Both the position numbers and the translations under genes were made by a program. Under the pieces are notes generated by a model, which did no database searches, had not been told where the DNA came from, and was given only the letters and a program-made list of their open reading frames with translations. Positions 1-64,000 of a DNA stretch of 64,000 nt are shown here, piece by piece; position 1 is the first letter of the stretch, and each line of letters opens with the position of its first letter. Source of the DNA: Leadbettera azotonutricia ZAS-9 (GTDB lineage Bacteria; Spirochaetota; Spirochaetia; Treponematales; Breznakiellaceae); contig NC_015577.1 in NCBI RefSeq assembly GCF_000214355.1, positions 1,816,453 to 1,880,452 of the forward strand. The letters run 5' to 3'.

Positions 1-812
1 TTCTCTTTTCTGAGATTAAAAGGAAACATAATATAAAATTCAAATATTATATTAAGTGTTTTTAAGAATAATAATTCTTGATCGACAAATGTACAATGTT
101 TTAACTCTTCATAACGTTCGTAATAGGCATTTACTTTTCGTATCTCAGCTTGTAATGTTTTAATGCGTACACCAGAGTCATTTCTTTGAAAATAATAATA
201 TTTGTAATTAGAAACGACAGATATCATATTTATTTGTAAAAATAATTTATACATTATAGTAGTGTCTTCAAAAAAAAATTCACCAGCAGGGAATAAGCAA
301 TTTGAAAATAATTTTTTATTATATATTTTATCCCATACATGATTTTTTATTTTACTATCGTATAATAAAAGATCCAAGGCCATCTCTCTGTTTAGTAAAA
401 TATCTATATTAAAAAACTCATCATTATTATTTTTAAAAAACACTGTATCGTATGCATAATAACAGCCACACATTACAATGTCTGCACCAGTTCTGTTATA
501 ATTATCAATTAAAACTTCATACATATCAGTATCTATCCAATCATCAGCATCAACAAAGCCTATTATTTCGCCTTTGGCTATTGCCAAGCCTGCATTGCGG
601 GCATCTGCTACTCCGCTTCGGTTTTTATGGATAATAGTTATACGATTATCTTTTTTTTCATATTCATCGCAAATTTCAGCGCTGCCATCAGTACTATCAT
701 CCACAATAATGATATCTAAATTCTTATAGGTTTGATTTATAATACTTTCGAGACATCGTATTAAATATGGTTTAACATTATATACTGGTATAATAATACT
801 TAATAATTTCAT
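1..812 (-). CDS. Glycosyltransferase family 2, 3' end cut by window edge
   Basis: Transfers a sugar from a nucleotide-sugar donor to a growing surface glycan on the cytoplasmic side of the membrane. The start is the ATG at 812-810, giving MKLLSIIIPVYNV, the classic GT-A N-terminus. The frame stays open for 270 codons to base 1, so the C-terminus is missing. Metal-binding motif DADD lies at residues 88-91, and VDDSTDGS (37-44) is the nucleotide-binding loop. The DNA is AT-rich, as in the next two genes. It is the last visible gene of the minus-strand polysaccharide cluster. The acceptor and sugar cannot be read from the sequence. Confidence 0.9.
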   Translation of the reverse strand, partial: MKLLSIIIPVYNVKPYLIRCLESIINQTYKNLDIIIVDDSTDGSAEICDEYEKKDNRITIIHKNRSGVADARNAGLAIAKGEIIGFVDADDWIDTDMYEVLIDNYNRTGADIVMCGCYYAYDTVFFKNNNDEFFNIDILLNREMALDLLLYDSKIKNHVWDKIYNKKLFSNCLFPAGEFFFEDTTIMYKLFLQINMISVVSNYKYYYFQRNDSGVRIKTLQAEIRKVNAYYERYEELKHCTFVDQELLFLKTLNIIFEFYIMFPFNLRKE

Positions 813-885
813 CTAAGTCTACTTTTATTAGTGGCAAGAGGTTTAATACTCAAAAACATACTTACGCGCGGGAGCCTTGAATTGG

Positions 886-2526
886 TTAAAAATTCCATTT
901 TGCAATTAATTGTAAAGAAAAATTATGCATGAATTTATCTTCAAATTCACTTGTTTTATTAAAATAATAATATGGATTGATTATTAAATTATATAAGAAA
1001 CCACCACCTATGCTTATTTGTTTTGTAACAAAATATCTTGTATTAATTCCTATTATAAAATTTGATTTCCAGCTTGTATAATATTGTCTTTCCAAATTAT
1101 CTTGACTTGCCGAAGCCTCTATTGCTTTGCTGTATAAAAAATTATTATCAGGGTTAGTTCTTTGGATTAATAAAGATGATGTTCCTTTTGGATAATAAAG
1201 CTTAAATTCAAGATATTGGCTATTGCCACCCCATCCGCTTCCCGCCCCTAACCATTGTCCTTGATTTGTGTATCCCTGTTTTATTGTGCCATGGGAATAT
1301 GGTGAATATGCCCATTGGAACTGAAAATCTTGAGACATCTCCATACTATTCCATTCAAAGATTATTTCGCCATATAATTTTTGTTTTGGTACAATATTTA
1401 TTATTTTTTTTAGACCAATAGTATATGTCATAGTATGAAATGGATATCTAAGATAGCCTTCAAATCCTCCTACAGTAAAATCATCAATTCCCAATTCGCT
1501 ATACACTTCAATACTAGCTTGTGGCAATAAATAATATGCACCAAATGACATTTTTTGATCTTCAGTAGTATTATTTTTTTTAGGAACAATAAATTTCAAA
1601 TTTTCCCATTCCCAGGGGACAATACAAACCCGATTTATAAAAAGGGTTAGCCCAGGTAAAAAAGAGGGGGCATAGGCAAAAGATAAACCATGAAACATAT
1701 TATGATCATTTGAATCATCGTTATCAAAATATTTAGATTCGGATAGATAGCCTACCCATATTCTGAATTCTATATCTCCTATATACCAATTGATCCATGG
1801 AATAGTCATCGGTTGTTTTCGTATGCCGATATCAAATTTTGGATACGTTGGAGCATTATTTGAATGTAGTATCGAATTTAGGTAAGATGGGCCAAGCCAT
1901 ATAGCCTGTGTACCAAAACCAATGGTTATTGTTTTCCATGTATAGCGAATTTCGCTATCGCCCCAATCAAAAGTGAAAAATGGATTATCTCCAAAGCGTT
2001 GCGGGGCATCAATAGTGCCCCAAAAATATCCATATTTTTCAGCTTTATCTGTGTAATTAAATCCGGACATTTCGCGTTGGATAAGGTCAAAATCTAGATT
2101 TTGCGAAAACGACAACTGGGGTTTAAATGTTAATTCGATTCCATACCCTTCAAATCTGGCTCCGCTAGTTAAACTCGAATTAAGGCCTTTCCCTTGCCAC
2201 AAAGCCCCATCGTTTTGTCCGTATGGGGAAGCCGTATTATATGAGGCAAATAATTCTGGTCCATATATTCGTATGGAGAAATCATTAAATAAAGGATGTT
2301 TTGTTCCAAGATTTTGTTCCTGCCAGATATGTTCAGTTTGTTTTTTAAAGGACCAGGTTGAATCTGATAATGTACGATAATTTAAAGTAGGGTAGGGTTC
2401 AAAACCCTGTAATGATAAAAAAAAATAATAATCTTCTTCTATTGATTTAAGTGATTCCTGTGCATTAATACTTATTGTGAGCAAAAAAAACAAAAAGATA
2501 AAGGCTTTGATAATTTTATTTTCCAT
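886..2526 (-). CDS. Capsule assembly Wzi-family outer membrane protein
   Basis: Predicted outer-membrane beta-barrel of the Wzi family, which helps anchor or order surface polysaccharide. The chosen start is ATG 2526, giving MENKIIKAFIFLFFLLTISINAQ, a clean signal peptide. A longer reading from 2586 would put twenty hydrophilic residues before it and overlap the ABC gene more. From 2526 the protein has 546 residues. The segment GPSYLNSILHSNNAPTYP is the most Wzi-like stretch. Aromatic, alternating strands run to the end, which closes on WNF as barrel proteins do. It overlaps the end of the ABC transporter gene by 11 bases, so the two are probably co-translated. The DNA is AT-rich. Confidence 0.8.
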   Translation of the reverse strand: MENKIIKAFIFLFFLLTISINAQESLKSIEEDYYFFLSLQGFEPYPTLNYRTLSDSTWSFKKQTEHIWQEQNLGTKHPLFNDFSIRIYGPELFASYNTASPYGQNDGALWQGKGLNSSLTSGARFEGYGIELTFKPQLSFSQNLDFDLIQREMSGFNYTDKAEKYGYFWGTIDAPQRFGDNPFFTFDWGDSEIRYTWKTITIGFGTQAIWLGPSYLNSILHSNNAPTYPKFDIGIRKQPMTIPWINWYIGDIEFRIWVGYLSESKYFDNDDSNDHNMFHGLSFAYAPSFLPGLTLFINRVCIVPWEWENLKFIVPKKNNTTEDQKMSFGAYYLLPQASIEVYSELGIDDFTVGGFEGYLRYPFHTMTYTIGLKKIINIVPKQKLYGEIIFEWNSMEMSQDFQFQWAYSPYSHGTIKQGYTNQGQWLGAGSGWGGNSQYLEFKLYYPKGTSSLLIQRTNPDNNFLYSKAIEASASQDNLERQYYTSWKSNFIIGINTRYFVTKQISIGGGFLYNLIINPYYYFNKTSEFEDKFMHNFSLQLIAKWNF

Positions 2527-3613
2527 CGGCCATTCTTTTAAAGGCTTCATTTTTTTGGTATAATTCTTCATAATTGCCTTTGTCAATTATAATGCCTTTA
2601 TCCATCAGGTAAATTTCATCACAGTGTTTTACAGTAGTGATCCTGTGTGCTATTATAATAATCGTTTTTTTATGACTTACATTTTTTATTGCATCCATAA
2701 TAGCATTTTCAGTTAAACCATCCAAAGCGCTTGTGGCTTCGTCTAAAATAAGAACCGAGGGATCATGGTATACTGCCCGAGCTATGCCGATTCTTTGCCG
2801 CTGTCCACCTGATAAACGGATACCTCGTTCACCTATTATAGTATCGTAATTATCCTTTAATTCAGTCACAATAAAGTCATGAATATTAGCTAATTTGGAG
2901 GCTCTTATTAGCGCATTATTATCTATATTTTTTTGATCAACTCCAAAGGCAATATTATTACGAATTGTATCATCAGTTAGGTAAATTGATTGTGGAACAT
3001 AGCCAAGAGTTTTTTGCCAATTTTTTCTATTTTTATCAGTAAGTTCAATATTATCTATAAAAATTTTTCCTGTTTGGGGCTCTAACAATCCGAGAATTAT
3101 ATCAACAAAGGTTGTTTTCCCGCAGCCAGTAGAGCCAACCAGTGCAATAGAGGTATTGGATGCTATCGAAAGACTCTGATTTTTAATAATATCTATTTTA
3201 CTGGTAGGGTATGCAAAAACGATATTTTCAAGCTTAATTTCTTTGCGGAAATTCATTTTAAGAGTGTTTTCATTTATTAATGCACTACCATCGGGAAGTC
3301 CGCGGAAATCTCGATTTAAATTTTCTACGATTGGGAAATTATATTTAATACTTGCATTGGCCCTGAATATTTTTTGAAGCAGAGGTAAAAGACGATAAGC
3401 ACCAAAGACGTATATAGTCAAAACAGGGAGAAATTCATCAATCTTTGAGCCAGAATGGATTAAAAAAATAATTACGCCGATTATTCCACCAATAGCGATA
3501 GTTTCAATCAAATATTTAGGAAGATCGTTGACTACCTCGCTTACTGCATCATTCATGGCATATTTTTTTTGAAGGTTCGGAAAAAAATTTGAGGAAAACT
3601 TTTTCTTTCCCAA
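2516..3613 (-). CDS. ABC flippase, ATPase half (downstream part of frameshifted gene)
   Basis: This is the C-terminal part of a type IV (MsbA/PglK-like) exporter that would flip lipid-linked glycans. It contains the last membrane helices and a full nucleotide-binding domain: Walker A GSTGCGKTT (160-168), signature LSGGQ (267-271) and Walker B VLILDE (287-292) of this reading. The first residues up to about QKKYAMNDA come from the overlap with the upstream half in another frame, so the listed start is not a natural one. Homologous sequence resumes in register at KKYAMNDAVSE. One fewer A in the A8 tract at 3563-3570 would join both halves into a protein of about 600 residues. Confidence 0.75.
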   Translation of the reverse strand: MGKKKFSSNFFPNLQKKYAMNDAVSEVVNDLPKYLIETIAIGGIIGVIIFLIHSGSKIDEFLPVLTIYVFGAYRLLPLLQKIFRANASIKYNFPIVENLNRDFRGLPDGSALINENTLKMNFRKEIKLENIVFAYPTSKIDIIKNQSLSIASNTSIALVGSTGCGKTTFVDIILGLLEPQTGKIFIDNIELTDKNRKNWQKTLGYVPQSIYLTDDTIRNNIAFGVDQKNIDNNALIRASKLANIHDFIVTELKDNYDTIIGERGIRLSGGQRQRIGIARAVYHDPSVLILDEATSALDGLTENAIMDAIKNVSHKKTIIIIAHRITTVKHCDEIYLMDKGIIIDKGNYEELYQKNEAFKRMADGK

Positions 3614-4304
3614 GGATTTTTATATCCTTTATTCCACCGAAAGTTTCATTGATATATTTATATTTTAATGTATTATAAACGGATCTTTCTTTTCCTTTTC
3701 TTGAGAGAAATTTACGAGTTATTGTAAAAATGACGATATATGAAACGCTTAAGACCATGCTTATGATAAGTGCCAGAAGTGGATTCATTATTATTAATAA
3801 AATAATTATTGCCAATGCAATTATAGAACTGGAAATAAGCTGAAGCAGATTAATAAGTTCATTTCTAACAAAAGTACCGACATCACCTAAAATATTTCTT
3901 GATAGTTCTGCAGTATTTATGTTTAAGAAAAAAATATAAGGCTGTCTTAGATATTTTTCCATTAGACGCATGGCTATAGAGTGCTGTCTTTTCCCGCAAT
4001 AGTAATATATAATAAAATTGATTAAAGAAAGAAATAAATTACTCAAAGCCAAAACAATTATAACAAGTATGCCAGATACGATTATAAAATCATTGTCTGA
4101 TGTAAAATTAAAAAAAGTATAAATTTTATTTAAATAGACATTAGAGTAAATAATTTGAGGGTTTGACACTATCGAAATGAAAGGACCGATTGAACCGATA
4201 CCTAATAGTTCAACAAATCCCATTATGAGTAGTGATAAAAATATAAAAATTAATTGGCGTTTTTCCCGTTTGTCAAGCAACGAGAGAATCAAATGGAATT
4301 TCAT
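3549..4304 (-). CDS. ABC flippase, membrane half (upstream part of frameshifted gene)
   Basis: N-terminal part of the same exporter. MKFHLILSLLDKREKRQL is followed by about five hydrophobic helices and the coupling region ending IKDIKILGKEKVF, typical of PglK and MsbA relatives. The frame ends at a TGA (3549-3551) just after an A8 tract on the coding strand (T8 on the plus strand, 3563-3570). The downstream frame continues the expected sequence as KKYAMNDA. Joining needs a +1 shift or loss of one A. Causes could be assembly error, a disabled allele, phase variation, or transcript slippage on the A8 run. It sits 15 bases after ugd. Confidence 0.75.
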   Translation of the reverse strand: MKFHLILSLLDKREKRQLIFIFLSLLIMGFVELLGIGSIGPFISIVSNPQIIYSNVYLNKIYTFFNFTSDNDFIIVSGILVIIVLALSNLFLSLINFIIYYYCGKRQHSIAMRLMEKYLRQPYIFFLNINTAELSRNILGDVGTFVRNELINLLQLISSSIIALAIIILLIIMNPLLALIISMVLSVSYIVIFTITRKFLSRKGKERSVYNTLKYKYINETFGGIKDIKILGKEKVFLKFFSEPSKKICHE

Positions 4305-4319
4305 ATATCCTCATAATAA

Positions 4320-5651
4320 TTATTTACCTATAGCGAAATAAATTAATCCGATTTCTTCAATTTCATTGCGTTTATAGATATTCCTCAAATCGAAAAAATA
4401 GGGCAACGCAAGAAGTTTTTTAATCCGTGGAAGGTCGAGATTTCTAAATTGATTCCATGGGGTCAGAATTACCAGGGCATCAGCGTTTTCAATAGCATCA
4501 TATTCATCCCGAGCAAAATAAACATAATCTTTTATCGACTCAAATCGCCAGAGTGCCTCTTTCATTGCTGCAGGATCCCAAACCTTCAATTTAGCTCCCT
4601 TGGAAGCAAGTCCTTCACAAATAAGGATAGCCGGAGACTCCCGCATATCATCGGTATTTTGCTTAAAAGCCAAACCCAGAATAGCAATTGTTTTGCCGGA
4701 CAAGGAACCATGTCTGCCCATGCCTGATTCGATTTTTTCTATCATTCGGATTTTTTGCCGTTTATTGGCTTCGATGGTAGTTTCTACCAAAGAAAGATGC
4801 TCGCCGTAGTCCTTCCCAATCTGAGCCATGGCTTGGGTATCCTTGGGAAAGCAGGAGCCGCCATAGCCAGGCCCGGGATGGAGGAATTTTGAACCTATCC
4901 TTCCGTCTCGACCTACAGCTTTAGCTACATCCTGAACGTTGGCCCCGACCTTTTCGCAAAGATTTGCTATCTCGTTAATAAAGGTAATCTTTAAAGCCAA
5001 AAACGAATTAGAGGCATATTTAATCATTTCTGCCGATTCCAGGTTTGTTTCTATAAAAGGGGTCTCGTTAAGATAAAGAGATCGATAAATATCCTTCATA
5101 ATTTTCCGGGATCTTTCGTTCTCCAAACCAATAACCACACGATCAGGATGGGTAAAATCCTGTACCGCAGAGCCTTCTCTTAAGAATTCTGGATTGGAAA
5201 CCACATCGAAGGGAATGTCTTTGCCTCTTATTAAAAGTTCATCCTTAATCCATCCATATACTTTGCGGGCTGTTCCCACAGGAACCGTGCTTTTATCAAC
5301 AACCACTGTGTAAGATTCAATGACCTGTCCGATTTTCCGGGCAACTTCCTTGACATAGCGAAGGTCAGCGCTGCCATCATCTGCCGGGGGAGTGCCTACG
5401 GCGATAAATAACACGTTGTTTGCCGTGACTGCGGCCTCAAAATCGGTCGTAAAATGCAACCTCCCTGCCTTGGTGTTGCGTTCCACAATCAGGTCAAGCC
5501 CCGGTTCATAAATGGGAATTTCCCCTCTTTGGAGGATATCTATTTTTTCAGAATTATTGTCTATGCAGGTAACCATGTTGCCAAAATCAGCGAGGCAGGC
5601 GCCGGATACCAGGCCAACATATCCAGTGCCAATAACCGCAATATTTATCAT
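4320..5651 (-). CDS. ugd: UDP-glucose 6-dehydrogenase
   Basis: Oxidises UDP-glucose to UDP-glucuronate with two NAD+, supplying acidic sugar for surface polysaccharide. The N-terminal Rossmann motif GTGYVG is at residues 8-13. The catalytic cysteine is Cys267 in GPGYGGSCFPKDT. The C-terminal UDP-binding domain includes ILGLAFKQNTDDMRESPA. At 443 residues it is full length for the family. The ATG at 5651 is preceded by TTGGAG at suitable spacing. It lies between the AlbA_2 gene and the ABC flippase in the same direction, which fits a glycan role. Another acidic UDP-sugar dehydrogenase of this family is possible but less likely. Confidence 0.93.
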   Translation of the reverse strand: MINIAVIGTGYVGLVSGACLADFGNMVTCIDNNSEKIDILQRGEIPIYEPGLDLIVERNTKAGRLHFTTDFEAAVTANNVLFIAVGTPPADDGSADLRYVKEVARKIGQVIESYTVVVDKSTVPVGTARKVYGWIKDELLIRGKDIPFDVVSNPEFLREGSAVQDFTHPDRVVIGLENERSRKIMKDIYRSLYLNETPFIETNLESAEMIKYASNSFLALKITFINEIANLCEKVGANVQDVAKAVGRDGRIGSKFLHPGPGYGGSCFPKDTQAMAQIGKDYGEHLSLVETTIEANKRQKIRMIEKIESGMGRHGSLSGKTIAILGLAFKQNTDDMRESPAILICEGLASKGAKLKVWDPAAMKEALWRFESIKDYVYFARDEYDAIENADALVILTPWNQFRNLDLPRIKKLLALPYFFDLRNIYKRNEIEEIGLIYFAIGK

Positions 5652-5693
5652 TTATTCAGCTCCAAGAAGGATTTTTTTAGAAGAGATTTAATT

Positions 5694-6872
5694 TCACGTT
5701 TTTCTTTTGATAACCACTTTAAATTGGTTGTTTACGATATCATTTTCCATAATAATTTCCGGATATAAGTTGTATGACCGGATTATTCCTGTGCCAAGCC
5801 CCTTATAAGGCAGGATAAACTGGGCTGTGGACAATAATATCGGATTGCGGGCAATGGAAACGCCGTTTTTTATATTTTCGATGGTAAGCGAATTGGGTAA
5901 TTTCCCAGGGCTTATGATTTCTACACGATTGGAATATATTATAACTTTTATTGTGGAAGAAATATAATAATCCCTATGCACCAGGGCGTTTACAATTAGT
6001 TCTTCAAAGACCTCATAAGGTATTTCCCATTTTGTAGGGCTGTTAAAACCAGTGGTTTCAGGGACTTTCTTCATATTCCTGTCAATGAAATCCATTGTTC
6101 TTTGAAAGACTATGGGAATTGTCCCATCGATAATTCCTTCACTATCTATGAATGTATTTTCAATTTTTGGACCGTCAATTGAAACACACTGAATAGAAAA
6201 CTGGGGTCGGAGCAGATGCCTTTTTTTGGAAAACAGCAAAAGGCATGTCAGGTTCAATAGATCATTTTTACATAAATCTAAATTCGCAAGTATCTTTTCA
6301 ACATCTATATTTAGATCTTCAATTGACTTTTTATATTTCCGCAATATAAATGAATTAAATTGATCCAAATCAATATCATTTATAGAGCTTCCATTTATTA
6401 ATGATTCATCGGCGTATAACGATTTTCTACTCTGTAATAAACGGGCTATTTCATCATTGGAAGTGACTTTTCTCTTATCGGCTCCATTTTTTACATAAAT
6501 AGTGCCATTTGAATCTTTATAAGGCTTATCACCGCCTTCATTGACCGTAACAACAACAATATTATTGCCTTGAACGGGAATCGTTTCGGTTATCAAATAA
6601 ACAGGCGGATATACTTTCTGAGATGCTGTGTTTACCAATTGCTGATTTAATTGCTGTATCTCTGCAAACGAAAGTCCATTCAATTTACCGGTTTTATCAT
6701 TTATCCCAAACAGGATAATACCGCCCTGGGAATTCGAAAAAGCAATTAACTCATGAGCAAGGGTGTCAAGATGGGGCAAGCGCTCCTTGAATTGAACTTT
6801 GCTGGATTCCCCGCCCTGTATTATTGCAAGCAATTCTTGTTCATTCATAGCTATGCTGTTACCGTTTTCCAT
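5694..6872 (-). CDS. AlbA_2 (Schlafen-like) domain protein with C-terminal ATPase-like domain
   Basis: The N-terminal AlbA_2 domain covers about residues 10-130, with VQFKERLPHLDTLAHEL and AFSNSQGGIILFGI as its hallmark strands. A C-terminal HATPase_c_4-like domain contains FEELIVNALVHRDY (near 290) and the glycine-rich GLGTGIIRSYN lid. Such proteins are usually annotated as transcriptional regulators or ATP-binding proteins, and some relatives are nucleic-acid-binding defence or toxin factors; the actual role is unknown. It has no obvious link to sugar metabolism, yet it lies in line within the polysaccharide cluster, 42 bases before ugd. A second in-frame ATG at 6848 is possible as start. 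Confidence 0.8.
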   Translation of the reverse strand: MENGNSIAMNEQELLAIIQGGESSKVQFKERLPHLDTLAHELIAFSNSQGGIILFGINDKTGKLNGLSFAEIQQLNQQLVNTASQKVYPPVYLITETIPVQGNNIVVVTVNEGGDKPYKDSNGTIYVKNGADKRKVTSNDEIARLLQSRKSLYADESLINGSSINDIDLDQFNSFILRKYKKSIEDLNIDVEKILANLDLCKNDLLNLTCLLLFSKKRHLLRPQFSIQCVSIDGPKIENTFIDSEGIIDGTIPIVFQRTMDFIDRNMKKVPETTGFNSPTKWEIPYEVFEELIVNALVHRDYYISSTIKVIIYSNRVEIISPGKLPNSLTIENIKNGVSIARNPILLSTAQFILPYKGLGTGIIRSYNLYPEIIMENDIVNNQFKVVIKRKT

Positions 6873-6899
6873 GGGCCAATAGGTAATTTCCTGCTCATT

Positions 6900-8435
6900 C
6901 TAATAATGATGCCCCATGCCTATGAATATCTCGTCCCATTTGGGGATGTCGCCTGTCTGGATAATTTTCTTAAGGTTATAGCCGACGCTGGCACGCAGAT
7001 AGAGGCTGCGCATAAAGGCGGGGAATACTATTACTTCTACGCCGGCGGTATAGAGGGCGTCTTTAAAATTAAAACCGGAGCCTTCTTCCGGAATGTCCTT
7101 GAACCGGTTATAGGGGCCTTTGAAAAGGGCCATGTCAAAGAAGGGGGAGAAATGGAGGTCGAAGTCGATAAGGCGCAGTTTACGGTTGCTGTACCATTCG
7201 GATGGAGTAAAATGAATAAGCCTGAAGGGGAAGTCGATATTAAAGGAGAGCATGTTTTCCGCGCGTATGCGGTTGTTTATAATGCCACGCAATGCGCCGC
7301 CCGCATCGTAAAGCACGTCGTTGAACCATTGGCGGTATTCGAGCTTTGCGCTAATCCCAAGGAGTTTGCCAAAAGTGTGGTAATAGGTGGTGTTGGCTGT
7401 AAGGCTGCTGGACCAGTCATTGGGGACAATAAAAAAAGAATTGCTGTTGCTTATGGAAGCCTCGAGTCCTTCGCGGTAATTGCCTATCCAGTTGACCCTG
7501 CCAAAGCCTACAGAATGGCTAAAGGTTACGGTGGGCCTCCGGGGTTCGTCTACGCCCCCCTTGGTATACGATATTTTGGCGGCAAGCCTGGGGGTATAGG
7601 TTAATGCGCCCCATTCCCCTACTTCAACCCCAAGGGGTATGCGCCATGAAGTGAACACTTCGCTTGAGGCATAAGGGCCGTCGAAGTAATCTTCCGTAAT
7701 ACCGTAGCGGTCTTTGACGCTGTCGCTGTTCTCCTCGTTAAAAATAATGTATTCATTAAAGCCGAAGGTAAACGTAGTGGATTTAAAGGGCAGCTCCATG
7801 GAAATGCCGGTTACATTCCTGTAATAGAGGGGCTCTCCGACAGTGTACGAAAAGTCATGGTCAAAATTAATGCTCCAGTCAAAGCCGCCGGCCCGGAAGG
7901 GTATGTCCGAATCTATGCTAAAGCTGAACGTATTGTTGTCGTCGTTGTCGCGTTCGTAACCAAAGTCCACCCTCAACGCGGACATGGTGCCAAAGAAGTT
8001 ATAGTCCCTGGCTTTAATAATGAACTTGAAGCCGTCGTTGCTGTCGTACTGGGGGTAGGGCAGGGCTATGATGTTCCAGGTGTCTTTTACATGGATCAGG
8101 AGATCCACCGGGATGGCGCCGTCAGCGTCGGGGTTTCCAAGGGCATACTCTATGGAAGCGCTTTCGAGAACCCGCTGGTTTAGAAGGGCCTGGGTTTTCC
8201 GGGCTATATAGCGATCCAGGGCTGCTTTTCCCAGGAGGCGTTCGCCTTCTTTAAATTCGCCATTGTAAATAATGGCAAAAGGCCGGGTGCGGCCGTTAAA
8301 GTCAAAATCGAGGTTTCTTATTGTGTAAACAGTTTGGGCATCGCCTGAGGCATCGGGGATAGGTTCGGCTTCCTGGGTCCAAAGCATGGGACAGAGGGAA
8401 AATGCAGCGGCTAGCAGGATCAGGAATTTCTTCAT
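6900..8435 (-). CDS. Predicted outer membrane beta-barrel with short periplasmic POTRA-like domain
   Basis: The 511-residue protein begins with a signal peptide (MKKFLILLAAAFSLCPMLWTQ). A mixed alpha/beta segment of about 100 residues (YTIRNLDFDFNGRT through VDLLIHVKDTWNII) resembles a POTRA-type domain. The rest is alternating aromatic and polar strands ending in a terminal tyrosine (GMGHHY), typical of a barrel. It resembles truncated BamA/D15-like surface antigens, but I cannot name the family firmly. Its ATG overlaps the aroB stop as TAATG, so it is translationally coupled to aroB. A role in envelope assembly is an inference. Confidence 0.6.
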   Translation of the reverse strand: MKKFLILLAAAFSLCPMLWTQEAEPIPDASGDAQTVYTIRNLDFDFNGRTRPFAIIYNGEFKEGERLLGKAALDRYIARKTQALLNQRVLESASIEYALGNPDADGAIPVDLLIHVKDTWNIIALPYPQYDSNDGFKFIIKARDYNFFGTMSALRVDFGYERDNDDNNTFSFSIDSDIPFRAGGFDWSINFDHDFSYTVGEPLYYRNVTGISMELPFKSTTFTFGFNEYIIFNEENSDSVKDRYGITEDYFDGPYASSEVFTSWRIPLGVEVGEWGALTYTPRLAAKISYTKGGVDEPRRPTVTFSHSVGFGRVNWIGNYREGLEASISNSNSFFIVPNDWSSSLTANTTYYHTFGKLLGISAKLEYRQWFNDVLYDAGGALRGIINNRIRAENMLSFNIDFPFRLIHFTPSEWYSNRKLRLIDFDLHFSPFFDMALFKGPYNRFKDIPEEGSGFNFKDALYTAGVEVIVFPAFMRSLYLRASVGYNLKKIIQTGDIPKWDEIFIGMGHHY

Positions 8436-9523
8436 TATTGGGACTCTCTGTTGATTATTTTTTTTGGCAGGGGGCTTCCGTCGGGAATCTGCGCTATTTC
8501 CGCGCCTTGCGGCGCAGGGACTATAAAGGCAAGGGTTCTGTTTTGTTTCTTTTTGTCGCTGGACATAGCTTTTAGCATTTCTTCTGCGGGGATATTCAGG
8601 GGGTGGGGCGCCCTGGTTTCATAGCCAAAATCGTTAAGCAGCGCGATTATTTCGGCTGCCCTTTTTTGAGGGGTTATGTTGAGTTCCATCCCCAGTTCGC
8701 AGGAGCGGGCTATGCCCCAGGCTACGGCTTCGCCGTGGGATATTTTCCCCAGCCCTGCGGCGGATTCCAGGGCATGGCCAAAGGTATGGCCAAGGTTAAG
8801 GAGGGCCCGCATCTTCCCTGTTTCTTTTGGATCCTGCTCCACAATGCGGCCTTTGAATTCCACGGCCTTTGCGATGCAGGCATCCAGGTTTTCCCTGCCC
8901 TGCTTTAAGGTCTTAATCTGGTTCAAAAAATCAGCATCCGAGAGTATGGCTGTTTTTATTAGCTCCGCCATGCCCGATTTCCATTCCCGTTGGGGCAGGG
9001 TTTCGAGGCTGCAAAGGGGCATGAACACCCGGGAAGCGGGGTAGAAAGTCCCCACCAGGTTCTTGATGCCCAGATAGTCAAATCCTGCCTTGCCCCCAAG
9101 GGCCGCGTCCGCCATGCCAAGGAGTGTCGTGGAAACCAGGGAGAGCTTTGCGCCCCTCATATACACAGAGGCCGCAAAAGCGGTCAGGTCGCTTATGACG
9201 CCTCCGCCTATCCCCACAAAAAGGCCATCCCTGCCAAGGCCCGCTTCCCTGGCCGCTTTGATGATTGCTTCGGCAGAAGCCCAGTTTTTATGGGTTTCGC
9301 CGCTTTGAAGGACGCAGACAGGGATCAAGGTTTCGCTGGATTCCTGTATTTTCCGGGCTATTGGCTGGGTATTCGCATCGCAGACGAGCAGGATCCTGCG
9401 GCTTTTATCTTCCGGAGCGTGAATTCCGGAATTTTGAAGATCTTCAATGCCCGGCAGGCTATCCTGGATAAAAACTGCGGAGTTTTGGCCTCCAAAGTTG
9501 AAGTTATATGTAAATTTGGGCAA
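8435..9523 (-). CDS. aroB: 3-dehydroquinate synthase
   Basis: Converts DAHP to 3-dehydroquinate in the shikimate pathway, using NAD and a divalent metal. Family hallmarks are present: the glycine-rich GIGGGVISDLTAF, the substrate loop TTLLGMADAALGGKAG, and the metal-binding LNLGHTFGHALE. The 362-residue length is normal. It sits inside a surface-polysaccharide cluster immediately before an outer-membrane protein gene. Sedoheptulose-7-phosphate cyclases share this fold, but the motifs fit AroB best. The 124 bases between this start and the preceding FAD-subunit gene hold nothing I can identify. Confidence 0.9.
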   Translation of the reverse strand: MPKFTYNFNFGGQNSAVFIQDSLPGIEDLQNSGIHAPEDKSRRILLVCDANTQPIARKIQESSETLIPVCVLQSGETHKNWASAEAIIKAAREAGLGRDGLFVGIGGGVISDLTAFAASVYMRGAKLSLVSTTLLGMADAALGGKAGFDYLGIKNLVGTFYPASRVFMPLCSLETLPQREWKSGMAELIKTAILSDADFLNQIKTLKQGRENLDACIAKAVEFKGRIVEQDPKETGKMRALLNLGHTFGHALESAAGLGKISHGEAVAWGIARSCELGMELNITPQKRAAEIIALLNDFGYETRAPHPLNIPAEEMLKAMSSDKKKQNRTLAFIVPAPQGAEIAQIPDGSPLPKKIINRESQ

Positions 9524-9647
9524 AAATCGGCCTTTCCGAAGGGTTTCGGAGAAAAAACAGGACTATACCCCAGGGAATTGGCCGGGCCGCCGAAACATGC
9601 TCCGGTTTCCTTAGAGTTTGTTCACGTATCTATCAACATAACATGGA

Positions 9648-10520
9648 TCAGTCGGCAATCTCAAGTATGGCGTTTTCTATGAAATTGCTTATCTGCGCCT
9701 TGAGCAGATCAATTTGGGGTTTGGAAATGCCGTTTTTTATGCTCTCCGCAACCTCCTGCATGGCTTGGAGATAGTGCTTCCAGCTTTCGAGGAAACTGAG
9801 CGCCTCTTTGCGATCCAGAGGAAGCTGCTTGCCAATAAGGCGGGCCTCGCTGTTCCTGTCCTGCATGATGAGATTCCCTGAATAGACTATGCGGAGGTCC
9901 GTGAGGGTATCTTTTTGGGTTTTAAGGATCAGGACTATGACGCCCCCGGATTCATTGCTTCCAGGGGATTTGAATTTGCGGTATACCGAATAGTTCCACT
10001 GATCCAGGGGTATGCGGATCCGGGTGAGCAGCTCCTGGGGGGCAAGGGCCGGGGGGCCGGGGAGGGATGAAAAACGGGAGGCCGAGATCCAGCGGGCTGT
10101 CGAGCTGGTGCGGAGTTCATAATGGGCGTCCAGGGCTATCATCGGGGCAGTGGCGTCGAGGCGCCTTTCTTTATGGCAGATATTGCCGCCTATGGTGGCT
10201 ATGTTGCGCAGGGCCGGGCCTGATATGCCGGAGAGGGTTTTTGCCAGAATGGGGGGGACTATTTTTCCCAGGTTGATTATCTCGCTGATGCCGACCATGG
10301 CGCCCATTTCAAGGTATCGCTCTGTACGGGTAATGCGTTTAAGGTCAGCCATTTTTTCGAGGCAGAGTATGTTCTTTGGCAAAACAGGAACGCGTTTGAC
10401 CTGGTTCCTGATAAGGTCTGTGCCGCCTGCAAAGGGGACCGCGTCCGGGAAGCGGCCCCAAAACCCAAAGAGTTCCTGGAAGCTTTCGGGGAAGAAGACC
10501 TGGTTAGGCACCGCGTCCAT
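9648..10520 (-). CDS. Molybdenum hydroxylase FAD-binding subunit (CoxM/XdhB type)
   Basis: Medium subunit of a xanthine dehydrogenase/CO dehydrogenase-family enzyme. It passes electrons from the iron-sulfur subunit through FAD to an acceptor. The two FAD-binding signatures are visible: FAGGTDLI near residue 30 and ATIGGNICH near residue 110. Length is 290 residues, as usual. The ATG at 10520 follows a strong AGGAGGAG and overlaps the iron-sulfur gene by 17 bases, so all three subunits are one translational unit. The substrate of the complex cannot be told from this subunit. Confidence 0.88.
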   Translation of the reverse strand: MDAVPNQVFFPESFQELFGFWGRFPDAVPFAGGTDLIRNQVKRVPVLPKNILCLEKMADLKRITRTERYLEMGAMVGISEIINLGKIVPPILAKTLSGISGPALRNIATIGGNICHKERRLDATAPMIALDAHYELRTSSTARWISASRFSSLPGPPALAPQELLTRIRIPLDQWNYSVYRKFKSPGSNESGGVIVLILKTQKDTLTDLRIVYSGNLIMQDRNSEARLIGKQLPLDRKEALSFLESWKHYLQAMQEVAESIKNGISKPQIDLLKAQISNFIENAILEIAD

Positions 10521-10989
10521 AGAGTCTCCTCCTCCTGTTTTCGGCTACTGCCAATACCCCGTTTGCAAGGCTTTCCGGCTCGGTGCAGCGGCATTTTATC
10601 CCCTGAAAGGCCATGAGTATCTCTTCCCGCACTGGCCTGGGGTTTTTGGAGAGCAGGGCTTCCACTGCCAGGATCTTGCCGGTATCGCAGAAGCCGCAGT
10701 TTTCTACCCCTGCCTGGGCAAAGCCTTTGATTATATCCTGGTATTCATCGGTTTGGGAAAACCCCTCTATGGTGATGATTTCGCTGCCCCGTATCTTGAA
10801 GGCGGGGATAAGGCAGGATTTTACCACTTCGCCATTGAGTATCACTGAACAGACCCCGCAGTTGCCTGCATAGCATCCTGCCTTTGCCCCCAATAATTCG
10901 AAGGTGCCCCTCAAAATATCGATAAGGCGGCGCTCTGCGTCTGTGCGGACTACCACATCTTCGCCATTCAGGATGAAGCCTATGGTCAT
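10504..10989 (-). CDS. Molybdenum hydroxylase [2Fe-2S] subunit (CoxS/XdhC type)
   Basis: Small electron-transfer subunit with two [2Fe-2S] clusters. The N-terminal plant-ferredoxin-type cluster ligands are in CYAGNCGVCSVILNGEVVKS plus the following Cys. The C-terminal cluster uses CGFCDTG and CRCTE. Its 161 residues match the family. Its ATG overlaps the TGA of the large subunit as ATGA, and it overlaps the FAD subunit at its own end. Complete cysteine sets suggest a functional protein. Confidence 0.9.
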   Translation of the reverse strand: MTIGFILNGEDVVVRTDAERRLIDILRGTFELLGAKAGCYAGNCGVCSVILNGEVVKSCLIPAFKIRGSEIITIEGFSQTDEYQDIIKGFAQAGVENCGFCDTGKILAVEALLSKNPRPVREEILMAFQGIKCRCTEPESLANGVLAVAENRRRRLYGRGA

Positions 10990-13085
10990 ACGGATGCCTC
11001 TGCAGCTTTTTCCTGCTTTTTAAGATGGGACGCTTCCCACAAATCCCTGGCGCTTATGGGGATTTTTTCGAAGGGGTGGTTCATTGCCTGGGACACTGCC
11101 TGCGCGTAGGCTGCGGGCACACAGGAGAAGGGGATTTCCCCGATGCCCTTTGGGGGTACTGCGTCGTTCCACAGAAAGTCGATGTGAATGGGAGGCGCTT
11201 CTATGGGGGCGGTTATATCATAGCCGTGCACCAGTCCCCCCTCGATGACGCCCTGGTTGTATGAAAGCTGTTCCCTGCATGACCAGCCCAGGGCCTGGAT
11301 TACGGCAGTTTTAAGGGAGAGCCGTGCCCTGGCCTGGGAAAGTATTTTGCCGCCGTCCACGGCAAGCCATATACCCCGTATTACAGGCTGCAGGGATACG
11401 GCATCTATTTCGGCTTCTACCGCTGCCGCGCCCCAGCCGCAGTGGGCAAAGGCGCCGGGATCTATGGGCTTCTGGCTGGCTTCAAGCGGGGGAGTGAGGC
11501 CCCAGGGTATGAGTTTTTCGCTCTTGCTGGAACGTTTTACGGTTATCGGCAGGGGATCCCTGAAGCGTTGTTTGCGTATAGCCTGGCAGCATTTTTCCAC
11601 TAGTTTGGACATGAGGGTGATGTCCCGGGAAAGGGTAGCGGGTCCCGAATCCGGAGATGCGGAGGTGTTTATCACTTTTACATTGGCGGCTTCCACGGAA
11701 AGGTGCTCTGCCGCTATGCTCTGCCAGATGCGCGAATAGCCCCCCCCGGATGATACCATGCTGGTTTTGATCTCCAGGGTGCTGTCTTTCTGGAGGGTAA
11801 CTTCCACGGTGTAAATGCCCTTGTCCCCCCCTGTGTAAAGGAAGCCCGAGCCCTGGTAGGCTGCGGCCATGCCTATGCCCCGGATAGGCTCGGTCCGGGC
11901 ATCCCAGTCCTTTTCCTGGCGGCGGCTCCGGAGGAGTTCGTAGGAAGCCCATTTGCGGTAATAGTCGCCCATGGCCGCAGCGGTGTCTATGAGTTCCGCC
12001 ATGGGCACGTGATCTTTTATGGGTATGCCTATGGCAAGGTTATTGCCTTTGTCGATAAAATTATTTTTGCGCCATTCTGCAGGATCCTGGTGGAGGCTGT
12101 CCGCAATGCGCGATACATGGCGCTCTATGGCGAAAAACCCCTGAGAAAGGCCGAATCCCGCCATGGGCCCCTGGGGGGGTATATTGCTGCGCACCCCATA
12201 GGTTTCAAGCTTTACCTTGCCCAGATTGTAAATGCCCAGGCAGCCCAGGGAGCTTTGATCTACAATTTCGTCGGTAAAGATCCCCTGGGCACCCAGGTTG
12301 AGGTCCGCCCGTATTTCGGTGCTGACGAGTTTCCCGTTCTCGTCCAAATCGCTGCGCATCTGAATCTCGCTCCCATTGCGTTTGGGAGAATACCGGAAGT
12401 CTTCTTCCCTGGTGAGCATGAGCTTTACAGGCTTCTGGGTAATCCATGCGCAAAGAGCTGCCTGGCACCCGATAAGGGAGGGGTACCAGAGCTTGCCGTC
12501 CAGGTGCACCCCAATCTTTGTAGGCTCTACCTGTACGGCGGAGCTGTCCATATTGAAGAGCCCCGCAACAGAACGCTTTACATGGTAGGGCCACTGGGTG
12601 GCTGTGTGAATCGTTATTTTGTTTTTGGCATATACCGCCAATGCGCCTGTTGGTTCGGAATACCAGTGTTCTTGTATACCAGTGGTAAAATACCCTGTTA
12701 CCGCAGAGGCTGCTTCATGTTCCGACGCTTCGCCATAGCTGCGTTTCATCATGATCTGGCTATCCTGGGTAACCCGGCTTGAGAATTGGGGCTGGGATTC
12801 TTCAATGCTGATAACGCAGCGGTCGGCATATTCTTCGAGCTTGGCTATGTCGGGGCCTGCGAGGAGCGCTATGGGCTCTCCAATATAGGAGATGATATCG
12901 GAAGCCAGTACAGGTACGGGAAAATCGTCAAGCTGGTTTTTCCCGGGTATATCCTTGGCAGTGATCAAAACATAGGAATTGGGGAGTTTTGGGGATTCTA
13001 TGCGTATGAGCTTTCCGCTGGCGACAGGGGAGCGCAAAGTCAGGGCATGTATCATGCCCTTGGCAGAAATATCTTCTACAAACAC
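10986..13085 (-). CDS. Molybdenum hydroxylase molybdopterin-binding large subunit
   Basis: Catalytic subunit of a xanthine-dehydrogenase-family hydroxylase that binds molybdopterin cytosine dinucleotide. I place the start at GTG 13085, one base after the preceding aminotransferase stop (TAATGTG). This gives FVEDISAKGMIHALTLRSP, the usual N-terminal beginning of the family, whereas a longer in-frame reading to 13226 only overlaps the aminotransferase. The product is 699 residues, slightly short for the family. The catalytic glutamate motif is KGIGEIPF near the C-terminus. No other molybdenum-cofactor gene is visible in the window. The substrate is unknown; purine or aromatic aldehyde or acid oxidation are family options. 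Confidence 0.85.
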   Translation of the reverse strand: MFVEDISAKGMIHALTLRSPVASGKLIRIESPKLPNSYVLITAKDIPGKNQLDDFPVPVLASDIISYIGEPIALLAGPDIAKLEEYADRCVISIEESQPQFSSRVTQDSQIMMKRSYGEASEHEAASAVTGYFTTGIQEHWYSEPTGALAVYAKNKITIHTATQWPYHVKRSVAGLFNMDSSAVQVEPTKIGVHLDGKLWYPSLIGCQAALCAWITQKPVKLMLTREEDFRYSPKRNGSEIQMRSDLDENGKLVSTEIRADLNLGAQGIFTDEIVDQSSLGCLGIYNLGKVKLETYGVRSNIPPQGPMAGFGLSQGFFAIERHVSRIADSLHQDPAEWRKNNFIDKGNNLAIGIPIKDHVPMAELIDTAAAMGDYYRKWASYELLRSRRQEKDWDARTEPIRGIGMAAAYQGSGFLYTGGDKGIYTVEVTLQKDSTLEIKTSMVSSGGGYSRIWQSIAAEHLSVEAANVKVINTSASPDSGPATLSRDITLMSKLVEKCCQAIRKQRFRDPLPITVKRSSKSEKLIPWGLTPPLEASQKPIDPGAFAHCGWGAAAVEAEIDAVSLQPVIRGIWLAVDGGKILSQARARLSLKTAVIQALGWSCREQLSYNQGVIEGGLVHGYDITAPIEAPPIHIDFLWNDAVPPKGIGEIPFSCVPAAYAQAVSQAMNHPFEKIPISARDLWEASHLKKQEKAAEASV

Positions 13086-13086
13086 A

Positions 13087-14268
13087 TTAGAGAGTATATT
13101 CCAAAGCTGTCTCTTTGACCACCTCTGCAACCCGTTCAATCTGCTTTTTTGACATGCCGGCCCAAATGGGGAGGGAAATTTCCCTGCTATAGGATTCAAA
13201 GGCATGGGGGTACATTTCGTCTGCAAGGTTATAGCGTTTTTTATAATAGGGCATGGTGTGGAGGGGTATGAAGTGGACCGAAACCCCTATGCCCTTCTCC
13301 TGGAGTTTCTCGATGAATTCGTTGCGTGTTATGGAAAGGCGTTCGGGATTGATTCTGATTGGATAAAGGTGCCAGGCGCCGCCTTTCGGGGGCAAGGTAA
13401 AATGGGGATCCTCCGCGAAAGCCTCGTTGTAGAATGCGGCAATCGCCTCCCTCATGCGGAGCATATCGTCCGCCTTTGCAAGCTGCGCCCTGCCTATGGC
13501 AGAAAGTATATCCGGGATATTGTATTTAAAGCCCGGTGCTGTTACCTCGTAATACCAGGAAGCCTTGGCGTCGGTATAGCGGTTCCATACGGTGCGGTCT
13601 ATGCCGTGGGATCTCATGCGGGACATACGGGCGGCCATTTCAGCGTTCCTGGTGACTACCATGCCGCCTTCGCCGGTGGTCATGGTCTTGGTTGCATAAA
13701 ACGAGAATACTGCCGCATCCCCTGTTATCTCCCCCATGGGGAAGGAGTGGGCCGCGTCCTCTATTATTTTAAGGTGATATTTTTTGGCTATTGCTGATAT
13801 GCTTTCCATGTCGCAAACGAGGCCGCCGTAATGGACGGGCATGACCGCTTTTGCAATGCCCAGGGGGAGCATCTTCAGGGTGCGTTCCAGGGCTTTAGGA
13901 TCCATGTGGAAGGTCCCAGGGGCAACATCGACAAAGATCGCTTCGGCCCCAAGGTAACGAATAACTTCGGCGGTCGAAGTAAATGTCAAGGTCGGGACAA
14001 GCACCATATGGCCGGAATTGATTCCGCAGGCTTCGAGGGCAAGGTGAAGGCCGGAGGTCGCTGAATTTACCGCAAGGCAAAAGAGGGGGGAATTCGAAGA
14101 GCCTGCGGAAGCTGAATGGTCCTGCAAAAATTCCCCGAATTCTTTTTCAAAGGCCAGGGTTTCTTTGCCTGTAGTAAGCCAGCCCGAGCGGAGCACCCTG
14201 ATGGCGGCCTCTTCTTCTTCCTTGCCAACGAAGGGGAGGGCAAAGGGGAGGGCATCTTCAATAGGCAA
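13087..14268 (-). CDS. DegT/DnrJ/EryC1 family PLP-dependent sugar aminotransferase
   Basis: Transfers an amino group to a keto-sugar nucleotide, typically the product of the 4,6-dehydratase encoded just upstream. The PLP-contacting motif EDAAHSFPM lies near residue 165 and the Schiff-base lysine is in SFYATKTMTTGEGGM near 195. Length is 393 residues, normal for the family. It overlaps the dehydratase gene by 11 bases, which supports a two-step route to a 4-amino-4,6-dideoxy sugar. Alternative substrates are possible, since the family is broad. Confidence 0.88.
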   Translation of the reverse strand: MPIEDALPFALPFVGKEEEEAAIRVLRSGWLTTGKETLAFEKEFGEFLQDHSASAGSSNSPLFCLAVNSATSGLHLALEACGINSGHMVLVPTLTFTSTAEVIRYLGAEAIFVDVAPGTFHMDPKALERTLKMLPLGIAKAVMPVHYGGLVCDMESISAIAKKYHLKIIEDAAHSFPMGEITGDAAVFSFYATKTMTTGEGGMVVTRNAEMAARMSRMRSHGIDRTVWNRYTDAKASWYYEVTAPGFKYNIPDILSAIGRAQLAKADDMLRMREAIAAFYNEAFAEDPHFTLPPKGGAWHLYPIRINPERLSITRNEFIEKLQEKGIGVSVHFIPLHTMPYYKKRYNLADEMYPHAFESYSREISLPIWAGMSKKQIERVAEVVKETALEYTL

Positions 14269-15751
14269 GGCTCAGCGCCTCCCTCGTAAAGTTGGGGACA
14301 GATGCTTTAAGGATTTCCCGGAGCAGGGCGCTGTCCCGGTATTTTTCGCCCTGCCTTGGGTCAAGGCTGATTATGGGGCGGAGCTGCTCCATTATGTCGT
14401 GAATATCGCTTGAATCAGACGATTTTTTGTCCACTTTGAGGATGCGGTCAAAGGCTGTGGGCCTGGGTTCTTCATCATCCCACCAGAGCTTTTCGCCCAG
14501 CCTTTCGCCGGGACGGCAGCCTATGTATTCTATCTTGATGTCCTTTTCGGGGGTAAGGCCGTAGAAGCGTATCATTTGCTCCGCCAGGTCTTTTATTTTA
14601 ACCGGTTCTCCCATGTCCAAAAGATAGAGATTGCCGTTTTCGCCGACCCCGCCGGCCTTGAGCACCAGGGAGCAAGCCTCGGGTATGGTCATGAACCACC
14701 GCTTCATTTCCGGGTGGGTGATGGTCACAGGCCCGCCCTTTTCAATCTGCTTCTGGAAGAGGGGCATGATGGAGCCCCGGGAACCGAGGACATTGCCGAA
14801 GCGCACCACCATGAAGTTGATGCCTTTGTTGCCTGAATTTTCACGGGCGGCGTCCAGCACCAGGCCCTCGCAGAGATATTTGGAGATGCCGTATACCGAT
14901 ACGGGCTCAACGGCCTTGTCGGTGGTGATATGCACAAAACGCTTCACGCCGTGTTTTTTTGCGGCAGAAATGAGATTGTCAGTGCCAAAAAGGTTGTTTT
15001 CTATGGATGCGACTGGGTTTTCTTCCATCATGGGCACATGCTTGTAGGCAGCGGTATGGAAGACCACATCGGCCTTGAGGTGCTCCAGGATCCAGTCCAT
15101 GTACTCGCGGTCCTTTAGATCCCCGATGACGGGCACAAGCACTGCCTTTTCGCCGACCCCTTCTTCCTGGAGGAGCCGGAGCTCCTTGTCAATCTGATAG
15201 ATTGAATTCTCCCCATGTCCAAAAAGATAGAGCCGAGACGCCCCGCCGGAAAGCAGCTGCCGGCAAAGCTCGCTGCCTATTGAGCCGCCAGCCCCGGTCA
15301 CGAGCACACGCTTGCCCCTGAGATAGGAAAGGCTCTGGCGGAGGTTCACCGCCACAGGTGTGCGGCCCAGAAGATCCTGGGGATCGATGGAACGGGTCTG
15401 GATGAGGTGGGCATCACCCTCGATGATCTGCGAAATGCCCGGAAGTATGCGTATGCGCTCGAAGCCTGCGTTTTTCAGGATCTGGTAGAGTTCTTCCAGG
15501 TATTCGCGGCTTGCGCTTGGTATGGCAATAATGGCCTCGTCGGCAGGATGAAGGCGGAGCAGCCGCGCCACATCCCTTATGGGGCCGAGGACCGGAATTT
15601 CGTCCAGCCGGCGGCCGATTTTTGCGGGGTCGTCATCGAGAAAGGCCACTACCTCCCCGAAAATGCCCTTTTCGCGTATTTCTTTTGCCAGGGTTTGGCC
15701 TGCAAAACCGGCCCCGATAATGTATAAACGCGCAGATTTGAATGTCGTCAT
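14258..15751 (-). CDS. Nucleotide-sugar 4,6-dehydratase, CapD/FlaA1-like
   Basis: An N-terminal CoA-binding-like Rossmann domain (IIGAGFAGQTLAKEI) is followed from about residue 145 by an extended SDR domain with GAGGSIGSELCR (NAD binding). The conserved TTDKAVEPVSVYGISKYLCE carries the Tyr and Lys of the SDR catalytic triad. Members convert UDP-GlcNAc-type substrates to 4-keto-6-deoxy sugars. At 497 residues it is shorter than CapD or PglF because the N-terminal membrane helices are missing, so it should be cytosolic. It is co-transcribed with the DegT aminotransferase. Confidence 0.87.
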   Translation of the reverse strand: MTTFKSARLYIIGAGFAGQTLAKEIREKGIFGEVVAFLDDDPAKIGRRLDEIPVLGPIRDVARLLRLHPADEAIIAIPSASREYLEELYQILKNAGFERIRILPGISQIIEGDAHLIQTRSIDPQDLLGRTPVAVNLRQSLSYLRGKRVLVTGAGGSIGSELCRQLLSGGASRLYLFGHGENSIYQIDKELRLLQEEGVGEKAVLVPVIGDLKDREYMDWILEHLKADVVFHTAAYKHVPMMEENPVASIENNLFGTDNLISAAKKHGVKRFVHITTDKAVEPVSVYGISKYLCEGLVLDAARENSGNKGINFMVVRFGNVLGSRGSIMPLFQKQIEKGGPVTITHPEMKRWFMTIPEACSLVLKAGGVGENGNLYLLDMGEPVKIKDLAEQMIRFYGLTPEKDIKIEYIGCRPGERLGEKLWWDDEEPRPTAFDRILKVDKKSSDSSDIHDIMEQLRPIISLDPRQGEKYRDSALLREILKASVPNFTREALSLAY

Positions 15752-15789
15752 GCTTTTGGCAAAAATCCGGGTCTTGGACCGGTTCCAGG

Positions 15790-16329
15790 CTATTTTACCC
15801 CCGGCGCAGTTTCCATAGTTTCAAAGGCCAGGTCGATGGTAAAGGAATCGTCGTACAGATCCAGTTTTATCTTTGCCCTCCCCTTTCTTTTATCGACCTT
15901 TATTATCTTTCCCTCAAGCCCGGAAAGGGGGCCGTCTATGACAATTATGCGGGAATTCTCGTCAAAGCTTACCTTGGACTTGCCCGCCAGGGGGCCTACT
16001 TTCTTGATAAAATGGAGCACCAGCTCCAGGTCCTTGCCGCCCAGGGGGACTATATCCTGGCTGGATCTGAGAAAACGGAAAAAGCCGTCGGTACGGCGGA
16101 AATCCCAGTGGTATTTGTAGATGCTGTCTTCGTCTTCAACTTCGATGAAAATATAGCCGGGGAAGATGGCAGCCTGGGAATGGATTATCTTGCCTGCCCG
16201 CCTTATGTCCAGCTCCCTTTGGGGGAAGTAGATGGGCAGCTTTATTTCCGGATGCATGGCTTTAACGAGGCGTATGTACTTGGCCTCTCCCCTGGTTTTG
16301 ACCTGCAGGGCATAGTAGTTCATGGTCAA
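15790..16329 (-). CDS. NusG-family specialised antiterminator (LoaP/RfaH class)
   Basis: NusG paralogue: NGN domain (YYALQVKTRGEAKYIRLV to about residue 110) followed by a KOW domain (SGLEGKIIKVDKRKGRAKI, about 130-165). It is the first gene of a 16-kb minus-strand polysaccharide cluster, the classic position of LoaP, RfaH or UpxY factors that keep RNA polymerase going through long operons. I choose TTG 16329 because AAAAGGG lies seven bases upstream; the in-frame ATG at 16323 is too far from it. The lack of ribosomal-protein neighbours (rplK/rplA) argues against it being the housekeeping NusG. Confidence 0.82.
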   Translation of the reverse strand: MTMNYYALQVKTRGEAKYIRLVKAMHPEIKLPIYFPQRELDIRRAGKIIHSQAAIFPGYIFIEVEDEDSIYKYHWDFRRTDGFFRFLRSSQDIVPLGGKDLELVLHFIKKVGPLAGKSKVSFDENSRIIVIDGPLSGLEGKIIKVDKRKGRAKIKLDLYDDSFTIDLAFETMETAPGVK

Positions 16330-16397
16330 GATTAAACCCTTTTCTGCCGAAACTGTAAATGGGAATCTGTACTGATTGAAGGTTCAAAGGGGCTTGT

Positions 16398-16889
16398 ATG
16401 TACTTTAAACGCCTGGGGGCACTTATTTCGCTTCTTGCACTTGCAAGTTTCCCCCTTTATGCGTCCATGATCTCGTTCCTGGTGGTTGAAACAGGCCTCT
16501 CAAGCGAAGGCAGTGCAGGGGAGTATTCTGCCCTTTGGGAAGACGGCCTCATGAGCGCTTTTTTTGATGCCGGTCACATCGTCAGCAACGGCCATATTTT
16601 AAGGCTCGAAAAGAACCCTTCCAAAGTTTTTCCCGATGAAGTTGAAGACGATTATTATGAGGCAGCCGCAGGCGGGGCGGATTATTTTGTGATCGCTCTG
16701 CTGGAATACAAAAGCCAGAATGGAAAATACAGGCCCTCGGGCATTTCTGTCCGTGTCTTCAATATTGAATCCACCGATCTGGTATATCAGCAAAACTTTG
16801 CAGCCGGCACAGGCGCAAGTCTGAAAGAAGAATCCACCAACGCCCGGGAAGCCGCCAGGGCCATAATTCCCCATTTAAAGGACAGGTAA
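16398..16889 (+). CDS. Exported protein of unknown function
   Basis: 163 residues with an N-terminal signal segment (GALISLLALASFPLYASM). The rest is a compact alpha/beta sequence: LVVETGL, a helix with SALWEDGLMSAFFDAGH, then YFVIALLEYKS and VRVFNIES strands. This layout recalls small periplasmic CsgG- or FlgO-like folds, but I do not recognise a family. It is followed three bases later by the SPOR-domain gene, so the two form an operon and may share a cell-envelope task. Confidence 0.65.
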   Translation: MYFKRLGALISLLALASFPLYASMISFLVVETGLSSEGSAGEYSALWEDGLMSAFFDAGHIVSNGHILRLEKNPSKVFPDEVEDDYYEAAAGGADYFVIALLEYKSQNGKYRPSGISVRVFNIESTDLVYQQNFAAGTGASLKEESTNAREAARAIIPHLKDR

Positions 16890-16892
16890 CGT

Positions 16893-18179
16893 ATGAAAAA
16901 GATAGGGATAGCTTTATGCGCTGCCGCTGCATTGCTCATTCTGGTCAACGCTTCGGTTTGGGAAGGGGCAGCTTCTGCCGCAGCCGGGGGCGATCTGCCC
17001 GATTCAGGGTATTTTGCCGCTACCAATTCGTTCCCCCGGAACACAGTGGTGGATGTGACCAACCTCGAAAACGGGCGCACCATAAGGGTGATTGTGGCCC
17101 AGGGCCTGGATACCCCCGGCCTCCTGGTGATCCTTTCCAAAGACGCGGCCGACGCGATAAGCCTTCCTACCCGCAGCATAGGAAGGGTGCGCATGAACCA
17201 GCCCGCTGATCCTGTGGCTTTTGCCCGTTTTACAGAGGGCCTCTCGGCATCGGGCGATCCCGACCATGACCCCGAAGCATTGATCGCGGCAGAAGGCGGT
17301 ATCAACCCTGATTTGTTGGCTGAAGCCTCAGCTGAAGCCACAGAGGAAGCAGCGGTCGAGCCGGAACCTGAAGCTATTGCGGAAGAAGATCCTGAACTGA
17401 GCGATGCCCCTCTCGTTGCAGAGGCTGATCCCCTTGCTTCTGAAGAAGATCCTGAAGATACCCTCTCATATCCGCCGTCTGAATTCGCCGACGACGGCAT
17501 AATCCCCGAACCGGGCCCGGAACTGGTGTGGACATACCCCGAAGAAGCCGAGCCGGAAGCCGAGATCGCGGAAGAGGTACCTGCCGAGCCTGAAATCCTG
17601 GCGCCCGAAACACTCATAGCTGTTGCCCCTGAGCCGGCTGAAGCCCCCGGAACCGATGTCCCGGATTCAACCTTGAACCCCGAAGCCTATGAATTTGCCT
17701 TGCTCCCTGCTGAAGAGCGCGTCCCTCCGGAAACAAGCACAATCAGCCCCTTGGACACGATAGCCCAGATACAGCCTGTGGCGCCTCCCCCGGAACGCGA
17801 ATATGTAATCGATCCTTCCTACATTATTGATCCCATCAAAGAAGCGCCGTCTGAATCCATCGTGATTCCGGCGCCGCTGGCAGCCCCGGTTTATACACCT
17901 CCAAGCCTTCCGGGCCAGAATTTCTCAGTACCTGTAATCGCCGCCCTTGAGAAAGGAAAGTACTACCTCCAGGTAGCTGCTCTAAGCAAACCCGAAAGCG
18001 TGGAATACGAAATAAACAAAATAGGCCGAACCTGGCCCATTGCAGTCCAAAGCGCAGGCAGCGCCGAGAAGCCTATGTACCGCCTCCTCATAGGCCCCGT
18101 GAACCTCGGCGAAAGCGGGGCGTTGTTGCAGCGTTTCAAAATGAACTATAAAGATGCGTTTGTACGGCTGGGGAGCTAG
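16893..18179 (+). CDS. Exported RlpA-like double-psi-barrel protein with C-terminal SPOR domain
   Basis: The signal anchor is MKKIGIALCAAAALLILVNA. Residues about 45-110 (GYFAATNSFPRNTVVDVTNL and following) look like a double-psi beta-barrel of the RlpA type. A long acidic, proline-rich linker follows (about 125-330, many EPEAEIAEE-like stretches). The C-terminal SPOR domain (about 350-428) contains GKYYLQVAALSKPESVEYE and RLLIGPVNLGE and should bind denuded septal peptidoglycan. The RlpA catalytic aspartate is not evident, so it may bind rather than cleave. Likely periplasmic, acting at division sites. Confidence 0.75.
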   Translation: MKKIGIALCAAAALLILVNASVWEGAASAAAGGDLPDSGYFAATNSFPRNTVVDVTNLENGRTIRVIVAQGLDTPGLLVILSKDAADAISLPTRSIGRVRMNQPADPVAFARFTEGLSASGDPDHDPEALIAAEGGINPDLLAEASAEATEEAAVEPEPEAIAEEDPELSDAPLVAEADPLASEEDPEDTLSYPPSEFADDGIIPEPGPELVWTYPEEAEPEAEIAEEVPAEPEILAPETLIAVAPEPAEAPGTDVPDSTLNPEAYEFALLPAEERVPPETSTISPLDTIAQIQPVAPPPEREYVIDPSYIIDPIKEAPSESIVIPAPLAAPVYTPPSLPGQNFSVPVIAALEKGKYYLQVAALSKPESVEYEINKIGRTWPIAVQSAGSAEKPMYRLLIGPVNLGESGALLQRFKMNYKDAFVRLGS

Positions 18180-18188
18180 CCCAGCGCT

Positions 18189-20945
18189 TTACCTTCCATG
18201 GCAGAGCTTGTATTTTTTGCCTGAGCCGCAGGGGCAGGGGTCGTTGCGGCCCACCTTGGGCTGGGTGCGTATGACCGTGGCGTTTTCGCTCTGCATCCGG
18301 GCAGGGCCCCGATGGGAAGAAGAAGCCCCGTCCGAGAAGGCGCTGACGCTGCCATGGCTTGCGTCCTGAATCGTGGCGGATGAACGCGCGGACAGGGGAC
18401 GGTTGGCGCTTTCGCCGGTCTGTATGCGCACCAAGTGAAGCCGGGAAGCAATAGCCTGGCGTATGTCGTCTATCATGGTTTCGAAAATTTGGAAACCTTC
18501 TACCTTGTATTCGGTTAACGGATTTTTTTGGGCATAGCTGCGGAGCCCTACAGCCTCGCGTAGTCCTTCCATGTTTTCAAGATGATCCAGCCATTTGTTG
18601 TCAACCATCATTAAATACTGCTGGCGGATTATATAATTGAGATATTCAGTGCCAATGATTTTATCTTTTTCGTCAATGTTGAGATTCAATTCTTCAAGAA
18701 TGCGCTTTTCCAGGGCATCGGGGTTTTTGGTATCCCCTTCTTCGAGCTTGAGGGTATAGCCGAATTTGATTTTGAGGTTCTCTGAAAGGGCTTTGGCAGC
18801 GGCTGTCATGTCTTTGCGCTGGAGCTCTTTGTATTCCTGTATATATTGATCAAGCATGTCGGCTGTGGCGTCGTTGACCCGCGCCTTAAGGTTTTTGTCC
18901 AAAAGGATGGCGTCCCTCTGCTCGTAGATAAACTTGCGCTGCTGGTTGAGGACATCGTCGTATTCAAGGAGATGCTTGCGTATTTCAAAGTTGCGTTCTT
19001 CAACTTTCTTCTGGGCTTTTTCTATGTTGCGGCTGAGCCAGGGATGGTAGATGGGTTCCCCTTCTTCCATGCCGATTTTTGACATGAGGTTCTTGATGTT
19101 CTCGCCGCCGAAAATGCGCATAAGATCATCGTCCATGGAGATGAAGAATTTTGAACGCCCCGGATCGCCCTGGCGGCCCGAGCGTCCCCGGAGCTGGTTG
19201 TCGATACGGCGGCTTTCGTGGCGCTCGGTGCCTATGACATAGAGGCCGCCCAGGCTTTTGACTTCTGCGTAATCATTCTTCCATTTTTCGTATTCTTCTT
19301 TATACAGAGCGGCGTATTTTTCGGCAGCATCGGGGGATGCGTCGGTGCCCGCCCTTTTCCGCGCCCGGTGCTCGGGGTTGCCCCCCAGTTTTATATCCGT
19401 ACCGCGGCCTGCCATGTTGGTGGCTATGGTTACCGATCCCTTGGCCCCGGCCTCGGCTATGATGGCAGCTTCGCGGGCGTGGTTCTTGGCGTTGAGCACT
19501 TCGTGGCGCACCCCTTTGCGGGTTAGAAGGGCGGAAAGCTTTTCGGATTTTTCGATGGACACGGTTCCCACCAGCATGGGCTGGCCCTTTTTGTGGGCCT
19601 CCGCTATTTCGTCGCAGAGGGCGTTGTACTTGTCCTTTTCGTTGAGGTAGACCACGTCGTCGTCGTCCTGGCGGGCAACCGGGAGGTTCGTGGGGATCAC
19701 CACCACGTCGAGGTTGTAGATTTTGGCGAATTCCACCGCTTCCGTATCGGCGGTTCCGGTGCCGCCTGATATTTTATTGTAGAGCCTGAAATAGTTCTGG
19801 AAGGTGATGGTCGCCAGGGTACGGTTCCTCTGGGCAATCTTGATACGTTCCTTTGCCTCGATTGCCTGATGGAGCCCGTCGGAATAGCGGCGGCCGTGGA
19901 GTATGCGCCCGGTAAATTCATCGACAATCTGGACCTGTCCGTCCTGCACCACATAGTCCACATCAATGTGGAAAAGCTTGTGGGCCCGCAGGGCCTGGGT
20001 AAAATAGTGCAAAAATTCAAAGTTTTCCTGATCTACAATGGCGCCCTTGATAAGGCCCCGTTTTTGAAGGAGCTCCTCGATTTTTGTCATACCCGCATTG
20101 CTGAAATTCACGTTCTTGTTTTTTTCGTTGAGTTTGTAATCCCCGATGACTTCTTCGCCCTGGGTCTCGTCGGGGTATTCCCCGTCGTCCTTCTTTTTCA
20201 CTTCCTCCAGGGAACCCAAAAGGCGGTCAACCTCGGCAAATTTGAAGGTATCGTCCTCGGCGGCCCCCGAGATGATGAGGGGGGTACGGGCTTCGTCTAT
20301 GAGTATGGAGTCGATTTCGTCCACCACGCAGTAGTTGTGTCCCCGCTGAACCCGGCTTTCCATGTCCCGGCACATATTGTCCCGGAGGTAGTCAAAGCCG
20401 AACTCGTTATTGGTGCCGTAGGTGATGTCGCAGGCATAATTTTCCTTGCGCCGCGAATTGTCCATGTCCGAAAGTATGGTACCTACCGTCATGCCCATAT
20501 AGGCAAAGATGGGCCGCATCCAGGCGGCATCGCGCTCGGCAAGGTAGTCGTTGACCGTGACCACATGGACGCCCTTGCCCGGTATGGCGTTAAGATAGGC
20601 CGCGGCAACCACCATGAGGGTCTTGCCTTCGCCGGTTTTCAATTCCGCTATCTTCCCCTGGTGGAGGACTATGGAACCCAGCACCTGAACATCGTAGGGC
20701 CGCTCGCCCAGATTCCTCCGGGCGGCTTCCCTGGCAAGGGCAAAAGCCTCGGGCAGGAGGGCCTCAAGCTTTTCGCCCTTGTTGTGCCGTTCCCTGAACA
20801 GGTTTGTCTGAACCGGGAAATCCTCAGCCTTAAGGGCCGCTGCCCAGGCTTCCTTTTCATTGACCGAATGCAATATGGGGAGAAGCGCCTTGAGGTCCCG
20901 TTCATGCTGGGAACCAAACAGGGCTTTAACGATACTATCAAACAT
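18189..20945 (-). CDS. secA: Preprotein translocase ATPase SecA
   Basis: Motor ATPase that drives unfolded proteins through SecYEG. The start is ATG 20945 ([19 protein letters not shown]), giving 918 residues; an upstream in-frame reading to 21011 adds only unlikely sequence. Walker A is in MRTGEGKT-equivalent [12 protein letters not shown], Walker B region is [15 protein letters not shown], and [13 protein letters not shown] and [10 protein letters not shown] are motor-domain motifs. The C-terminal zinc/SecB-binding tail [16 protein letters not shown] is intact. It converges with the SPOR gene, nine bases apart. Confidence 0.97.
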
Positions 20946-21031
20946 GACTCTAATGTACCGATTATAGCCGATATGTGCAACAACGCAACGCAGAGCGTGG
21001 GGCCGCCGCAAACGGCTGCCCCGAATCCTCG

Positions 21032-21373
21032 TTAATAGGATTGCGCCCCCGCCTGTGCAACAAAACCCGGAATTGGATAATTAAGCGCCGTATTCAGGTT
21101 TTTCGCGGTTAAATCGGCAATAAACGCACGCAATTCTTCGGCATCCTGGCCCAGCTGGATAATCAACGCCGCTGCCATTTGCTCCGCGCTTTGCAATTGC
21201 TCCCCCGCAAATGTCACGCCCAACGCCGACTCCAATGCGCCAACAATTTGGCCATTCATGGTGTTGGCCAGTGAATTAAGCTGGGCATTTACTTCGCCGC
21301 CAGTTCCTATTGGGATATTTGTGCCCCGTCCATTATTGAGAACAGTTGCGTAGCCCAAAGATACCACGCACAA
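21032..21373 (-). CDS. Unrecognised small ORF, possibly a gene remnant
   Basis: The 113-residue reading starts at a TTG with no ribosome-binding site, and a stop lies three codons upstream. It has the look of a C-terminal fragment: [18 protein letters not shown], then an alanine- and leucine-rich helical part ending in [12 protein letters not shown] do not recognise a family. It sits upstream of secA on the same strand in a short region with other decayed-looking pieces. It may be non-functional. Confidence 0.3.
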
Positions 21374-21524
21374 GAATTTTTAACAAGGGCGAAAAAGGGG
21401 AGGGGGGAGAGGGAAAGACTGACAATTAAAAATAGGATAAGGGACGGTCCCCTGATCTTTTCTTCTTCCTTTGTGTGCCTCGGGTTGTTGATCGGACGTA
21501 TTAACTGAATGGTTTTAGCCCTGT

Positions 21525-21806
21525 TTATCCTCGATGAATGAATTGATGCATCTGCTCCAGCATCGCTACTTCCTGTTCCAACTCTCCTACCGAATAATCA
21601 ATGACAGGGATTTTATTCCTGGTCAAAAATCCGGCAAATTCGAATTTATCCATGTCGCATATTTTAGCTGATTGCCACAACGGCAATCTGTGATCTTTGA
21701 ACATCTGACAGGCGAAGGCTGTTTTCATATCTTTAATCGCTTCATCCTGACTCATTTTGGCAGCGGTGAGAATCTCATCCGGAATAGGTATCGTTAAAGT
21801 GCACAT
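21525..21806 (-). CDS. UPF0175 family small protein (antitoxin-like)
   Basis: From ATG 21806 (MCTLTIPIPDEIL) the protein has 93 residues; GAGG lies five bases before this ATG, so I prefer it to an earlier in-frame start at 21851. UPF0175 hallmarks are the DEI start, then FACQMFKDHRLPLWQSAKICD and the hydrophobic FEFAGFLTRNKIPVIDYS helix-turn. Family members are usually found beside PIN-type toxin genes and are thought to be antitoxins. No toxin partner remains next to it here. The fragment at 21902-22055 may be what is left of a neighbour. Confidence 0.65.
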   Translation of the reverse strand: MCTLTIPIPDEILTAAKMSQDEAIKDMKTAFACQMFKDHRLPLWQSAKICDMDKFEFAGFLTRNKIPVIDYSVGELEQEVAMLEQMHQFIHRG

Positions 21807-21901
21807 AATGACCTCATCAACAAATTTATCATATCTTGGAGAAAAAAGCAATGTATCCCAATTTCCTATGAATATCGAAAGATTGACCCTGTTCGGGTCG
21901 G

Positions 21902-22055
21902 TTAATGGCGGCCCTTGGCCCCTTCGGGGGCCGTTTTTTGCTTCATTCGGGCACGGATTTGCTTGGCGGTATATCCTTGATCCAACAGAGCAAGTATGCT
22001 CCTGCCATGGTTATTCTGTAAATTCCAGGGTAATAATTGCGGTACGGCCGCACCA
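21902..22055 (-). pseudogene. Orphan coding remnant without start
   Basis: Directly downstream of mazF, in a different frame, about 50 codons read as plausible protein: PQLLPWNLQNNHGRSILALL, then DQGYTAKQIRARMKQKTAPE, and stop at TAA 21904-21902. The region has no start codon with a ribosome-binding site and no upstream extension, because a stop precedes it. The helix-turn-like LLDQGYTAKQIRARM suggests the tail of a DNA-binding or mobile-element protein. I read it as a relic; chance coding is possible. Confidence 0.3.
21917..21939 (+). terminator. GC-rich hairpin followed by T6 on plus strand
   Basis: GGCCCC, loop TTCG, GGGGCC and then GTTTTTT make a textbook intrinsic terminator on the plus strand. 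No plus-strand gene ends here, so it would only stop antisense transcription running into mazF and mazE. It lies inside the orphan remnant on the other strand. Confidence 0.5.
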
Positions 22056-22373
22056 TTATTTTACCAGCATTTCCATAATAATGTCTTTTATTTCAGTTGC
22101 CTTGCTTTTATCCAGTTCGCCAATTTTCCTGATTAATCTTTTTTTATCTACTGTCCTTATTTGATCCAAGACAATCCAGCCTGTTTTGCTTTGAAAATTA
22201 ATTTCTATCCTTGTTGGATAGTTATAAGACTTTTTCGTCATTGGCGCAATTATTATCGTTTCTATATGTTCATTCATTTCATCGGGAGAAACTATTACAC
22301 AGGGACGTGTTTTTTGTATTTCATGCCTTATTGTTGGTTCAAGATTTACCAGATAAATTTCATACTGTTTCAT
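22056..22373 (-). CDS. mazF: MazF/PemK-type toxin endoribonuclease
   Basis: 105 residues from ATG 22373, which overlaps the antitoxin stop as TGATG. The PemK/MazF fold is recognisable from MKQYEIYLVNLEP, the catalytic-arginine strand KTRPCVIVSPDEMN, and ETIIIAPMTKK. C-terminal helices KRLIRKIGELDKSKATEI complete the SH3-like barrel. It cleaves mRNA at short sequence motifs when free of antitoxin; the target motif cannot be predicted. It is co-transcribed and translationally coupled with the AbrB-fold antitoxin upstream. Confidence 0.9.
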   Translation of the reverse strand: MKQYEIYLVNLEPTIRHEIQKTRPCVIVSPDEMNEHIETIIIAPMTKKSYNYPTRIEINFQSKTGWIVLDQIRTVDKKRLIRKIGELDKSKATEIKDIIMEMLVK

Positions 22374-22621
22374 CACCATTCCCATTCAAAAGAATCATCT
22401 TGAATTTGTTCTTGAAGAAGCAGATTATCGTCTCCTTCTTTGTGCATTTTTTGAAATGCTTCTTCCCAGCCGCTCCGAGGTTTTTTCTCAATGCGTTTTA
22501 TTATAATTTCGTTGTTATGCATATTCATTTCAACCTCGTTTTCAATATTAAGTTGAGTTAGAATATTTTTTGGTATCCTGATTCCCTTTGAATTTCCGAT
22601 TGGCACCACAGAAACAAGCAT
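22373..22621 (-). CDS. mazE: MazE-type AbrB-fold antitoxin
   Basis: 82 residues from ATG 22621, preceded by AAGGAG seven bases away. The N-terminal SpoVT/AbrB domain MLVSVVPIGNSKGIRIPK and ILTQLNIENEVEMN binds DNA. The C-terminal acidic tail (QEQIQDDSFEWEW) would wrap the toxin. It should repress its own promoter through the palindrome between the -35 and -10 boxes. A longer in-frame start at 22669 lies within the promoter and is rejected. Confidence 0.9.
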   Translation of the reverse strand: MLVSVVPIGNSKGIRIPKNILTQLNIENEVEMNMHNNEIIIKRIEKKPRSGWEEAFQKMHKEGDDNLLLQEQIQDDSFEWEW

Positions 22622-22640
22622 ACTGTTCTCCTTGAATGTA

Positions 22641-22669
22641 ATTATTATGTAATTACATAAATTTGTCAA
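22641..22669 (-). promoter_or_regulatory. mazEF promoter with palindromic operator in the spacer
   Basis: On the minus strand TTGACA (22669-22664), 17 bases, then AATAAT (22646-22641). A perfect 16-base palindrome TTATGTAATTACATAA occupies 22645-22660, almost filling the spacer. The octamer TGTAATTA occurs twice in direct orientation on the plus strand (22637 and 22648). The placement fits autorepression by MazE or the MazEF complex. Confidence 0.65.
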
Positions 22670-22786
22670 GAGTCAACGCTCAGGCCCCAGACAATCTTTT
22701 TCTCAAATTTTCTATGAATTCGGGAAAATTTCGTTAAAAAATGAAGCGCCACGCATACCAATGCCATATAAGGTGTGGAGGCTTTT

Positions 22787-23596
22787 ATGCACAAAGACCA
22801 GCTTTCTCCCCTGTACGATTACGCCGTAAAGATTATATTCGGCGACCAGAAGAACATCGAAAACCTGGCAGGACTTCTCAAGCCGATTTTAGACCTGCCC
22901 CCGGAGGATTACGACAAACTCACCATTGTCGATCCTTTCATGAAGCGGCTTTTCCGCAAGGACAAGCTGGGAATTTTGGACGTAAAGGTGACGTCCAAAA
23001 CAGGCCGTATCATCAACGTGGAGATCCAGGTAAAGCCCTTTTCCACCTTAAGGCAGCGAATTATCTACTACCTGGCAAAACTGCTGGTTGAACAGCTTAA
23101 AAGCGGTTTCGATTATGGAAAACTTACAGAGACCGTATGTGTGGTTATATGCAATCATGTGCTTATACCGGAGGAGAAGGATTTTTTCAATATCTACGGT
23201 CTTCGGAACACCAAATCAGAAAACCTGTTTACGAAATTGCTCAAACTCTATATAATAGAATTGCCGAAGCTGCCCAGGGATGACGATGGCTCTCCTATGT
23301 GGGCCTGGCTTCAGTTCTTCAAATGCAGAAGGGAGGAAGAATTCGACATGCTCGCAGAAAAACACCCCGAAGTTCGCCCTATTGTTGCGGAATACAAAAA
23401 ACTCACCTGGAGCGAGCGGCGGCGCATGATCGCGGACCTCAAGGAAAAATACCGCCGTGACGACGCGGCTGTTCTGGCGGACGCGCTTATGGATAGGAGC
23501 CGGGAAATAGCCCGGGCATTGAAAGCTCAAGGTGTTTCTATCGACAAGATTGCTGCCGCCACCCAACTCTCTCAGGAAGAAATCGAAACCTTGTGA
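22787..23596 (+). CDS. Rpn family recombination-promoting nuclease
   Basis: 269 residues from ATG 22787, with GGAGG five bases upstream; a GTG at 22775 is in frame but lacks a site. The protein belongs to the Rpn/PD-(D/E)XK transposase-like family. The start DYAVKIIFGDQKNIENL and the nuclease core LGILDVKVTSKTGRIINVEI (D and ExQ as metal ligands) are typical. The C-terminal SIDKIAAATQLSQEEIETL is the helix repeat common in family tails. These genes often occur in multiple copies and can act as DNA endonucleases. The copy looks intact. Confidence 0.85.
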   Translation: MHKDQLSPLYDYAVKIIFGDQKNIENLAGLLKPILDLPPEDYDKLTIVDPFMKRLFRKDKLGILDVKVTSKTGRIINVEIQVKPFSTLRQRIIYYLAKLLVEQLKSGFDYGKLTETVCVVICNHVLIPEEKDFFNIYGLRNTKSENLFTKLLKLYIIELPKLPRDDDGSPMWAWLQFFKCRREEEFDMLAEKHPEVRPIVAEYKKLTWSERRRMIADLKEKYRRDDAAVLADALMDRSREIARALKAQGVSIDKIAAATQLSQEEIETL

Positions 23597-23612
23597 TATA
23601 CGCATTCTCTTG

Positions 23613-23656
23613 TTGACAATGTTCATTTTTATGCATATACTGACGAAAAATGAACA
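23613..23656 (+). promoter_or_regulatory. Strong promoter with flanking 11-base inverted repeat before ABC importer operon
   Basis: TTGACA (23613-23618), 17 bases, TATACT (23636-23641) is near-consensus sigma-70. A perfect inverted repeat TGTTCATTTTT (23620-23630) and AAAAATGAACA (23646-23656) brackets the -10 box with a 15-base centre. It looks like an operator for a dimeric repressor. The operon ends in a protein with a winged-helix domain, the nearest candidate regulator. Confidence 0.7.
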
Positions 23657-23665
23657 GGGGGCAAC

Positions 23666-24646
23666 ATGATGAAGAAGGCGGCGGCGTTTGCGGTTTTGGC
23701 TCTGGCGGGCTTGATGGCTTTGGCGGGGTGCAAAAAGGAATCGAATAAGGTGGTGATTTATTCCACTTCGGAAGATTACCGTATCGAATATATGCAGAAA
23801 AGGCTCAATGAGCAGTTTCCTCAATACGATATTGCCATCAATTATTATCCTACAGGGAACCTGGCTGCCAAGCTTAAGGCTGAGGGTGTCAGGACCGAGT
23901 GCGACATTATCGGGGAGCTTGAGTCCGGCTATATGGAAGGCATCCTGGACAATCTGGCGGATCTCTCGTCTTATGACAGTTCGGTGTTTTTGCCCGAGAT
24001 TGTGCCTGCCCATCATAAATACCTGCCTTTTTACAAGGGGTCGGGGTGCATTATCTACAGCCAGGATTTCCTCAGAGCGCGGAACCTGCCGGTTCCGTCC
24101 TCGTACCAGGATTTGCTGAACCCTGTTTACAAGGGGGTTCTGACCATGCCCAACCCCAAATCGTCGAGCACGGGGTATTTTTTCCTCAAGAATTTGGTGA
24201 ACGCCATGGGGGAGGACGAGGCTTTTGCCTGGTTTGACGGGTTTGCCAATAATGTGCTTCAGTTCACTTCCTCGGGCTCAGGGCCGGTGAATGCCCTGGT
24301 GCAGGGGGAAGCAGGGATAGGGCTGGGCATGACGTTCCAGGCGGTGACCACTATCAACAATGGCGTGCCGTTGAGCATCAAATTTTTCGATGAGGGTTCC
24401 CCCTATTCGCTTTATGCACTGGGGATTATAAAGGGCAAGGACAGCCGCAAGGCGGTGAAGGATGTGTTTGACTTTTACCTTAACACGGTAAGCAGGGAAG
24501 ACAAGGAGCGCTTTGTCCCTGAGCAGATATTCAAGAATCAGGTGAACACCATCCCCAATTACCCGGCAAATGTAAAATCGGGCGACATGAGGGGCATTGA
24601 AATACTTAGCGAAAAAGAGCGATTATTAGAGAAATGGAAGTATTGA
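23666..24646 (+). CDS. ABC importer substrate-binding lipoprotein (Fbp/PotD-like fold)
   Basis: 326 residues. A lipoprotein signal peptide ends in LAGC, so the protein is anchored on the outer face of the inner membrane. VVIYSTSEDYRIEYMQKRLN and the long two-lobe pattern are typical of type II periplasmic binding proteins that serve Fe3+, polyamine, thiamine or 2-aminoethylphosphonate importers. AGGGGG precedes the ATG. It heads an operon with ATPase, fused permease and a nucleotidyltransferase fusion. The ligand is unknown; the terminal gene hints at an amino-alcohol or phosphonate. Confidence 0.82.
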   Translation: MMKKAAAFAVLALAGLMALAGCKKESNKVVIYSTSEDYRIEYMQKRLNEQFPQYDIAINYYPTGNLAAKLKAEGVRTECDIIGELESGYMEGILDNLADLSSYDSSVFLPEIVPAHHKYLPFYKGSGCIIYSQDFLRARNLPVPSSYQDLLNPVYKGVLTMPNPKSSSTGYFFLKNLVNAMGEDEAFAWFDGFANNVLQFTSSGSGPVNALVQGEAGIGLGMTFQAVTTINNGVPLSIKFFDEGSPYSLYALGIIKGKDSRKAVKDVFDFYLNTVSREDKERFVPEQIFKNQVNTIPNYPANVKSGDMRGIEILSEKERLLEKWKY

Positions 24647-25422
24647 AAACAAAGGTTGATAAACTGGAGGTCAGGGAGCTTTCCCACAGCTTTAGCCTTG
24701 ACCAGAGGGAAGTGCTTCACCGGATAAGCTTTACCGTAAAGGATGGGGAGTTTCTCTCCATCCTGGGGCCTTCCGGCTGCGGCAAGACCACCATACTTCG
24801 CATACTCATCGGCCTTATACAGCCCAGTTCCGGGAAGATTTTTAAGAACGGGGAAGACATAACCGAATATAAACCCTCCGGAAGGAATATGGGCATAGTG
24901 TTCCAGAACTATGCCCTCTTTCAAAACATGAGCGTCCTGGGCAATGTGGAATACGCCCTCAAATTCAACCCCGGGTTGAAAAGCCGTTCAAGGTCAATCG
25001 CGGAAAATGTGATCGACCAGGTGGGCCTTACGGAGCATATCAATAAAAAGCCCTGGAAGCTTTCTGGGGGGCAGCAGCAGAGGGTGGCTATAGCCCGCAC
25101 CCTTGCCCTGAACCCCGAAATAATCCTTTTCGACGAACCTATGTCGGCCCTTGATGCAGCCACCCGCCTTGTATTGCGGGATGAACTGAAAAGGATACAG
25201 GAAAAATTCAAATCCACCATGATCTACGTTACCCACGATCAGGAAGAAGCATTCGCCCTGTCCGACCGTATCATGGTGATGAATCAAGGCGTGATAGAGC
25301 AGCTTGACACTCCCCGGAATATTGTAAAAAACCCTGCAAGCCAATATATGAAAGATTTTGTGATCCACAATTTAAAGCTTAAAATCGATTCTCTTGCCCA
25401 ATACATGGGAGCAGAGGATTGA
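24634..25422 (+). CDS. ABC importer ATPase subunit
   Basis: 262 residues, overlapping the binding-protein gene by 13 bases. Walker [10 protein letters not shown], signature [14 protein letters not shown] and Walker [12 protein letters not shown] are complete, and the switch His is in [16 protein letters not shown]. It belongs to the PotA/FbpC class. The short C-terminus leaves no room for a TOBE regulatory domain. It powers uptake with the permease that overlaps its stop codon. Confidence 0.9.
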
Positions 25423-27002
25423 AATTTGAGCGAATGACCGGTATCAAACTCCTCATCACTGTTTTTTTATTGATAGCGGTGATATTCCCTTTGATTTCCA
25501 TGCTGTCCTATTTGCCGGGCGCGAATGTTTCGCGCATTGTCTCCAATCCCCAATTCAGGCAGGCCCTGATTAATTCGCTGTCCACCGCAGGGATGGGGAC
25601 AGTTATTTCAATTTTGATTGCCTATGTTTTCGCCTACTGCATTGCCCGTACAGGCATGGGGCGGACAGAAATATTTTCGGTATTCGCGACTGTGCCTATG
25701 CTCATCCCTTCGATTTCCCATGGCATGGGGCTCATTATTCTTTTGGGGGCCAACGGGATTATTACCCGGCTATTGGGTTTAAAAACCACGATTTACGGTT
25801 TTTGGGGGATTGTGCTTGGAGGCGTGCTTTACGCGTTTCCTGTGGCCTTCCTCATGCTCGCGGATGTTTTAAAATACGAGGACGGCTCCCCCTACGAGGC
25901 CGCGGAAGTCCTGGGCATACCCCGGAAGAACCGCTTTTTCGCGATAACCTTTCCGTACCTCAGAAAGCCGCTTATATCCGTTGTTTTTGCGGTTTTTACC
26001 ATGATTTTTACAGATTATGGCGTTGCCTTGATGATTGGCGGCCGCTGTACCACCCTGCCTGTGCTTATGTACCAGGAAGTGATAGGGCTTCTTAATTTCA
26101 GCAAGGGCAGCGTAATCGGGGTGATTCTGCTTGCCCCTGCCCTGGCGGCTTTTATTTTTGATCTCCTCAATAAAGACAAGGGGAACCAGTCCTTTGTTGT
26201 TCAAAAAACAGCCCTGGCCAGGCAGCGGCTCCGGGATGCTGCCGCAACCGTGTTTTGCGCGCTGGTATGCCTCATTATTGCCCTTCCCATACTGGTTTTT
26301 GCGTTTTTGACCTTTGTCCGGAAATATCCTGTCGATATGACCACATCACTTTATAATGTTATAACCAGTCTCGAAATGGGCGCCGGAAAATTCCTCCTCA
26401 ATTCATTCATAATCGCCCTGGGGGTTTCCGTAATCGGCACTTTTATTTCTTATACCCTGGCATATTTTACGGCCCGCACTCCGGGGAAGACATCCAAACT
26501 CCTGCATTTAATTTCTATTACTTCATTGGCAATTCCCGGTCTGGTGCTGGGCCTTTCGTATGTGCTTTTTTTCAAAGCCACATTTTTATACGGGACTATA
26601 GCAATTCTTATTTTGGTAAACACCGTGCACTTTGTGGCATCCCCTTATTTAATGGCATATAATTCCCTTGGCAAGCTGAATGCCAATTTGGAGGATGTAG
26701 GCTTCACCCTTGGCATTAAACGTTTTGCGATTGTCAGGGACGTGCTTTTGCCCCAGACTAAATTAACGGTGCTGGAAATGTTTTCGTATTTCTTCGTCAA
26801 TTCCATGATGACTATTTCAGCGGTTTCTTTTTTAAGCACTGTGGGGAATAAGCCCATTGCCCTGATGATAACCCAATTCGAAGCTACCATGCAGCTCGAA
26901 AGCGCGGCTTTTGTTTCCCTATTAATCCTCAGCTGCAATTTCCTAATGAAGGGCTTTATCTATTTTTCACGACGCCGTATTATGAAAAGGGAGGGGATGT
27001 GA
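25419..27002 (+). CDS. ABC importer permease, fused two-domain (FbpB/ThiP-like)
   Basis: 527 residues with about twelve hydrophobic helices in two similar halves. Each half has an EAA-type coupling loop: EAAEVLGIPRKNRFFAITFP in the first and the degenerate EDVGFTLGIKRFAIVRDVLL in the second. This single-chain arrangement is known from FbpB, ThiP and phosphonate-type permeases. It overlaps the ATPase gene by four bases (ATGA style) and the next gene by three. It forms the membrane channel of the importer. Confidence 0.87.
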   Translation: MKFERMTGIKLLITVFLLIAVIFPLISMLSYLPGANVSRIVSNPQFRQALINSLSTAGMGTVISILIAYVFAYCIARTGMGRTEIFSVFATVPMLIPSISHGMGLIILLGANGIITRLLGLKTTIYGFWGIVLGGVLYAFPVAFLMLADVLKYEDGSPYEAAEVLGIPRKNRFFAITFPYLRKPLISVVFAVFTMIFTDYGVALMIGGRCTTLPVLMYQEVIGLLNFSKGSVIGVILLAPALAAFIFDLLNKDKGNQSFVVQKTALARQRLRDAAATVFCALVCLIIALPILVFAFLTFVRKYPVDMTTSLYNVITSLEMGAGKFLLNSFIIALGVSVIGTFISYTLAYFTARTPGKTSKLLHLISITSLAIPGLVLGLSYVLFFKATFLYGTIAILILVNTVHFVASPYLMAYNSLGKLNANLEDVGFTLGIKRFAIVRDVLLPQTKLTVLEMFSYFFVNSMMTISAVSFLSTVGNKPIALMITQFEATMQLESAAFVSLLILSCNFLMKGFIYFSRRRIMKREGM

Positions 27003-27880
27003 TGGAGCTGTCAAGAAACCAGTTCGATATACTCGTATTTCTTGAGGGGCAAAACCCGAATCCTGTTACCCAACGGGGCATCACCAAGCAGGTGGGCCTT
27101 TCCGTAGGCACGGTGAATAAAACTCTCTCCCAGCTGGGCGACCTGGGTTTTTGGGATGGATCTGCCATTACCGGCAAGGGCCTTGAAGCCCTGGAGCCAT
27201 ACCGGGTAAAGCGGGCGATCTTCATAGCAGCCGGCTTTGGCTCCCGCCTTGTGCCCATTACCCTTAACACGCCCAAACCCCTGGTGAGGGTCAAGGGCAA
27301 GCGGATTATAGACACACTCCTGGATGCAGTGGTTGCGGCGGGGATCAAGGATATCATCATTGTGAGGGGCTATCTGGGCGAGCAGTTCGATCAGCTCCTC
27401 TATAAATACCCGGACATCAAATTCCTGGAGAACCCCATTTATAACGAGTCGAACAATATTTCTTCCGTAATGTGCGTGCGTTACCTTATGCAGAACAGCT
27501 ATTTGCTCGAATCGGATCTCTTCCTCAGCAATCCTGCTCTTATCGCCAAGTATCAGTATTCCAGCAATTACCTGGGGGTTCCCACGGAGCGCACCGACGA
27601 CTGGTGCTTTGAGACCAAAAACGGCGTTATCGCTAAAATAAAAGTGGGAGGCAAGAATTGCCACCATATGTTCGGCATCTCCTACTGGAATGCCAAAGAT
27701 GGCGCCAAGCTGGCGGATCATATCAAGCAGGTCTACGACATGCCCGGCGGCAAAGAGCGCTACTGGGATTTGGTCGCCCTGGATTATTTTATAAAGGATT
27801 ACGATATCGAAGTGCGCGAATGCAGCTTCAATGATATTATAGAGATCGACACTTTCAATGAATTAGAAAAAACTGGATGA
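27002..27880 (+). CDS. Winged-helix domain fused to LicC/PntC-like nucleotidyltransferase
   Basis: 292 residues from ATG 27002 (TGATG overlap with the permease stop). Residues 1-60 form a winged helix-turn-helix: SRNQFDILVFLEG, then ITKQVGLSVGTVNKTLSQLG as recognition region. From residue 70 comes a nucleotidyltransferase with AAGFGSRLVPIT and the KPLV motif. This part resembles CTP:phosphocholine and 2-aminoethylphosphonate cytidylyltransferases (LicC, PntC). Such an enzyme would activate an imported amino-alcohol phosphate or phosphonate for attachment to surface glycan or lipid. The fused domain suggests that it also senses or regulates. No kinase gene is adjacent. Confidence 0.8.
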   Translation: MELSRNQFDILVFLEGQNPNPVTQRGITKQVGLSVGTVNKTLSQLGDLGFWDGSAITGKGLEALEPYRVKRAIFIAAGFGSRLVPITLNTPKPLVRVKGKRIIDTLLDAVVAAGIKDIIIVRGYLGEQFDQLLYKYPDIKFLENPIYNESNNISSVMCVRYLMQNSYLLESDLFLSNPALIAKYQYSSNYLGVPTERTDDWCFETKNGVIAKIKVGGKNCHHMFGISYWNAKDGAKLADHIKQVYDMPGGKERYWDLVALDYFIKDYDIEVRECSFNDIIEIDTFNELEKTG

Positions 27881-27898
27881 TACATATAAGGTTTAACC

Positions 27899-29098
27899 AT
27901 GAGATTTTTTGCTTTTTTGCTTGGCATCATGCTGATTTTTTCCTCCTGCCAAAAAGCGGTTCAGATACCTTCTGTAGAAAGGGAAGATCTTTTTACCCTT
28001 GATATAGGGCGCCTGGAAGATCAGATTGCCCTCTACAACCTGGAAGGCGATCGGGGCATACGGCGCACCGATATGGCCATGAGGGACGGCCTCTTTTATA
28101 TATCCGACGGGAACGGCGCCAAGATACTGCACTACAATTCCTACGGGGATCTTCTTTTTATGATCCATAACGAAGAAACGAACCCCCCTCCTTTAAGTCT
28201 AAAGCCCCTCAAGCCGGACAGCGTGGTAACCCGCTGGGCCACTACCTATCCTCTCCAGGAGCCGGGGGAAATCGCGGTGGATTCCCGGAAGCATATTTAT
28301 GTGCGCGACAGGCTGCCCTACGAACGGCACAGTTTTGATCCTGAAAGCAAGGCCCTTTTGGACAGCACTATACTCCACTTTGACGAGAACGGCAATTTTG
28401 TGGAATACCTTGGACGCGACGGCATCGGGGGAAGCCCGTTCCCCCGCATAGAGGGGCTTTATGTTTCGATTCGGGACGAGCTTGCGGTAGTCTGCCGCCT
28501 TCCTACAGGCTGGAACATCTACTGGTTCGAAAGCAACGGGCATTTCCTTTTTATGGTGCAGCTTAAAAACGAGCTGGTGCCGGTACCCAAGGACAGGGAT
28601 ATGGTCATCCCTTCCCTGGACTCCATAAGCGCCGCCCCTGACAGCCGCAAGCTCTATATCAAAGTCGATTATTACCGGGACACCTACGATGAATCCACCA
28701 ATACCCGTACCGGCAACGAGCCGGATTCGTCGGTGATATGGATCATGAATGCCGAGGACGGCTCCTGGGAAAGGACTGTGGAAATCCCCTTTTTTGAATA
28801 TACTTATACCGAGAACAACAGGCGCTTTACTACCCGCATGCCCTATTCCATGCTGGGGGTGATACAGGGCGGAAGGATATTCTTTTCTTTCCCTGTGGAA
28901 GGCGGGTATTCTCTGCTCATCCTTTCTGCCAATTCCGGGGGCGAGCAGCGCCAGGGCTTTATACAGGTGAACAACGACGAGCTCCAGTTCAACGTGTTCG
29001 ATCTTTCGGCGGAGGGCATACTCTCGGGGCTTTTGGTTGACGACTGGAATGTCAAGCTGGTGTGGTGGCGCACGGATAAATTTATTGGAGAAGGTTGA
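27899..29098 (+). CDS. Spirochaetal lipoprotein with beta-propeller-like repeats
   Basis: 399 residues with a lipobox FSSC near residue 18. The sequence has repeated blade-like strands (FYISDGNGAKILHYNSYGD, AVDSRKHIYVRDR, ILHFDENGNFVEYLG), as in NHL or six-bladed propellers. It resembles conserved spirochaete lipoproteins of unknown function. It overlaps nnr by one base (TGATG) and starts 18 bases after the nucleotidyltransferase gene. It may therefore be read through from the importer operon. Confidence 0.7.
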   Translation: MRFFAFLLGIMLIFSSCQKAVQIPSVEREDLFTLDIGRLEDQIALYNLEGDRGIRRTDMAMRDGLFYISDGNGAKILHYNSYGDLLFMIHNEETNPPPLSLKPLKPDSVVTRWATTYPLQEPGEIAVDSRKHIYVRDRLPYERHSFDPESKALLDSTILHFDENGNFVEYLGRDGIGGSPFPRIEGLYVSIRDELAVVCRLPTGWNIYWFESNGHFLFMVQLKNELVPVPKDRDMVIPSLDSISAAPDSRKLYIKVDYYRDTYDESTNTRTGNEPDSSVIWIMNAEDGSWERTVEIPFFEYTYTENNRRFTTRMPYSMLGVIQGGRIFFSFPVEGGYSLLILSANSGGEQRQGFIQVNNDELQFNVFDLSAEGILSGLLVDDWNVKLVWWRTDKFIGEG

Positions 29099-30693
29099 TG
29101 CAAAAATTATTGGTGAGTTCTGACACTGCCCGTAAAATCGATGAGGAAGCTCAAAGCGCCTGGGGTTTCAATACCTTTGCCCTGGTTGAGTCCGCAGGCC
29201 GGAGCTGCGCCAGGGTTTTTGTGAAGGCCTTCCCAAAATTTTTCGACAGCCGCATTCCCTCGATTGCCATTGCCGCAGGAAGCGGGAGCAATGCCGCCGA
29301 TGCCATGGTGATGCTGAGGTATTGGATACTCCAGGGCCTCGCAAGCCCTTCGTCTTCCACAGTGGTAGTGGCGAAGCCCCCCAAAAGGGACGAGAAAAAC
29401 CCCTATTCGGAAGTTTTTCTGTCCCTCAAAAAAATGGAAGTCCCCATACTGGTTTGGGATGGGGATCTTGGGGAAGCCGCAGGACGGCAGTCCGAAGACG
29501 CCCTGGCGAGGGCGGACATCATCATCGACGGGATATTCGGGACTGGCGTTAAAGGGCCGGTCAAAGGCTCCTCCGAGGAGATGATCACGGTTGTCAACGC
29601 TCTTAAGCGGGGAACCAGGGCTTATGCAACGGATCAGTATAAAAAGCCTTTTGTTGTTTCCATAGATGTGCCTTCGGGGAATTCGGACGAATGGAAACCC
29701 GGCATGCCCATCATGGAGGCGGACGTTACCTTGTCCATAGAGCCCCAAAAAATCTGCCTTTTCAATCCTGCTGCCAGGGCATTCGCAGGGGAAATAATTT
29801 CTTTGGGCGATGTGTTCCCCCCGGGGCTCATAAATTCCCATCAAGGGGCGGAGCTTTTGGATTGGGCCAGGGCCCGGAATTTCCTGCCCCGCATAAGGCC
29901 CGACGCGTACAAGCACGAAAGGGGCACCCTTGAAATCCGCGCCGGTTCTGTGGGGACTACCGGGGCGGCCCTCATCGCGGCACGGGGCGCCCAGGCTGCA
30001 GGGGCAGGGCTGGTGCGGATTTTGGCGGATGACGACATCTACCCCATACTGGCATCCAGGGCGAGCGGCGTTATGGTATCCCCCATTTCCCGGGAAGGGA
30101 AGGGGGATCGTTTTAAGCCCGATGCCCTTCTGCTCGGACCCGGATGGGGAAAGGAAGGCGATCGGGCGGAGCAGCTTGCCCAGGCCCTGGAAAAAGAAAA
30201 GAACGGCACTCCGGTAATTCTGGATGCCGACGCAATAGCTTTGGCACGGGATGCAGTGTTTCACAAAAATGCCATCCTCACCCCCCACTTTGGCGAATTT
30301 GCTGCTTATGTGGGGCTTGAAATCGACAAGGCCCTCAATAATCCTTCAAAAATGCTTTTGGAAATCGCAAAAGAGAAAAAAGCCACCATTATATTGAAGG
30401 GCCATATCATCACCATAGCCGGAGCGGACGGCCGTTGGGGTGTGATTGACGGCATGATGCCGGCCTTGGCAGCGGGAGGCAGCGGGGATCTCCTGGCAGG
30501 CTTCTGCGGGGCAATGGCTGCCCGCATGGCAAGGAAAGGGGCCTTTGACGGCTATGCCTGCGCTGCCGCGGCGGTTTCTCTCCTCATAGCTGCCGGGCGG
30601 CTGGTGGGCCCCAGGTTCATAGACCCGCTGGAGCTTGCGGACAAAGCCGCGGATCTTGCAGGCCAGGCCTGGCTCTGCACAGGGGACAACTAA
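29098..30693 (+). CDS. nnr: Bifunctional NAD(P)H-hydrate repair enzyme
   Basis: 531 residues in two domains. The N-terminal YjeF/AIBP epimerase interconverts R and S forms of NAD(P)HX; the C-terminal ADP-dependent dehydratase restores NAD(P)H. The dehydratase shows LLLGPGWGKEGD, ILTPHFGEFAAY and AAGGSGDLLAGF. In the epimerase the usual GxGNNGGDG loop reads GSGSNAADAM, keeping the Asp but losing the glycines, while DGIFGTGVKGPV and SIDVPSG are normal. Epimerase activity may be altered. The start is ATG 29098, coupled to the lipoprotein stop. Confidence 0.9.
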   Translation: MQKLLVSSDTARKIDEEAQSAWGFNTFALVESAGRSCARVFVKAFPKFFDSRIPSIAIAAGSGSNAADAMVMLRYWILQGLASPSSSTVVVAKPPKRDEKNPYSEVFLSLKKMEVPILVWDGDLGEAAGRQSEDALARADIIIDGIFGTGVKGPVKGSSEEMITVVNALKRGTRAYATDQYKKPFVVSIDVPSGNSDEWKPGMPIMEADVTLSIEPQKICLFNPAARAFAGEIISLGDVFPPGLINSHQGAELLDWARARNFLPRIRPDAYKHERGTLEIRAGSVGTTGAALIAARGAQAAGAGLVRILADDDIYPILASRASGVMVSPISREGKGDRFKPDALLLGPGWGKEGDRAEQLAQALEKEKNGTPVILDADAIALARDAVFHKNAILTPHFGEFAAYVGLEIDKALNNPSKMLLEIAKEKKATIILKGHIITIAGADGRWGVIDGMMPALAAGGSGDLLAGFCGAMAARMARKGAFDGYACAAAAVSLLIAAGRLVGPRFIDPLELADKAADLAGQAWLCTGDN

Positions 30694-31259
30694 TGGCTGG
30701 CAACGAAGAGGGCTCAGGCCCCCGGCAGCCGTCGGAAGAAATAATATTCCATTATTCCCGGGAACACCGCCTGGAACGGGCATCCCAGGCTGTAAGGGAT
30801 CTGAACAATAGCGCGTCATCCAAGCGGAGCCTTGTCAAGACCATAGCGGGAAGCAGGGGCAATCTCCTTATGCTGCTTTCCATCGTGATCGTATGCATCG
30901 CAATGCTGTTTGGTTCAAGGATGAAGGGCAGGCAGACCATGGGTTTTGAGCTGGGGGAAAACACAGTCAGCATGGCGGTTAGAAAATCCGGCGATGGACT
31001 TGCCCTGTTCATGGAAAAAAAAGCCCCGAAAGATGGCAATGGCTATACCGGGGCGGTAGGCATTGTCATTTCCCCGCAGGCGGCAAAGCCATCCACGGGG
31101 GGAACATCCGAACCCCCTCCCATGCTGACCCATCTTGTTTTTTTCAGCCTTGCGGAAGAGGAGAATTATTCAATAGACCTTCCTTTTGGCGGTACCGATT
31201 TCATAGTGGTTGTTCAAACAGACAACGAAAGGCTAAGCCGCAGGCTCAAGGTCAAATAG
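30693..31259 (+). CDS. Single-pass membrane protein of unknown function
   Basis: 188 residues. A hydrophilic N-terminus of about 57 residues precedes one transmembrane helix (LLMLLSIVIVCIAMLFG). The outer part of about 110 residues has beta-rich stretches such as FELGENTVSMAVRKSG and LTHLVFFSLAEEENYSI. The gene overlaps the last base of the nnr stop (TAATG). I do not recognise the family. The topology is that of a small periplasmic domain on a membrane tether. Confidence 0.6.
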   Translation: MAGNEEGSGPRQPSEEIIFHYSREHRLERASQAVRDLNNSASSKRSLVKTIAGSRGNLLMLLSIVIVCIAMLFGSRMKGRQTMGFELGENTVSMAVRKSGDGLALFMEKKAPKDGNGYTGAVGIVISPQAAKPSTGGTSEPPPMLTHLVFFSLAEEENYSIDLPFGGTDFIVVVQTDNERLSRRLKVK

Positions 31260-31318
31260 AGGCACGGATCTATCCTAAATCTTGAAAATGCGCTATAATT
31301 ATAAAAATGGGGAAGTGA

Positions 31319-31723
31319 ATGATACAATTTTATTTTTTGTCCATATTTTTCAATGTCCTGGCCGGCTACATTCTCATTTCCAATGATGATGCAGATTCCC
31401 TTGAGATACGTCCGGGTTTTTCCCTGAAAGATGAAACTGTAAAGCTCGTTATTGGCATACTTGGCATGGTGACCGGAATCCTCAAGCTCCTCTCTTCTGT
31501 AGAGGGGGATCTTCCTGTCATCGGCGACCTAATCCCCGCAGTGGTTGGCTTTTTCACAGGCTTCATCCTGGTTATCGAGTACTACAAAGGCCATGCAAAT
31601 ATCGGCGTTGAAGAAGGCGAGAGCTTCAGCCATGTGCTGATTCGCAATAAAAAAATAGTAGGGTATGTTGCCATTGCTGTAGCATCCCTGCATTTCCTCT
31701 TCCCCAAGGTGCTGCTCCTCTAG
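31319..31723 (+). CDS. Small polytopic membrane protein of unknown function
   Basis: 134 residues with about four hydrophobic segments: FYFLSIFFNVLAGYILI, VIGILGMVTGILKLL, LIPAVVGFFTGFILVIEYY and VGYVAIAVASLHFLF. It recalls spirochaete-conserved inner-membrane proteins without assigned role. A TATAAT lies at 31294-31299, so it may have its own promoter, and GGGGAAG precedes the ATG. It is two bases from the Nudix gene. Confidence 0.65.
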   Translation: MIQFYFLSIFFNVLAGYILISNDDADSLEIRPGFSLKDETVKLVIGILGMVTGILKLLSSVEGDLPVIGDLIPAVVGFFTGFILVIEYYKGHANIGVEEGESFSHVLIRNKKIVGYVAIAVASLHFLFPKVLLL

Positions 31724-31725
31724 TC

Positions 31726-32142
31726 ATGGCAAATTGCATTGCCAATGAAAAGAGATCCGTGGCAGGGATTGCCTCCGAAGAAAACCGCTTCTTCATAGCC
31801 CGCCGTCTTCCGGGCGGCGATATGGGGGGCAAGTGGGAATTTCCGGGCGGCAAAGCTGAAGAAGGCGAGAATGACGAACAGGCCCTTGTCAGGGAATATC
31901 TGGAAGAATTCGGCGTTTCCATTGCCATAGGCAGCAAGCTTGCGGAAGCTGAATTCGAGCACAAGGGGAATAAATATACCCTCCACGCATACCGTGTCTA
32001 TTTCAATTCCAAAAATTTTACCCTCGCAGAGCACAGCGAATGGAGCTGGGCCGGCCTGGAAGAAATTGAAAAAATGGATTTTGCCGATTCGGACTTGAAG
32101 CTGCTGCCGGCCTTAAAAATGCAGTTTTGCGGAAAGTCCTAA
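31726..32142 (+). CDS. MutT-type Nudix hydrolase
   Basis: 138 residues. The Nudix box spans about residues 44-66: GGKAEEGENDEQALVREYLE followed by EFGV, with the catalytic Glu pair intact. FIARRLPGGDMGGKWEFPG is the usual MutT strand before it. It likely removes pyrophosphate from oxidised dGTP or a similar nucleotide. Its end overlaps the end of the omptin gene on the other strand by 30 bases. Confidence 0.85.
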   Translation: MANCIANEKRSVAGIASEENRFFIARRLPGGDMGGKWEFPGGKAEEGENDEQALVREYLEEFGVSIAIGSKLAEAEFEHKGNKYTLHAYRVYFNSKNFTLAEHSEWSWAGLEEIEKMDFADSDLKLLPALKMQFCGKS

Positions 32143-33099
32143 ATTCACTATCATAAAGCCCCCGCCGCCCCCGTCAGGATGCTCGGAATAGTAGGAGCTG
32201 GTGCTTGCCTTTTCGTAGGTGCTGCCCCTGGAGCCATTGATGCGCTGCAGATCCGCAGCAAACAGGAATTCCCATCTCCTTGAGGGAGAAAAACTTATTT
32301 CAGTCCCATATTTTAAAGCCACGCCCCCGTAAAGGTAATCTTCATAGCGCACGATCTTCTGGGACGCCATGTGCTCATCAATGTTGACAGAGCGGATCAG
32401 AGGGGTGACGAGGGCAAAAACGCTTATGGAAAAATGCTCTGATCCCTGAAACCCGAACAATAGACCGGGGGAAAGAAGCAGCCAATTTTGCTGATAATTT
32501 ATTGCCGGCCCATTATGGGGGATTTTGGGCAGGTTTTCATTCCAGGGCTCATCGTATTCATAGTGTTCGTTCAAAGGGGCGTACTGAATATAGCCATCCC
32601 GGGAATTCCAGGCCAGGCGGATATAGGAAAAATCCGCAAAAGCCCTGATGTATATTGGCCAGGGCAAGGCCCATGAATACCCTGCGGAAAGATCGGCAAA
32701 AATCGCCCCGTTTTTTTCCAAATAGCTGTCGTGCTTTGAAAAGTTGGTAAGGTATGTTTGGCCTCCGGGGGCTTGCCAGTCCCTGTCCTCTATGCTGCCT
32801 GTCTTTAGGGGAAGCCCGTATTTTATTGCAGCCTCCGCAAAAAAGCCGCTTTTGATCCAGGGACGCCTGGGGCCGAATTCCAAATCCATCCCCGCGTACA
32901 CAAGGGGCCTTAATTCCCAAAGGAGCTGGCTGAGCAAGGCATCGGAATCAGGTTTTTTATATACTATTTCTTCAGCCTTGCCCAATAAAATCCCAAAGGA
33001 CGGCTCTATGGAAAAACCAAAAGCGCTTTCAGCCTCGGTTCCGGGAGGAATGAGGACAAACATGATGACTAAAACCGCGAAAGCGGGTATATTCTTCAT
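32113..33099 (-). CDS. Omptin family outer membrane protease
   Basis: 328 residues with a signal peptide ending near TEAES. The sequence fits the ten-stranded omptin barrel: SFGILLGKAEEIVY and LLSQLLWELRPLVYAGMDLEF match the first strands. Both catalytic pairs of OmpT have counterparts: D105 and D107 in EDRDW (OmpT D83/D85), and D241 and H243 in IDEHM (OmpT D210/H212). The end LGLSAKLHF is a typical barrel terminus. Omptins cleave between basic residues on the cell surface. Its start is only four bases from the divergent lipoprotein gene. The family call rests on motif reading, not on a search. Confidence 0.78.
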   Translation of the reverse strand: MKNIPAFAVLVIMFVLIPPGTEAESAFGFSIEPSFGILLGKAEEIVYKKPDSDALLSQLLWELRPLVYAGMDLEFGPRRPWIKSGFFAEAAIKYGLPLKTGSIEDRDWQAPGGQTYLTNFSKHDSYLEKNGAIFADLSAGYSWALPWPIYIRAFADFSYIRLAWNSRDGYIQYAPLNEHYEYDEPWNENLPKIPHNGPAINYQQNWLLLSPGLLFGFQGSEHFSISVFALVTPLIRSVNIDEHMASQKIVRYEDYLYGGVALKYGTEISFSPSRRWEFLFAADLQRINGSRGSTYEKASTSSYYSEHPDGGGGGFMIVNLGLSAKLHF

Positions 33100-33103
33100 T
33101 GTT

Positions 33104-33529
33104 ATGAGAGTAGGGCTTCAAGCCAAACACCGTCAAGTCATCTCTAAAGCAGTTGCATTGTTGTTTATGGCGCTTTTATGCTCCTGTGCCAAAGGCCAGG
33201 AAGAATCCCCCCTGGAGCCTCCGCCCACTGATCCCCTGGCAAGGGATTCTATAGGCTATGGAGTGGTGAATGCATCCTTTACCCATGTGGGGGATAAGGC
33301 AGGGCAGAACGGTGTTTCTCTGGGCTATCTCCGGAAAGGTTCTCTGGTTAAAATCATTGAACGACGCTCACTTACCGACCAAGGGAATGCCGAATTATGG
33401 GTATTGATAGAATCCGATTATCAGGGCGCCCCTGGCGGAAAAATCCAGGGCTGGCTCAGGGAATCGGCAGTGGAAGTCTATGACAACGAAAGCCGGGCCC
33501 TCACCGCATCGGAAGCCATGACCCCATGA
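33104..33529 (+). CDS. Lipoprotein with SH3-like domain
   Basis: 141 residues from ATG 33104. A positively charged start and hydrophobic stretch end in the lipobox LLCSC. The mature part is a bacterial SH3-like fold: YGVVNASFTHVGDKAG, SLGYLRKGSLVKIIERR and IQGWLRESAVEVY. Such domains often bind peptidoglycan or partner proteins. No strong ribosome-binding site is seen. A longer open frame to 32744 runs opposite the omptin and is a shadow. The last four bases overlap the DUF445 start. Confidence 0.65.
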   Translation: MRVGLQAKHRQVISKAVALLFMALLCSCAKGQEESPLEPPPTDPLARDSIGYGVVNASFTHVGDKAGQNGVSLGYLRKGSLVKIIERRSLTDQGNAELWVLIESDYQGAPGGKIQGWLRESAVEVYDNESRALTASEAMTP

Positions 33530-34473
33530 TAGCCATCCTTCCCTGGATCATCCCGCCCCTGGTGGGCGCCATAATAGGGTACGTCACCAATGCAATTGCC
33601 ATCAAAATGCTTTTCCGCCCTTTGAAGGAAGTGCGCATACTGGGCATACGCCTGCCTTTTACCCCGGGCATTTTGCCCAGGGAGCGGCATAAACTGGCAG
33701 AAAGCATAGGCCGCATGGTAGAGCGGGAGCTTATTACCCCTGAAATCCTCAAGGAACGCTTTTCCCGGCAGGACACGAAGGAAGCCCTGGGCTTGTCCAT
33801 TTCAGCCTATACCGCGAGGCTGCTTGCCCTTCCGCCGGCCGATTGGGATGCAAAAATCTCCGGGCTTGCCCGGGAGGGGGCTGAAATTGTATACCCCAAA
33901 GCGGCCAGGGGCATTATAGGCTTGCTTAACCGCAATGACATAAAGCTTGCCCTTGAAAACCAGGGCCGACGCCTCGTTGCCAGCACTATAGACAAACTCA
34001 ACCCTTTTCAACGTTTTTTCGTTTCCGCAGGCCAATTTGACAGCACCCTCAAGGAAAAGATGCCCGTGATAATCGAAGATCTTATCCTTCAGCTTGAAGC
34101 CCTCCTCGATTCCCCCGAGGCCAAGGCCAAAATCCTTAAAACCATGGAAGAAGAAATCCAAAGCTTCCCGGCAAAAAACGCCAATGCCAATCTTAAAAAG
34201 CTCCTCGATTTTGATACGGGGAAAAAATCCCGCCTTGATGCCTTCCTTGCCGAAAAGATCCTCTCCACTGCCACGGAGCAGATAGATTCCCTCCTTAAAA
34301 CCATCAATGTCAGGACCCTGGTCTCCGACCGTATCGATTCCCTGGACATGCTCCAGGTTGAGCGCATAGTCCTTGATGTAATGGCAGGCCAGCTAAAATG
34401 GATAAACGTCTTCGGCGGAATCCTGGGAGCGTTGATTGGCGGAATACAGGTGTTGCTGGCCCAGGTGATTTGA
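33526..34473 (+). CDS. DUF445 family membrane protein
   Basis: 315 residues. The N-terminal hydrophobic hairpin with IIGYVTNAIAIKMLFRP and the following FTPGILPRERHKLAESIGRM are the DUF445/YheB signature. A long amphipathic helical middle follows, and a C-terminal membrane helix (FGGILGALIGGIQVLLAQVI). Function is not established for the family. It overlaps the SH3 lipoprotein stop by four bases, so the pair is translationally coupled. Confidence 0.85.
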   Translation: MIAILPWIIPPLVGAIIGYVTNAIAIKMLFRPLKEVRILGIRLPFTPGILPRERHKLAESIGRMVERELITPEILKERFSRQDTKEALGLSISAYTARLLALPPADWDAKISGLAREGAEIVYPKAARGIIGLLNRNDIKLALENQGRRLVASTIDKLNPFQRFFVSAGQFDSTLKEKMPVIIEDLILQLEALLDSPEAKAKILKTMEEEIQSFPAKNANANLKKLLDFDTGKKSRLDAFLAEKILSTATEQIDSLLKTINVRTLVSDRIDSLDMLQVERIVLDVMAGQLKWINVFGGILGALIGGIQVLLAQVI

Positions 34474-34476
34474 TAG

Positions 34477-34497
34477 GAGAGGGGTATTAACCCTCTC
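34477..34497. terminator. Symmetric hairpin between converging genes
   Basis: GAGAGGG and CCCTCTC form a 7-base stem around a 7-base loop between the ends of the DUF445 and rlmN genes. There is no clear T run on either strand, so it may act as a weak bidirectional terminator or as a 3'-end stabiliser. Confidence 0.4.
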
Positions 34498-34516
34498 GCC
34501 ACGAATAATTCATATT

Positions 34517-35590
34517 TTATGCCGGGCTTCGGCGGAGTTCCCCCAGTTGCCCGCAGGCGCCGTTCACGCCTCTCCCTTTTTCGTAGCGGAGGGTAACGTT
34601 CAGGCCAAGGGTTTCCAGTGCCCTGGCAAAGGTTCTGACTTTGCCGGGGAGGGGAGGGGCAAGAGGCTTCCCTTCGAAAAAGAGCCCCTCCACGGGGTTC
34701 CAGGGGATGAGGTTCACCACTGCATCCAGGCCCCTTGCAAAACCGGCAAGGGCGGCTGCATCGCTTTGGCTTGTGTTCAAGCCGCCCAGGAGGACCGCCT
34801 CCAGGGTGATGCGCCGGTTTTGGTTTTTCTGATAGTGGACAAGGGCTTCTTTCAGATCGGGCAAGGGGTCGGAAAAGGGCATGAGCCGCTTGCGCAGATC
34901 CTGCCTCGCGGTAGTCAATGAAAGCGCAAGGCGTATGTCGGGGCCATTGGCCGCCAGGTCTTGAATGCCTTTGGCAATGCCGCTGGTGGAAAGGGTGATG
35001 CGCCGTTTGGAGATGTTGAGGCCGCCCTCATCACAGAAGAAGGCGATTGCCTTTCGCAGTTCTTCCAGATTCAGGAGAGGCTCCCCCATACCCATAATGA
35101 CTATGTGGGAAATACCCGGAGACGAACCTTGCCCTCCGGGCCCGGCAGGGGTTCCTGAGGATTTTTGGCGGAGAAAGAGGAATTGGGAAACCATTTCTGT
35201 GCTCGTGAGGTTCCGGGTAAAGCCAAGGCTGCCTGTTTTGCAGAACAGGCAGCCTGCGGGGCAGCCCGCCTGGGTAGAGATGCAGGCTGTTTTTCTGCCT
35301 TCGCCGTCAGAAAGGATCACCGCCTCTATTTTGCTATTGTCTTCCAGGGTTATCTGGAGCTTGACTGTGCCATCTTCGTCTTCGAGGCAATTGCTGGTTT
35401 TCCCGTCATAAAGCCGGTAGTTTTGGTTCAGTTCATCACGCAAAGCCTTGGGGAGGTTGTTCATCCCCTCAAAAGTTTCCACCCCCGCGCATATCCACTG
35501 GCAAATCTGTTTATGCCTGAAACCAGGCAGATGGGGAAGCAGCCCGCAGATTTCCTTGAGGGACAGCCCTGCAAGGGCGGGCCTGGCCAT
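34517..35590 (-). CDS. rlmN: 23S rRNA (adenine-2503-C2)-methyltransferase, dual-specificity
   Basis: Radical-SAM enzyme methylating A2503 of 23S rRNA and A37 of some tRNAs. The cluster motif is in TQAGCPAGCLFCKTG (CxxxCxxC). GMGEPLLN and the catalytic cysteine near the C-terminus (GVNGACGQL) are present. 357 residues is normal. It begins three bases after the TPR gene stop on the same strand. Confidence 0.94.
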   Translation of the reverse strand: MARPALAGLSLKEICGLLPHLPGFRHKQICQWICAGVETFEGMNNLPKALRDELNQNYRLYDGKTSNCLEDEDGTVKLQITLEDNSKIEAVILSDGEGRKTACISTQAGCPAGCLFCKTGSLGFTRNLTSTEMVSQFLFLRQKSSGTPAGPGGQGSSPGISHIVIMGMGEPLLNLEELRKAIAFFCDEGGLNISKRRITLSTSGIAKGIQDLAANGPDIRLALSLTTARQDLRKRLMPFSDPLPDLKEALVHYQKNQNRRITLEAVLLGGLNTSQSDAAALAGFARGLDAVVNLIPWNPVEGLFFEGKPLAPPLPGKVRTFARALETLGLNVTLRYEKGRGVNGACGQLGELRRSPA

Positions 35591-35593
35591 TGT

Positions 35594-36748
35594 TTAGTAT
35601 CGAATCCTTTCCAAAAATTCGATTACCGCATTGTTGCGCAGGCCCTGGCGCTGGAAATTTTCGAGGATTTCCACAGCCTCGTGCCTGTCGCCTTTCCTGA
35701 GACGGCAGTCCGCAAGTTCAATGTAGAGGCGGTAATTTTTGGGGTCCTGCTGGATAAGGCGGCGCAGGGATTCCTGGGCTTCGTCGAATTTGCCCTGGGA
35801 TTTGGCAACCAGGGCAAGGCCAAGTACCGCGTAGGTGTCGAATTCGATATTCAGGGCCCGCTCGTAATAGTCCACGGACTTTTCGTACTGGTTTATGTTG
35901 CGATAGGCGTCGCCTGCCCGGGTGAGGATGACTTTGTTCCGGGGATCCTGTTCCAGTATCCGGTTCCAATAGCCCAAAGAGCGATCCTGCTGGTTCAGGC
36001 CCCGGTAACAGTCCGCAAGGCCGAATAGGGCATAGAAGTTGCCGGGATCACGCTGCAGGGCTTTTTCGAAGTAGGCAATGCCGCTTTCAAAAGTTTTGAG
36101 CTTCCGGTGGCAGTTGCCAATGGATGTCAGCACCCTGATATCAACATTGTCCTTGTTGACCTCGATCATCTTTTCCCAATAGAAAAGGGCATCCAGGTAT
36201 TCTTTAAAGTCGTAATGGAGATAGCCCAGGCCTATAATGGCGTAGGGGTTATCGGCCTCTATTTCCAGCACCCTGAGGTACACTGCCTTGGAATGCTTAA
36301 AATCCCGAACCTTGCGGTAGGCGTCTGCCACACGGGTAAGGACAGTGATGCTTTTATCGTCATGGAGCAGGTACTGCTCCCAGATTTCTATGGCTTTATG
36401 GAATTGGTTGATGGCTTTGAAGCAATCAGCCAGACCGAACAGGGCATAGTTGTTCCCTGGATGATAGGACAGGCAATGCTGGTAATAGATTACCGCATCC
36501 TTGAAGCTGCCCCGCTTGCGGGTGGCATCGCCCATGCCTACAAGGGCGTAGTTGTTGTTTTCATCAACCTTGAGGATTTGGCTGAAGCAGTCGACCGCTT
36601 CTTCAATCCGGTTTTCCCGTAAATATTTGTAGCCCTTCTTTGAGAGTTCGGAAATCGCGGTGAGTTCCTGGTTATCGTCAGGGCCCCCGCTTTTTTCCTC
36701 AGTCTCCCCGCTCCGAGGGCCGGGGAGTTCATTAAACAAGTCACTCAT
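35594..36748 (-). CDS. Tetratricopeptide repeat protein
   Basis: 384 residues made of about nine tandem 34-residue TPR units from residue 30 on. Repeated phrases are YALVGMGDATRKRGSFKDAV, YALFGLADCFKAINQFHKAI and YAIIGLGYLHYDFKEYLDAL. No signal peptide, so it is probably a cytosolic scaffold. Its ATG overlaps the end of the preceding small TPR-like gene by eight bases (ATGAGTGA). Partners are unknown. Confidence 0.85.
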   Translation of the reverse strand: MSDLFNELPGPRSGETEEKSGGPDDNQELTAISELSKKGYKYLRENRIEEAVDCFSQILKVDENNNYALVGMGDATRKRGSFKDAVIYYQHCLSYHPGNNYALFGLADCFKAINQFHKAIEIWEQYLLHDDKSITVLTRVADAYRKVRDFKHSKAVYLRVLEIEADNPYAIIGLGYLHYDFKEYLDALFYWEKMIEVNKDNVDIRVLTSIGNCHRKLKTFESGIAYFEKALQRDPGNFYALFGLADCYRGLNQQDRSLGYWNRILEQDPRNKVILTRAGDAYRNINQYEKSVDYYERALNIEFDTYAVLGLALVAKSQGKFDEAQESLRRLIQQDPKNYRLYIELADCRLRKGDRHEAVEILENFQRQGLRNNAVIEFLERIRY

Positions 36749-37085
36749 TGGTGTAATCCCCTTCTTTCAGCATGGATTGTATAAGCGCCGAAAGTTGCAT
36801 GATAATCGGTTCCGCCTTGCTGTGATCCGGCGCAACCCAATACATCCTTAAGGCGTCAAGCAAACGGCCTTTGGATTTGTAAAAATCGCCGATCCGGGCA
36901 AGCCCGTCGGAATAGCCAGTAGTAAGGTAGATTCTCCTGGCGCCTTCAATGTCCCCGGAATTGAAAAGGGCGTTGCCTTTGCGGTTCAGGGCTGCCTTTG
37001 CGGCGCCATCAATGGGAGGTTTGACAGTAGTTTTTATAAAGACGTTTTGATCTTCTTTATTCTCAAAAATCTTTTTATAATCCAT
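36741..37085 (-). CDS. Small TPR-like helical protein
   Basis: 114 residues. Helical pairs AAKAALNRKGNALFNSGDIE and ARIGDFYKSKGRLLDALRMY read as one and a half degenerate TPR units. The C-terminus is a single helix. It is translationally coupled to the larger TPR protein and probably works with it. It carries no catalytic motif. Confidence 0.65.
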   Translation of the reverse strand: MDYKKIFENKEDQNVFIKTTVKPPIDGAAKAALNRKGNALFNSGDIEGARRIYLTTGYSDGLARIGDFYKSKGRLLDALRMYWVAPDHSKAEPIIMQLSALIQSMLKEGDYTNE

Positions 37086-37151
37086 CTCCGGCCCGTTAAT
37101 ATAATATACGAATCTTTTATTGATTATTTATCATTTTGTGGAAAAATTCAA

Positions 37152-37171
37152 GAGATTTTATAAAAAATCTC
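37152..37171 (-). terminator. AT-rich hairpin at the rsmD end
   Basis: An 8-base stem (GAGATTTT with AAAATCTC, loop of four) includes the rsmD stop codon. TTGAATTTTTC follows on the minus strand. It could partly terminate rsmD transcripts before the small TPR gene. Confidence 0.4.
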
Positions 37172-37706
37172 CATTTTTTAACGATTTATAGAAATCCACT
37201 ACTGAACGCCCGTATTCCCTGGAGTCGAATTTCTCCAGCCCCGGGATGGGGTCGTCATGGAAATCCTCCCTGGGCCTGTGGATAAGGAGCTTTGAGCCTG
37301 TTTTTATAAGAGGGGAAGCCGAAATCGCCTCCACCAGTTCCCATTTGTATTGATATGGGAAGGGGGGATCGCAGAACACAAGGTCAAAGGCTTTTTTTGC
37401 CCGTTTCACGTATAATTCCGCTGCCATAAAGCGGCAATTAACCCTTACCGGGGCAATGGAAACGTTTTCAAGGAGGGTTTTCCGTTTTTTTGGGTCCATT
37501 TCTACTGCTTCGATGTACGAAGCTCCCCGGGAAGCCGCCTCCAGGGCTATGATGCCCGAGCCGGTGAACAAGTCGAGGAAGGAGAGGCCCGTGAGATCCC
37601 CAAGGGAGGCAAATACCGATTCCCGCATGCGATCCATGGCGGGCCGTATGACCCCTTCAGGTACTTTTACTTGCCTTCCGGCAAGGGTTCCGCCAGTGAT
37701 GCGCAT
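37158..37706 (-). CDS. rsmD: 16S rRNA (guanine-966-N2)-methyltransferase
   Basis: 182 residues. MRITGGTLAGRQVKVPEG and RPAMDRMRESVFASL are the conserved N-terminus. SAM is bound by FLDLFTGSGIIALEAASRGA, and the catalytic loop is CDPPFPY (D/NPPF type). It methylates G966 in 16S rRNA. It starts four bases after the preceding small gene, so they form one operon. Confidence 0.92.
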   Translation of the reverse strand: MRITGGTLAGRQVKVPEGVIRPAMDRMRESVFASLGDLTGLSFLDLFTGSGIIALEAASRGASYIEAVEMDPKKRKTLLENVSIAPVRVNCRFMAAELYVKRAKKAFDLVFCDPPFPYQYKWELVEAISASPLIKTGSKLLIHRPREDFHDDPIPGLEKFDSREYGRSVVDFYKSLKNGDFL

Positions 37707-37710
37707 TTAT

Positions 37711-38154
37711 CTAAAAATCTTTAAGAAGCTCGTTGAGTTCGTCGGAACTTACTGCCGGGCCTTCTGAAAAGTCCGCTATGGAAACTGCCGCATTCTCGGA
37801 CGTTTTGCGCCTGTCCAGGCTCCGGGTCCTTAAAATAGTTATCTTGTCCCTAATGGCCGGGAATTCCTGGGCTGAAACAGTCCCCTTGCTGTTCAGGAAC
37901 TCGGAAAGAGCCTGGCTAAACTGCAATTCAAGCTCCGCGAGGTGGTTCAGAAGCTCCTCCCGCTCTATAAAACGGAGGCGCTCCTGCATTTGGGCTTGCA
38001 GGGCCTGGAGGGTGGCGTCTATAAAGTCGATGTCCTCAAGGGTTTTGTCCAGGAAGAGCCCGGGGTCCGTGTCCAGGGCAAAAAGATCCCGTATCAGTTT
38101 GATGCGGACCAGGGTTATATAGATATTGTCTTCGAAATTTATCTGTCTATTCAT
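37711..38154 (-). CDS. Conserved-looking cytosolic helical protein of unknown function
   Basis: 147 residues, mostly helical, with a long heptad-like section (LQALQAQMQERLRFIEREEL). An acidic C-terminal tail ends in SSDELNELLKDF. No signal or membrane segment is seen. It is the first gene of the rsmD operon and diverges from rpsF. I do not recognise the family; a role in ribosome-related RNA modification is only suggested by its neighbours. Confidence 0.6.
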   Translation of the reverse strand: MNRQINFEDNIYITLVRIKLIRDLFALDTDPGLFLDKTLEDIDFIDATLQALQAQMQERLRFIEREELLNHLAELELQFSQALSEFLNSKGTVSAQEFPAIRDKITILRTRSLDRRKTSENAAVSIADFSEGPAVSSDELNELLKDF

Positions 38155-38178
38155 TTATCTAAATTATCGGCCGGAGGC

Positions 38179-38207
38179 TTGAATAAGATAGATTTACTTG
38201 GTATATT
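38179..38207 (+). promoter_or_regulatory. Promoter of the rpsF-ssb-rpsR-rplI-dnaB operon
   Basis: TTGAAT (38179-38184), spacer of exactly 17, TATATT (38202-38207). It lies in the divergent gap between the rsmD operon and rpsF. Confidence 0.6.
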
Positions 38208-38221
38208 TAAGGTACCTTTTT

Positions 38222-38238
38222 GCCTGCCCCTGGCAGGC
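38222..38238 (+). promoter_or_regulatory. Leader hairpin upstream of rpsF
   Basis: GCCTGCC, loop CCT, GGCAGGC forms a perfect 7-base stem 20 bases before the rpsF start, in the predicted 5' leader. S6 (with S18) is known in several bacteria to bind its own mRNA leader; this stem is a candidate site, though the published CCG-bearing bulge is not evident. Confidence 0.45.
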
Positions 38239-38258
38239 CATGTCCACAAGGAGGACCC

Positions 38259-38540
38259 ATGCGTCAGTACGAACTGACGGTCATTTTCCCATTGGAAGAT
38301 GACCAGCACAAAGTGGGCCGCGAGCTTCTGCTCAGCGACCTGGCAAACCACGGAGTCGTCATCGAAAAAACCGATGAAAACGGCGATCGCGATCTGGCTT
38401 ACGAAATCAGGAAAAGGCGCCGAGGCAAGTACGTTCTTTTCACCATCCAATCAGATCCTGAAAAGATCACCCAGCTTGACCGGATTTTTAAACTCAATGC
38501 CAATCTGCTCAAGTATCTCTTTGTAAGAGTGGAAGAATAA
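38259..38540 (+). CDS. rpsF: 30S ribosomal protein S6
   Basis: 93 residues from ATG 38259, with AAGGAGG four bases upstream. MRQYELTVIFPLEDDQ, the ENGDRDLAYEIRKRRRGKY strand and FKLNANLLKYLFVRVEE are S6 signatures. It binds 16S rRNA together with S18, encoded two genes downstream. An earlier in-frame start at 38220 would read through the leader hairpin and is rejected. Confidence 0.95.
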   Translation: MRQYELTVIFPLEDDQHKVGRELLLSDLANHGVVIEKTDENGDRDLAYEIRKRRRGKYVLFTIQSDPEKITQLDRIFKLNANLLKYLFVRVEE

Positions 38541-38545
38541 GGCTT

Positions 38546-39022
38546 ATGGCCGATATCAACCATGTGGTACTGGTAGGCAGGCTGACCCGGGACGCGGAGC
38601 TTAAATACACGGCTTCCGGGCAGGCGGTCTGCAAATTTTCCCTTGCCATCAACCGGCGCCGCAAGAACGGCGACCAGTGGGAAAACGAAGCCAACTATTT
38701 CGACATAGTCCTTTGGGGCAAAATGGGCGAAGCAGTGGCCAAGCTTCTGGTTAAAGGCAAGGCTGTGGGCGTTGACGGCGAACTCCGCCAGGATCGATGG
38801 CAGCAGCAGGACGGCCAAAACCGTTCCAAAGTCGAAATCGTGGCCAGCAATGTCCAGCTTTTGGGAGGCAATCCCGGTAGCGGTTCAGGCGAGTACAATG
38901 GCCCCTCTAACGGAGGGAGCTACGGTTCGTCCGGCAGCGGCCAGGGCGATTATCCCCCGGAAAACAGGGGCGGCGAGGCCCCTGCGGGGGATGATGGTTT
39001 TTCCGACGATATTCCATTTTAA
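38546..39022 (+). CDS. ssb: Single-stranded DNA-binding protein
   Basis: 158 residues. The OB fold starts with NHVVLVGRLTRDAELKYTAS and includes FDIVLWGKMGEAVAKLL. A glycine- and serine-rich linker follows, and the acidic tip DDIPF recruits replication partners. The rpsF-ssb-rpsR order is the common bacterial one. It protects single strands during replication and repair. Confidence 0.96.
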   Translation: MADINHVVLVGRLTRDAELKYTASGQAVCKFSLAINRRRKNGDQWENEANYFDIVLWGKMGEAVAKLLVKGKAVGVDGELRQDRWQQQDGQNRSKVEIVASNVQLLGGNPGSGSGEYNGPSNGGSYGSSGSGQGDYPPENRGGEAPAGDDGFSDDIPF

Positions 39023-39047
39023 TTAAAGGCTTCAAGGAGATTATAGT

Positions 39048-39365
39048 ATGTCTGATGAGAAATATATGGATGGCGAGCGGCCTTCACGGCAGGATCGCGG
39101 CATGAATGAAGGCATGGATGGCCGGGACGGTGAAGGCGGTCGGGGTAAGGGCAAGGTCTACTTCAAAAAAAAGGTTTGCAAGTTCTGCATACAGAAGCTG
39201 AAGATAGATTACAAGGATTCCGATACCCTGAGGCGTTTTATCACCGAGCGGGGGAAGATCCTGCCAAGGCGCATCACCGGCACCTGCGCAAAGCACCAGC
39301 GTTCATTGGCTCTTGCAATCAAGCGGGCCAGGATCATCGCTCTGCTTCCCTTTGTCGCCGACTGA
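39048..39365 (+). CDS. rpsR: 30S ribosomal protein S18
   Basis: 105 residues. The core [40 protein letters not shown] and [20 protein letters not shown] are typical of S18. A glycine- and arginine-rich N-terminal extension of about 40 residues ([20 protein letters not shown]) is longer than in many bacteria. Both zinc-type cysteines (CKFC) are present. It pairs with S6 on the platform of the 30S subunit. Confidence 0.95.
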
Positions 39366-40359
39366 TGAAGGCAAGCCCGCCCTTGTTCCGGCCCTGATAG
39401 GCGCGGCGGCTTGCCTTTTCTTCATCCGCAGCGGGTTCCTCATTTTTTTCTTTTTGGTGCCCTTGGGATTTCTGGCATTCCGTTTTAGCCCGAAAACAGC
39501 ATGGGCGGGTTTTGGCATGGCTGCGGTCGCCAACTTTGTGGTGGCCCTTATTTCCATTGCGGCCGGCAAGCTGCCCGGGTTAGAGGCAGCCTGGGACATA
39601 TTGTATTTCAGCGTCATGTGCGGTTTCTTTACCTGGATAGTTGCTCCCCTTTGGGTCGGCGGCGCATTGTCCCGTGTAAACGGGGCCATGCGCATGGTCA
39701 TAGGTTCTGTGCTTTGCACCCTTGTTTTCGTAGGGATACTGTCCAGGGCATTGGCGGATGCGGCCTTTTACTCTGCCATAAAAATGCAGATTGAGGGTAT
39801 CACTTCCTTTTATAAATCGGGAAGCCCCGATGTAGTGCAAAACGCCCTGCTGGATTCCCTTACGCCGGAATTCGTGGTCGAAACCATGAAGGCCCTGGTT
39901 CTGAGGGGCGGAGGTCTTGTTTCCTGCGTTTTTATCTTTTGGATAAGCAGGCAGGCCAGCATCATCCTGGCACGGATATTCGGGTCCCGGTACAGGGGGG
40001 CGAGCTTCAGATCTTTCCATGTCCACCCCAATTTTATTTGGGTGCTGTCGTTTTCCATATTGGTTGTGCTCGCAAGCAGCATATTCAAATGGACAGCCCC
40101 TGAAATTTTGGTATGGAATGTTTTGGCCCTTTGTGTTATCCTGTATTTTGCCCAGGGCTTGGGGATTTTGCAGCATTTTCTTTTGACAGCGCCGCCTCTT
40201 TTGCGCTTGCTGCTGCCCCTGGCATTTATCATTTTGGTTTTTAGCCCTGGCATCAACGCGGTTCTTTTAGGGCTTATAGCCATTTTGGGAATCGCCGAAA
40301 ATTGGGCTGCCTTCAGGCAGCCGAAACCCAAGGGGCCGCCTCCAACTCCGGAGGCGTGA
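39313..40359 (+). CDS. DUF2232/YybS-like multi-pass membrane protein, start uncertain
   Basis: About 330 residues with eight or so membrane helices ([14 protein letters not shown] onward) and a proline-rich tail. Position between rpsR and rplI is usual for the YybS/DUF2232 family, of unknown function. The frame opens at TTG 39313 inside rpsR, without a ribosome-binding site. The natural coupled start, ATG 39365 overlapping the rpsR TGA, lies in another frame and stops after ten codons at 39397. That short reading, [10 protein letters not shown], would join [11 protein letters not shown] smoothly after a one-base change. A sequencing slip or a real frameshift is possible. Confidence 0.7.
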
Positions 40360-40388
40360 AGCCGGCGTGTTCGGCTCTGTGCTCCGAA

Positions 40389-40444
40389 AGGTTCCCCGTA
40401 TGGAGAACCTGAGTCTTATGTGAGAAGAATTGCAAAGCAATTCT
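40389..40444 (+). promoter_or_regulatory. Two stem-loops in the leader of rplI
   Basis: AGGTTC (40389-40394) pairs with GAACCT (40405-40410). AGAATTGC (40426-40433) pairs perfectly with GCAATTCT (40437-40444) around an AAA loop. They fill the 98-base gap before rplI and could serve mRNA processing, attenuation or L9 feedback. No T run follows. Confidence 0.4.
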
Positions 40445-40457
40445 CCGGGAGCTTGGT

Positions 40458-41120
40458 ATGAAAGTAATTTTGAACAAGGATCTCTCCCCCCTGGGAGAAG
40501 AAGGGGATGTAAAAGAAGTAGCCAAAGGCTATGCGAGGAATTTCCTTTTTCCACGGGGTATAGCTGTCCCTTATAACGACAGGACTGTAAAGCTTTTCGA
40601 ATCCCGGAAGGAAGAGATTGAAGCCAGAAAGGCTGAAAAACGCAATGATGCTGCGGGGCTCAAAGAAAAGCTCGAAGCCCTGGTATTGGAAATCACCATG
40701 CCCGCAGGGGCCAATGGAAAGCTTTACGGCGCTGTCACAAGCCAGACCATTGCTGACGAGCTTGCAAAGCAGGGCCATCACATTGAAAGGAAACGCATCG
40801 AGCTGGCTGGCTCCAACTTCAAGAGCGTAGGCAAATACAAGGCCGCCATTAAGCTTTACGAAAGCGCTGCGGCTGAAATTACCATTACCATTGTCGGCCA
40901 AGAAATAAAGACCGAAAGCCGGACTCCCGCCCAGCCTGCACGGGGCAAGAGGCGCAGGGATGCGGACATCGTCCAGGCGGACGCAGTCCAGACGGACACC
41001 GTCCAGGCGGAAGCTGCTGCGCCTGAAGCCCCGGCCGGGAATGGGGCTCCTGTTTCCGAGCCCGCGGCACAGGCGGCTCCCGAAATTCAGGCAAATCCCG
41101 AACCTGCAGCCGCAGAATAA
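40458..41120 (+). CDS. rplI: 50S ribosomal protein L9 with long C-terminal extension
   Basis: 220 residues, against about 150 in most bacteria. MKVILNKDLSPLGEEGDVKE and VAKGYARNFLFPRGIAVPY are the L9 N-domain, and the C-domain includes GKLYGAVTSQTIADEL. From about residue 155 an extra tail follows: a basic patch GKRRRD, then three short VQxDxVQ-like repeats and an alanine/proline/glutamate-rich end. The tail is probably disordered. Confidence 0.95.
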   Translation: MKVILNKDLSPLGEEGDVKEVAKGYARNFLFPRGIAVPYNDRTVKLFESRKEEIEARKAEKRNDAAGLKEKLEALVLEITMPAGANGKLYGAVTSQTIADELAKQGHHIERKRIELAGSNFKSVGKYKAAIKLYESAAAEITITIVGQEIKTESRTPAQPARGKRRRDADIVQADAVQTDTVQAEAAAPEAPAGNGAPVSEPAAQAAPEIQANPEPAAAE

Positions 41121-41135
41121 AATTCAGAAACAGAT

Positions 41136-42485
41136 ATGGCCTCCCAGGGCATAGCGGACAGAATACCTCCTCAAAACGAGGACGCTGAAAAAGCAGCCCT
41201 GGGGGCTATGCTCATAGACGACACAGCCATTGCGGTGGTGCGCCAGTTTCTTGAACCTGAAGATTTCTACAGCACCTTCAACAAGCGTATTTATGAAGCC
41301 ATAATCAGCCTCTATTCCGCAGGGCATAAAGCGGATCTCCTCACCATCAAGGGGGAGCTTGAGAAAACCGGGAAGCTGGATGAAGCCGGGGGCATCGATT
41401 ATATAGCCGGCCTTACCCATGTAGTGCCTTCCAGCGCCAATGCCGATTACTATGCCCTTAAAGTCCAGGAATGCTCCTTAAGGCGCGGGCTGATACAGAC
41501 AGCGGGCATTGCCGGCAGCAAAGCCTATGACGAGACGAATGATCCCCGGCTTCTGCTCGAAGAAACCCAGCAGCGTCTTTTTGCGTTAAGCGATACCCGG
41601 CGCCTTTTTACTTATAAAAAGGTCGGTAAAATAATAAACGCTACTTTTACCTATCTTGAAGGCGTCTTTAATACCAAAGCTGAATACACGGGGATTCCAT
41701 CGGGCTTTGACGCTCTGGACGCCCTTACTTCAGGTTTCCAAAAGGCTGAGCTCATAGTCATAGGGGCAAGGCCGGGTATGGGCAAGACCGCCATAGCCCT
41801 GACCATGGCATCCAATATTTCCATGGGGAAGAAGAAAACACCTGCTGCCTTTTTTTCATTGGAAATGTCGGATCAATCCCTGATGCTCAGGATCATCTCT
41901 GCGGAGGCAAAAATAGATTCCCAAAAGCTCAGGACAGGCAAGTTCGATTCTTCTGATATTCCGAACATTTGGGCAGCCACTGACAGGATACACCAGGCGC
42001 CCCTCTACATTGTGGATATGCCCCACATGACTATCCTTGACATTCAGGCCATGGCAAGGATGCTCAGGACCCAGGAGAAGGTAGAAATTATCTTTATCGA
42101 TTACATTGGCCTCATAGGTTCGGACAACCCCAAGCTTGCCCGCTATGAGCTTATTTCGGAAGTTTCCCGTTCATTAAAAGGCCTTGCTCGTGAACTGGAT
42201 ATACCCATAGTGGCCCTTTCCCAGCTGCGCCGCGAGGCAGAAAAAGAGAAGCCCAACCTTTCGGACATCAGGGAGTCAGGCTCCATAGAGCAGGATGCCG
42301 ACATGGTCATGTTCATCAACCGCGACAGGGAACTGGAAAAAACCGCAGAGGAGCAGGCCCAGGCGGAAGGCCAGGTGGTTCAGCTTATTTTGGCAAAAAA
42401 CCGCAACGGCCCGGTAGGGACCATAAACCTCACCTTCCTCAAACCTTTTACAAAATTTGCCCCTTATGCGGGCGACAAACATTAA
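41136..42485 (+). CDS. dnaB: Replicative DNA helicase
   Basis: 449 residues. The N-terminal collar domain begins RIPPQNEDAEKAALGAML. The RecA-like domain has Walker A GARPGMGKT near residue 210, Walker B IIFIDYIGLI near 320 and the DnaB motifs SQLRREAEK and ESGSIEQDAD. It unwinds DNA ahead of the fork as a hexamer. No intein or insertion is seen. It starts 15 bases after rplI. Confidence 0.96.
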   Translation: MASQGIADRIPPQNEDAEKAALGAMLIDDTAIAVVRQFLEPEDFYSTFNKRIYEAIISLYSAGHKADLLTIKGELEKTGKLDEAGGIDYIAGLTHVVPSSANADYYALKVQECSLRRGLIQTAGIAGSKAYDETNDPRLLLEETQQRLFALSDTRRLFTYKKVGKIINATFTYLEGVFNTKAEYTGIPSGFDALDALTSGFQKAELIVIGARPGMGKTAIALTMASNISMGKKKTPAAFFSLEMSDQSLMLRIISAEAKIDSQKLRTGKFDSSDIPNIWAATDRIHQAPLYIVDMPHMTILDIQAMARMLRTQEKVEIIFIDYIGLIGSDNPKLARYELISEVSRSLKGLARELDIPIVALSQLRREAEKEKPNLSDIRESGSIEQDADMVMFINRDRELEKTAEEQAQAEGQVVQLILAKNRNGPVGTINLTFLKPFTKFAPYAGDKH

Positions 42486-42496
42486 GGAGTTACTAA

Positions 42497-42793
42497 ATGG
42501 CTTTTATTGATGATTACGATTTCGATCTTTTAATCAACGAGGCAGAAAAGCTGGTTCTTGCAGACCTCGGACGCCAGCTTGAAGCATATCCCGAAGCCAT
42601 CTGCAAATGCAACGATTGCGTGGTGGACATGGCAGCCATGGCCCTCAATTCGGTAAAGCCTCTCTACAGGGTTTCGCTTTTAGGGACCATCTATGCTTCA
42701 CGGGCGATGGACGAAAAAGCCTATGCCACAAGCATACGGGAAGCGGTTTTCAAGGCCATAGAAAAAGTACGGAAAAACCCGAGCCACGAATAA
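42497..42793 (+). CDS. ComFB-like late competence family protein
   Basis: 98 residues. CKCNDCVVDMAAMALN carries the cysteine pattern and helix of the ComFB family, preceded by NEAEKLVLADLGRQLE and followed by the PLYRVS motif. Members bind cyclic dinucleotides in some cyanobacteria; in spirochaetes the role is unknown. AAGGAG precedes the ATG. It ends the dnaB operon and converges with the WD40 gene. Confidence 0.75.
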   Translation: MAFIDDYDFDLLINEAEKLVLADLGRQLEAYPEAICKCNDCVVDMAAMALNSVKPLYRVSLLGTIYASRAMDEKAYATSIREAVFKAIEKVRKNPSHE

Positions 42794-42811
42794 AAGGCAG
42801 CGTTATACCGC

Positions 42812-44812
42812 TTATCTGTTCACCTTTCCCCTGATCGTGCTGCTGCCCTTTTCCAGCACCCACTCGTCTCCGTAAAGCTTAAAGCTTGCAAGGAGTCGGC
42901 CGGTTCGGGGATCGTGCCAGCATATATTGCCCTCTGTATCAATAACGATGAACCAGCGCTCGCCTTCCAGAATCGATTGGGGGAGGCCGTCGCTTCTTTC
43001 GATGGGGCGGGCTTCGGTATTTCCTGTAGTGCGGTAAAGGGAAGCCCTGTCGCCGCCAAGGGAAGTCGCAAGGTAGCCCTGGGCTTCGGCCATAGTGAAT
43101 TTGGTGTCCTCGCTTGAATATTCAATGAGTTTGCGGGACTGGGCAGGGTTAGCAGTATTGATGATCAGCACAGAAGTCTGATAGCCATTTTGATTTTGGC
43201 TGAGGATTCCGCCATAAAGATTGCCGGAGCTGCTCCGGTAAATTTCTGCGCCTATGGATGCCGGGATTGAAAGGGGGACAGTTTCGCCGGTGGCAACATT
43301 CACTATAAGAAAAGCAGTGCTGCCGGTGCCAACGCTGCGCCCTATGAGCATATTGTTTTCATCAATAAAAGCTGCATCCTGGGCTCCCGATGAAGTGTGG
43401 CTGAAAACAAGACGGCCTTCTTTTTGATCCGTTACTGTTATATTTCCCACTGAATCAAGAAACGCGAACCTGTCTTTCAATATCGCCACAGAACGCAGGG
43501 GGAAACGCAGGGTAACTTTGTCAATAAACGCATCCTGGGTATTGCCATATTCAGGCTGGCCTGAAAGGGTTTTTATTACAGGGAAAGAACGGGTATTACT
43601 CGACTGCCAGAGGAGAAAGCCCGAGTTCGCGGCAGGGTCAGAACTTACATGGGTATACGGGCTTGCATCCTGAAGCCTCAAGGTGTTTTTTGAATCAAGC
43701 TTGGCATAATCCAGGGGGATGAATCCCAATTTGGAATCTTCAGCGATGAAAGCCAGCGCGCTGCCGGAAACAGAGGCATCAAGCAGGCGAAGCTGAGAGT
43801 GGGTATTCATAACGCGAGAGCTGCCGTTTCCATTGAACACAAAAACTTGGCCATCCCTGGTCCCAAGCACTACCGAATTGTCCGATATGACTGCGCCTGC
43901 GCTTACCTGATTCAAATTGGATGGGACAGGACGCCGGTTTTTTGTTTCAAGGTTTCCGGAATTGCTGATGTTCAGGTGATAGAGGGTAGCGGAATTCCCC
44001 GAAACCGCAAGGCAGACAAATTCAGAAAGCTCATTGTTCCCGGCAATAATGGTTCCCCTGGGTATGCTGCTCTCCCTCAGTATAAGCTGGCCCGAAACCG
44101 CATCCAGTACCACCAGGGCAGATGAATCAAAGCCTGCAAAGAAACGGTTGTTTCCCAAAAGCACAGGGGAGCTGATATTGGAGGGCACATTGAAATGCCG
44201 TATTTCCTCACCGGATTCAAGATCCCAATAGGAAAGCACCCCAGAAGGCATATACGAAATCATGGTGCGTTCCGAACGGCCTGTAGCAGCAAAAGCAACA
44301 GTGCCTGTAAGCTCCTGGGGAGACTTGAGGACTTCCCCAGTATCAGAATTGATAAATGCGACGCCTGTCCTGCCGCTCCTGGCTACCATAAGGAAATTGC
44401 CTGCTGCGGAATAATTGGCATAGCTTATGGAATCCCGGAAACGCAGGGTAAAAAGGTTCTTTTTTTGTTCATAATCCCAGGCAGAAATCCGGTAAAGCCC
44501 GAGACTGTCGCTTTCAACAAGGGTTACCTGGGCCTTACCGGGCCTTAAAGCCATGGACGTAATTGAATACGGGCTCAGCTGGAATCTTTCTGACGCAGCA
44601 TTGGCATTGATGTCCCAGATTTCCAAAAATCCGTCTGCCCCTGCGCTGAGCACCCTTCCCCTGGGATCGCAGATAAGGGCATTCACTTCCCCCCTATGCC
44701 CACCTGCTATATCCCCTGTCCGGGAAGCATTCCGGGACTGCGCAGACAAGGAAGGAAAAATTAAAACTGTTAATGCTATTAAAAAAAAGCCTCTGGCTCT
44801 GCGCTTTGTCAT
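42812..44812 (-). CDS. Exported WD40/beta-propeller repeat protein
   Basis: 666 residues after a signal peptide (FFLIALTVLIFPSLSAQ). The first blades are WD40-like: GHRGEVNALICDPRGRVLSA followed by LEIWDIN. Further blades recur throughout (YWDLESGEEIRHFNV, VLDAVSGQLILRESS, VFNGNGSSRVMN). The end, ICWHDPRTGRLLASF, closes the propeller. It is likely a periplasmic or surface scaffold. Its start overlaps the CpXC gene by four bases. Confidence 0.75.
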   Translation of the reverse strand: MTKRRARGFFLIALTVLIFPSLSAQSRNASRTGDIAGGHRGEVNALICDPRGRVLSAGADGFLEIWDINANAASERFQLSPYSITSMALRPGKAQVTLVESDSLGLYRISAWDYEQKKNLFTLRFRDSISYANYSAAGNFLMVARSGRTGVAFINSDTGEVLKSPQELTGTVAFAATGRSERTMISYMPSGVLSYWDLESGEEIRHFNVPSNISSPVLLGNNRFFAGFDSSALVVLDAVSGQLILRESSIPRGTIIAGNNELSEFVCLAVSGNSATLYHLNISNSGNLETKNRRPVPSNLNQVSAGAVISDNSVVLGTRDGQVFVFNGNGSSRVMNTHSQLRLLDASVSGSALAFIAEDSKLGFIPLDYAKLDSKNTLRLQDASPYTHVSSDPAANSGFLLWQSSNTRSFPVIKTLSGQPEYGNTQDAFIDKVTLRFPLRSVAILKDRFAFLDSVGNITVTDQKEGRLVFSHTSSGAQDAAFIDENNMLIGRSVGTGSTAFLIVNVATGETVPLSIPASIGAEIYRSSSGNLYGGILSQNQNGYQTSVLIINTANPAQSRKLIEYSSEDTKFTMAEAQGYLATSLGGDRASLYRTTGNTEARPIERSDGLPQSILEGERWFIVIDTEGNICWHDPRTGRLLASFKLYGDEWVLEKGSSTIRGKVNR

Positions 44813-45438
44813 TTCAATTCCGCGGGCCTCATGGTGTTTTTCACTGAAAGATATGACCTTACCCTAAGGGCTGTGAATATCTCGTCTTTAGGGCGTTTCC
44901 TGTAATCATCCAGGGTTTTTTTATAAAGCGAATAAGGAATCTTCATTACTGCAATTTCATCCTCTTTAATGCCGTGTATATGGAATTCCAATGTCTCAGG
45001 CGTGGAAGACGCATACCAAATTTCAAGTTCATTGTCGGGGTAAGTTTCTTCCGCCTTCAGGTAAAGGTAGTATTTGACTGCTTCTACGGCAATTGGCTCA
45101 AGGCCGTCGCGGTAAACCATGATGCGATCGGAAAGCTCCGGATACCCTATAATGGTTTCCCTGGCGAGAGGGCCTTTGTCGGGGGTTTCTTTTTTCCGCC
45201 TGTAAAATTCCCCCCTGTCCAATTCGGGGAAAACTTCAAAACGCACCTTTTTCCCGGGCCATGCAATGGAAATGGCAAATTCGGGCTTGTGCTTTTTACC
45301 GCAACCCGGGCAGGTAAAATTCAAAAAAGCCCCATCGATAATTTGATCAATGTATTCGGTGTTTGCATCCAGATCGATTTGCTCCGGAATATCGACAGTA
45401 AAAGTGTTATCGCAAAAACAGGGGATTTTTTGCTCCAT
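44809..45438 (-). CDS. CpXC domain protein
   Basis: 209 residues. MEQKIPCFCDNTFTVDIPEQ and FTCPGCGKKHKPEF hold the paired CxC and CxxC motifs of the CpXC family, which suggest zinc binding. The rest is alpha/beta with KVRFEVFPELDRGEFYRRKK and ends in a helical segment. The function is unknown. It sits three bases after rseP and overlaps the WD40 gene, so they are co-expressed. Confidence 0.75.
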   Translation of the reverse strand: MEQKIPCFCDNTFTVDIPEQIDLDANTEYIDQIIDGAFLNFTCPGCGKKHKPEFAISIAWPGKKVRFEVFPELDRGEFYRRKKETPDKGPLARETIIGYPELSDRIMVYRDGLEPIAVEAVKYYLYLKAEETYPDNELEIWYASSTPETLEFHIHGIKEDEIAVMKIPYSLYKKTLDDYRKRPKDEIFTALRVRSYLSVKNTMRPAELK

Positions 45439-45441
45439 GGT

Positions 45442-46800
45442 TTACCTCCGGGCCAGAAAAAGAATATCCCCAAAGACTGCGAAAATCATAAGGGAAAATA
45501 TCAGCACCACGCCTACGGTCTGGAATATGTAAATAGCCCTGGGGTTAAGGGGCTTGCGCCTGAGGGCCTCGATAATAAACAGCAGGATCATGCCGCCGTC
45601 AAGGATGGGAAGGGGAAGGAGATTCATGATGCAGAGGGCAATGGAAATAAGGGCAAGGAAATTCGCCATGGAGCTTATGCCCGCGCCAAAACTCTGTCCA
45701 AATCCCTCGGTTGCCACATCCCCTACCATGTAGGTAATGCGCACAGGCCCTGAGACCGCCTGGGTAAGATCAATGCCCCGGAAAAGGAGGGTTAGGCTGC
45801 GGACAGAAACAGTAAAAGTCTTCCAGGCTTCTGATACGCCTTTTGCTATAGCAGTAAAGACATTAAGGGCAGGGGTATGGTATTTAATTGTTTCCCATGC
45901 CATGCCCGGATCTTCAGGCCCGTCTTCGGTATAGGTGATGCGGATATCCGTATTGAGCGCCTTTCCGCCCCTTTCATATTCAATGTTCAAAAACGCAGGA
46001 CGGCTTTCAAGGATCTTGATAAGGGCGACAGTGTATTCAAAATTTTCACCGTTGACTTTAAGTATGCGATCCCCTTTCTGTAACCCTGCGGCCGCTGCGG
46101 GGCTTCCTTCGGCTACTGCATCAATAAGGGGGGAAGTCCAAAAATAGACGCCTATTCTCCCCGCGCCGGTGCTTTTTTCGAGAGTGGGCTTTACAGTAAG
46201 GCTGAGCACCTCGCTTCCCCGTTCAACCTTGAGGGGGAGCTTTGCCTCGGGGTTTACGGCAATGTTTTCCTGTATGTCATGATAGTTCTCGGTTTTCCTG
46301 CCATTGATTTCAATAATCCTGTCGCCGGTTTGAAGGCCCGCTTCATCGGCAGGATTCACGCTCCCGGGGCTGATATCCGAAAGAAGCACAATGCGGTTCT
46401 CAAGGGTATTCACTTCAAAACCAATGCCCCAGATTATCGACATTACCAGAATGGCAAAAAGAAGGTTAAAAAAAGGGCCCATAAACGAAACGATGCAGCG
46501 CTTAAAGGGGCTGGTTCCGTAAAAAGTGCCCGGCACGGGTTTTATGGATTTCTCCTTGTTCTCCCAGGCCTCCTGGAATTCATTTTCGCCTTTCATCTTG
46601 CAGTAGCCCCCAAGGGGGAAAAGCCCCAGGCGGTATTCGACAGCCCCGATCTTTTTTTTCAGTATTGGCTTGCCCCAGCCGATGGAAAAGGCTTCTACAT
46701 CTATGCCCACAAGCCGGGCCGCTATAAAATGTCCCAGCTCATGGACAAAAACCACAATTCCAAGGCCTACAAGGCCCAGCAGTATCTTAACTATCAGCAT
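45442..46800 (-). CDS. rseP: Site-2 metalloprotease RseP
   Basis: 452 residues. The HExxH zinc site is in VHELGHFIAARL (residues about 19-30), with the third ligand in PLPILDGGMI. Two PDZ domains lie between, at about residues 130-220 and 225-300 (AEGSPAAAAGLQKGDRIL). It cleaves transmembrane substrates inside the inner membrane, typically anti-sigma factors or signal-peptide remnants. It overlaps dxr by 14 bases, the usual dxr-rseP pairing. Confidence 0.93.
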   Translation of the reverse strand: MLIVKILLGLVGLGIVVFVHELGHFIAARLVGIDVEAFSIGWGKPILKKKIGAVEYRLGLFPLGGYCKMKGENEFQEAWENKEKSIKPVPGTFYGTSPFKRCIVSFMGPFFNLLFAILVMSIIWGIGFEVNTLENRIVLLSDISPGSVNPADEAGLQTGDRIIEINGRKTENYHDIQENIAVNPEAKLPLKVERGSEVLSLTVKPTLEKSTGAGRIGVYFWTSPLIDAVAEGSPAAAAGLQKGDRILKVNGENFEYTVALIKILESRPAFLNIEYERGGKALNTDIRITYTEDGPEDPGMAWETIKYHTPALNVFTAIAKGVSEAWKTFTVSVRSLTLLFRGIDLTQAVSGPVRITYMVGDVATEGFGQSFGAGISSMANFLALISIALCIMNLLPLPILDGGMILLFIIEALRRKPLNPRAIYIFQTVGVVLIFSLMIFAVFGDILFLARR

Positions 46801-47932
46801 TCGTGCTCCTGTTTATCAATCCCCGGGCTTTCTCTCTTGCCTTCCTGTCCGCTTCCAGGATATGGGCAAGATCCAAAGCATCGCCGGGCCAACTATCATC
46901 TAAAACATACCCGACTATGCGGGGGATTTCAAGGAAGGGAATTTTGCCTTTTAAAAAAGCTTCCACTGCCTCTTCGTTGGCAGCATTGTAAACTGCCGGG
47001 TGAAGCGGGCCCAGGCTGCATGCCTTGTAAGCCAGGCCGAGCATGGGAAATCGTTTCATGTCGGGTTCTTCAAAGGTCAGGGTAAGGTTTGAAAAATCAA
47101 GAAAGCCGAAAGGGGATGGTGAAGTCGCCGGCGAATGGAGGGCTTCGTGTATGGGGAGCCTCATGTCGGGTTTGGACATTTGGGCATACACGGCGCCATC
47201 CTTTAGGCGTATCATGGAATGCACTATGCTTTGAGGGTGCACGCGAACCTTTATTTTATCAGGGGGAAAGCCGAAAAGCCGCACCGCTTCGATTACCTCA
47301 AGCCCCTTGTTCGCAAGGCTCGCTGAATCGATGGTGATCTTGGGCCCCATGTTCCAGGTAGGGTGGGCCAGGGCTTCTGCAGGCGCAACGTTTTTCAATT
47401 TATCGAGGCTGAAGTTTCTGAAAGGCCCCCCGGAGGCTGTGAGGATGATTTCTTCCACATTCTCCCTGCCATGGGCTTCTATAAGTTTGTAGATGGCGGA
47501 ATGCTCCGAATCCACAGGGATTATTTTTGCATTTTTCTGCCTTGCCTTCTCAAAAACCAAAGGGCCGGCCATTACCAGGGTCTCTTTATTTGCCAGGGCC
47601 AAATCCATAGCCGCGTCAAGGCAAGCAAGGGAAGGTTCAAGACCCGCAGCCCCCGCTATGCCGTTGACGGCAATATCGGCATTGCAGCGCCCTATGGCAT
47701 CCAATAAACCATGGAGGCCAATAAAATCTATTTCAGGGGAAGGGGATGTTTCCGCACCGGTCAACGCAAGCAGCGCTCCGGGGAATTCCTTCTTTAAATT
47801 GACAAGGGCTTCGGCATCTTTATGGGCAGTAAAAAGGACAGGCTCAAAATCATCTTTTCCCAGGCGGATCACATCCAGGGCGTTTCTGCCAATGGATCCT
47901 GTGGCGCCAAGGATAGCTGTCTTTTTTTTCAT
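46787..47932 (-). CDS. dxr: 1-deoxy-D-xylulose-5-phosphate reductoisomerase
   Basis: Second step of the MEP isoprenoid pathway: DXP to MEP with NADPH. The NADPH loop is GATGSIGRNALDVI, the metal/substrate sites are PVDSEHSAIYKLI and TASGGPFR, and HPTWNMGPKITIDSASLANK is intact. 381 residues is normal. With uppS, cdsA and rseP it forms the standard envelope-lipid block. Confidence 0.95.
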   Translation of the reverse strand: MKKKTAILGATGSIGRNALDVIRLGKDDFEPVLFTAHKDAEALVNLKKEFPGALLALTGAETSPSPEIDFIGLHGLLDAIGRCNADIAVNGIAGAAGLEPSLACLDAAMDLALANKETLVMAGPLVFEKARQKNAKIIPVDSEHSAIYKLIEAHGRENVEEIILTASGGPFRNFSLDKLKNVAPAEALAHPTWNMGPKITIDSASLANKGLEVIEAVRLFGFPPDKIKVRVHPQSIVHSMIRLKDGAVYAQMSKPDMRLPIHEALHSPATSPSPFGFLDFSNLTLTFEEPDMKRFPMLGLAYKACSLGPLHPAVYNAANEEAVEAFLKGKIPFLEIPRIVGYVLDDSWPGDALDLAHILEADRKAREKARGLINRSTNADS

Positions 47933-47934
47933 TG

Positions 47935-48789
47935 TTATGTGAAGAGCAGGACATAAGCCAGGTAATACACCGGCGCAGTCAATGCCAGGGAATCTATGGA
48001 ATCCAGCATGCCTCCCCTGCCGGGAATAACAGTGCCCGAATCCTTAACGCCGGCGCTGCGTTTCAGGGCCGACTCCCCAAGGTCGCCAAGGGTAGATGCA
48101 ATGCCGCTTGCAAGGCCCAGTATGGCGCCCGCCGCAGCCCCAGGCATTAGAGCGGAATTAAAGGCATCAGGAAAATTCACCGCCCCAATAATGCCAAGGG
48201 CCATGGAGGATGCAATGCCCCCTGCAAAACCTGCAAGGCTTTTGTTGGGGCTGGCCGCGATTATGCCCCGGTTGTTTTTTCCAAGGAACCTGCCGGATAG
48301 CCAGGCAGCGCCATCGTTCAAAAAAGTGACCAAAAGGAAAAAGAGTATTAAAACTTCCGCCCTCGGAAAAGCGGCAAGCCTGATAATCCATGACATAAGA
48401 AAACCAGGGTATATCAGAACCGCGAACCCTGCGGCAGTACGGTTTACATAACTATCAAGTTTGTTCTGGGATGAAAAAACCCGGGATGCCACTATCCAGC
48501 AGGCGCTTAAGGCCATGCTTAACGAAATGATATCAATATTCAGATTGAAACTCACCACTGCGGCAGTGACAACCGGGGCGATACCTCCGAATATTGCGGC
48601 TTCCACAGTGCCTATAACGATATTTTTTTGCTTGAGGATATTCTGAAATTCCATAGCCCCGGCTATCGAGGTCCATATAACCATGCAGTTGAACACCGCA
48701 TGGTTTAACTGGGGCAGAAAGAAGACTATGCCTATGAGGGCAGGAATGCCGACAAAAAACACCAGAAGCCGCTCTAATAGTTTTTTCAT
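47935..48789 (-). CDS. cdsA: Phosphatidate cytidylyltransferase
   Basis: 284 residues with about eight membrane helices. It makes CDP-diacylglycerol from phosphatidate and CTP. The C-terminal CdsA signature reads GESALKRSAGVKDSGTVIPG, then RGGMLDSIDSL. The common family form is PGHGGxLDRxDS, so the His and Arg are replaced by Arg and Ser here; the essential aspartates remain. It overlaps uppS by four bases. Confidence 0.9.
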   Translation of the reverse strand: MKKLLERLLVFFVGIPALIGIVFFLPQLNHAVFNCMVIWTSIAGAMEFQNILKQKNIVIGTVEAAIFGGIAPVVTAAVVSFNLNIDIISLSMALSACWIVASRVFSSQNKLDSYVNRTAAGFAVLIYPGFLMSWIIRLAAFPRAEVLILFFLLVTFLNDGAAWLSGRFLGKNNRGIIAASPNKSLAGFAGGIASSMALGIIGAVNFPDAFNSALMPGAAAGAILGLASGIASTLGDLGESALKRSAGVKDSGTVIPGRGGMLDSIDSLALTAPVYYLAYVLLFT

Positions 48790-49496
48790 GTTATTACGAC
48801 TCCTTTGGCAACGCCTCCGAAACGCCTTTCCCGGTTTTCATAATTCTCAAGCGCCTCTGACAAATCAGACGAATCCCAATCGGGCCAGAATTTCGGGGAT
48901 ATGTAATATTCCGCATAAGCCCCTTCCCAAAGGAGGAAATTGCTGGTACGGAATTCTCCCGCAGTCCTGATGATAAGATCCGGGTCGGGCACATCGGGGT
49001 TATCCAGATATTGGCCGATGATCTCTGGCGTAATGGTTTTCGATGCGCCGGCAGCCAACGCGCGGTTTACCGCCCGGGATATCTCATCCCTGCCCCCATA
49101 ATTAAGGGCCAGAATAACCTGGAGGCCTGTGAAGCCTTTGGTATCATCACAGGCGCTCGCAAGCTCTTTTTGTATATCCGGGGGCAGGCTATCCTTGTCC
49201 CCGGTATGGCGTATGCGAATCCTGTTTTCCTTATAAAAAGCCAATTCGCCCCTGAGGTACTGTTTTACCAGCCCCATGATGAAGCCTACCTCTTCGGCAG
49301 TACGTTTCCAGTTTTCCGTAGAAAATGTGTAAAGGGTGAGGTAGGAGATTCCAAGATCGCTTGCGGCCTTGACCACACGTTTGGCAGCCTTGAGACCCTC
49401 AAGATGCCCCTGGGTGCGAATCTGCCCCCGCGACTGAGCCCAGCGTCCATTCCCGTCCATGATGATCCCCACATGCGTCGGGACTGCACCACTCAC
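48786..49496 (-). CDS. uppS: Isoprenyl transferase (undecaprenyl diphosphate synthase)
   Basis: 236 residues. HVGIIMDGNGRWAQSRG is the substrate-binding signature, and LTLYTFSTENWKRTAEEV and LLWEGAYAEYYI complete the family pattern. It makes the C55 lipid carrier for peptidoglycan and surface glycans. It starts 11 bases after frr. Confidence 0.94.
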   Translation of the reverse strand: MSGAVPTHVGIIMDGNGRWAQSRGQIRTQGHLEGLKAAKRVVKAASDLGISYLTLYTFSTENWKRTAEEVGFIMGLVKQYLRGELAFYKENRIRIRHTGDKDSLPPDIQKELASACDDTKGFTGLQVILALNYGGRDEISRAVNRALAAGASKTITPEIIGQYLDNPDVPDPDLIIRTAGEFRTSNFLLWEGAYAEYYISPKFWPDWDSSDLSEALENYENRERRFGGVAKGVVIT

Positions 49497-49507
49497 CTCC
49501 GCCCCCT

Positions 49508-50062
49508 TTAATTCTCCAAAATTTCTTTTTCTTTCTCTTCCAAAACCTGGTTCACCTTGGCAATATAGGAATCGGTGAGCTTCTGCAGTTCCTCCGCCCC
49601 CTTGCTTTCTTCATCCTCGGTGAGCTTCCCGTCTTTGAGGAGCTTCTTGAGTTCCTCATTGCCATCCCTGCGTGTGTTGCGGACTGAGACACGGCTTTGC
49701 TCGGCTTGGGCCTTGGCCTGCTTTGCCAGATCCTTGCGCCGCTCCTCGGTAAGGGGCGGGATGGAAATGCGTATCACCTTGCCGTCATTGGACGGGTTGA
49801 GGGAAAGCTCGGAGGTCCTGATGGCTTTTTCGATTTCCGTGATAAGCCCCTTGTCCCAGGGCTGGATCACGATGAGCCGCGCTTCGGGGATGGAGATATT
49901 CGCCACCTGGTTCAAGGGGGATTTATCGCCATACGCATCCACGCGGATCTTGTCGAAAAGCGCCGCAGACGCACGGCCTGTCCTTAAAGCCCCAAAGCCG
50001 TCTTTAAGGCTCTGGACGGTTTTTTTCATCCGTTCTTCAGAAGCAGCAGCTACCTCGCCCAT
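49508..50062 (-). CDS. frr: Ribosome recycling factor
   Basis: 184 residues. LKDGFGALRTGRASAALFDK, the YGDKSPLNQVANISIPEARL hinge and NDGKVIRISIPPLTEERRKD are typical. It splits post-termination ribosomes with EF-G. It starts one base after the tsf stop region, in the standard rpsB-tsf-frr order, although pyrH is absent. Confidence 0.95.
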   Translation of the reverse strand: MGEVAAASEERMKKTVQSLKDGFGALRTGRASAALFDKIRVDAYGDKSPLNQVANISIPEARLIVIQPWDKGLITEIEKAIRTSELSLNPSNDGKVIRISIPPLTEERRKDLAKQAKAQAEQSRVSVRNTRRDGNEELKKLLKDGKLTEDEESKGAEELQKLTDSYIAKVNQVLEEKEKEILEN

Positions 50063-50063
50063 T

Positions 50064-50918
50064 TTATGCTCCTACTTTAAAGTAGACATAATCGCTTACG
50101 GTGAGTTTTGCGCCGCCCAAAAGCTTTCCCGTATCGGAGAGCACTTGGGAGACAGAGAATTTTTCGTCCTTTACAAAGCCCTGATCCATAAGGCAGATGG
50201 ACTTGAGAAACTTGCTCACCTTGCCGCCCAGGATGCCTTCGAGCACTTTCTCGGGCTTGCCCTTGAGGGACTCATCAGTTTCCATTTGCTTGCGGAAGAT
50301 GTCCTCGTTTTCTTTGATGAAAACGGGGTCGAGCTTGCTCCTGTCCAGGGCTGCCGGATTGGCCCAGGAAATGTGGAGGGCCAGGTTATGCGCCAATTCT
50401 TTGGCTTCTTCCCTCTGAAGGGCTTCGGGCTTGTCGGAGGCCAGCTTTACCACTACCCCGATGGCGCCGTCGCCATGGATATAGGAAGTGATGTATTCGC
50501 CTGCCCCGGCCTTGACGGTTTTGATCCGCTTGAGGCTCATGTTCTCCCTGATTTTGGTTGCCAGATCAGTGACCATGCCATTGAGTTCGTCATTGGGCTC
50601 GGCATAGCCCTTGTCCAGAACCTTGTCGGCAATGATTCCACCCAAAGCTATGAACTCGGGGTTTCTTGCCACAAAGTCGGTTTCGGAAACCAGCTCCACG
50701 AGAACCGCGTTATTGTCCTTTATCTTGATAAAGACCTTGCCCTCGTTGGTGGCCCTGTCGGCCCGCTTCTCAACAGCTGCGAGGCCTTTTTCTTTCAAAA
50801 GCTTTTCGGCTTTGGCGGCATCCCCGTCGGTTTCCACCAGGGCATTCTTGCATTCCATCATGCCTGCCCCGGTTTTCTCCCGGAGGGCTTTTACATCAGC
50901 TGCGCTTATATTAGCCAT
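50064..50918 (-). CDS. tsf: Elongation factor Ts
   Basis: 284 residues. SAADVKALREKTGAGMMECK is the EF-Tu-binding start, followed by KLLKEKGLAAVEKRADRATN and the core VELVSETDFVARNPEF. It exchanges GDP for GTP on EF-Tu. AGGAG lies upstream of the ATG, just after two perfect hairpins that separate it from rpsB. Confidence 0.95.
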   Translation of the reverse strand: MANISAADVKALREKTGAGMMECKNALVETDGDAAKAEKLLKEKGLAAVEKRADRATNEGKVFIKIKDNNAVLVELVSETDFVARNPEFIALGGIIADKVLDKGYAEPNDELNGMVTDLATKIRENMSLKRIKTVKAGAGEYITSYIHGDGAIGVVVKLASDKPEALQREEAKELAHNLALHISWANPAALDRSKLDPVFIKENEDIFRKQMETDESLKGKPEKVLEGILGGKVSKFLKSICLMDQGFVKDEKFSVSQVLSDTGKLLGGAKLTVSDYVYFKVGA

Positions 50919-50940
50919 ATATCTACTCCTAAAAATTTGT

Positions 50941-50989
50941 GGAGTTTGATAAAATCAAACTCCCAAGACAAAAACCTCCGGTTTTTGTC
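50941..50989 (-). promoter_or_regulatory. Two perfect stem-loops between rpsB and tsf
   Basis: Each has a 10-base perfect stem with a 3-base loop: 50967-50989 (GACAAAAACC pairs GGTTTTTGTC) overlapping the rpsB stop by two bases, and 50941-50963 (GGAGTTTGAT pairs ATCAAACTCC). The second is followed on the minus strand by ACAAATTTTT, so it could act as a partial terminator setting the rpsB to tsf ratio. Confidence 0.6.
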
Positions 50990-51881
50990 ATTCCGCTCCA
51001 TAAACTTTGTCTACATCTACAGGCAATGCATCTTCTTCATCAGCAGGAGCCTCGGGCTCTACGGTTTCCTTGACCACAGCCTCCCCTGAATAGGCTTCGA
51101 TGTCGATTTCCTGATCCTCTTCCTTAACCGAAACATCAGTTACCACATCTTCGGTCTCTTCGTCTTCGTCGCCCAGGGTCTCGATGATCTTGAGGCCCAC
51201 TTCATTGTCCGCTTCTTCTACCGCATTGGCGATGATCTGGGTAAAAAGGGTGATGGCCCTGATGGCATCGTCATTCCCGGGAATGGGGTAGTCTATGCCC
51301 TCGGGATTGCAATTGGTGTCAACCACGGCCACGATGGGTATGCCCATGCGCCGGGCTTCCGCCACCGCAATACCTTCCTTGCGGGTATCGATGATGAAGA
51401 GTATCCCCGGGGGATCCTTCATCTCTTTGATGCCTCCCAGGTTCTTCTGGAGTTTTGCCCTTTCTTTGCCCAGGCCCGAAATTTCTTTCTTGGTGAGGTT
51501 TTCGAAAGTGCCGTCGACTTCCATTTTTTCAAGCTTCTTGAGCCTGAGGAGGGACTTTTTAATGGTTACGAAATTGGTGAGCATGCCGCCAAGCCAGCGG
51601 TTGTTCACATAGTACATGCCGCAGCGCTCGGCTTCCTTCTGGATAGCCTGCTGGGCCTGCTTTTTGGTGCCCACAAAGAGAACCGTTTTGCCCGATGCCA
51701 CGACCTTTCTGACCGCGTCATAGGCGTCCTTGATGGACTGAATTGTTTTCTGGAGATCGATGATATGGATCCCGTTCCGTTCCGCAAAGATGTATTTCTT
51801 CATCCGCGGATCCCAGCGTTTTACCTGGTGCCCAAAATGCACGCCCGATTCGAGCAGGCTCTTCATGGTAACTACTGCCAC
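50988..51881 (-). CDS. rpsB: 30S ribosomal protein S2
   Basis: 297 residues from GTG 51881, four bases after GGAGG. The start [18 protein letters not shown] matches S2. [22 protein letters not shown] and [20 protein letters not shown] are conserved. An acidic C-terminal extension of about 60 residues ([19 protein letters not shown]) exceeds the usual length. An earlier in-frame start at 51974 lies in the leader and is rejected. Confidence 0.95.
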
Positions 51882-52025
51882 AAACCCTCCTGTGGAGCCC
51901 TTGCAGGCCGAAAGCCTGCCGAGAAACCCCGTTGGCGGAAATGTCTGATTCCCGCCGCCATCCCTATATCTCATTATCCGCCAAGGAATAATGGAAAATT
52001 ACACGAAAAACTTTCGTGTTTGTAT

Positions 52026-52613
52026 TCAGTCCCCGTAAGGGTAACCGTTCTCCTTCAGCATAACATAGAATTCCCGCATTGGCAAGCCCACTATGGAGGA
52101 ATAAGACCCCTTTATTTCTGAAATGAAGCAGCTTGCCAGGCCCTGCACCTTGTAGGACCCTGCCACGCCTTGCCACTCGCCGGTATTGAGGTACCATTCT
52201 ATCTCGGAATCCCTCAAAGGGGCAAAAGTGACTGTGCTGGACACCGAGCGGCAGTCTATAGTTTTCTCCTTGCCCTTGTATAGGGCCACAGCGGTAATCA
52301 CAAAGTGATCACGTCCCTGAAGCACGGATAGCATGCTTCTGGCGGCCTCCCTGTCTTTGGGCTTGCCGTAAACCTTGCCGTCCACAGTGACAAGGGTATC
52401 GGCCCCCACAATCCAGGGCGGTATCCTCCCTTTAAGGATCTCCACGATTTTATTTACCTTGCGCACTGCCAGATCCTCTGCCACGCTTTTAGGGTCAGCA
52501 TTGCCGTCATAGTGTTCTTCCACCGGGGAGGGCATGATGCTGAACGGGAGGCTCAAAAGCCGGAAATATTCCTGCCTTCTTAAGGAGCCTGACGCTAATA
52601 TAATTGGTTCCAT
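52026..52613 (-). CDS. maf: Maf-family nucleotide pyrophosphatase
   Basis: 195 residues. IILASGSLRRQEYFRLL is the Maf phosphate-binding start, VGADTLVTVDGKVYGKP holds the catalytic Asp, and GVAGSYKVQGLAS is the C-terminal motif. It hydrolyses non-canonical or modified NTPs. The ATG has no ribosome-binding site and lies seven bases after a good -10 box, so the transcript may be leaderless. It lies 144 bases upstream of rpsB on the same strand. Confidence 0.9.
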   Translation of the reverse strand: MEPIILASGSLRRQEYFRLLSLPFSIMPSPVEEHYDGNADPKSVAEDLAVRKVNKIVEILKGRIPPWIVGADTLVTVDGKVYGKPKDREAARSMLSVLQGRDHFVITAVALYKGKEKTIDCRSVSSTVTFAPLRDSEIEWYLNTGEWQGVAGSYKVQGLASCFISEIKGSYSSIVGLPMREFYVMLKENGYPYGD

Positions 52614-52620
52614 GAGGGTT

Positions 52621-52649
52621 ATCTTATTGCATTATGCTGGCATTGTAAA
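52621..52649 (-). promoter_or_regulatory. Promoter of maf placed for a leaderless transcript
   Basis: On the minus strand TTTACA (52649-52644), 17 bases, TAAGAT (52626-52621), then AACCCTC and the maf ATG. The expected transcription start is at or beside the A of the ATG. Confidence 0.5.
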
Positions 52650-52765
52650 GAAAACTATATGAGAGATACCTGAGGCGTATATTGGAAAATCAGGTAATTC
52701 GTTATCCTATATAGATTTACGCATGGAAAAACACGCCATGCTTACATAGTGCCTACAAATTTTAT

Positions 52766-52972
52766 CTATCTGACACTGCGGCCTTTGGAAAGTCTGGGGC
52801 TTGCAGCCTCGGCGGCGACACGTGGGGCGCGGACTGTAGGAGTGTCGGACGCAGATACAAGGCAATCCTTGTCAAACTCTTTCATTTCGGCAGTGCTTAT
52901 AATGCCGTCCTTAAAAAAGTCTAGGGCTTCTTCGTGGATATGTTTTAAAGCAGGGCTTTTGTACTTTTTCAT
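52766..52972 (-). CDS. Small protein, possibly truncated antitoxin-like regulator
   Basis: 68 residues, with GGAG upstream of the ATG. MKKYKSPALKHIHEEALDFF and KDGIISTAEMKEFDKDCLV resemble the N-terminal helices of small antitoxin-type regulators that normally continue into a helix-turn-helix. Here the sequence instead ends in an alanine- and arginine-rich tail (RVAAEAASPRLSKGRSVR). It is likely truncated or divergent. It is the last gene of the Xre/PIN cassette and the leftmost gene of the accessory region. Confidence 0.5.
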   Translation of the reverse strand: MKKYKSPALKHIHEEALDFFKDGIISTAEMKEFDKDCLVSASDTPTVRAPRVAAEAASPRLSKGRSVR

Positions 52973-53036
52973 TTGTCTATCTCCTCTATGCGGCTCTCTT
53001 GCATAAAGGCCTTTAAATCCTCATTTTGTCCGGCTA

Positions 53037-53315
53037 TTAAAGAACCGCTTCCTTTGTTCTGGATTGAACAGTCCGGGGTCGCAGCTTGCCGCCATCGGGA
53101 AAACTTACAAGGAGCGGATCTGCTCCGATACTTGACAGAACATCACGCGCCTTGTTGTTGAGATAGTCGCATCTTTCCTGGACTGTCATTCCCGCCGTTT
53201 CATCTTGGAGCTTGAGCCGGGCAGCGTGAATTTCTCTTATAAGTATATCATCACATCCGGGATCATTGAGAATCCGGGGATCAGTCATATAATCCTGTAT
53301 CGTCTTCACTTTCAA
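53037..53315 (-). CDS. Small partner of PIN-domain gene (putative antitoxin)
   Basis: 92 residues. MKVKTIQDYMTDPRILNDPG, then IREIHAARLKLQDETAGMTV and ERCDYLNNKARDVLSSIG. I read this as the helical partner often found next to PIN genes of this type. It overlaps the PIN gene by 35 bases, showing translational coupling. The antitoxin role is an inference from position and size. Confidence 0.6.
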   Translation of the reverse strand: MKVKTIQDYMTDPRILNDPGCDDILIREIHAARLKLQDETAGMTVQERCDYLNNKARDVLSSIGADPLLVSFPDGGKLRPRTVQSRTKEAVL

Positions 53316-53790
53316 TTACCTCCACTGGTTTGTATATGCCTATACCCTTAAGCCCTTCCCTGGCATTTACCAGCCGGACCCGTTCGATAGTCCAGGGCCG
53401 GGCAATATGCCCAAAATTAAGGCTTACTATAAAGTCTAAGCCATTGACCGCCGTAATGGCAATATGGAAAGCGTCAACTGTACTGGAAACCGGGACCGCT
53501 TTCTCCTGGATATACAGGGCCGCCAGCCGTTCCACATCCGGGGTAACCGCAAGATTTTTCACTCCATAATCAGTAATAAGCCGCAACATATTTTCCCGTT
53601 TCTCTGGATCCGCATTGTCGTCTATTTCAGCTGTTGTATAAATGGACGTATAGGGTTCAAATTTCCCCGCCTTTATCATATCAAAGACTTGCCGGGTCTG
53701 GGCTTTCAGTTCCTGGTAATGCGGATCTTCCCGCGTTTCATAGTAGAAGCTGAACATGGTAGTTTCAAGATAAATTTTTGGCTGGCTCAT
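53281..53790 (-). CDS. PIN domain nuclease (VapC-like toxin candidate)
   Basis: 169 residues. The PIN fold begins KIYLETTMFSFYYE, where Glu stands in the position of the first acidic ligand. YTSIYTTAEIDD is the second acidic region, and VSSTVDAFHIAITAVNGLDF is the third, with D and H-type residues. FIVSLNFGHIARPW closes the domain. It would cleave RNA. It overlaps the Xre gene by four bases and the downstream partner by 35. Confidence 0.72.
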   Translation of the reverse strand: MSQPKIYLETTMFSFYYETREDPHYQELKAQTRQVFDMIKAGKFEPYTSIYTTAEIDDNADPEKRENMLRLITDYGVKNLAVTPDVERLAALYIQEKAVPVSSTVDAFHIAITAVNGLDFIVSLNFGHIARPWTIERVRLVNAREGLKGIGIYKPVEVIESEDDTGLYD

Positions 53791-54002
53791 ATCTCCTCCC
53801 CGGTGTCGGTCAGCTTGAACGTCCCTTCAAAGGTACAGCCCAGAACGTTGGCGATCTTTTGTAGATCCTTGTCTGTAAAGTTATCCCGTTTCATACGGTT
53901 ATATAAATTCGTAGTACTCATCCCCAGTCGCCGGGCAAGCTCAGCCTCTGAAATATTCCCTCGCTTTACCAGCAAGATACGGATTTTTTCAACCATTCCC
54001 AT
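53787..54002 (-). CDS. Xre-family helix-turn-helix regulator
   Basis: 71 residues. The HTH is ISEAELARRLGMSTTNLYNR with DKDLQKIANVLGCTFEGTFK after it, a Cro/CI-type domain. It is the first gene of the minus-strand cassette and faces the plus-strand phage-like genes across a divergent promoter region. GGAG precedes the ATG. It is the likely repressor of both promoters, by position. Confidence 0.8.
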   Translation of the reverse strand: MGMVEKIRILLVKRGNISEAELARRLGMSTTNLYNRMKRDNFTDKDLQKIANVLGCTFEGTFKLTDTGEEI

Positions 54003-54021
54003 ATTTGATTCTCCTCTCTTT

Positions 54022-54123
54022 AATATACCTTATTAGTTATATATTGGCAATAAAAGTTACAAAAAAATACAAAAAAGTGATATTTTCTCTTGACATACTC
54101 ACGTATAAGTTATATATTATAAC
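54022..54123. promoter_or_regulatory. Divergent promoter pair with shared operator-like sequence
   Basis: Rightward: TTGACA (54090-54095), 17 bases, TATATT (54113-54118). Leftward, on the minus strand: TTGCCA (54050-54045), 17 bases, TATATT (54027-54022). The 11-mer AGTTATATATT occurs at 54035-54045, in and at the edge of the leftward spacer, and at 54108-54118, over the rightward -10. The second copy is part of GTTATATATTATAAC (54109-54123), an inverted repeat with 6-base arms. One regulator, probably the adjacent Xre protein, could act on both. Confidence 0.6.
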
Positions 54124-54152
54124 TATAAGATGGATTAAGGGAGGCCGAAACC

Positions 54153-54512
54153 ATGACGGCAAAACAGGCGATTAAGGCCCGATGCAAGGATTGTTCAGGA
54201 AATACCTGTGAGTTTTCTAACTGCGTCCTCAAGGGCTTAGCAAAATCTAAGGGGAAGGTCAAAGGATCAGTAATTCTGGCTTATTGCAGGTGGTGCCTAC
54301 ATGGCCATTCTTTTCAGACCTGCAGTTCTCCCGATTGCGGTATTTACCAGTACCTGACATCAGCCATAGAAGCCTCACTGTTGAAAAAAACAGGGGGTAC
54401 AGAGGGGGGTAAAACGATCTTCCCCTTAAAACCGTACTTAGACACCCCTAAGCCGGGGAACCCCTCCAAAACCGCATTTTTTGAAGGAGGAAGCAATGGA
54501 ACTGGACAATGA
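54153..54512 (+). CDS. Cysteine-rich small phage-type protein
   Basis: 119 residues with ten cysteines in the first 65 or so: CKDCSG, CEFSNC, CRWCLHGHSFQTC and SSPDCGIYQYL. This resembles short zinc-finger phage proteins that begin with AIKAxCxDC. The C-terminal half is basic and low in structure. It has GGGAGG upstream and is the first gene behind the rightward promoter. Possible RNA- or DNA-binding early protein; function unknown. Confidence 0.65.
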   Translation: MTAKQAIKARCKDCSGNTCEFSNCVLKGLAKSKGKVKGSVILAYCRWCLHGHSFQTCSSPDCGIYQYLTSAIEASLLKKTGGTEGGKTIFPLKPYLDTPKPGNPSKTAFFEGGSNGTGQ

Positions 54513-54684
54513 GGAAGACATGCCCCGCATCGGGAACAGGAGCGACGCACTGGATCTGCTGGACGTGATGATTGAAAAGATGGAGGCCATTGATACCGAA
54601 GGGCCCCGGAGCATAAAGGGCCTGGGTTACTTCCGGCCTCGGCTTAAAGCCCTCAAGGACGCCATAGAGCGGGAAATCATTTAG
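54496..54684 (+). CDS. Small early protein of unknown function
   Basis: 62 residues from ATG 54496, preceded by GAAGGAGGAAGCA. The sequence is acidic and helical: RSDALDLLDVMIEKMEAIDT and FRPRLKALKDAIEREII. It overlaps the cysteine-rich gene by 17 bases and precedes the leader peptide and attenuator-like hairpin. No family is recognised. Confidence 0.55.
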   Translation: MELDNEEDMPRIGNRSDALDLLDVMIEKMEAIDTEGPRSIKGLGYFRPRLKALKDAIEREII

Positions 54685-54698
54685 CAGGGGGCTTGGGT

Positions 54699-54728
54699 AT
54701 GGCTAGCGGCGAAGACTGCCGGAGATAA
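54699..54728 (+). CDS. Candidate nine-residue leader peptide
   Basis: ATG 54699 opens MASGEDCRR and stops at TAA 54726-54728, twelve bases before a long hairpin with a T6 tail. CAGGGGGCTT precedes it at a plausible distance. The size and place are those of an attenuation leader peptide; chance occurrence cannot be excluded. Confidence 0.3.
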   Translation: MASGEDCRR

Positions 54729-54739
54729 ATAGGGGATCC

Positions 54740-54795
54740 GGGAAGGATCGGCTTCCTCATGCTGGGAAGCAGCATGGGCCGTCCTTCCCTTTTTT
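54740..54795 (+). terminator. Long hairpin with T6 tail inside the early operon
   Basis: Outer stem GGGAAGGA (54740-54747) with TCCTTCCC (54782-54789); inner pairs GGC/GCC (54750-54752, 54778-54780); apical stem CATGCTG/CAGCATG (54758-54764, 54770-54776) around GGAAG. TTTTTT follows at 54790-54795. A strong intrinsic terminator or attenuator between the first two small genes and the rest. Confidence 0.75.
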
Positions 54796-54865
54796 CCTGG
54801 GGCCGTATGGCTTTCAGGTTATTAACTAACCCAGCCGGGGGGAAGTCCGGCAAAGGTGGAAAGGT

Positions 54866-55165
54866 ATGGATGCGTCAGATTATGAGGCTAATGTGGACGG
54901 TTTGATTTTCTGGCCGGAGGATGATCTCCGGGCGGCCTTCGATGCGGTGGCAACGGAAACAATAGAGCATGGGGAATTGTTCGCACTGAAGGCATTCAAT
55001 TTAAGGATGAAGTATTACCTGAATACTTCTTCCGATGTGTGCCATGACATTACTTATGAAGGAGTAGCGGCCCATTATGAAAAATCTATTCTTGAAAGCG
55101 GCCTTGTCAAATTACGCTGCGGTGCATGCCCGGTTCCCGGATGCCCTTATGGGGGTGCAAAATGA
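54866..55165 (+). CDS. Accessory-element protein with F[WY]P N-terminal motif
   Basis: 99 residues. VDGLIFWPEDDLRAAFDAVA resembles the start of the gene at 55457 (INALAFYPAEQVESAFKKMK), so the two are likely paralogues in their first 50 residues. The C-terminus has a small cysteine cluster, CGACPVPGCPYGG. GGAAAGG lies directly upstream of the ATG. It overlaps the next gene by four bases. Function unknown. Confidence 0.6.
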   Translation: MDASDYEANVDGLIFWPEDDLRAAFDAVATETIEHGELFALKAFNLRMKYYLNTSSDVCHDITYEGVAAHYEKSILESGLVKLRCGACPVPGCPYGGAK

Positions 55166-55467
55166 CAGATCGGTTGATAAAGCTATTTAAAGCTCGGGGA
55201 AAAATGGACGATTACCCAAAGGAATATACCCTTGACTATGCGGAGGATCTGGCTTGGTGTGCCTCCGGGGTTCGGGCTATCGCTCGCGCTATGTGGTGGT
55301 ACGGTGAATATAAAAACAAAGATGATCCAGACTATGAAGAAGATGTGTCGGCGTTGCTCGCCGTTATCGATTTATTAACCGAACCTATAGAGCGCCTTCT
55401 TTTCAGCGGAATGCCCGTGATAGACCCAAAGGAAAAAGAATGTACAGGGGGGCAAAATGAAAGATGA
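55162..55467 (+). CDS. Small accessory-element protein of unknown function
   Basis: 101 residues from ATG 55162, which overlaps the preceding stop as ATGA; an earlier in-frame start at 55126 lies within the upstream gene. The product is helical and acidic: YTLDYAEDLAWCASGVRAIA and YEEDVSALLAVIDLLTEPIE. It overlaps the next gene by 11 bases. It may be a regulator or structural accessory protein; no family is recognised. Confidence 0.55.
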   Translation: MTDRLIKLFKARGKMDDYPKEYTLDYAEDLAWCASGVRAIARAMWWYGEYKNKDDPDYEEDVSALLAVIDLLTEPIERLLFSGMPVIDPKEKECTGGQNER

Positions 55468-55879
55468 TATTAATGCCCTTGCCTTCTATCCAGCGGAACA
55501 GGTTGAATCGGCTTTCAAAAAGATGAAAAACGCCATTGGTACTGAAAAGGAAGCGGCAGCCTTCGCGCAGTTTGCCCGGCAGATGATGCGGCTCTATGAC
55601 GAAGGTTCCCAGTATACGGTGTTGGAATCCCCTGAAAACACCCGGCGGAAAATTCTGGATGTTTGCTTTGAACTTGGCAGTATTCACGCCCGTTTGATAA
55701 AGGACATAGATTTCATTCTTGGCATAGGCCATAGGTATGATGATAAATTCGATGCCCTTGGCGGAGCTTGGGATGAAAGGGAAGCGTACCGTACAGGGGC
55801 AACGCCGGAAGAAGTAAGGCGAAAAGATAGGGAAGAAAACAGGCTGTCCTATTTTGCTCACCCGGAGGCGAAAGAATGA
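55457..55879 (+). CDS. Accessory-element protein, paralogue of the 54866 gene in its N-terminus
   Basis: 140 residues. The motif FYPAEQVESAFKK and the following helix EKEAAAFAQFARQMMRLY align with the same region of the gene at 54866. A helical C-terminal half (DVCFELGSIHARLIKDIDFI) and a charged tail follow. It overlaps both neighbours (11 and 4 bases). The duplication within one short operon suggests subunits of one complex; function unknown. Confidence 0.58.
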   Translation: MKDDINALAFYPAEQVESAFKKMKNAIGTEKEAAAFAQFARQMMRLYDEGSQYTVLESPENTRRKILDVCFELGSIHARLIKDIDFILGIGHRYDDKFDALGGAWDEREAYRTGATPEEVRRKDREENRLSYFAHPEAKE

Positions 55880-56160
55880 AAGTACCTAAACAGAAAAGGA
55901 TCCCCGTCAATGTTTCTCTGCCGGTGGATTTTTACGAACATCTGGAAAGTCTATGGCGCGACAGGTGGAACCGGGGCCATACCATGTTGAGGTTCCGGGA
56001 ATTTGTCGCGGAGATGATCGGCGTGGGTTTCCAGGTGTGGGAAGAAAGGAACATACCCCGGCAAGAGGAAGCCGCAGAAGCGGAGGAAGATCGCACAAAT
56101 CCTGCGGATGATTGGGAATTTGACGGCACGGAAAGTGAAAGGGTGTTAAGATATCGATAA
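55876..56160 (+). CDS. Small protein, possibly ribbon-helix-helix DNA-binding
   Basis: 94 residues. RIPVNVSLPVDFYEHLESLW is a strand followed by a helix, as in ribbon-helix-helix or CopG-like proteins, and FREFVAEMIGVGFQVWEE makes the second helix. The C-terminus is acidic. It overlaps the preceding gene by four bases. A DNA-binding role is suggested by this pattern only. Confidence 0.5.
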   Translation: MKVPKQKRIPVNVSLPVDFYEHLESLWRDRWNRGHTMLRFREFVAEMIGVGFQVWEERNIPRQEEAAEAEEDRTNPADDWEFDGTESERVLRYR

Positions 56161-56206
56161 CGTCTGGGCAGACAGCTCCGGCGCAAGAATACAAGGAGAC
56201 ACTCAA

Positions 56207-56398
56207 ATGACAGAAAAAGTAACAGCTGTAGTTGATGAATGGCTTACGCCAGAAGAATTTTGCGAACGCATCAAGATACCTATGGTAACACTCAAATACT
56301 GGATAAAGCATAACCAGATAAAATACCGACGCTGGGGGCAGCGCATTTATCGTATCCCGGCATGCGAATTAATGCTGGCAAAGGATGCGGTCGAATAA
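56207..56398 (+). CDS. Excisionase-like helix-turn-helix protein
   Basis: 63 residues. WLTPEEFCERIKIPMVTLKY and the basic WIKHNQIKYRRWGQRIYRIP form the MerR-like winged helix of phage excisionases. AAGGAG precedes the ATG. As the last gene of the plus-strand run it would guide excision by an integrase, which is not in the window, or regulate transcription. It is preceded by a small hairpin (GTCTG-GG-CAGAC). Confidence 0.72.
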   Translation: MTEKVTAVVDEWLTPEEFCERIKIPMVTLKYWIKHNQIKYRRWGQRIYRIPACELMLAKDAVE

Positions 56399-56400
56399 AA

Positions 56401-56426
56401 CCCGGAATAATCGGGAAAGGCTTTTT
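56401..56426 (+). terminator. Short hairpin and T5 after the excisionase-like gene
   Basis: CCCG, seven-base loop, CGGG at 56401-56415, then AAAGGC and TTTTT. It is a modest terminator for the plus-strand run. Confidence 0.45.
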
Positions 56427-56429
56427 ATT

Positions 56430-56451
56430 GCCCTATAGCGGCCCTATAGCG
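56430..56451 (+). repeat. Two tandem copies of an 11-mer
   Basis: GCCCTATAGCG occurs twice without a gap, at 56430-56440 and 56441-56451, in the convergent intergenic region. It could be a protein-binding site, an iteron-like sequence or an attachment-site part. Confidence 0.6.
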
Positions 56452-56532
56452 CGTCAGTTTAGGGTTATTGGTAAAATGATATGCTTTACCTGTTAAACGC
56501 AATGGCGGCCTTCTGTGCGTGTTTTTGTATTT

Positions 56533-56569
56533 AAAAATACCCTGCCACAAAAGAAGTTAAGCGGCAGGG
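56533..56569 (-). terminator. Terminator-like hairpin at the end of the late minus-strand operon
   Basis: On the minus strand CCCTGCC, a 16-base loop, GGCAGGG and TATTTTT. It would end transcripts coming from the tape-measure side. A second GC-rich inverted element (TGCCG and CGGCA) lies next to it at 56571-56595. Confidence 0.5.
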
Positions 56570-56615
56570 GTGCCGGAATAATGCCCGGCGGCATCACGGT
56601 ATAAAATGGACAAAA

Positions 56616-56825
56616 TTAGAGAGCTGCAATAAATTCCTGAATATCCGCCATAAGGCTGTCGGTCTTTTCAATAATTGCTTTCTTTTTATCCTCCGGCCCC
56701 TCGGCCACTTTTAAAAAGTTATTGAACTGGCTTAAAGCTTCAACGCCCTTTTCAAGAACAAGCAGGGTATTATATTTCATACCCTTCTCAGATTTTTTCA
56801 AAAGCTTCTTAATAATTCTTCCCAT
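56616..56825 (-). CDS. Small protein at the end of the late operon
   Basis: 69 residues; GGGAGGAC precedes the ATG. The start is very basic (MGRIIKKLLKKSEKGMKYN), then a helix-rich body (VEALSQFNNFLKVAEGPEDK and SLMADIQEFIAAL). It might be a small holin-independent structural or chaperone protein, but nothing identifies it. It starts 30 bases after the tape-measure stop. Confidence 0.5.
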   Translation of the reverse strand: MGRIIKKLLKKSEKGMKYNTLLVLEKGVEALSQFNNFLKVAEGPEDKKKAIIEKTDSLMADIQEFIAAL

Positions 56826-56855
56826 TCTTCTGTCCTCCCATATAAATTATAATCA

Positions 56856-59396
56856 TCATAAATTATCTGCCAATCGAAGAGTGTGTAATTCCCCTCTCCG
56901 TGCAAGGCGGTTTATTGCCTGTGCTAATATTTGACCATCAAAAACTAGATTAAAAGTCTGTGGGCCTTCATTTCCTGTTTGCCCGGCAGGGGTTATGTCA
57001 ACTCGCTCATTACGATTTACACGTAAAAGACCTCCATCCACGCGGGGGGAATTGTAGTCTGCCATGAAGCTGCCGCCTGTTTCGGCTGACATCTTGGGTA
57101 TAGGCGTTGCTATTATCTTTCCCACATTGGCAATGCCCATGGCAATAGTGGCGGCAAGATTTACCGCTCCCCATGGGAAACCGCCCCCCTGCGCGAAGGC
57201 CTTGCTTGCGGCCAGGTAAGTTTGGACAGTTGCCTCGGCCACCGATAATGATTTTTGCGCTATCGCGGCAGATTGCGCCCTTCTGTTTGCTTCGTCGATA
57301 AGCCTTTGGCGCGCGCTTTGCAGATCGGCCTCGATCTCTTTTTTCCGCTCGGCGGTTGTACTTTCGCTCCCAAGCTCTACTGCATATTTTGCCTCAAGAT
57401 TCGCTATTTCTTTAACAAGGTTATTTTTCTGCACCTGTAAAGATAGCTCCGCAAAACCAGAAATCGCGTTTAGAGAATTTATTATGCCTGCCTGCATAAT
57501 TGCGGCTTTGGCGGCCTCAAAACGCTGCTTTTCTGCCAATATCGCGTCGTCGGAAGCCTTTATCAGTGCCTGTTTCTCATCTTCTTCAAGTTTCATTTGA
57601 TTCAATAACAGTTCCCGCTGTTCCTGAACATAGGCTATCCGCTCTTCGCCTTTTTTGCCTTCAGCGTCTGTACGGGCTTTCAAGAATTGCTGGAATTGCG
57701 CTATCTGCTCTTCCTGGATCTGTTTTTCAGTTTGCGGGACAGATGATAGGAGGGCAGTCAAATGGCTTTTTAAGTCATTCGCTATTTTTTTCTGTTCTTC
57801 TGCGGCAGCCTTAGCATCGGCAATTTCTTTGGCCTTTGCAGCTTTTGCTTTTTTGGCCTGTTCCTCTGCGAAGTTTATTTCGCTTAGTTTTATCTGCTCT
57901 GCGTAGAGTTCTTTGGCGGCGGCAATGGCGGAATTTTTTGTTTTTATGTCCGCATCACTCGCATTGATGCTGGCTATCTCCCGGGCAAGCTGTAATTCAA
58001 GAAGCTGTTTTTCGTCGTTTTCTATTTCATCATTCTTCAGGTGAAGCTCTTCAAGGCTTTCAGTATATTTTTTAGTCTGGATCATGAGACTGTCATTTGC
58101 AGCTTTCTGGGCTGTTTCAATCCTTCTTATGCGGGCCTCTTCGGCGGCGGCGGCATCTGCCGCATCCTTTTTTATTTTCGCAACCAGGGCAGCGGAATCT
58201 ACATAATCCACAACCTCATTATTATTGCCGAGCTGCTTTCCTATTGTCGCCAGAATAGCATTTGCCTGATCCCGGTAGTTTTCAGCATCTTTTAAAGCAC
58301 CCTTATATCTCCCTAATTGTGCTGCTCTGGAACCTGTCCATGTCTCATTGTTTGCAACTGCATTTTTTACGCTTTCAGATACACCATCTATATAGGCTTG
58401 TTCTTTCTTTAGTTTTTCTAACCATTGGGAAGAAGCATCCATAGCCTTTTGCTCATTAAGTGCCCTAATAGCCGCCGCGGCGGCATCCGTCGTTGTCGCA
58501 TTTGCTTCAAGGTGTCCATTTAATTCAGGATAAAGGGATATAAGGTTTCTTGTAGTTTCTTCGTCCAGGGCTTTTCCGGGGTTCAAGGTTGCATAGCTGT
58601 CAATAAGGCCATCGGCTTTTGATTTTGTATCCGCAAGGTTAACTGCTAGGGCCTCGCCTGCGTGGGCCTGCTTCTCGGACATGACAACAATAGCCCCAAT
58701 GCCTGCAGCAAGGGCCGTCACTGCCAGAGCTGCTGCCCCGGCGGGGCCTGCAATGGCGGTTGTCATAGCCTTTATTGCAAGGGACATCTTTTGCACTGCT
58801 TCGGCGCCTTTTGATACTGTAACAAAAGTAGCAAGGGCGGCGGCAGCAGCTGCCAGTGCAACCCCGGCAATCTTAAGTTTTCCTTCCCAGTCATCTATCC
58901 CGGCTATGAACTCGGCAACACCAGTCAGCCCATCTGTCATGGCAGGCATTAATGCCGATGAAAGTTCATTGCGTACACCCTCAAGAGAAGCTTTAAGCCG
59001 GGCCTGTGCGTCCAGGTATTCTTCTGATTGTTTTGCAGCCTGATTGCTTATAATTCCATAATGCTCTGCTTCTTCCCTGAGGGCTTTTATCCCATCGGTA
59101 CCAGCGTCTGCCATGAGGATAAGCTGCTGTCCTGACTTACCAAACGCTTCTTGTGCAAGCTGCGCCCTGGGGAACTCGTCAGGGGCTTTATTTATTGCAT
59201 CGAGGAGCAGGGTAAAGGCATCCTCGGTTCCGTTTGCGGATTGCAGAGAGGCTAAAAGGGCTTTGTTGTTCTCAGTTAAATATTTTGAAAATGTCCCTGT
59301 TCCGTTTTTAATATTACCCATCGAGCTGTTAAGCTTCTGAAGGCTTGATTTGAGCGTATCGCTTGATACCCCTGTCATTTTAGCGGCGTATGCCAT
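56856..59396 (-). CDS. Phage tail tape-measure protein, main part after an in-frame stop
   Basis: 846 residues read from ATG 59396, six bases beyond the TAA that ends the upstream part in the same frame. MAYAAKMTGVSSDTLKSSLQ and AQEAFGKSGQQLILMADAGT are the TP901-type tape-measure core. Hydrophobic helices lie near residues 170-240 (AGVALAAAAAALATFVTVSK). A long coiled coil follows (about 420-690), and the C-terminus has the glycine-rich MSAETGGSFMADYNSPRVDG. It sets tail length and holds tail chaperones during assembly. No good ribosome-binding site precedes the ATG. Confidence 0.8.
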   Translation of the reverse strand: MAYAAKMTGVSSDTLKSSLQKLNSSMGNIKNGTGTFSKYLTENNKALLASLQSANGTEDAFTLLLDAINKAPDEFPRAQLAQEAFGKSGQQLILMADAGTDGIKALREEAEHYGIISNQAAKQSEEYLDAQARLKASLEGVRNELSSALMPAMTDGLTGVAEFIAGIDDWEGKLKIAGVALAAAAAALATFVTVSKGAEAVQKMSLAIKAMTTAIAGPAGAAALAVTALAAGIGAIVVMSEKQAHAGEALAVNLADTKSKADGLIDSYATLNPGKALDEETTRNLISLYPELNGHLEANATTTDAAAAAIRALNEQKAMDASSQWLEKLKKEQAYIDGVSESVKNAVANNETWTGSRAAQLGRYKGALKDAENYRDQANAILATIGKQLGNNNEVVDYVDSAALVAKIKKDAADAAAAEEARIRRIETAQKAANDSLMIQTKKYTESLEELHLKNDEIENDEKQLLELQLAREIASINASDADIKTKNSAIAAAKELYAEQIKLSEINFAEEQAKKAKAAKAKEIADAKAAAEEQKKIANDLKSHLTALLSSVPQTEKQIQEEQIAQFQQFLKARTDAEGKKGEERIAYVQEQRELLLNQMKLEEDEKQALIKASDDAILAEKQRFEAAKAAIMQAGIINSLNAISGFAELSLQVQKNNLVKEIANLEAKYAVELGSESTTAERKKEIEADLQSARQRLIDEANRRAQSAAIAQKSLSVAEATVQTYLAASKAFAQGGGFPWGAVNLAATIAMGIANVGKIIATPIPKMSAETGGSFMADYNSPRVDGGLLRVNRNERVDITPAGQTGNEGPQTFNLVFDGQILAQAINRLARRGELHTLRLADNL

Positions 59397-59399
59397 GGT

Positions 59400-59918
59400 T
59401 TACCATTGTTCAGCGGTTTGGCCTGTTATTTTGGCGGTTTTCGCGGCGGCATCCCCGGCAGCGGCCATGGCCTGCGTACCGGCAATCATAGCGGTACCGA
59501 AAGCGGCGGCAATGGCTGCTGTGGCTTTAAGGGCAACTTCTGCGCCTTTTACAGCCTTTTCCATGGCTTCCTGTTTAGTTTTTGCAGTTTCTATGCTTTG
59601 GCCGAGTTGGGTATATTCAGCCTTTAAACGCTTTATCGCTTCGCTTTCAGGATCAACGCCGTTTTTAATGAGCCGCTGTATTTCCGTGCCGTATGCCTTT
59701 TGCCCTGCCTCTGCGGCGGCAAGATCGCCCTTGACGGCAAGGATAGCGGCACCGCATATTTTTTGTTTTTCTATAAATTTATCAACTTGTTCAGTTTTGA
59801 AACCTTCTGCGAATTTCTCGAATTTCTTTTTTGTGGATTCCGAGACTTCACCCATGTCCTCGAATGCCTTCTTTGCAGCTTCGAAATTTGCATTTATTTT
59901 AAGCGTTAAGTCGGCCAT
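59400..59918 (-). CDS. Phage tail tape-measure protein, N-terminal part
   Basis: 172 residues. LKINANFEAAKKAFEDMGEV and the helical repeats lead to AAAGDAAAKTAKITGQTAEQ, then a Trp and TAA (59402-59400). The same frame continues as ACC ATG with MAYAAKMTGVS, the expected next part of a tape-measure protein. So one gene of about 1020 codons has an in-frame TAA in place of a sense codon (CAA, AAA or GAA would fit). It may be a nonsense mutation, an error, or readthrough. Confidence 0.78.
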   Translation of the reverse strand: MADLTLKINANFEAAKKAFEDMGEVSESTKKKFEKFAEGFKTEQVDKFIEKQKICGAAILAVKGDLAAAEAGQKAYGTEIQRLIKNGVDPESEAIKRLKAEYTQLGQSIETAKTKQEAMEKAVKGAEVALKATAAIAAAFGTAMIAGTQAMAAAGDAAAKTAKITGQTAEQW

Positions 59919-59956
59919 TATTTCACCTTTGCCCCATGATACTTATTAAGAGACTT

Positions 59957-60871
59957 TTAAAACTCCAGAGCGATAACGGCGGCGGCATCCATTAAGGCCC
60001 CATCGGTGCGATGATATGCAAGGAAGCCCACAGCCCCGGTTTGGGAATACAGTTCATTAAGGCGCTGTATAACCTGGCTGTTTGTCCTGTCTACGATGGT
60101 ATAAGAACTGAGATTCCCGAAGGCTACCGGCTTGGCTCCCGTTGCAACATCCGGCAGGGCGGAAAGATAGACAGGGCATCCGAAGATGGACCCGGCAATA
60201 AAGGAAGCATCAGGAGAGAGCGCCCGCCCTCCGGGAATAAACACCGGGTTTCCGGCTGCATCTGCCAAAGGAATGACAGCGGACAAGGTTTTAGGGTTCA
60301 TGAGCCATGCGGCGGACGAATGGTAACGCAGGGGGAGGGCGGCGAACATGGCCAGTAGATCTGCGTATGCGATCGTGGCGCCGCCCGCTGCCTGGGGTAT
60401 CGCATCCAGCAGGAGGCCCCTCGGCTGGCCTGTCCCTGTGCCATTTATGAAAGCATCGTCTTCTTTTTCCCCGATTGCTTGCCCGAATACATCGGCTATC
60501 ACTGTATCGATATTAAAGGCGGAATCTCCGATCATTTCCTCGGTTACTATTCCGATTCCCCCAACTTTATTAAGTCCAAAATGGCGGGATCCGAATGTTG
60601 CGTCCGGTGTAGGAAACGATCCGTTTTCAGGAACCCATGAAACTGCCGGCAAGGCCGTATTGATAGGAATGTCCTTCCCCCCGCTGCTGGCCTGGTGGAT
60701 GGTGGCAAGGCTGCGGACAGGGAACCGGGAAGCCCTGGCAATAATGCGGTCGGCAATTTCAACGGGTACGGTTATATCTCCGGTTCCGATTGCCCGAATT
60801 TCTGCGCGATAATCTGCGGCGGTGATCTGATTGCGCAAATACTTTAGAAATAATTCTTTTTCCTTGTTCAT
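59957..60871 (-). CDS. HK97-fold phage major capsid protein
   Basis: 304 residues; AGAAGGAG precedes the ATG. VPVEIADRIIARASRFPVRS, SWVPENGSFPTPDATFG, FGLNKVGGIGIVTEEMIGDS and EKEDDAFINGTGTGQPRGLL are the hallmark segments of HK97-family capsids. The N-terminus before VPVEIAD is only about 35 residues, so the usual 100-residue delta (scaffold) domain is absent. The preceding gene encodes a coiled-coil protein that could supply it. It is directly followed by the tape-measure gene without portal, head-tail or tail-tube genes. Confidence 0.9.
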   Translation of the reverse strand: MNKEKELFLKYLRNQITAADYRAEIRAIGTGDITVPVEIADRIIARASRFPVRSLATIHQASSGGKDIPINTALPAVSWVPENGSFPTPDATFGSRHFGLNKVGGIGIVTEEMIGDSAFNIDTVIADVFGQAIGEKEDDAFINGTGTGQPRGLLLDAIPQAAGGATIAYADLLAMFAALPLRYHSSAAWLMNPKTLSAVIPLADAAGNPVFIPGGRALSPDASFIAGSIFGCPVYLSALPDVATGAKPVAFGNLSSYTIVDRTNSQVIQRLNELYSQTGAVGFLAYHRTDGALMDAAAVIALEF

Positions 60872-60935
60872 AATTGGCTCCTTCTGCCTCCCGGCAGTAG
60901 TTGTAATTTGCCAGGCTCAAGCCCGGCACGGTTCC

Positions 60936-61559
60936 TTAATTATTCCGGGACATGATGTTCTTATAGCGTTTTCTCCATTCTGCATTATCCTGCTTTACTT
61001 GTTCAGGGGTGCGAATTTCGGGAAGTCCCAGAATATCAAGACGAGATCTTGAGGACAAAACGACCTTTTCAGGGAAACCCGGCAATTCAAGCGGTGTGGT
61101 TTCTTTAAGGCCCTTGAGCACATCCCCAAAAAAATGACCGATCCCATTTATTCCAGAAAACACATCAAGGAATGTCTCACATCCCAAGCCATCAGAATAC
61201 AAATTGAATTCTTCGCGGGCGTTTTCTATCTTCTCCATGGCTTTAATTATTTTGTCCGCTTCACTCTGGGCAAGTAAAGAAAGATCCTCGGCTGCTTTGC
61301 GTACAAGAGAAAGGCGGCGATCAATCTCAGGTTTTTTTTCTTCCTGAGTAAGTTTGTCCCGCTGCTTTTTAAGAAGTTCAATCCGGGAAGCTGCCAGCCG
61401 TTCGAGTCTTAATTCTTCCCTGGTGGATTCTGTTTTTTCCGGCTTCATCGACATATAGCCGATATTGTCTTCACGATGCTTTTTTATCTCTTTTTCGAGA
61501 GCCTTGATTTCCGCCTTGATTTCCTCTACAGGGTTGGCAGCCTTAACCTCTTCTTTCAT
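60936..61559 (-). CDS. Coiled-coil protein before the capsid gene, scaffold candidate
   Basis: 207 residues; GGAGG lies upstream of the ATG. Residues about 10-120 are strongly coiled coil and charged (EEIKAEIKALEKEIKKHRED and LERLAASRIELLKKQRDKLT). A more compact C-terminal part includes LELPGFPEKVVLSSRSRLDI and QVKQDNAEWRKRYKNIM. Its position and helical nature fit a separate scaffolding protein. No protease motif is seen. Assignment is by context. Confidence 0.5.
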   Translation of the reverse strand: MKEEVKAANPVEEIKAEIKALEKEIKKHREDNIGYMSMKPEKTESTREELRLERLAASRIELLKKQRDKLTQEEKKPEIDRRLSLVRKAAEDLSLLAQSEADKIIKAMEKIENAREEFNLYSDGLGCETFLDVFSGINGIGHFFGDVLKGLKETTPLELPGFPEKVVLSSRSRLDILGLPEIRTPEQVKQDNAEWRKRYKNIMSRNN

Positions 61560-61634
61560 AAATCCTCCACGTGTTTAATATACCAGGTAATTAAACCCGG
61601 CGTTTATAGTTCCACCATACCAGTTTATAAAAAT

Positions 61635-61943
61635 CTATGTTGAGAAAGTAACAGAAAGTAACGCTTTTTTCTTGTCATAGTGCCTTTTTCTTAGGGCTCC
61701 ACCGCTCCTGTTACCTGCTTTTGTTAATATGCGTTGTTTTATAAATTGCTCAATCTCTGCAATTCCCATCATCCAGGGAATTTTCTCATTTTCCAGCCAT
61801 ACAATAATAGCATCAAAAAAAACACCTTGAGCGGGTTTATAAAATGGCGCTTCTTCAGTTGCTTCAATAAGTCCCTTTAACTCCATGCGTTCAAGCAGCC
61901 TGTTTTTTTTCTCTGCAGGTGTAAATATCTGTTTCTCTATCAT
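61635..61943 (-). CDS. Small phage-type protein, paralogue of the 62140 gene
   Basis: 102 residues. The C-terminal block IEQFIKQRILTKAGNRSGGA with LRKRHYDKKK aligns with MDGFMKGRVYSAIGHRCNGA with MRVYRCRER in the gene at 62140. The shared pattern is F(I/M)K-R(I/V) followed by GA(L/M)R. It overlaps the 67-residue gene by four bases. It could be a regulator or replication accessory; no known family. Confidence 0.55.
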   Translation of the reverse strand: MIEKQIFTPAEKKNRLLERMELKGLIEATEEAPFYKPAQGVFFDAIIVWLENEKIPWMMGIAEIEQFIKQRILTKAGNRSGGALRKRHYDKKKALLSVTFST

Positions 61944-62143
61944 TTTTGGTATTTCTCTCCGGCTATTTTTTCTTTGATGATTTTACTATCCAGATCGAGG
62001 ACTTCGCAAAAGGCAAAAAAATAATTACTACTAAAAAAATCTGTATCATTATCCTTTAAAGCTGATTCAACGATTCCATAAATTAAATTATGGAAAGCTT
62101 CCTTTACCGTATATCCCCGCTGTTCGAGTTTTGGATTTTTCAT
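61940..62143 (-). CDS. Small phage-type protein
   Basis: 67 residues. GYTVKEAFHNLIYGIVESAL and SSNYFFAFCEVLDLDSKIIK resemble small proteins seen in spirochaete phage-like regions (aromatic FF-x-F then IIxxK). It overlaps both neighbours by four bases each (ATGA), so the three small genes are one translational unit. Function unknown. Confidence 0.5.
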   Translation of the reverse strand: MKNPKLEQRGYTVKEAFHNLIYGIVESALKDNDTDFFSSNYFFAFCEVLDLDSKIIKEKIAGEKYQK

Positions 62144-62457
62144 TTTTTATCACCGGCAGCAGCCCTCTGCCTTTCCCTACAGCGGTATACCCTCATGGCC
62201 CCGTTGCATCTATGGCCGATGGCACTGTAAACGCGGCCTTTCATAAACCCATCCATGTCTTGCACTTTTAGGAATTGCGGCTTTTCGGTTTTTATTTTTA
62301 ATTCGTAAAACTGGATGATTTTTTTAAGCGAAGAACTCTCGCTTATTTGATATCGGTCGTATTCCCATTTTTTTATATAGCCCGCTTTTTCAAGGGCAGC
62401 TATAAACAGGGCTATTTCATCTGCCCGGCCTTGTACCGGGTGCTTTGGGGTTCCCAT
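62140..62457 (-). CDS. Small phage-type protein, first of a paralogue pair
   Basis: 105 residues. A winged-helix-like N-terminal half reads IALFIAALEKAGYIKKWEYD, then FLKVQDMDGFMKGRVYSAIG and a basic tail with HRCNGAMRVYRCRERQR. It shares the C-terminal motif with the gene at 61635. The 229 bases upstream (62458-62686) have no recognised feature. It could act as a DNA-binding protein. Confidence 0.55.
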   Translation of the reverse strand: MGTPKHPVQGRADEIALFIAALEKAGYIKKWEYDRYQISESSSLKKIIQFYELKIKTEKPQFLKVQDMDGFMKGRVYSAIGHRCNGAMRVYRCRERQRAAAGDKK

Positions 62458-62686
62458 GCTCTGCTCCTCTCCGTCATCCCGACGGTGATAAAAGTATCAT
62501 ACTGTAACGGGTAACATTTGTAAACCCAAAATAGCCGAAACAGCCCAACTGCGGTTTTTTTGGCCTTCCCATTTTACCCTCTTAATTTTTGCGTGACCCT
62601 ACAGAGGCTTTACATGGGCGGTTTTGGGCACTTTGCCCCAGAGATTCGACCCGCCCCCCGCCTCTCGGATATCCTTTATAAGCTGC

Positions 62687-62866
62687 CTATGTGGCGGCCT
62701 CCTTGGCGCGGTCAAGCATAACGTCTATTGCGTACTGCGCTTCACTGTTTATCATTTCCGGCTCTCCTCCTTCCCGTTTCTGCGCCGGGGTCTGGGTAAA
62801 GCCCCGGATTATCCTGGTCGGTTTACCAGATTTCCGGCTCTTCTCTTTCAGTTTCCTTGCCCCCAT
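62687..62866 (-). CDS. Short basic ORF overlapping the primase end
   Basis: From ATG 62866 the reading gives about 59 residues, very basic at first (MGARKLKEKSRKSGKPTRII) and ending MINSEAQYAIDVMLDRAKEA. An alternative is a 22-residue peptide from ATG 62755, which has AAGGAGGAG about nine bases upstream. The overlap with the primase gene (44 bases) and the odd composition leave this uncertain. Confidence 0.35.
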   Translation of the reverse strand: MGARKLKEKSRKSGKPTRIIRGFTQTPAQKREGGEPEMINSEAQYAIDVMLDRAKEAAT

Positions 62867-64000
62867 AAGGACTGTTTTCCGTTTCTGTTGCCGTGGTTTC
62901 GGACACCAAGACACAAGAATTGTTAAAATCCGTATTAGTTTCTATAATTTTCTCCCGCGAGAGAATTAACTCGAAATTTAGGTTTTCTTGTGTCTCTGTG
63001 TTTTCTCGTACAAATACACGAGTTGACTTGCCATCAATTTTTCTAAACTTTGTAAAAATTCCGCGCTTTTCAAGCTCATTTGTAAAGGTTTTTGACTTCA
63101 TCGGGGTTCTAATGCCCTGTTGCATCAGACAATAGCGTTCAAATTTTGCGTAAAATTCTGATTTTGGCTCATAGTTAGTTACGGTGAAGGCATCGCTATC
63201 CTCCAGGAACTGCTTTATAAGGTCTTGTTCGTCAAAATACTCCAATGTTGCGGCATCGATTGCCTTACAATCCGGCATTTTGCGTCCATTGGCATAGTAT
63301 TTCACTGCGTACTGCATAAACAGATTGAGGATTTTCCCATATTCCGGTATAAATGAATCCTCTAACCCCTCGTTTTTGGTTTCAAATTGAGCATTAAAAG
63401 GTACCAGGCGAAAACGCTTTTTTTCGCTTTTGCCAAAGCTGTCAATGGGAATTTTGTCATTTGAGGCGATAAAAACTTTGCATTTTAATGAGCAACTATA
63501 GCCATCCCTCCCTTTTTTCTCGACCCATACCCCGTCGCCATCCCCGGCAATAGACTTCAATTCATCAAGGTTTAACTTGCCATGATCGGGCTTCAAGTCA
63601 TATAAAATGGCCGCCCTTTTTCCCGGAAGCCCCGCCTTATCGAACCGCGACTGACTGCCGGGTTCCTTGATAACCAAACTGCGGGGAAGTGTTGTAGCAT
63701 AATCTCCTATAATTTTTTGAAGGGTTCGCAGTAACGTTCCTTTTCCATTGCTACCTTGCCCATAGAAATTGGTGATGCGGTCGGTGTAATGTCCGAATAA
63801 TGAGGTTCCGCAAGCGGTAAGCAGCCAGCCCATTAATTCCTGATTTCCACAGGCTGCCCATTTCAGGAACTTCATAAATTCTTCCGGTTCCCCTGTCTCG
63901 GGCTTAACCGCTGCGCTCATTGTGAAATGATCCTCGGGTGTTGACGGCCTCATGCTTCCATCGGTAGACACGGCTACCCCGGCGCAGTTTATAAGCGCAT
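62823..64000 (-). CDS. D5/P4-type primase-helicase, 5' end beyond window
   Basis: The frame is open to the window edge; upstream of the GTG at 63971 it still reads ALINCAGVAV, in line with the INCxxGV start of the D5 helicase domain, so the N-terminus lies past 64000. GSMRPSTPEDHFTMSAAVKP is the D5 N-terminal module. Walker A is FYGQGSNGKGTLLRTL, and AGDGDGVWVEKK and CKVFIASNDKIPIDSFGKSE are superfamily-3 helicase motifs. It would open and prime the element's replication origin. The missing part may carry the primase domain. Confidence 0.88.
   Translation of the reverse strand, partial: ALINCAGVAVSTDGSMRPSTPEDHFTMSAAVKPETGEPEEFMKFLKWAACGNQELMGWLLTACGTSLFGHYTDRITNFYGQGSNGKGTLLRTLQKIIGDYATTLPRSLVIKEPGSQSRFDKAGLPGKRAAILYDLKPDHGKLNLDELKSIAGDGDGVWVEKKGRDGYSCSLKCKVFIASNDKIPIDSFGKSEKKRFRLVPFNAQFETKNEGLEDSFIPEYGKILNLFMQYAVKYYANGRKMPDCKAIDAATLEYFDEQDLIKQFLEDSDAFTVTNYEPKSEFYAKFERYCLMQQGIRTPMKSKTFTNELEKRGIFTKFRKIDGKSTRVFVRENTETQENLNFELILSREKIIETNTDFNNSCVLVSETTATETENSPYGGKETEREEPEIW

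Follow-up and report, generated by a model that had tools for sequence, protein, structure and literature searches.

An ABC importer operon in the window (the whole 64-kb stretch of DNA analyzed, part of a treponeme chromosome assembled as a single 3,855,671-bp contig) carries an inverted repeat within its promoter, which raises the question of whether this repeat is an operator and, if so, which protein binds it and in response to what. The full promoter string, TTGACA-A-TGTTCATTTTT-ATGCA-TATACT-GACG-AAAAATGAACA, comprises the following elements:

23613-23618, + strand: -35 box TTGACA of the importer promoter, with the same TTGAC-A-TGTTCA layout in relatives
23620-23630, + strand: left operator arm TGTTCATTTTT, inside the -35/-10 spacer, read directly and conserved
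23636-23641, + strand: -10 box TATACT, between the arms
23646-23656, + strand: right operator arm AAAAATGAACA, over the transcription start expected from the -10 box

An earlier, sequence-only reading of this DNA had described an 11-base perfect inverted repeat around the -10 box of a near-consensus promoter, and direct reading bears out both points. The dyad TGTTCATTTTT-N15-AAAAATGAACA (23620-23656) has perfectly matching 11-bp arms that bracket the importer -10 box, and the promoter (TTGACA/TATACT, 17-bp spacer) agrees with the consensus at 11/12 positions. One arm fills the -35/-10 spacer and the other the region of the start site, and the ATG of the first importer gene (23666) follows the right arm. 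By itself, such a dyad is modest to weak evidence, and it is conservation that is decisive: inverted repeats free of mismatches, with arms of ≥11 bp and loops of 3 to 30, occur just twice in the 64-kb window, the same search returns 0 to 3 (mean, ~0.6) in each shuffled window, and local 80-bp shuffles yield such a repeat in 1/4000 cases. The only other perfect repeat of this kind in the window, at 35226-35255, has 12-bp arms and a 6-bp loop.

Directly upstream of the repeat lies an Rpn/PD-(D/E)XK transposase-like gene (TIGR01784; 22775-23596), the last ~98 bp of which recur at 84-85% identity in two further locations of the genome. Such copying of the Rpn gene, together with the dyads that AT-rich promoters occasionally produce, might suggest that the repeat is a chance occurrence, a terminator, or a part of the neighboring mobile gene, but we regard this as having a negligible probability, as chance is refuted by conservation in many genomes. 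The homology with the other genomic copies stops at 23597, short of the operator, which rejects membership in the Rpn element. An RNA hairpin or terminator is ruled out because the start predicted from the -10 box falls in the right arm, so that only part of the repeat would be transcribed.

The operon encodes, in order, a solute-binding protein, an ATPase, a fused permease, and a 292-aa fusion of a winged helix-turn-helix (wHTH) domain to a nucleotidyltransferase:

23666-24646, + strand: extracellular solute-binding lipoprotein, 2-aminoethylphosphonate (AEP)-transporter-like (best NCBIfam model, phnS2, under the equivalog cutoff)
24634-25422, + strand: ABC transporter ATPase (best NCBIfam model, PhnT2, under the cutoff)
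25419-27002, + strand: fused two-domain ABC permease (best NCBIfam model, PhnU2, under the cutoff)
27002-27208, + strand: MarR-type winged-helix domain, proposed to bind the operator (MarR_2 profile; MepR 4ld5, Z 12.0, rmsd 1.5, 69 aligned)
27209-27880, + strand: LicC/PntC-type cytidylyltransferase domain, proposed AEP cytidylyltransferase and sensor (fold matches to LicC 1jyl and PntC 6pd2)

The AEP transporter models TIGR03261/03262/03265 are each the top-scoring NCBIfam model for their protein, with scores of 155, 368, and 299 bits that lie under the respective equivalog cutoffs of 393, 593, and 458 bits; the assignment to AEP import therefore rests on the regulon context described below. 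The fusion most likely starts at the ATG at 27002, which overlaps the permease stop codon. Its earlier description as a winged helix joined to a nucleotidyltransferase agrees with the MarR_2 match and the LicC-like domain that we found.

Comparison across genomes revealed that the operator core is TGTTCA-N24/25-TGAACA. This core is present, with 0-1 mismatch, at 19/19 spirochete importer operons with an assembled start, namely, that of the window and those of 18 other genomes, where it stands right before the binding-protein gene in 15 and heads a longer or rearranged transcription unit in 3. Among 25 sites picked by hand for illustration, 11/12 core positions are invariant, and the loop is variable save for its A/T richness. 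As an unbiased test, we counted all hexamer dyads with spacers of 10-31 in the promoters of operons with wHTH-nucleotidyltransferase genes. TGTTCA/TGAACA was the best or joint-best dyad in families f1 and f3, in further spirochetes, and in Firmicutes/Actinobacteria, occurring with a spacer of 24-26 in 9/18, 8/12, 3/7, and 7/39 promoters of these four sets, respectively, against 2, 1, 1, and 3 for the runner-up dyads; TGTTCA with a spacer of 25 ranks first, tied in f1 with its own one-base shift. The exact site is absent from 32/39 of the Firmicute/Actinobacterial promoters tested, in some cases because the start of the transcription unit was misjudged. Several Firmicute sites repeat the layout of TTGACA, arm, -10 box, and arm (e.g., TTGACAAATGTTCATGTTTTGTGTATAATGAGGCTGCATTGAACA in L262), and the Firmicute/Actinobacterial fusion homologs are 63-70% identical. 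The check proposed by the sequence-only reading, whether the repeat is conserved ahead of homologous operons, thus comes out positive in two spirochete families and in Firmicutes. Judging from these comparisons, the repeat is a real control site ahead of the import and synthesis genes for AEP, an unusual nutrient, in many gut bacteria.

The nature of the regulon emerged from a strict-pattern scan of the 3.86-Mb genome, which returned just two copies, one at the importer and the other, absent from the earlier note, at the AEP synthesis operon. The second site (genome positions 129788-129824) has the same geometry, with TTGACT, arm, -10 box, and arm, and a start codon 24 bases on. It heads genes for phosphonopyruvate decarboxylase (Ppd; TIGR03297, 481 bits), AEP transaminase (AEPT; TIGR03301, 372 bits), and PEP mutase (PepM; TIGR02320, 403 bits), each scoring over its cutoff, in an operon that is unlinked to the importer operon in this genome. 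The same two operator places recur in G051. Elsewhere, a single operator heads both functions, in the order binding protein-Ppd-AEPT-PepM-ATPase-permease-fusion in G035 and Ppd-AEPT-PepM-binding protein-ATPase-permease-fusion in G122, and several f3 genomes carry the site between PepM and a divergently oriented fusion gene. An operator lies upstream of the PepM operon in 13/22 fusion-positive versus 0/47 fusion-negative genomes (Fisher, 1.3e-8, a P value that overstates independence because the genomes are related); here, the site of the window genome was counted from the genome-wide strict-pattern scan, its start codon being overextended in the locus scan. When PepM loci were scanned whole, the exact site was found in 11/22 fusion-positive and 0/47 fusion-negative genomes, with none in the 425 kb of fusion-negative loci scanned. 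Where fusion-positive genomes lack a PepM site, in most cases PepM has no recognizable Ppd/AEPT beside it or the contig is truncated. In locus L220 (5573-11795), the operator heads the importer genes of an importer-fusion operon, and distant homologs of PepM, Ppd, and PntC-AEPT (35-37% identity) come after that operon. The second operator at the AEP synthesis operon indicates that AEP is the likely substrate of the fusion enzyme, which is probably a PntC-type AEP cytidylyltransferase.

Structural comparisons are consistent with such an activity. The AlphaFold model of the fusion protein (mean pLDDT, 90) superimposes on LicC (1jyl; Z 29.3, rmsd 2.0, 222 aligned) and PntC (6pd2; Z 23.9, rmsd 2.5, 221 aligned), and the enzyme domain displays the LicC/PntC fold, the nucleotide loop, and the catalytic residues, with D107, E216, D218, Y190, and D192 of LicC all kept as D173, E282, D284, Y255, and D257, respectively. 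From the sequence and the model, the enzyme is therefore predicted to be catalytically intact. The position of LicC D105 is occupied by Glu171, matching E104 of the AEP-specific PntC of Treponema denticola (PMC6697681), and this glutamate is kept in 29/30 and 52/56 homologs in two sets. The equivalent of T. denticola PntC Glu196 is instead Asp257, as in LicC (D192), so we do not claim full PntC specificity from the sequence.

In the same genome, the AEP transaminase (L117, 5047-6642, minus strand) retains an N-terminal PntC domain that is still in frame but has decayed, with loss of the nucleotide-binding loop and the ESD motif. Because this usual PntC domain is degraded, the fusion is probably the AEP cytidylyltransferase of this genome. 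The PntC domain is likewise decayed in G035, is missing from the 372-375-aa transaminases of G051 and G122, and is intact in G071 and G183, relatives without the fusion protein; in f3, the fusion protein coexists with an intact PntC-AEPT. Read most simply, this distribution means that the formation of CMP-AEP has passed to the winged-helix enzyme, which would make it from CTP and AEP.

A regulator of phosphocholine metabolism, with the LicC-wHTH protein sensing choline phosphate or CDP-choline, would accord with LicC being the closest solved structure by both sequence and fold, with the LicC-like Asp257, and with an operator in G009 that heads an operon of LicCA, BCCT, and fusion genes. We consider this very unlikely in view of the second site at the AEP synthesis operon, both here and in relatives, the prevalence of Glu171, and the decay of PntC in the window genome. 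Moreover, searches of this genome retrieved no choline kinase, LicD, or phosphonatase above the cutoff, which disfavors both choline use and AEP breakdown by phosphonatase. The genomic context thus favors AEP over phosphocholine as the substrate.

Nevertheless, some members of the family may serve choline, as the operators of G009 and L258 adjoin LicCA-like genes. In G009 (L059/L216), the operator heads genes for a LicCA-like kinase/cytidylyltransferase, a BCCT transporter, and a wHTH fusion with Asp at position 171, and in L258 (Lachnospiraceae) the site is near a LicCA-like gene; the case for the latter is the weaker of the two. As a marker for choline, Asp171 had to be rejected, since it fits only G009 and three Firmicute homologs share it with no choline genes found nearby. 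A 589-aa wHTH-LicCA fusion in L073 (G269) adjoins a nucleotidyltransferase with a truncated wHTH, and wHTH-LicCA-like proteins are present in several f3 treponemes. Winged-helix LicC fusions may hence be a wider theme.

The affinities of the wHTH domain bear on what binds the operator. Scanned alone, it matches MarR_2 at 27.4 bits (cutoff, 27), and MarR-family structures head its fold-comparison list, although phmmer searches against solved regulators gave no significant match. BirA is not among the structures on the list, which carries no weight either way. The first helix begins at residue 5 and the enzyme domain follows the wHTH directly, so the N- and C-terminal dimerization helices of full MarR regulators are lacking. 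Across f1, the putative recognition helix, SVGTVNK, hardly varies. Most f1 sites combine Lys41 with TGTTCAT, and those of f3 combine Ser/Thr41 with TGTTCAA; G240 and G103 are exceptions, and for this reason we make no firm claim of covariation between the recognition helix and the operator.

A real AEP operator could also be bound by a separate, unlinked transcription factor of the same phylogenetic distribution, with the fusion wHTH having another role or being vestigial. The unlinked position of the two transcription units in the window genome would be compatible with such a factor, but we judge it improbable, since the fusion gene lies in or beside an operator-bearing unit in many genomes of two phyla, the recognition helix is nearly invariant in f1, and two natural losses of the wHTH, in G124 (none) and G269 (truncated), are both without the operator. 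The sequence-only reading had named operons with the repeat but without the winged-helix domain as evidence against the pairing; one such case, an unclear one, was seen in G146, a MAG of 86% completeness in which the gene behind the site, on a contig of 5 kb, encodes a binding protein of the importer type. Eight f1 genomes lacking the fusion gene gave strict-pattern matches, of which only that of G146 looks genuine, and most others were discarded as lying inside open reading frames, having shifted spacing, or being long palindromes with other genes (G277, G283). The long GTTCAATTTGGA palindromes of L107 and L108 (G283 and G277) are near ATPase and MazEF-like genes and have similar letters in an unrelated context. 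The comparative evidence thus favors a pairing of the fusion with the operator, which is probably bound by a pathway enzyme with its own DNA-binding domain.

On the basis of these observations, we consider it likely that the repeat is the operator of an AEP regulon and that the fourth-gene fusion is a BirA-like enzyme-repressor that closes both import and synthesis. The feedback loop that had been hypothesized from the sequence finds support in the comparative evidence, with AEP the likely ligand. In the proposed mechanism, at high levels of AEP or CMP-AEP, probably the effector, the enzyme in its liganded state would occupy the two operators through its wHTH and turn off import and synthesis, much as BirA responds to biotin; the importer-plus-regulator operon would thereby be autoregulated, and the regulon would consist of the two transcription units in the window genome. 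The half-sites TGTTCA and TGAACA are ~31 bp, or roughly three helical turns, apart and therefore on one face of the DNA, which suggests a symmetric pair of widely spaced winged helices, probably arising from dimerization through the enzyme domains. As the operator straddles the -10 box and spans from just past the -35 box to the start site, its occupancy should block RNA polymerase.

The opposite polarity, in which AEP frees the fusion protein or makes it an activator, with import and synthesis increasing as a result, has a precedent in the many MarR proteins that let go of DNA on binding a ligand. We nonetheless find it unlikely, because the arms overlap the core promoter from -35 to +1 in the promoters inspected, which fits occlusion, and because regulating synthesis and import together is more in keeping with repression by an end product than with induction by a substrate. 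The layout therefore points to repression, exerted as end-product feedback.

Several known systems offer points of comparison. Like BirA, the group II biotin protein ligase-repressor, which acts on an inverted-repeat operator and controls biosynthesis genes as well as uptake genes in Staphylococcus aureus (PMC6391492), the fusion combines an N-terminal winged helix with a pathway enzyme predicted to be intact, and its dyad operator overlaps both synthesis and uptake promoters. Unlike BirA, the fusion has a LicC/PntC-fold nucleotidyltransferase in place of a biotin ligase, its winged helix is of the MarR type, and the regulator gene lies inside the importer operon that it putatively controls. 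The parallel is hence one of working principle, by analogy, and not of family membership. The T. denticola PntC-AEPT (6pd1/6pd2; PMC6697681) shares the fold, the Glu at one of two AEP-contact positions, and the context of PepM, Ppd, and AEP transaminase, but it is joined to AEP transaminase rather than a winged helix and is only ~22% identical to the fusion; the paper describing it mentions neither an HTH nor regulation. LicC, the CTP:phosphocholine cytidylyltransferase (1jyk/1jyl), is the closest solved relative (35% identity) and has the same catalytic residues, but it has no DNA-binding domain, prefers phosphocholine, and has Asp105 in place of Glu171. AEP transport genes are also controlled by known regulators of AEP use such as AepR and PhnR, but these are LysR-type proteins and global two-component systems that belong to AEP breakdown, whereas the fusion would be an enzyme-regulator of AEP synthesis plus import (PMC8316502, PMC9311074). 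Our literature search, in which subscription journals were mostly outside the coverage, retrieved neither a LicC/PntC protein fused to an HTH nor any regulator of AEP synthesis.

Whether these proteins form a hitherto undescribed class of enzyme-repressors, spanning spirochetes, Firmicutes, and at least one actinobacterium and built on an AEP cytidylyltransferase that senses AEP or CMP-AEP in the active site and represses phosphonate synthesis and import by way of its MarR-type wHTH, is in our estimate an evenly balanced question. Phosphonate decoration of bacterial cell surfaces is common, and for phosphonate synthesis the present analysis supplies a concrete candidate regulator, operator (TGTTCA-N25-TGAACA), and regulon. 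It also offers a handle for sorting LicC-like enzymes into those acting on AEP and those acting on choline. Few enzymes act as repressors of the pathway to which they belong, among them BirA, NadR, and PutA; if the proposal is true, the fusion would join them as an unrelated case. For the organisms concerned, it predicts that the salvage and the synthesis of AEP are alternatives under one switch.
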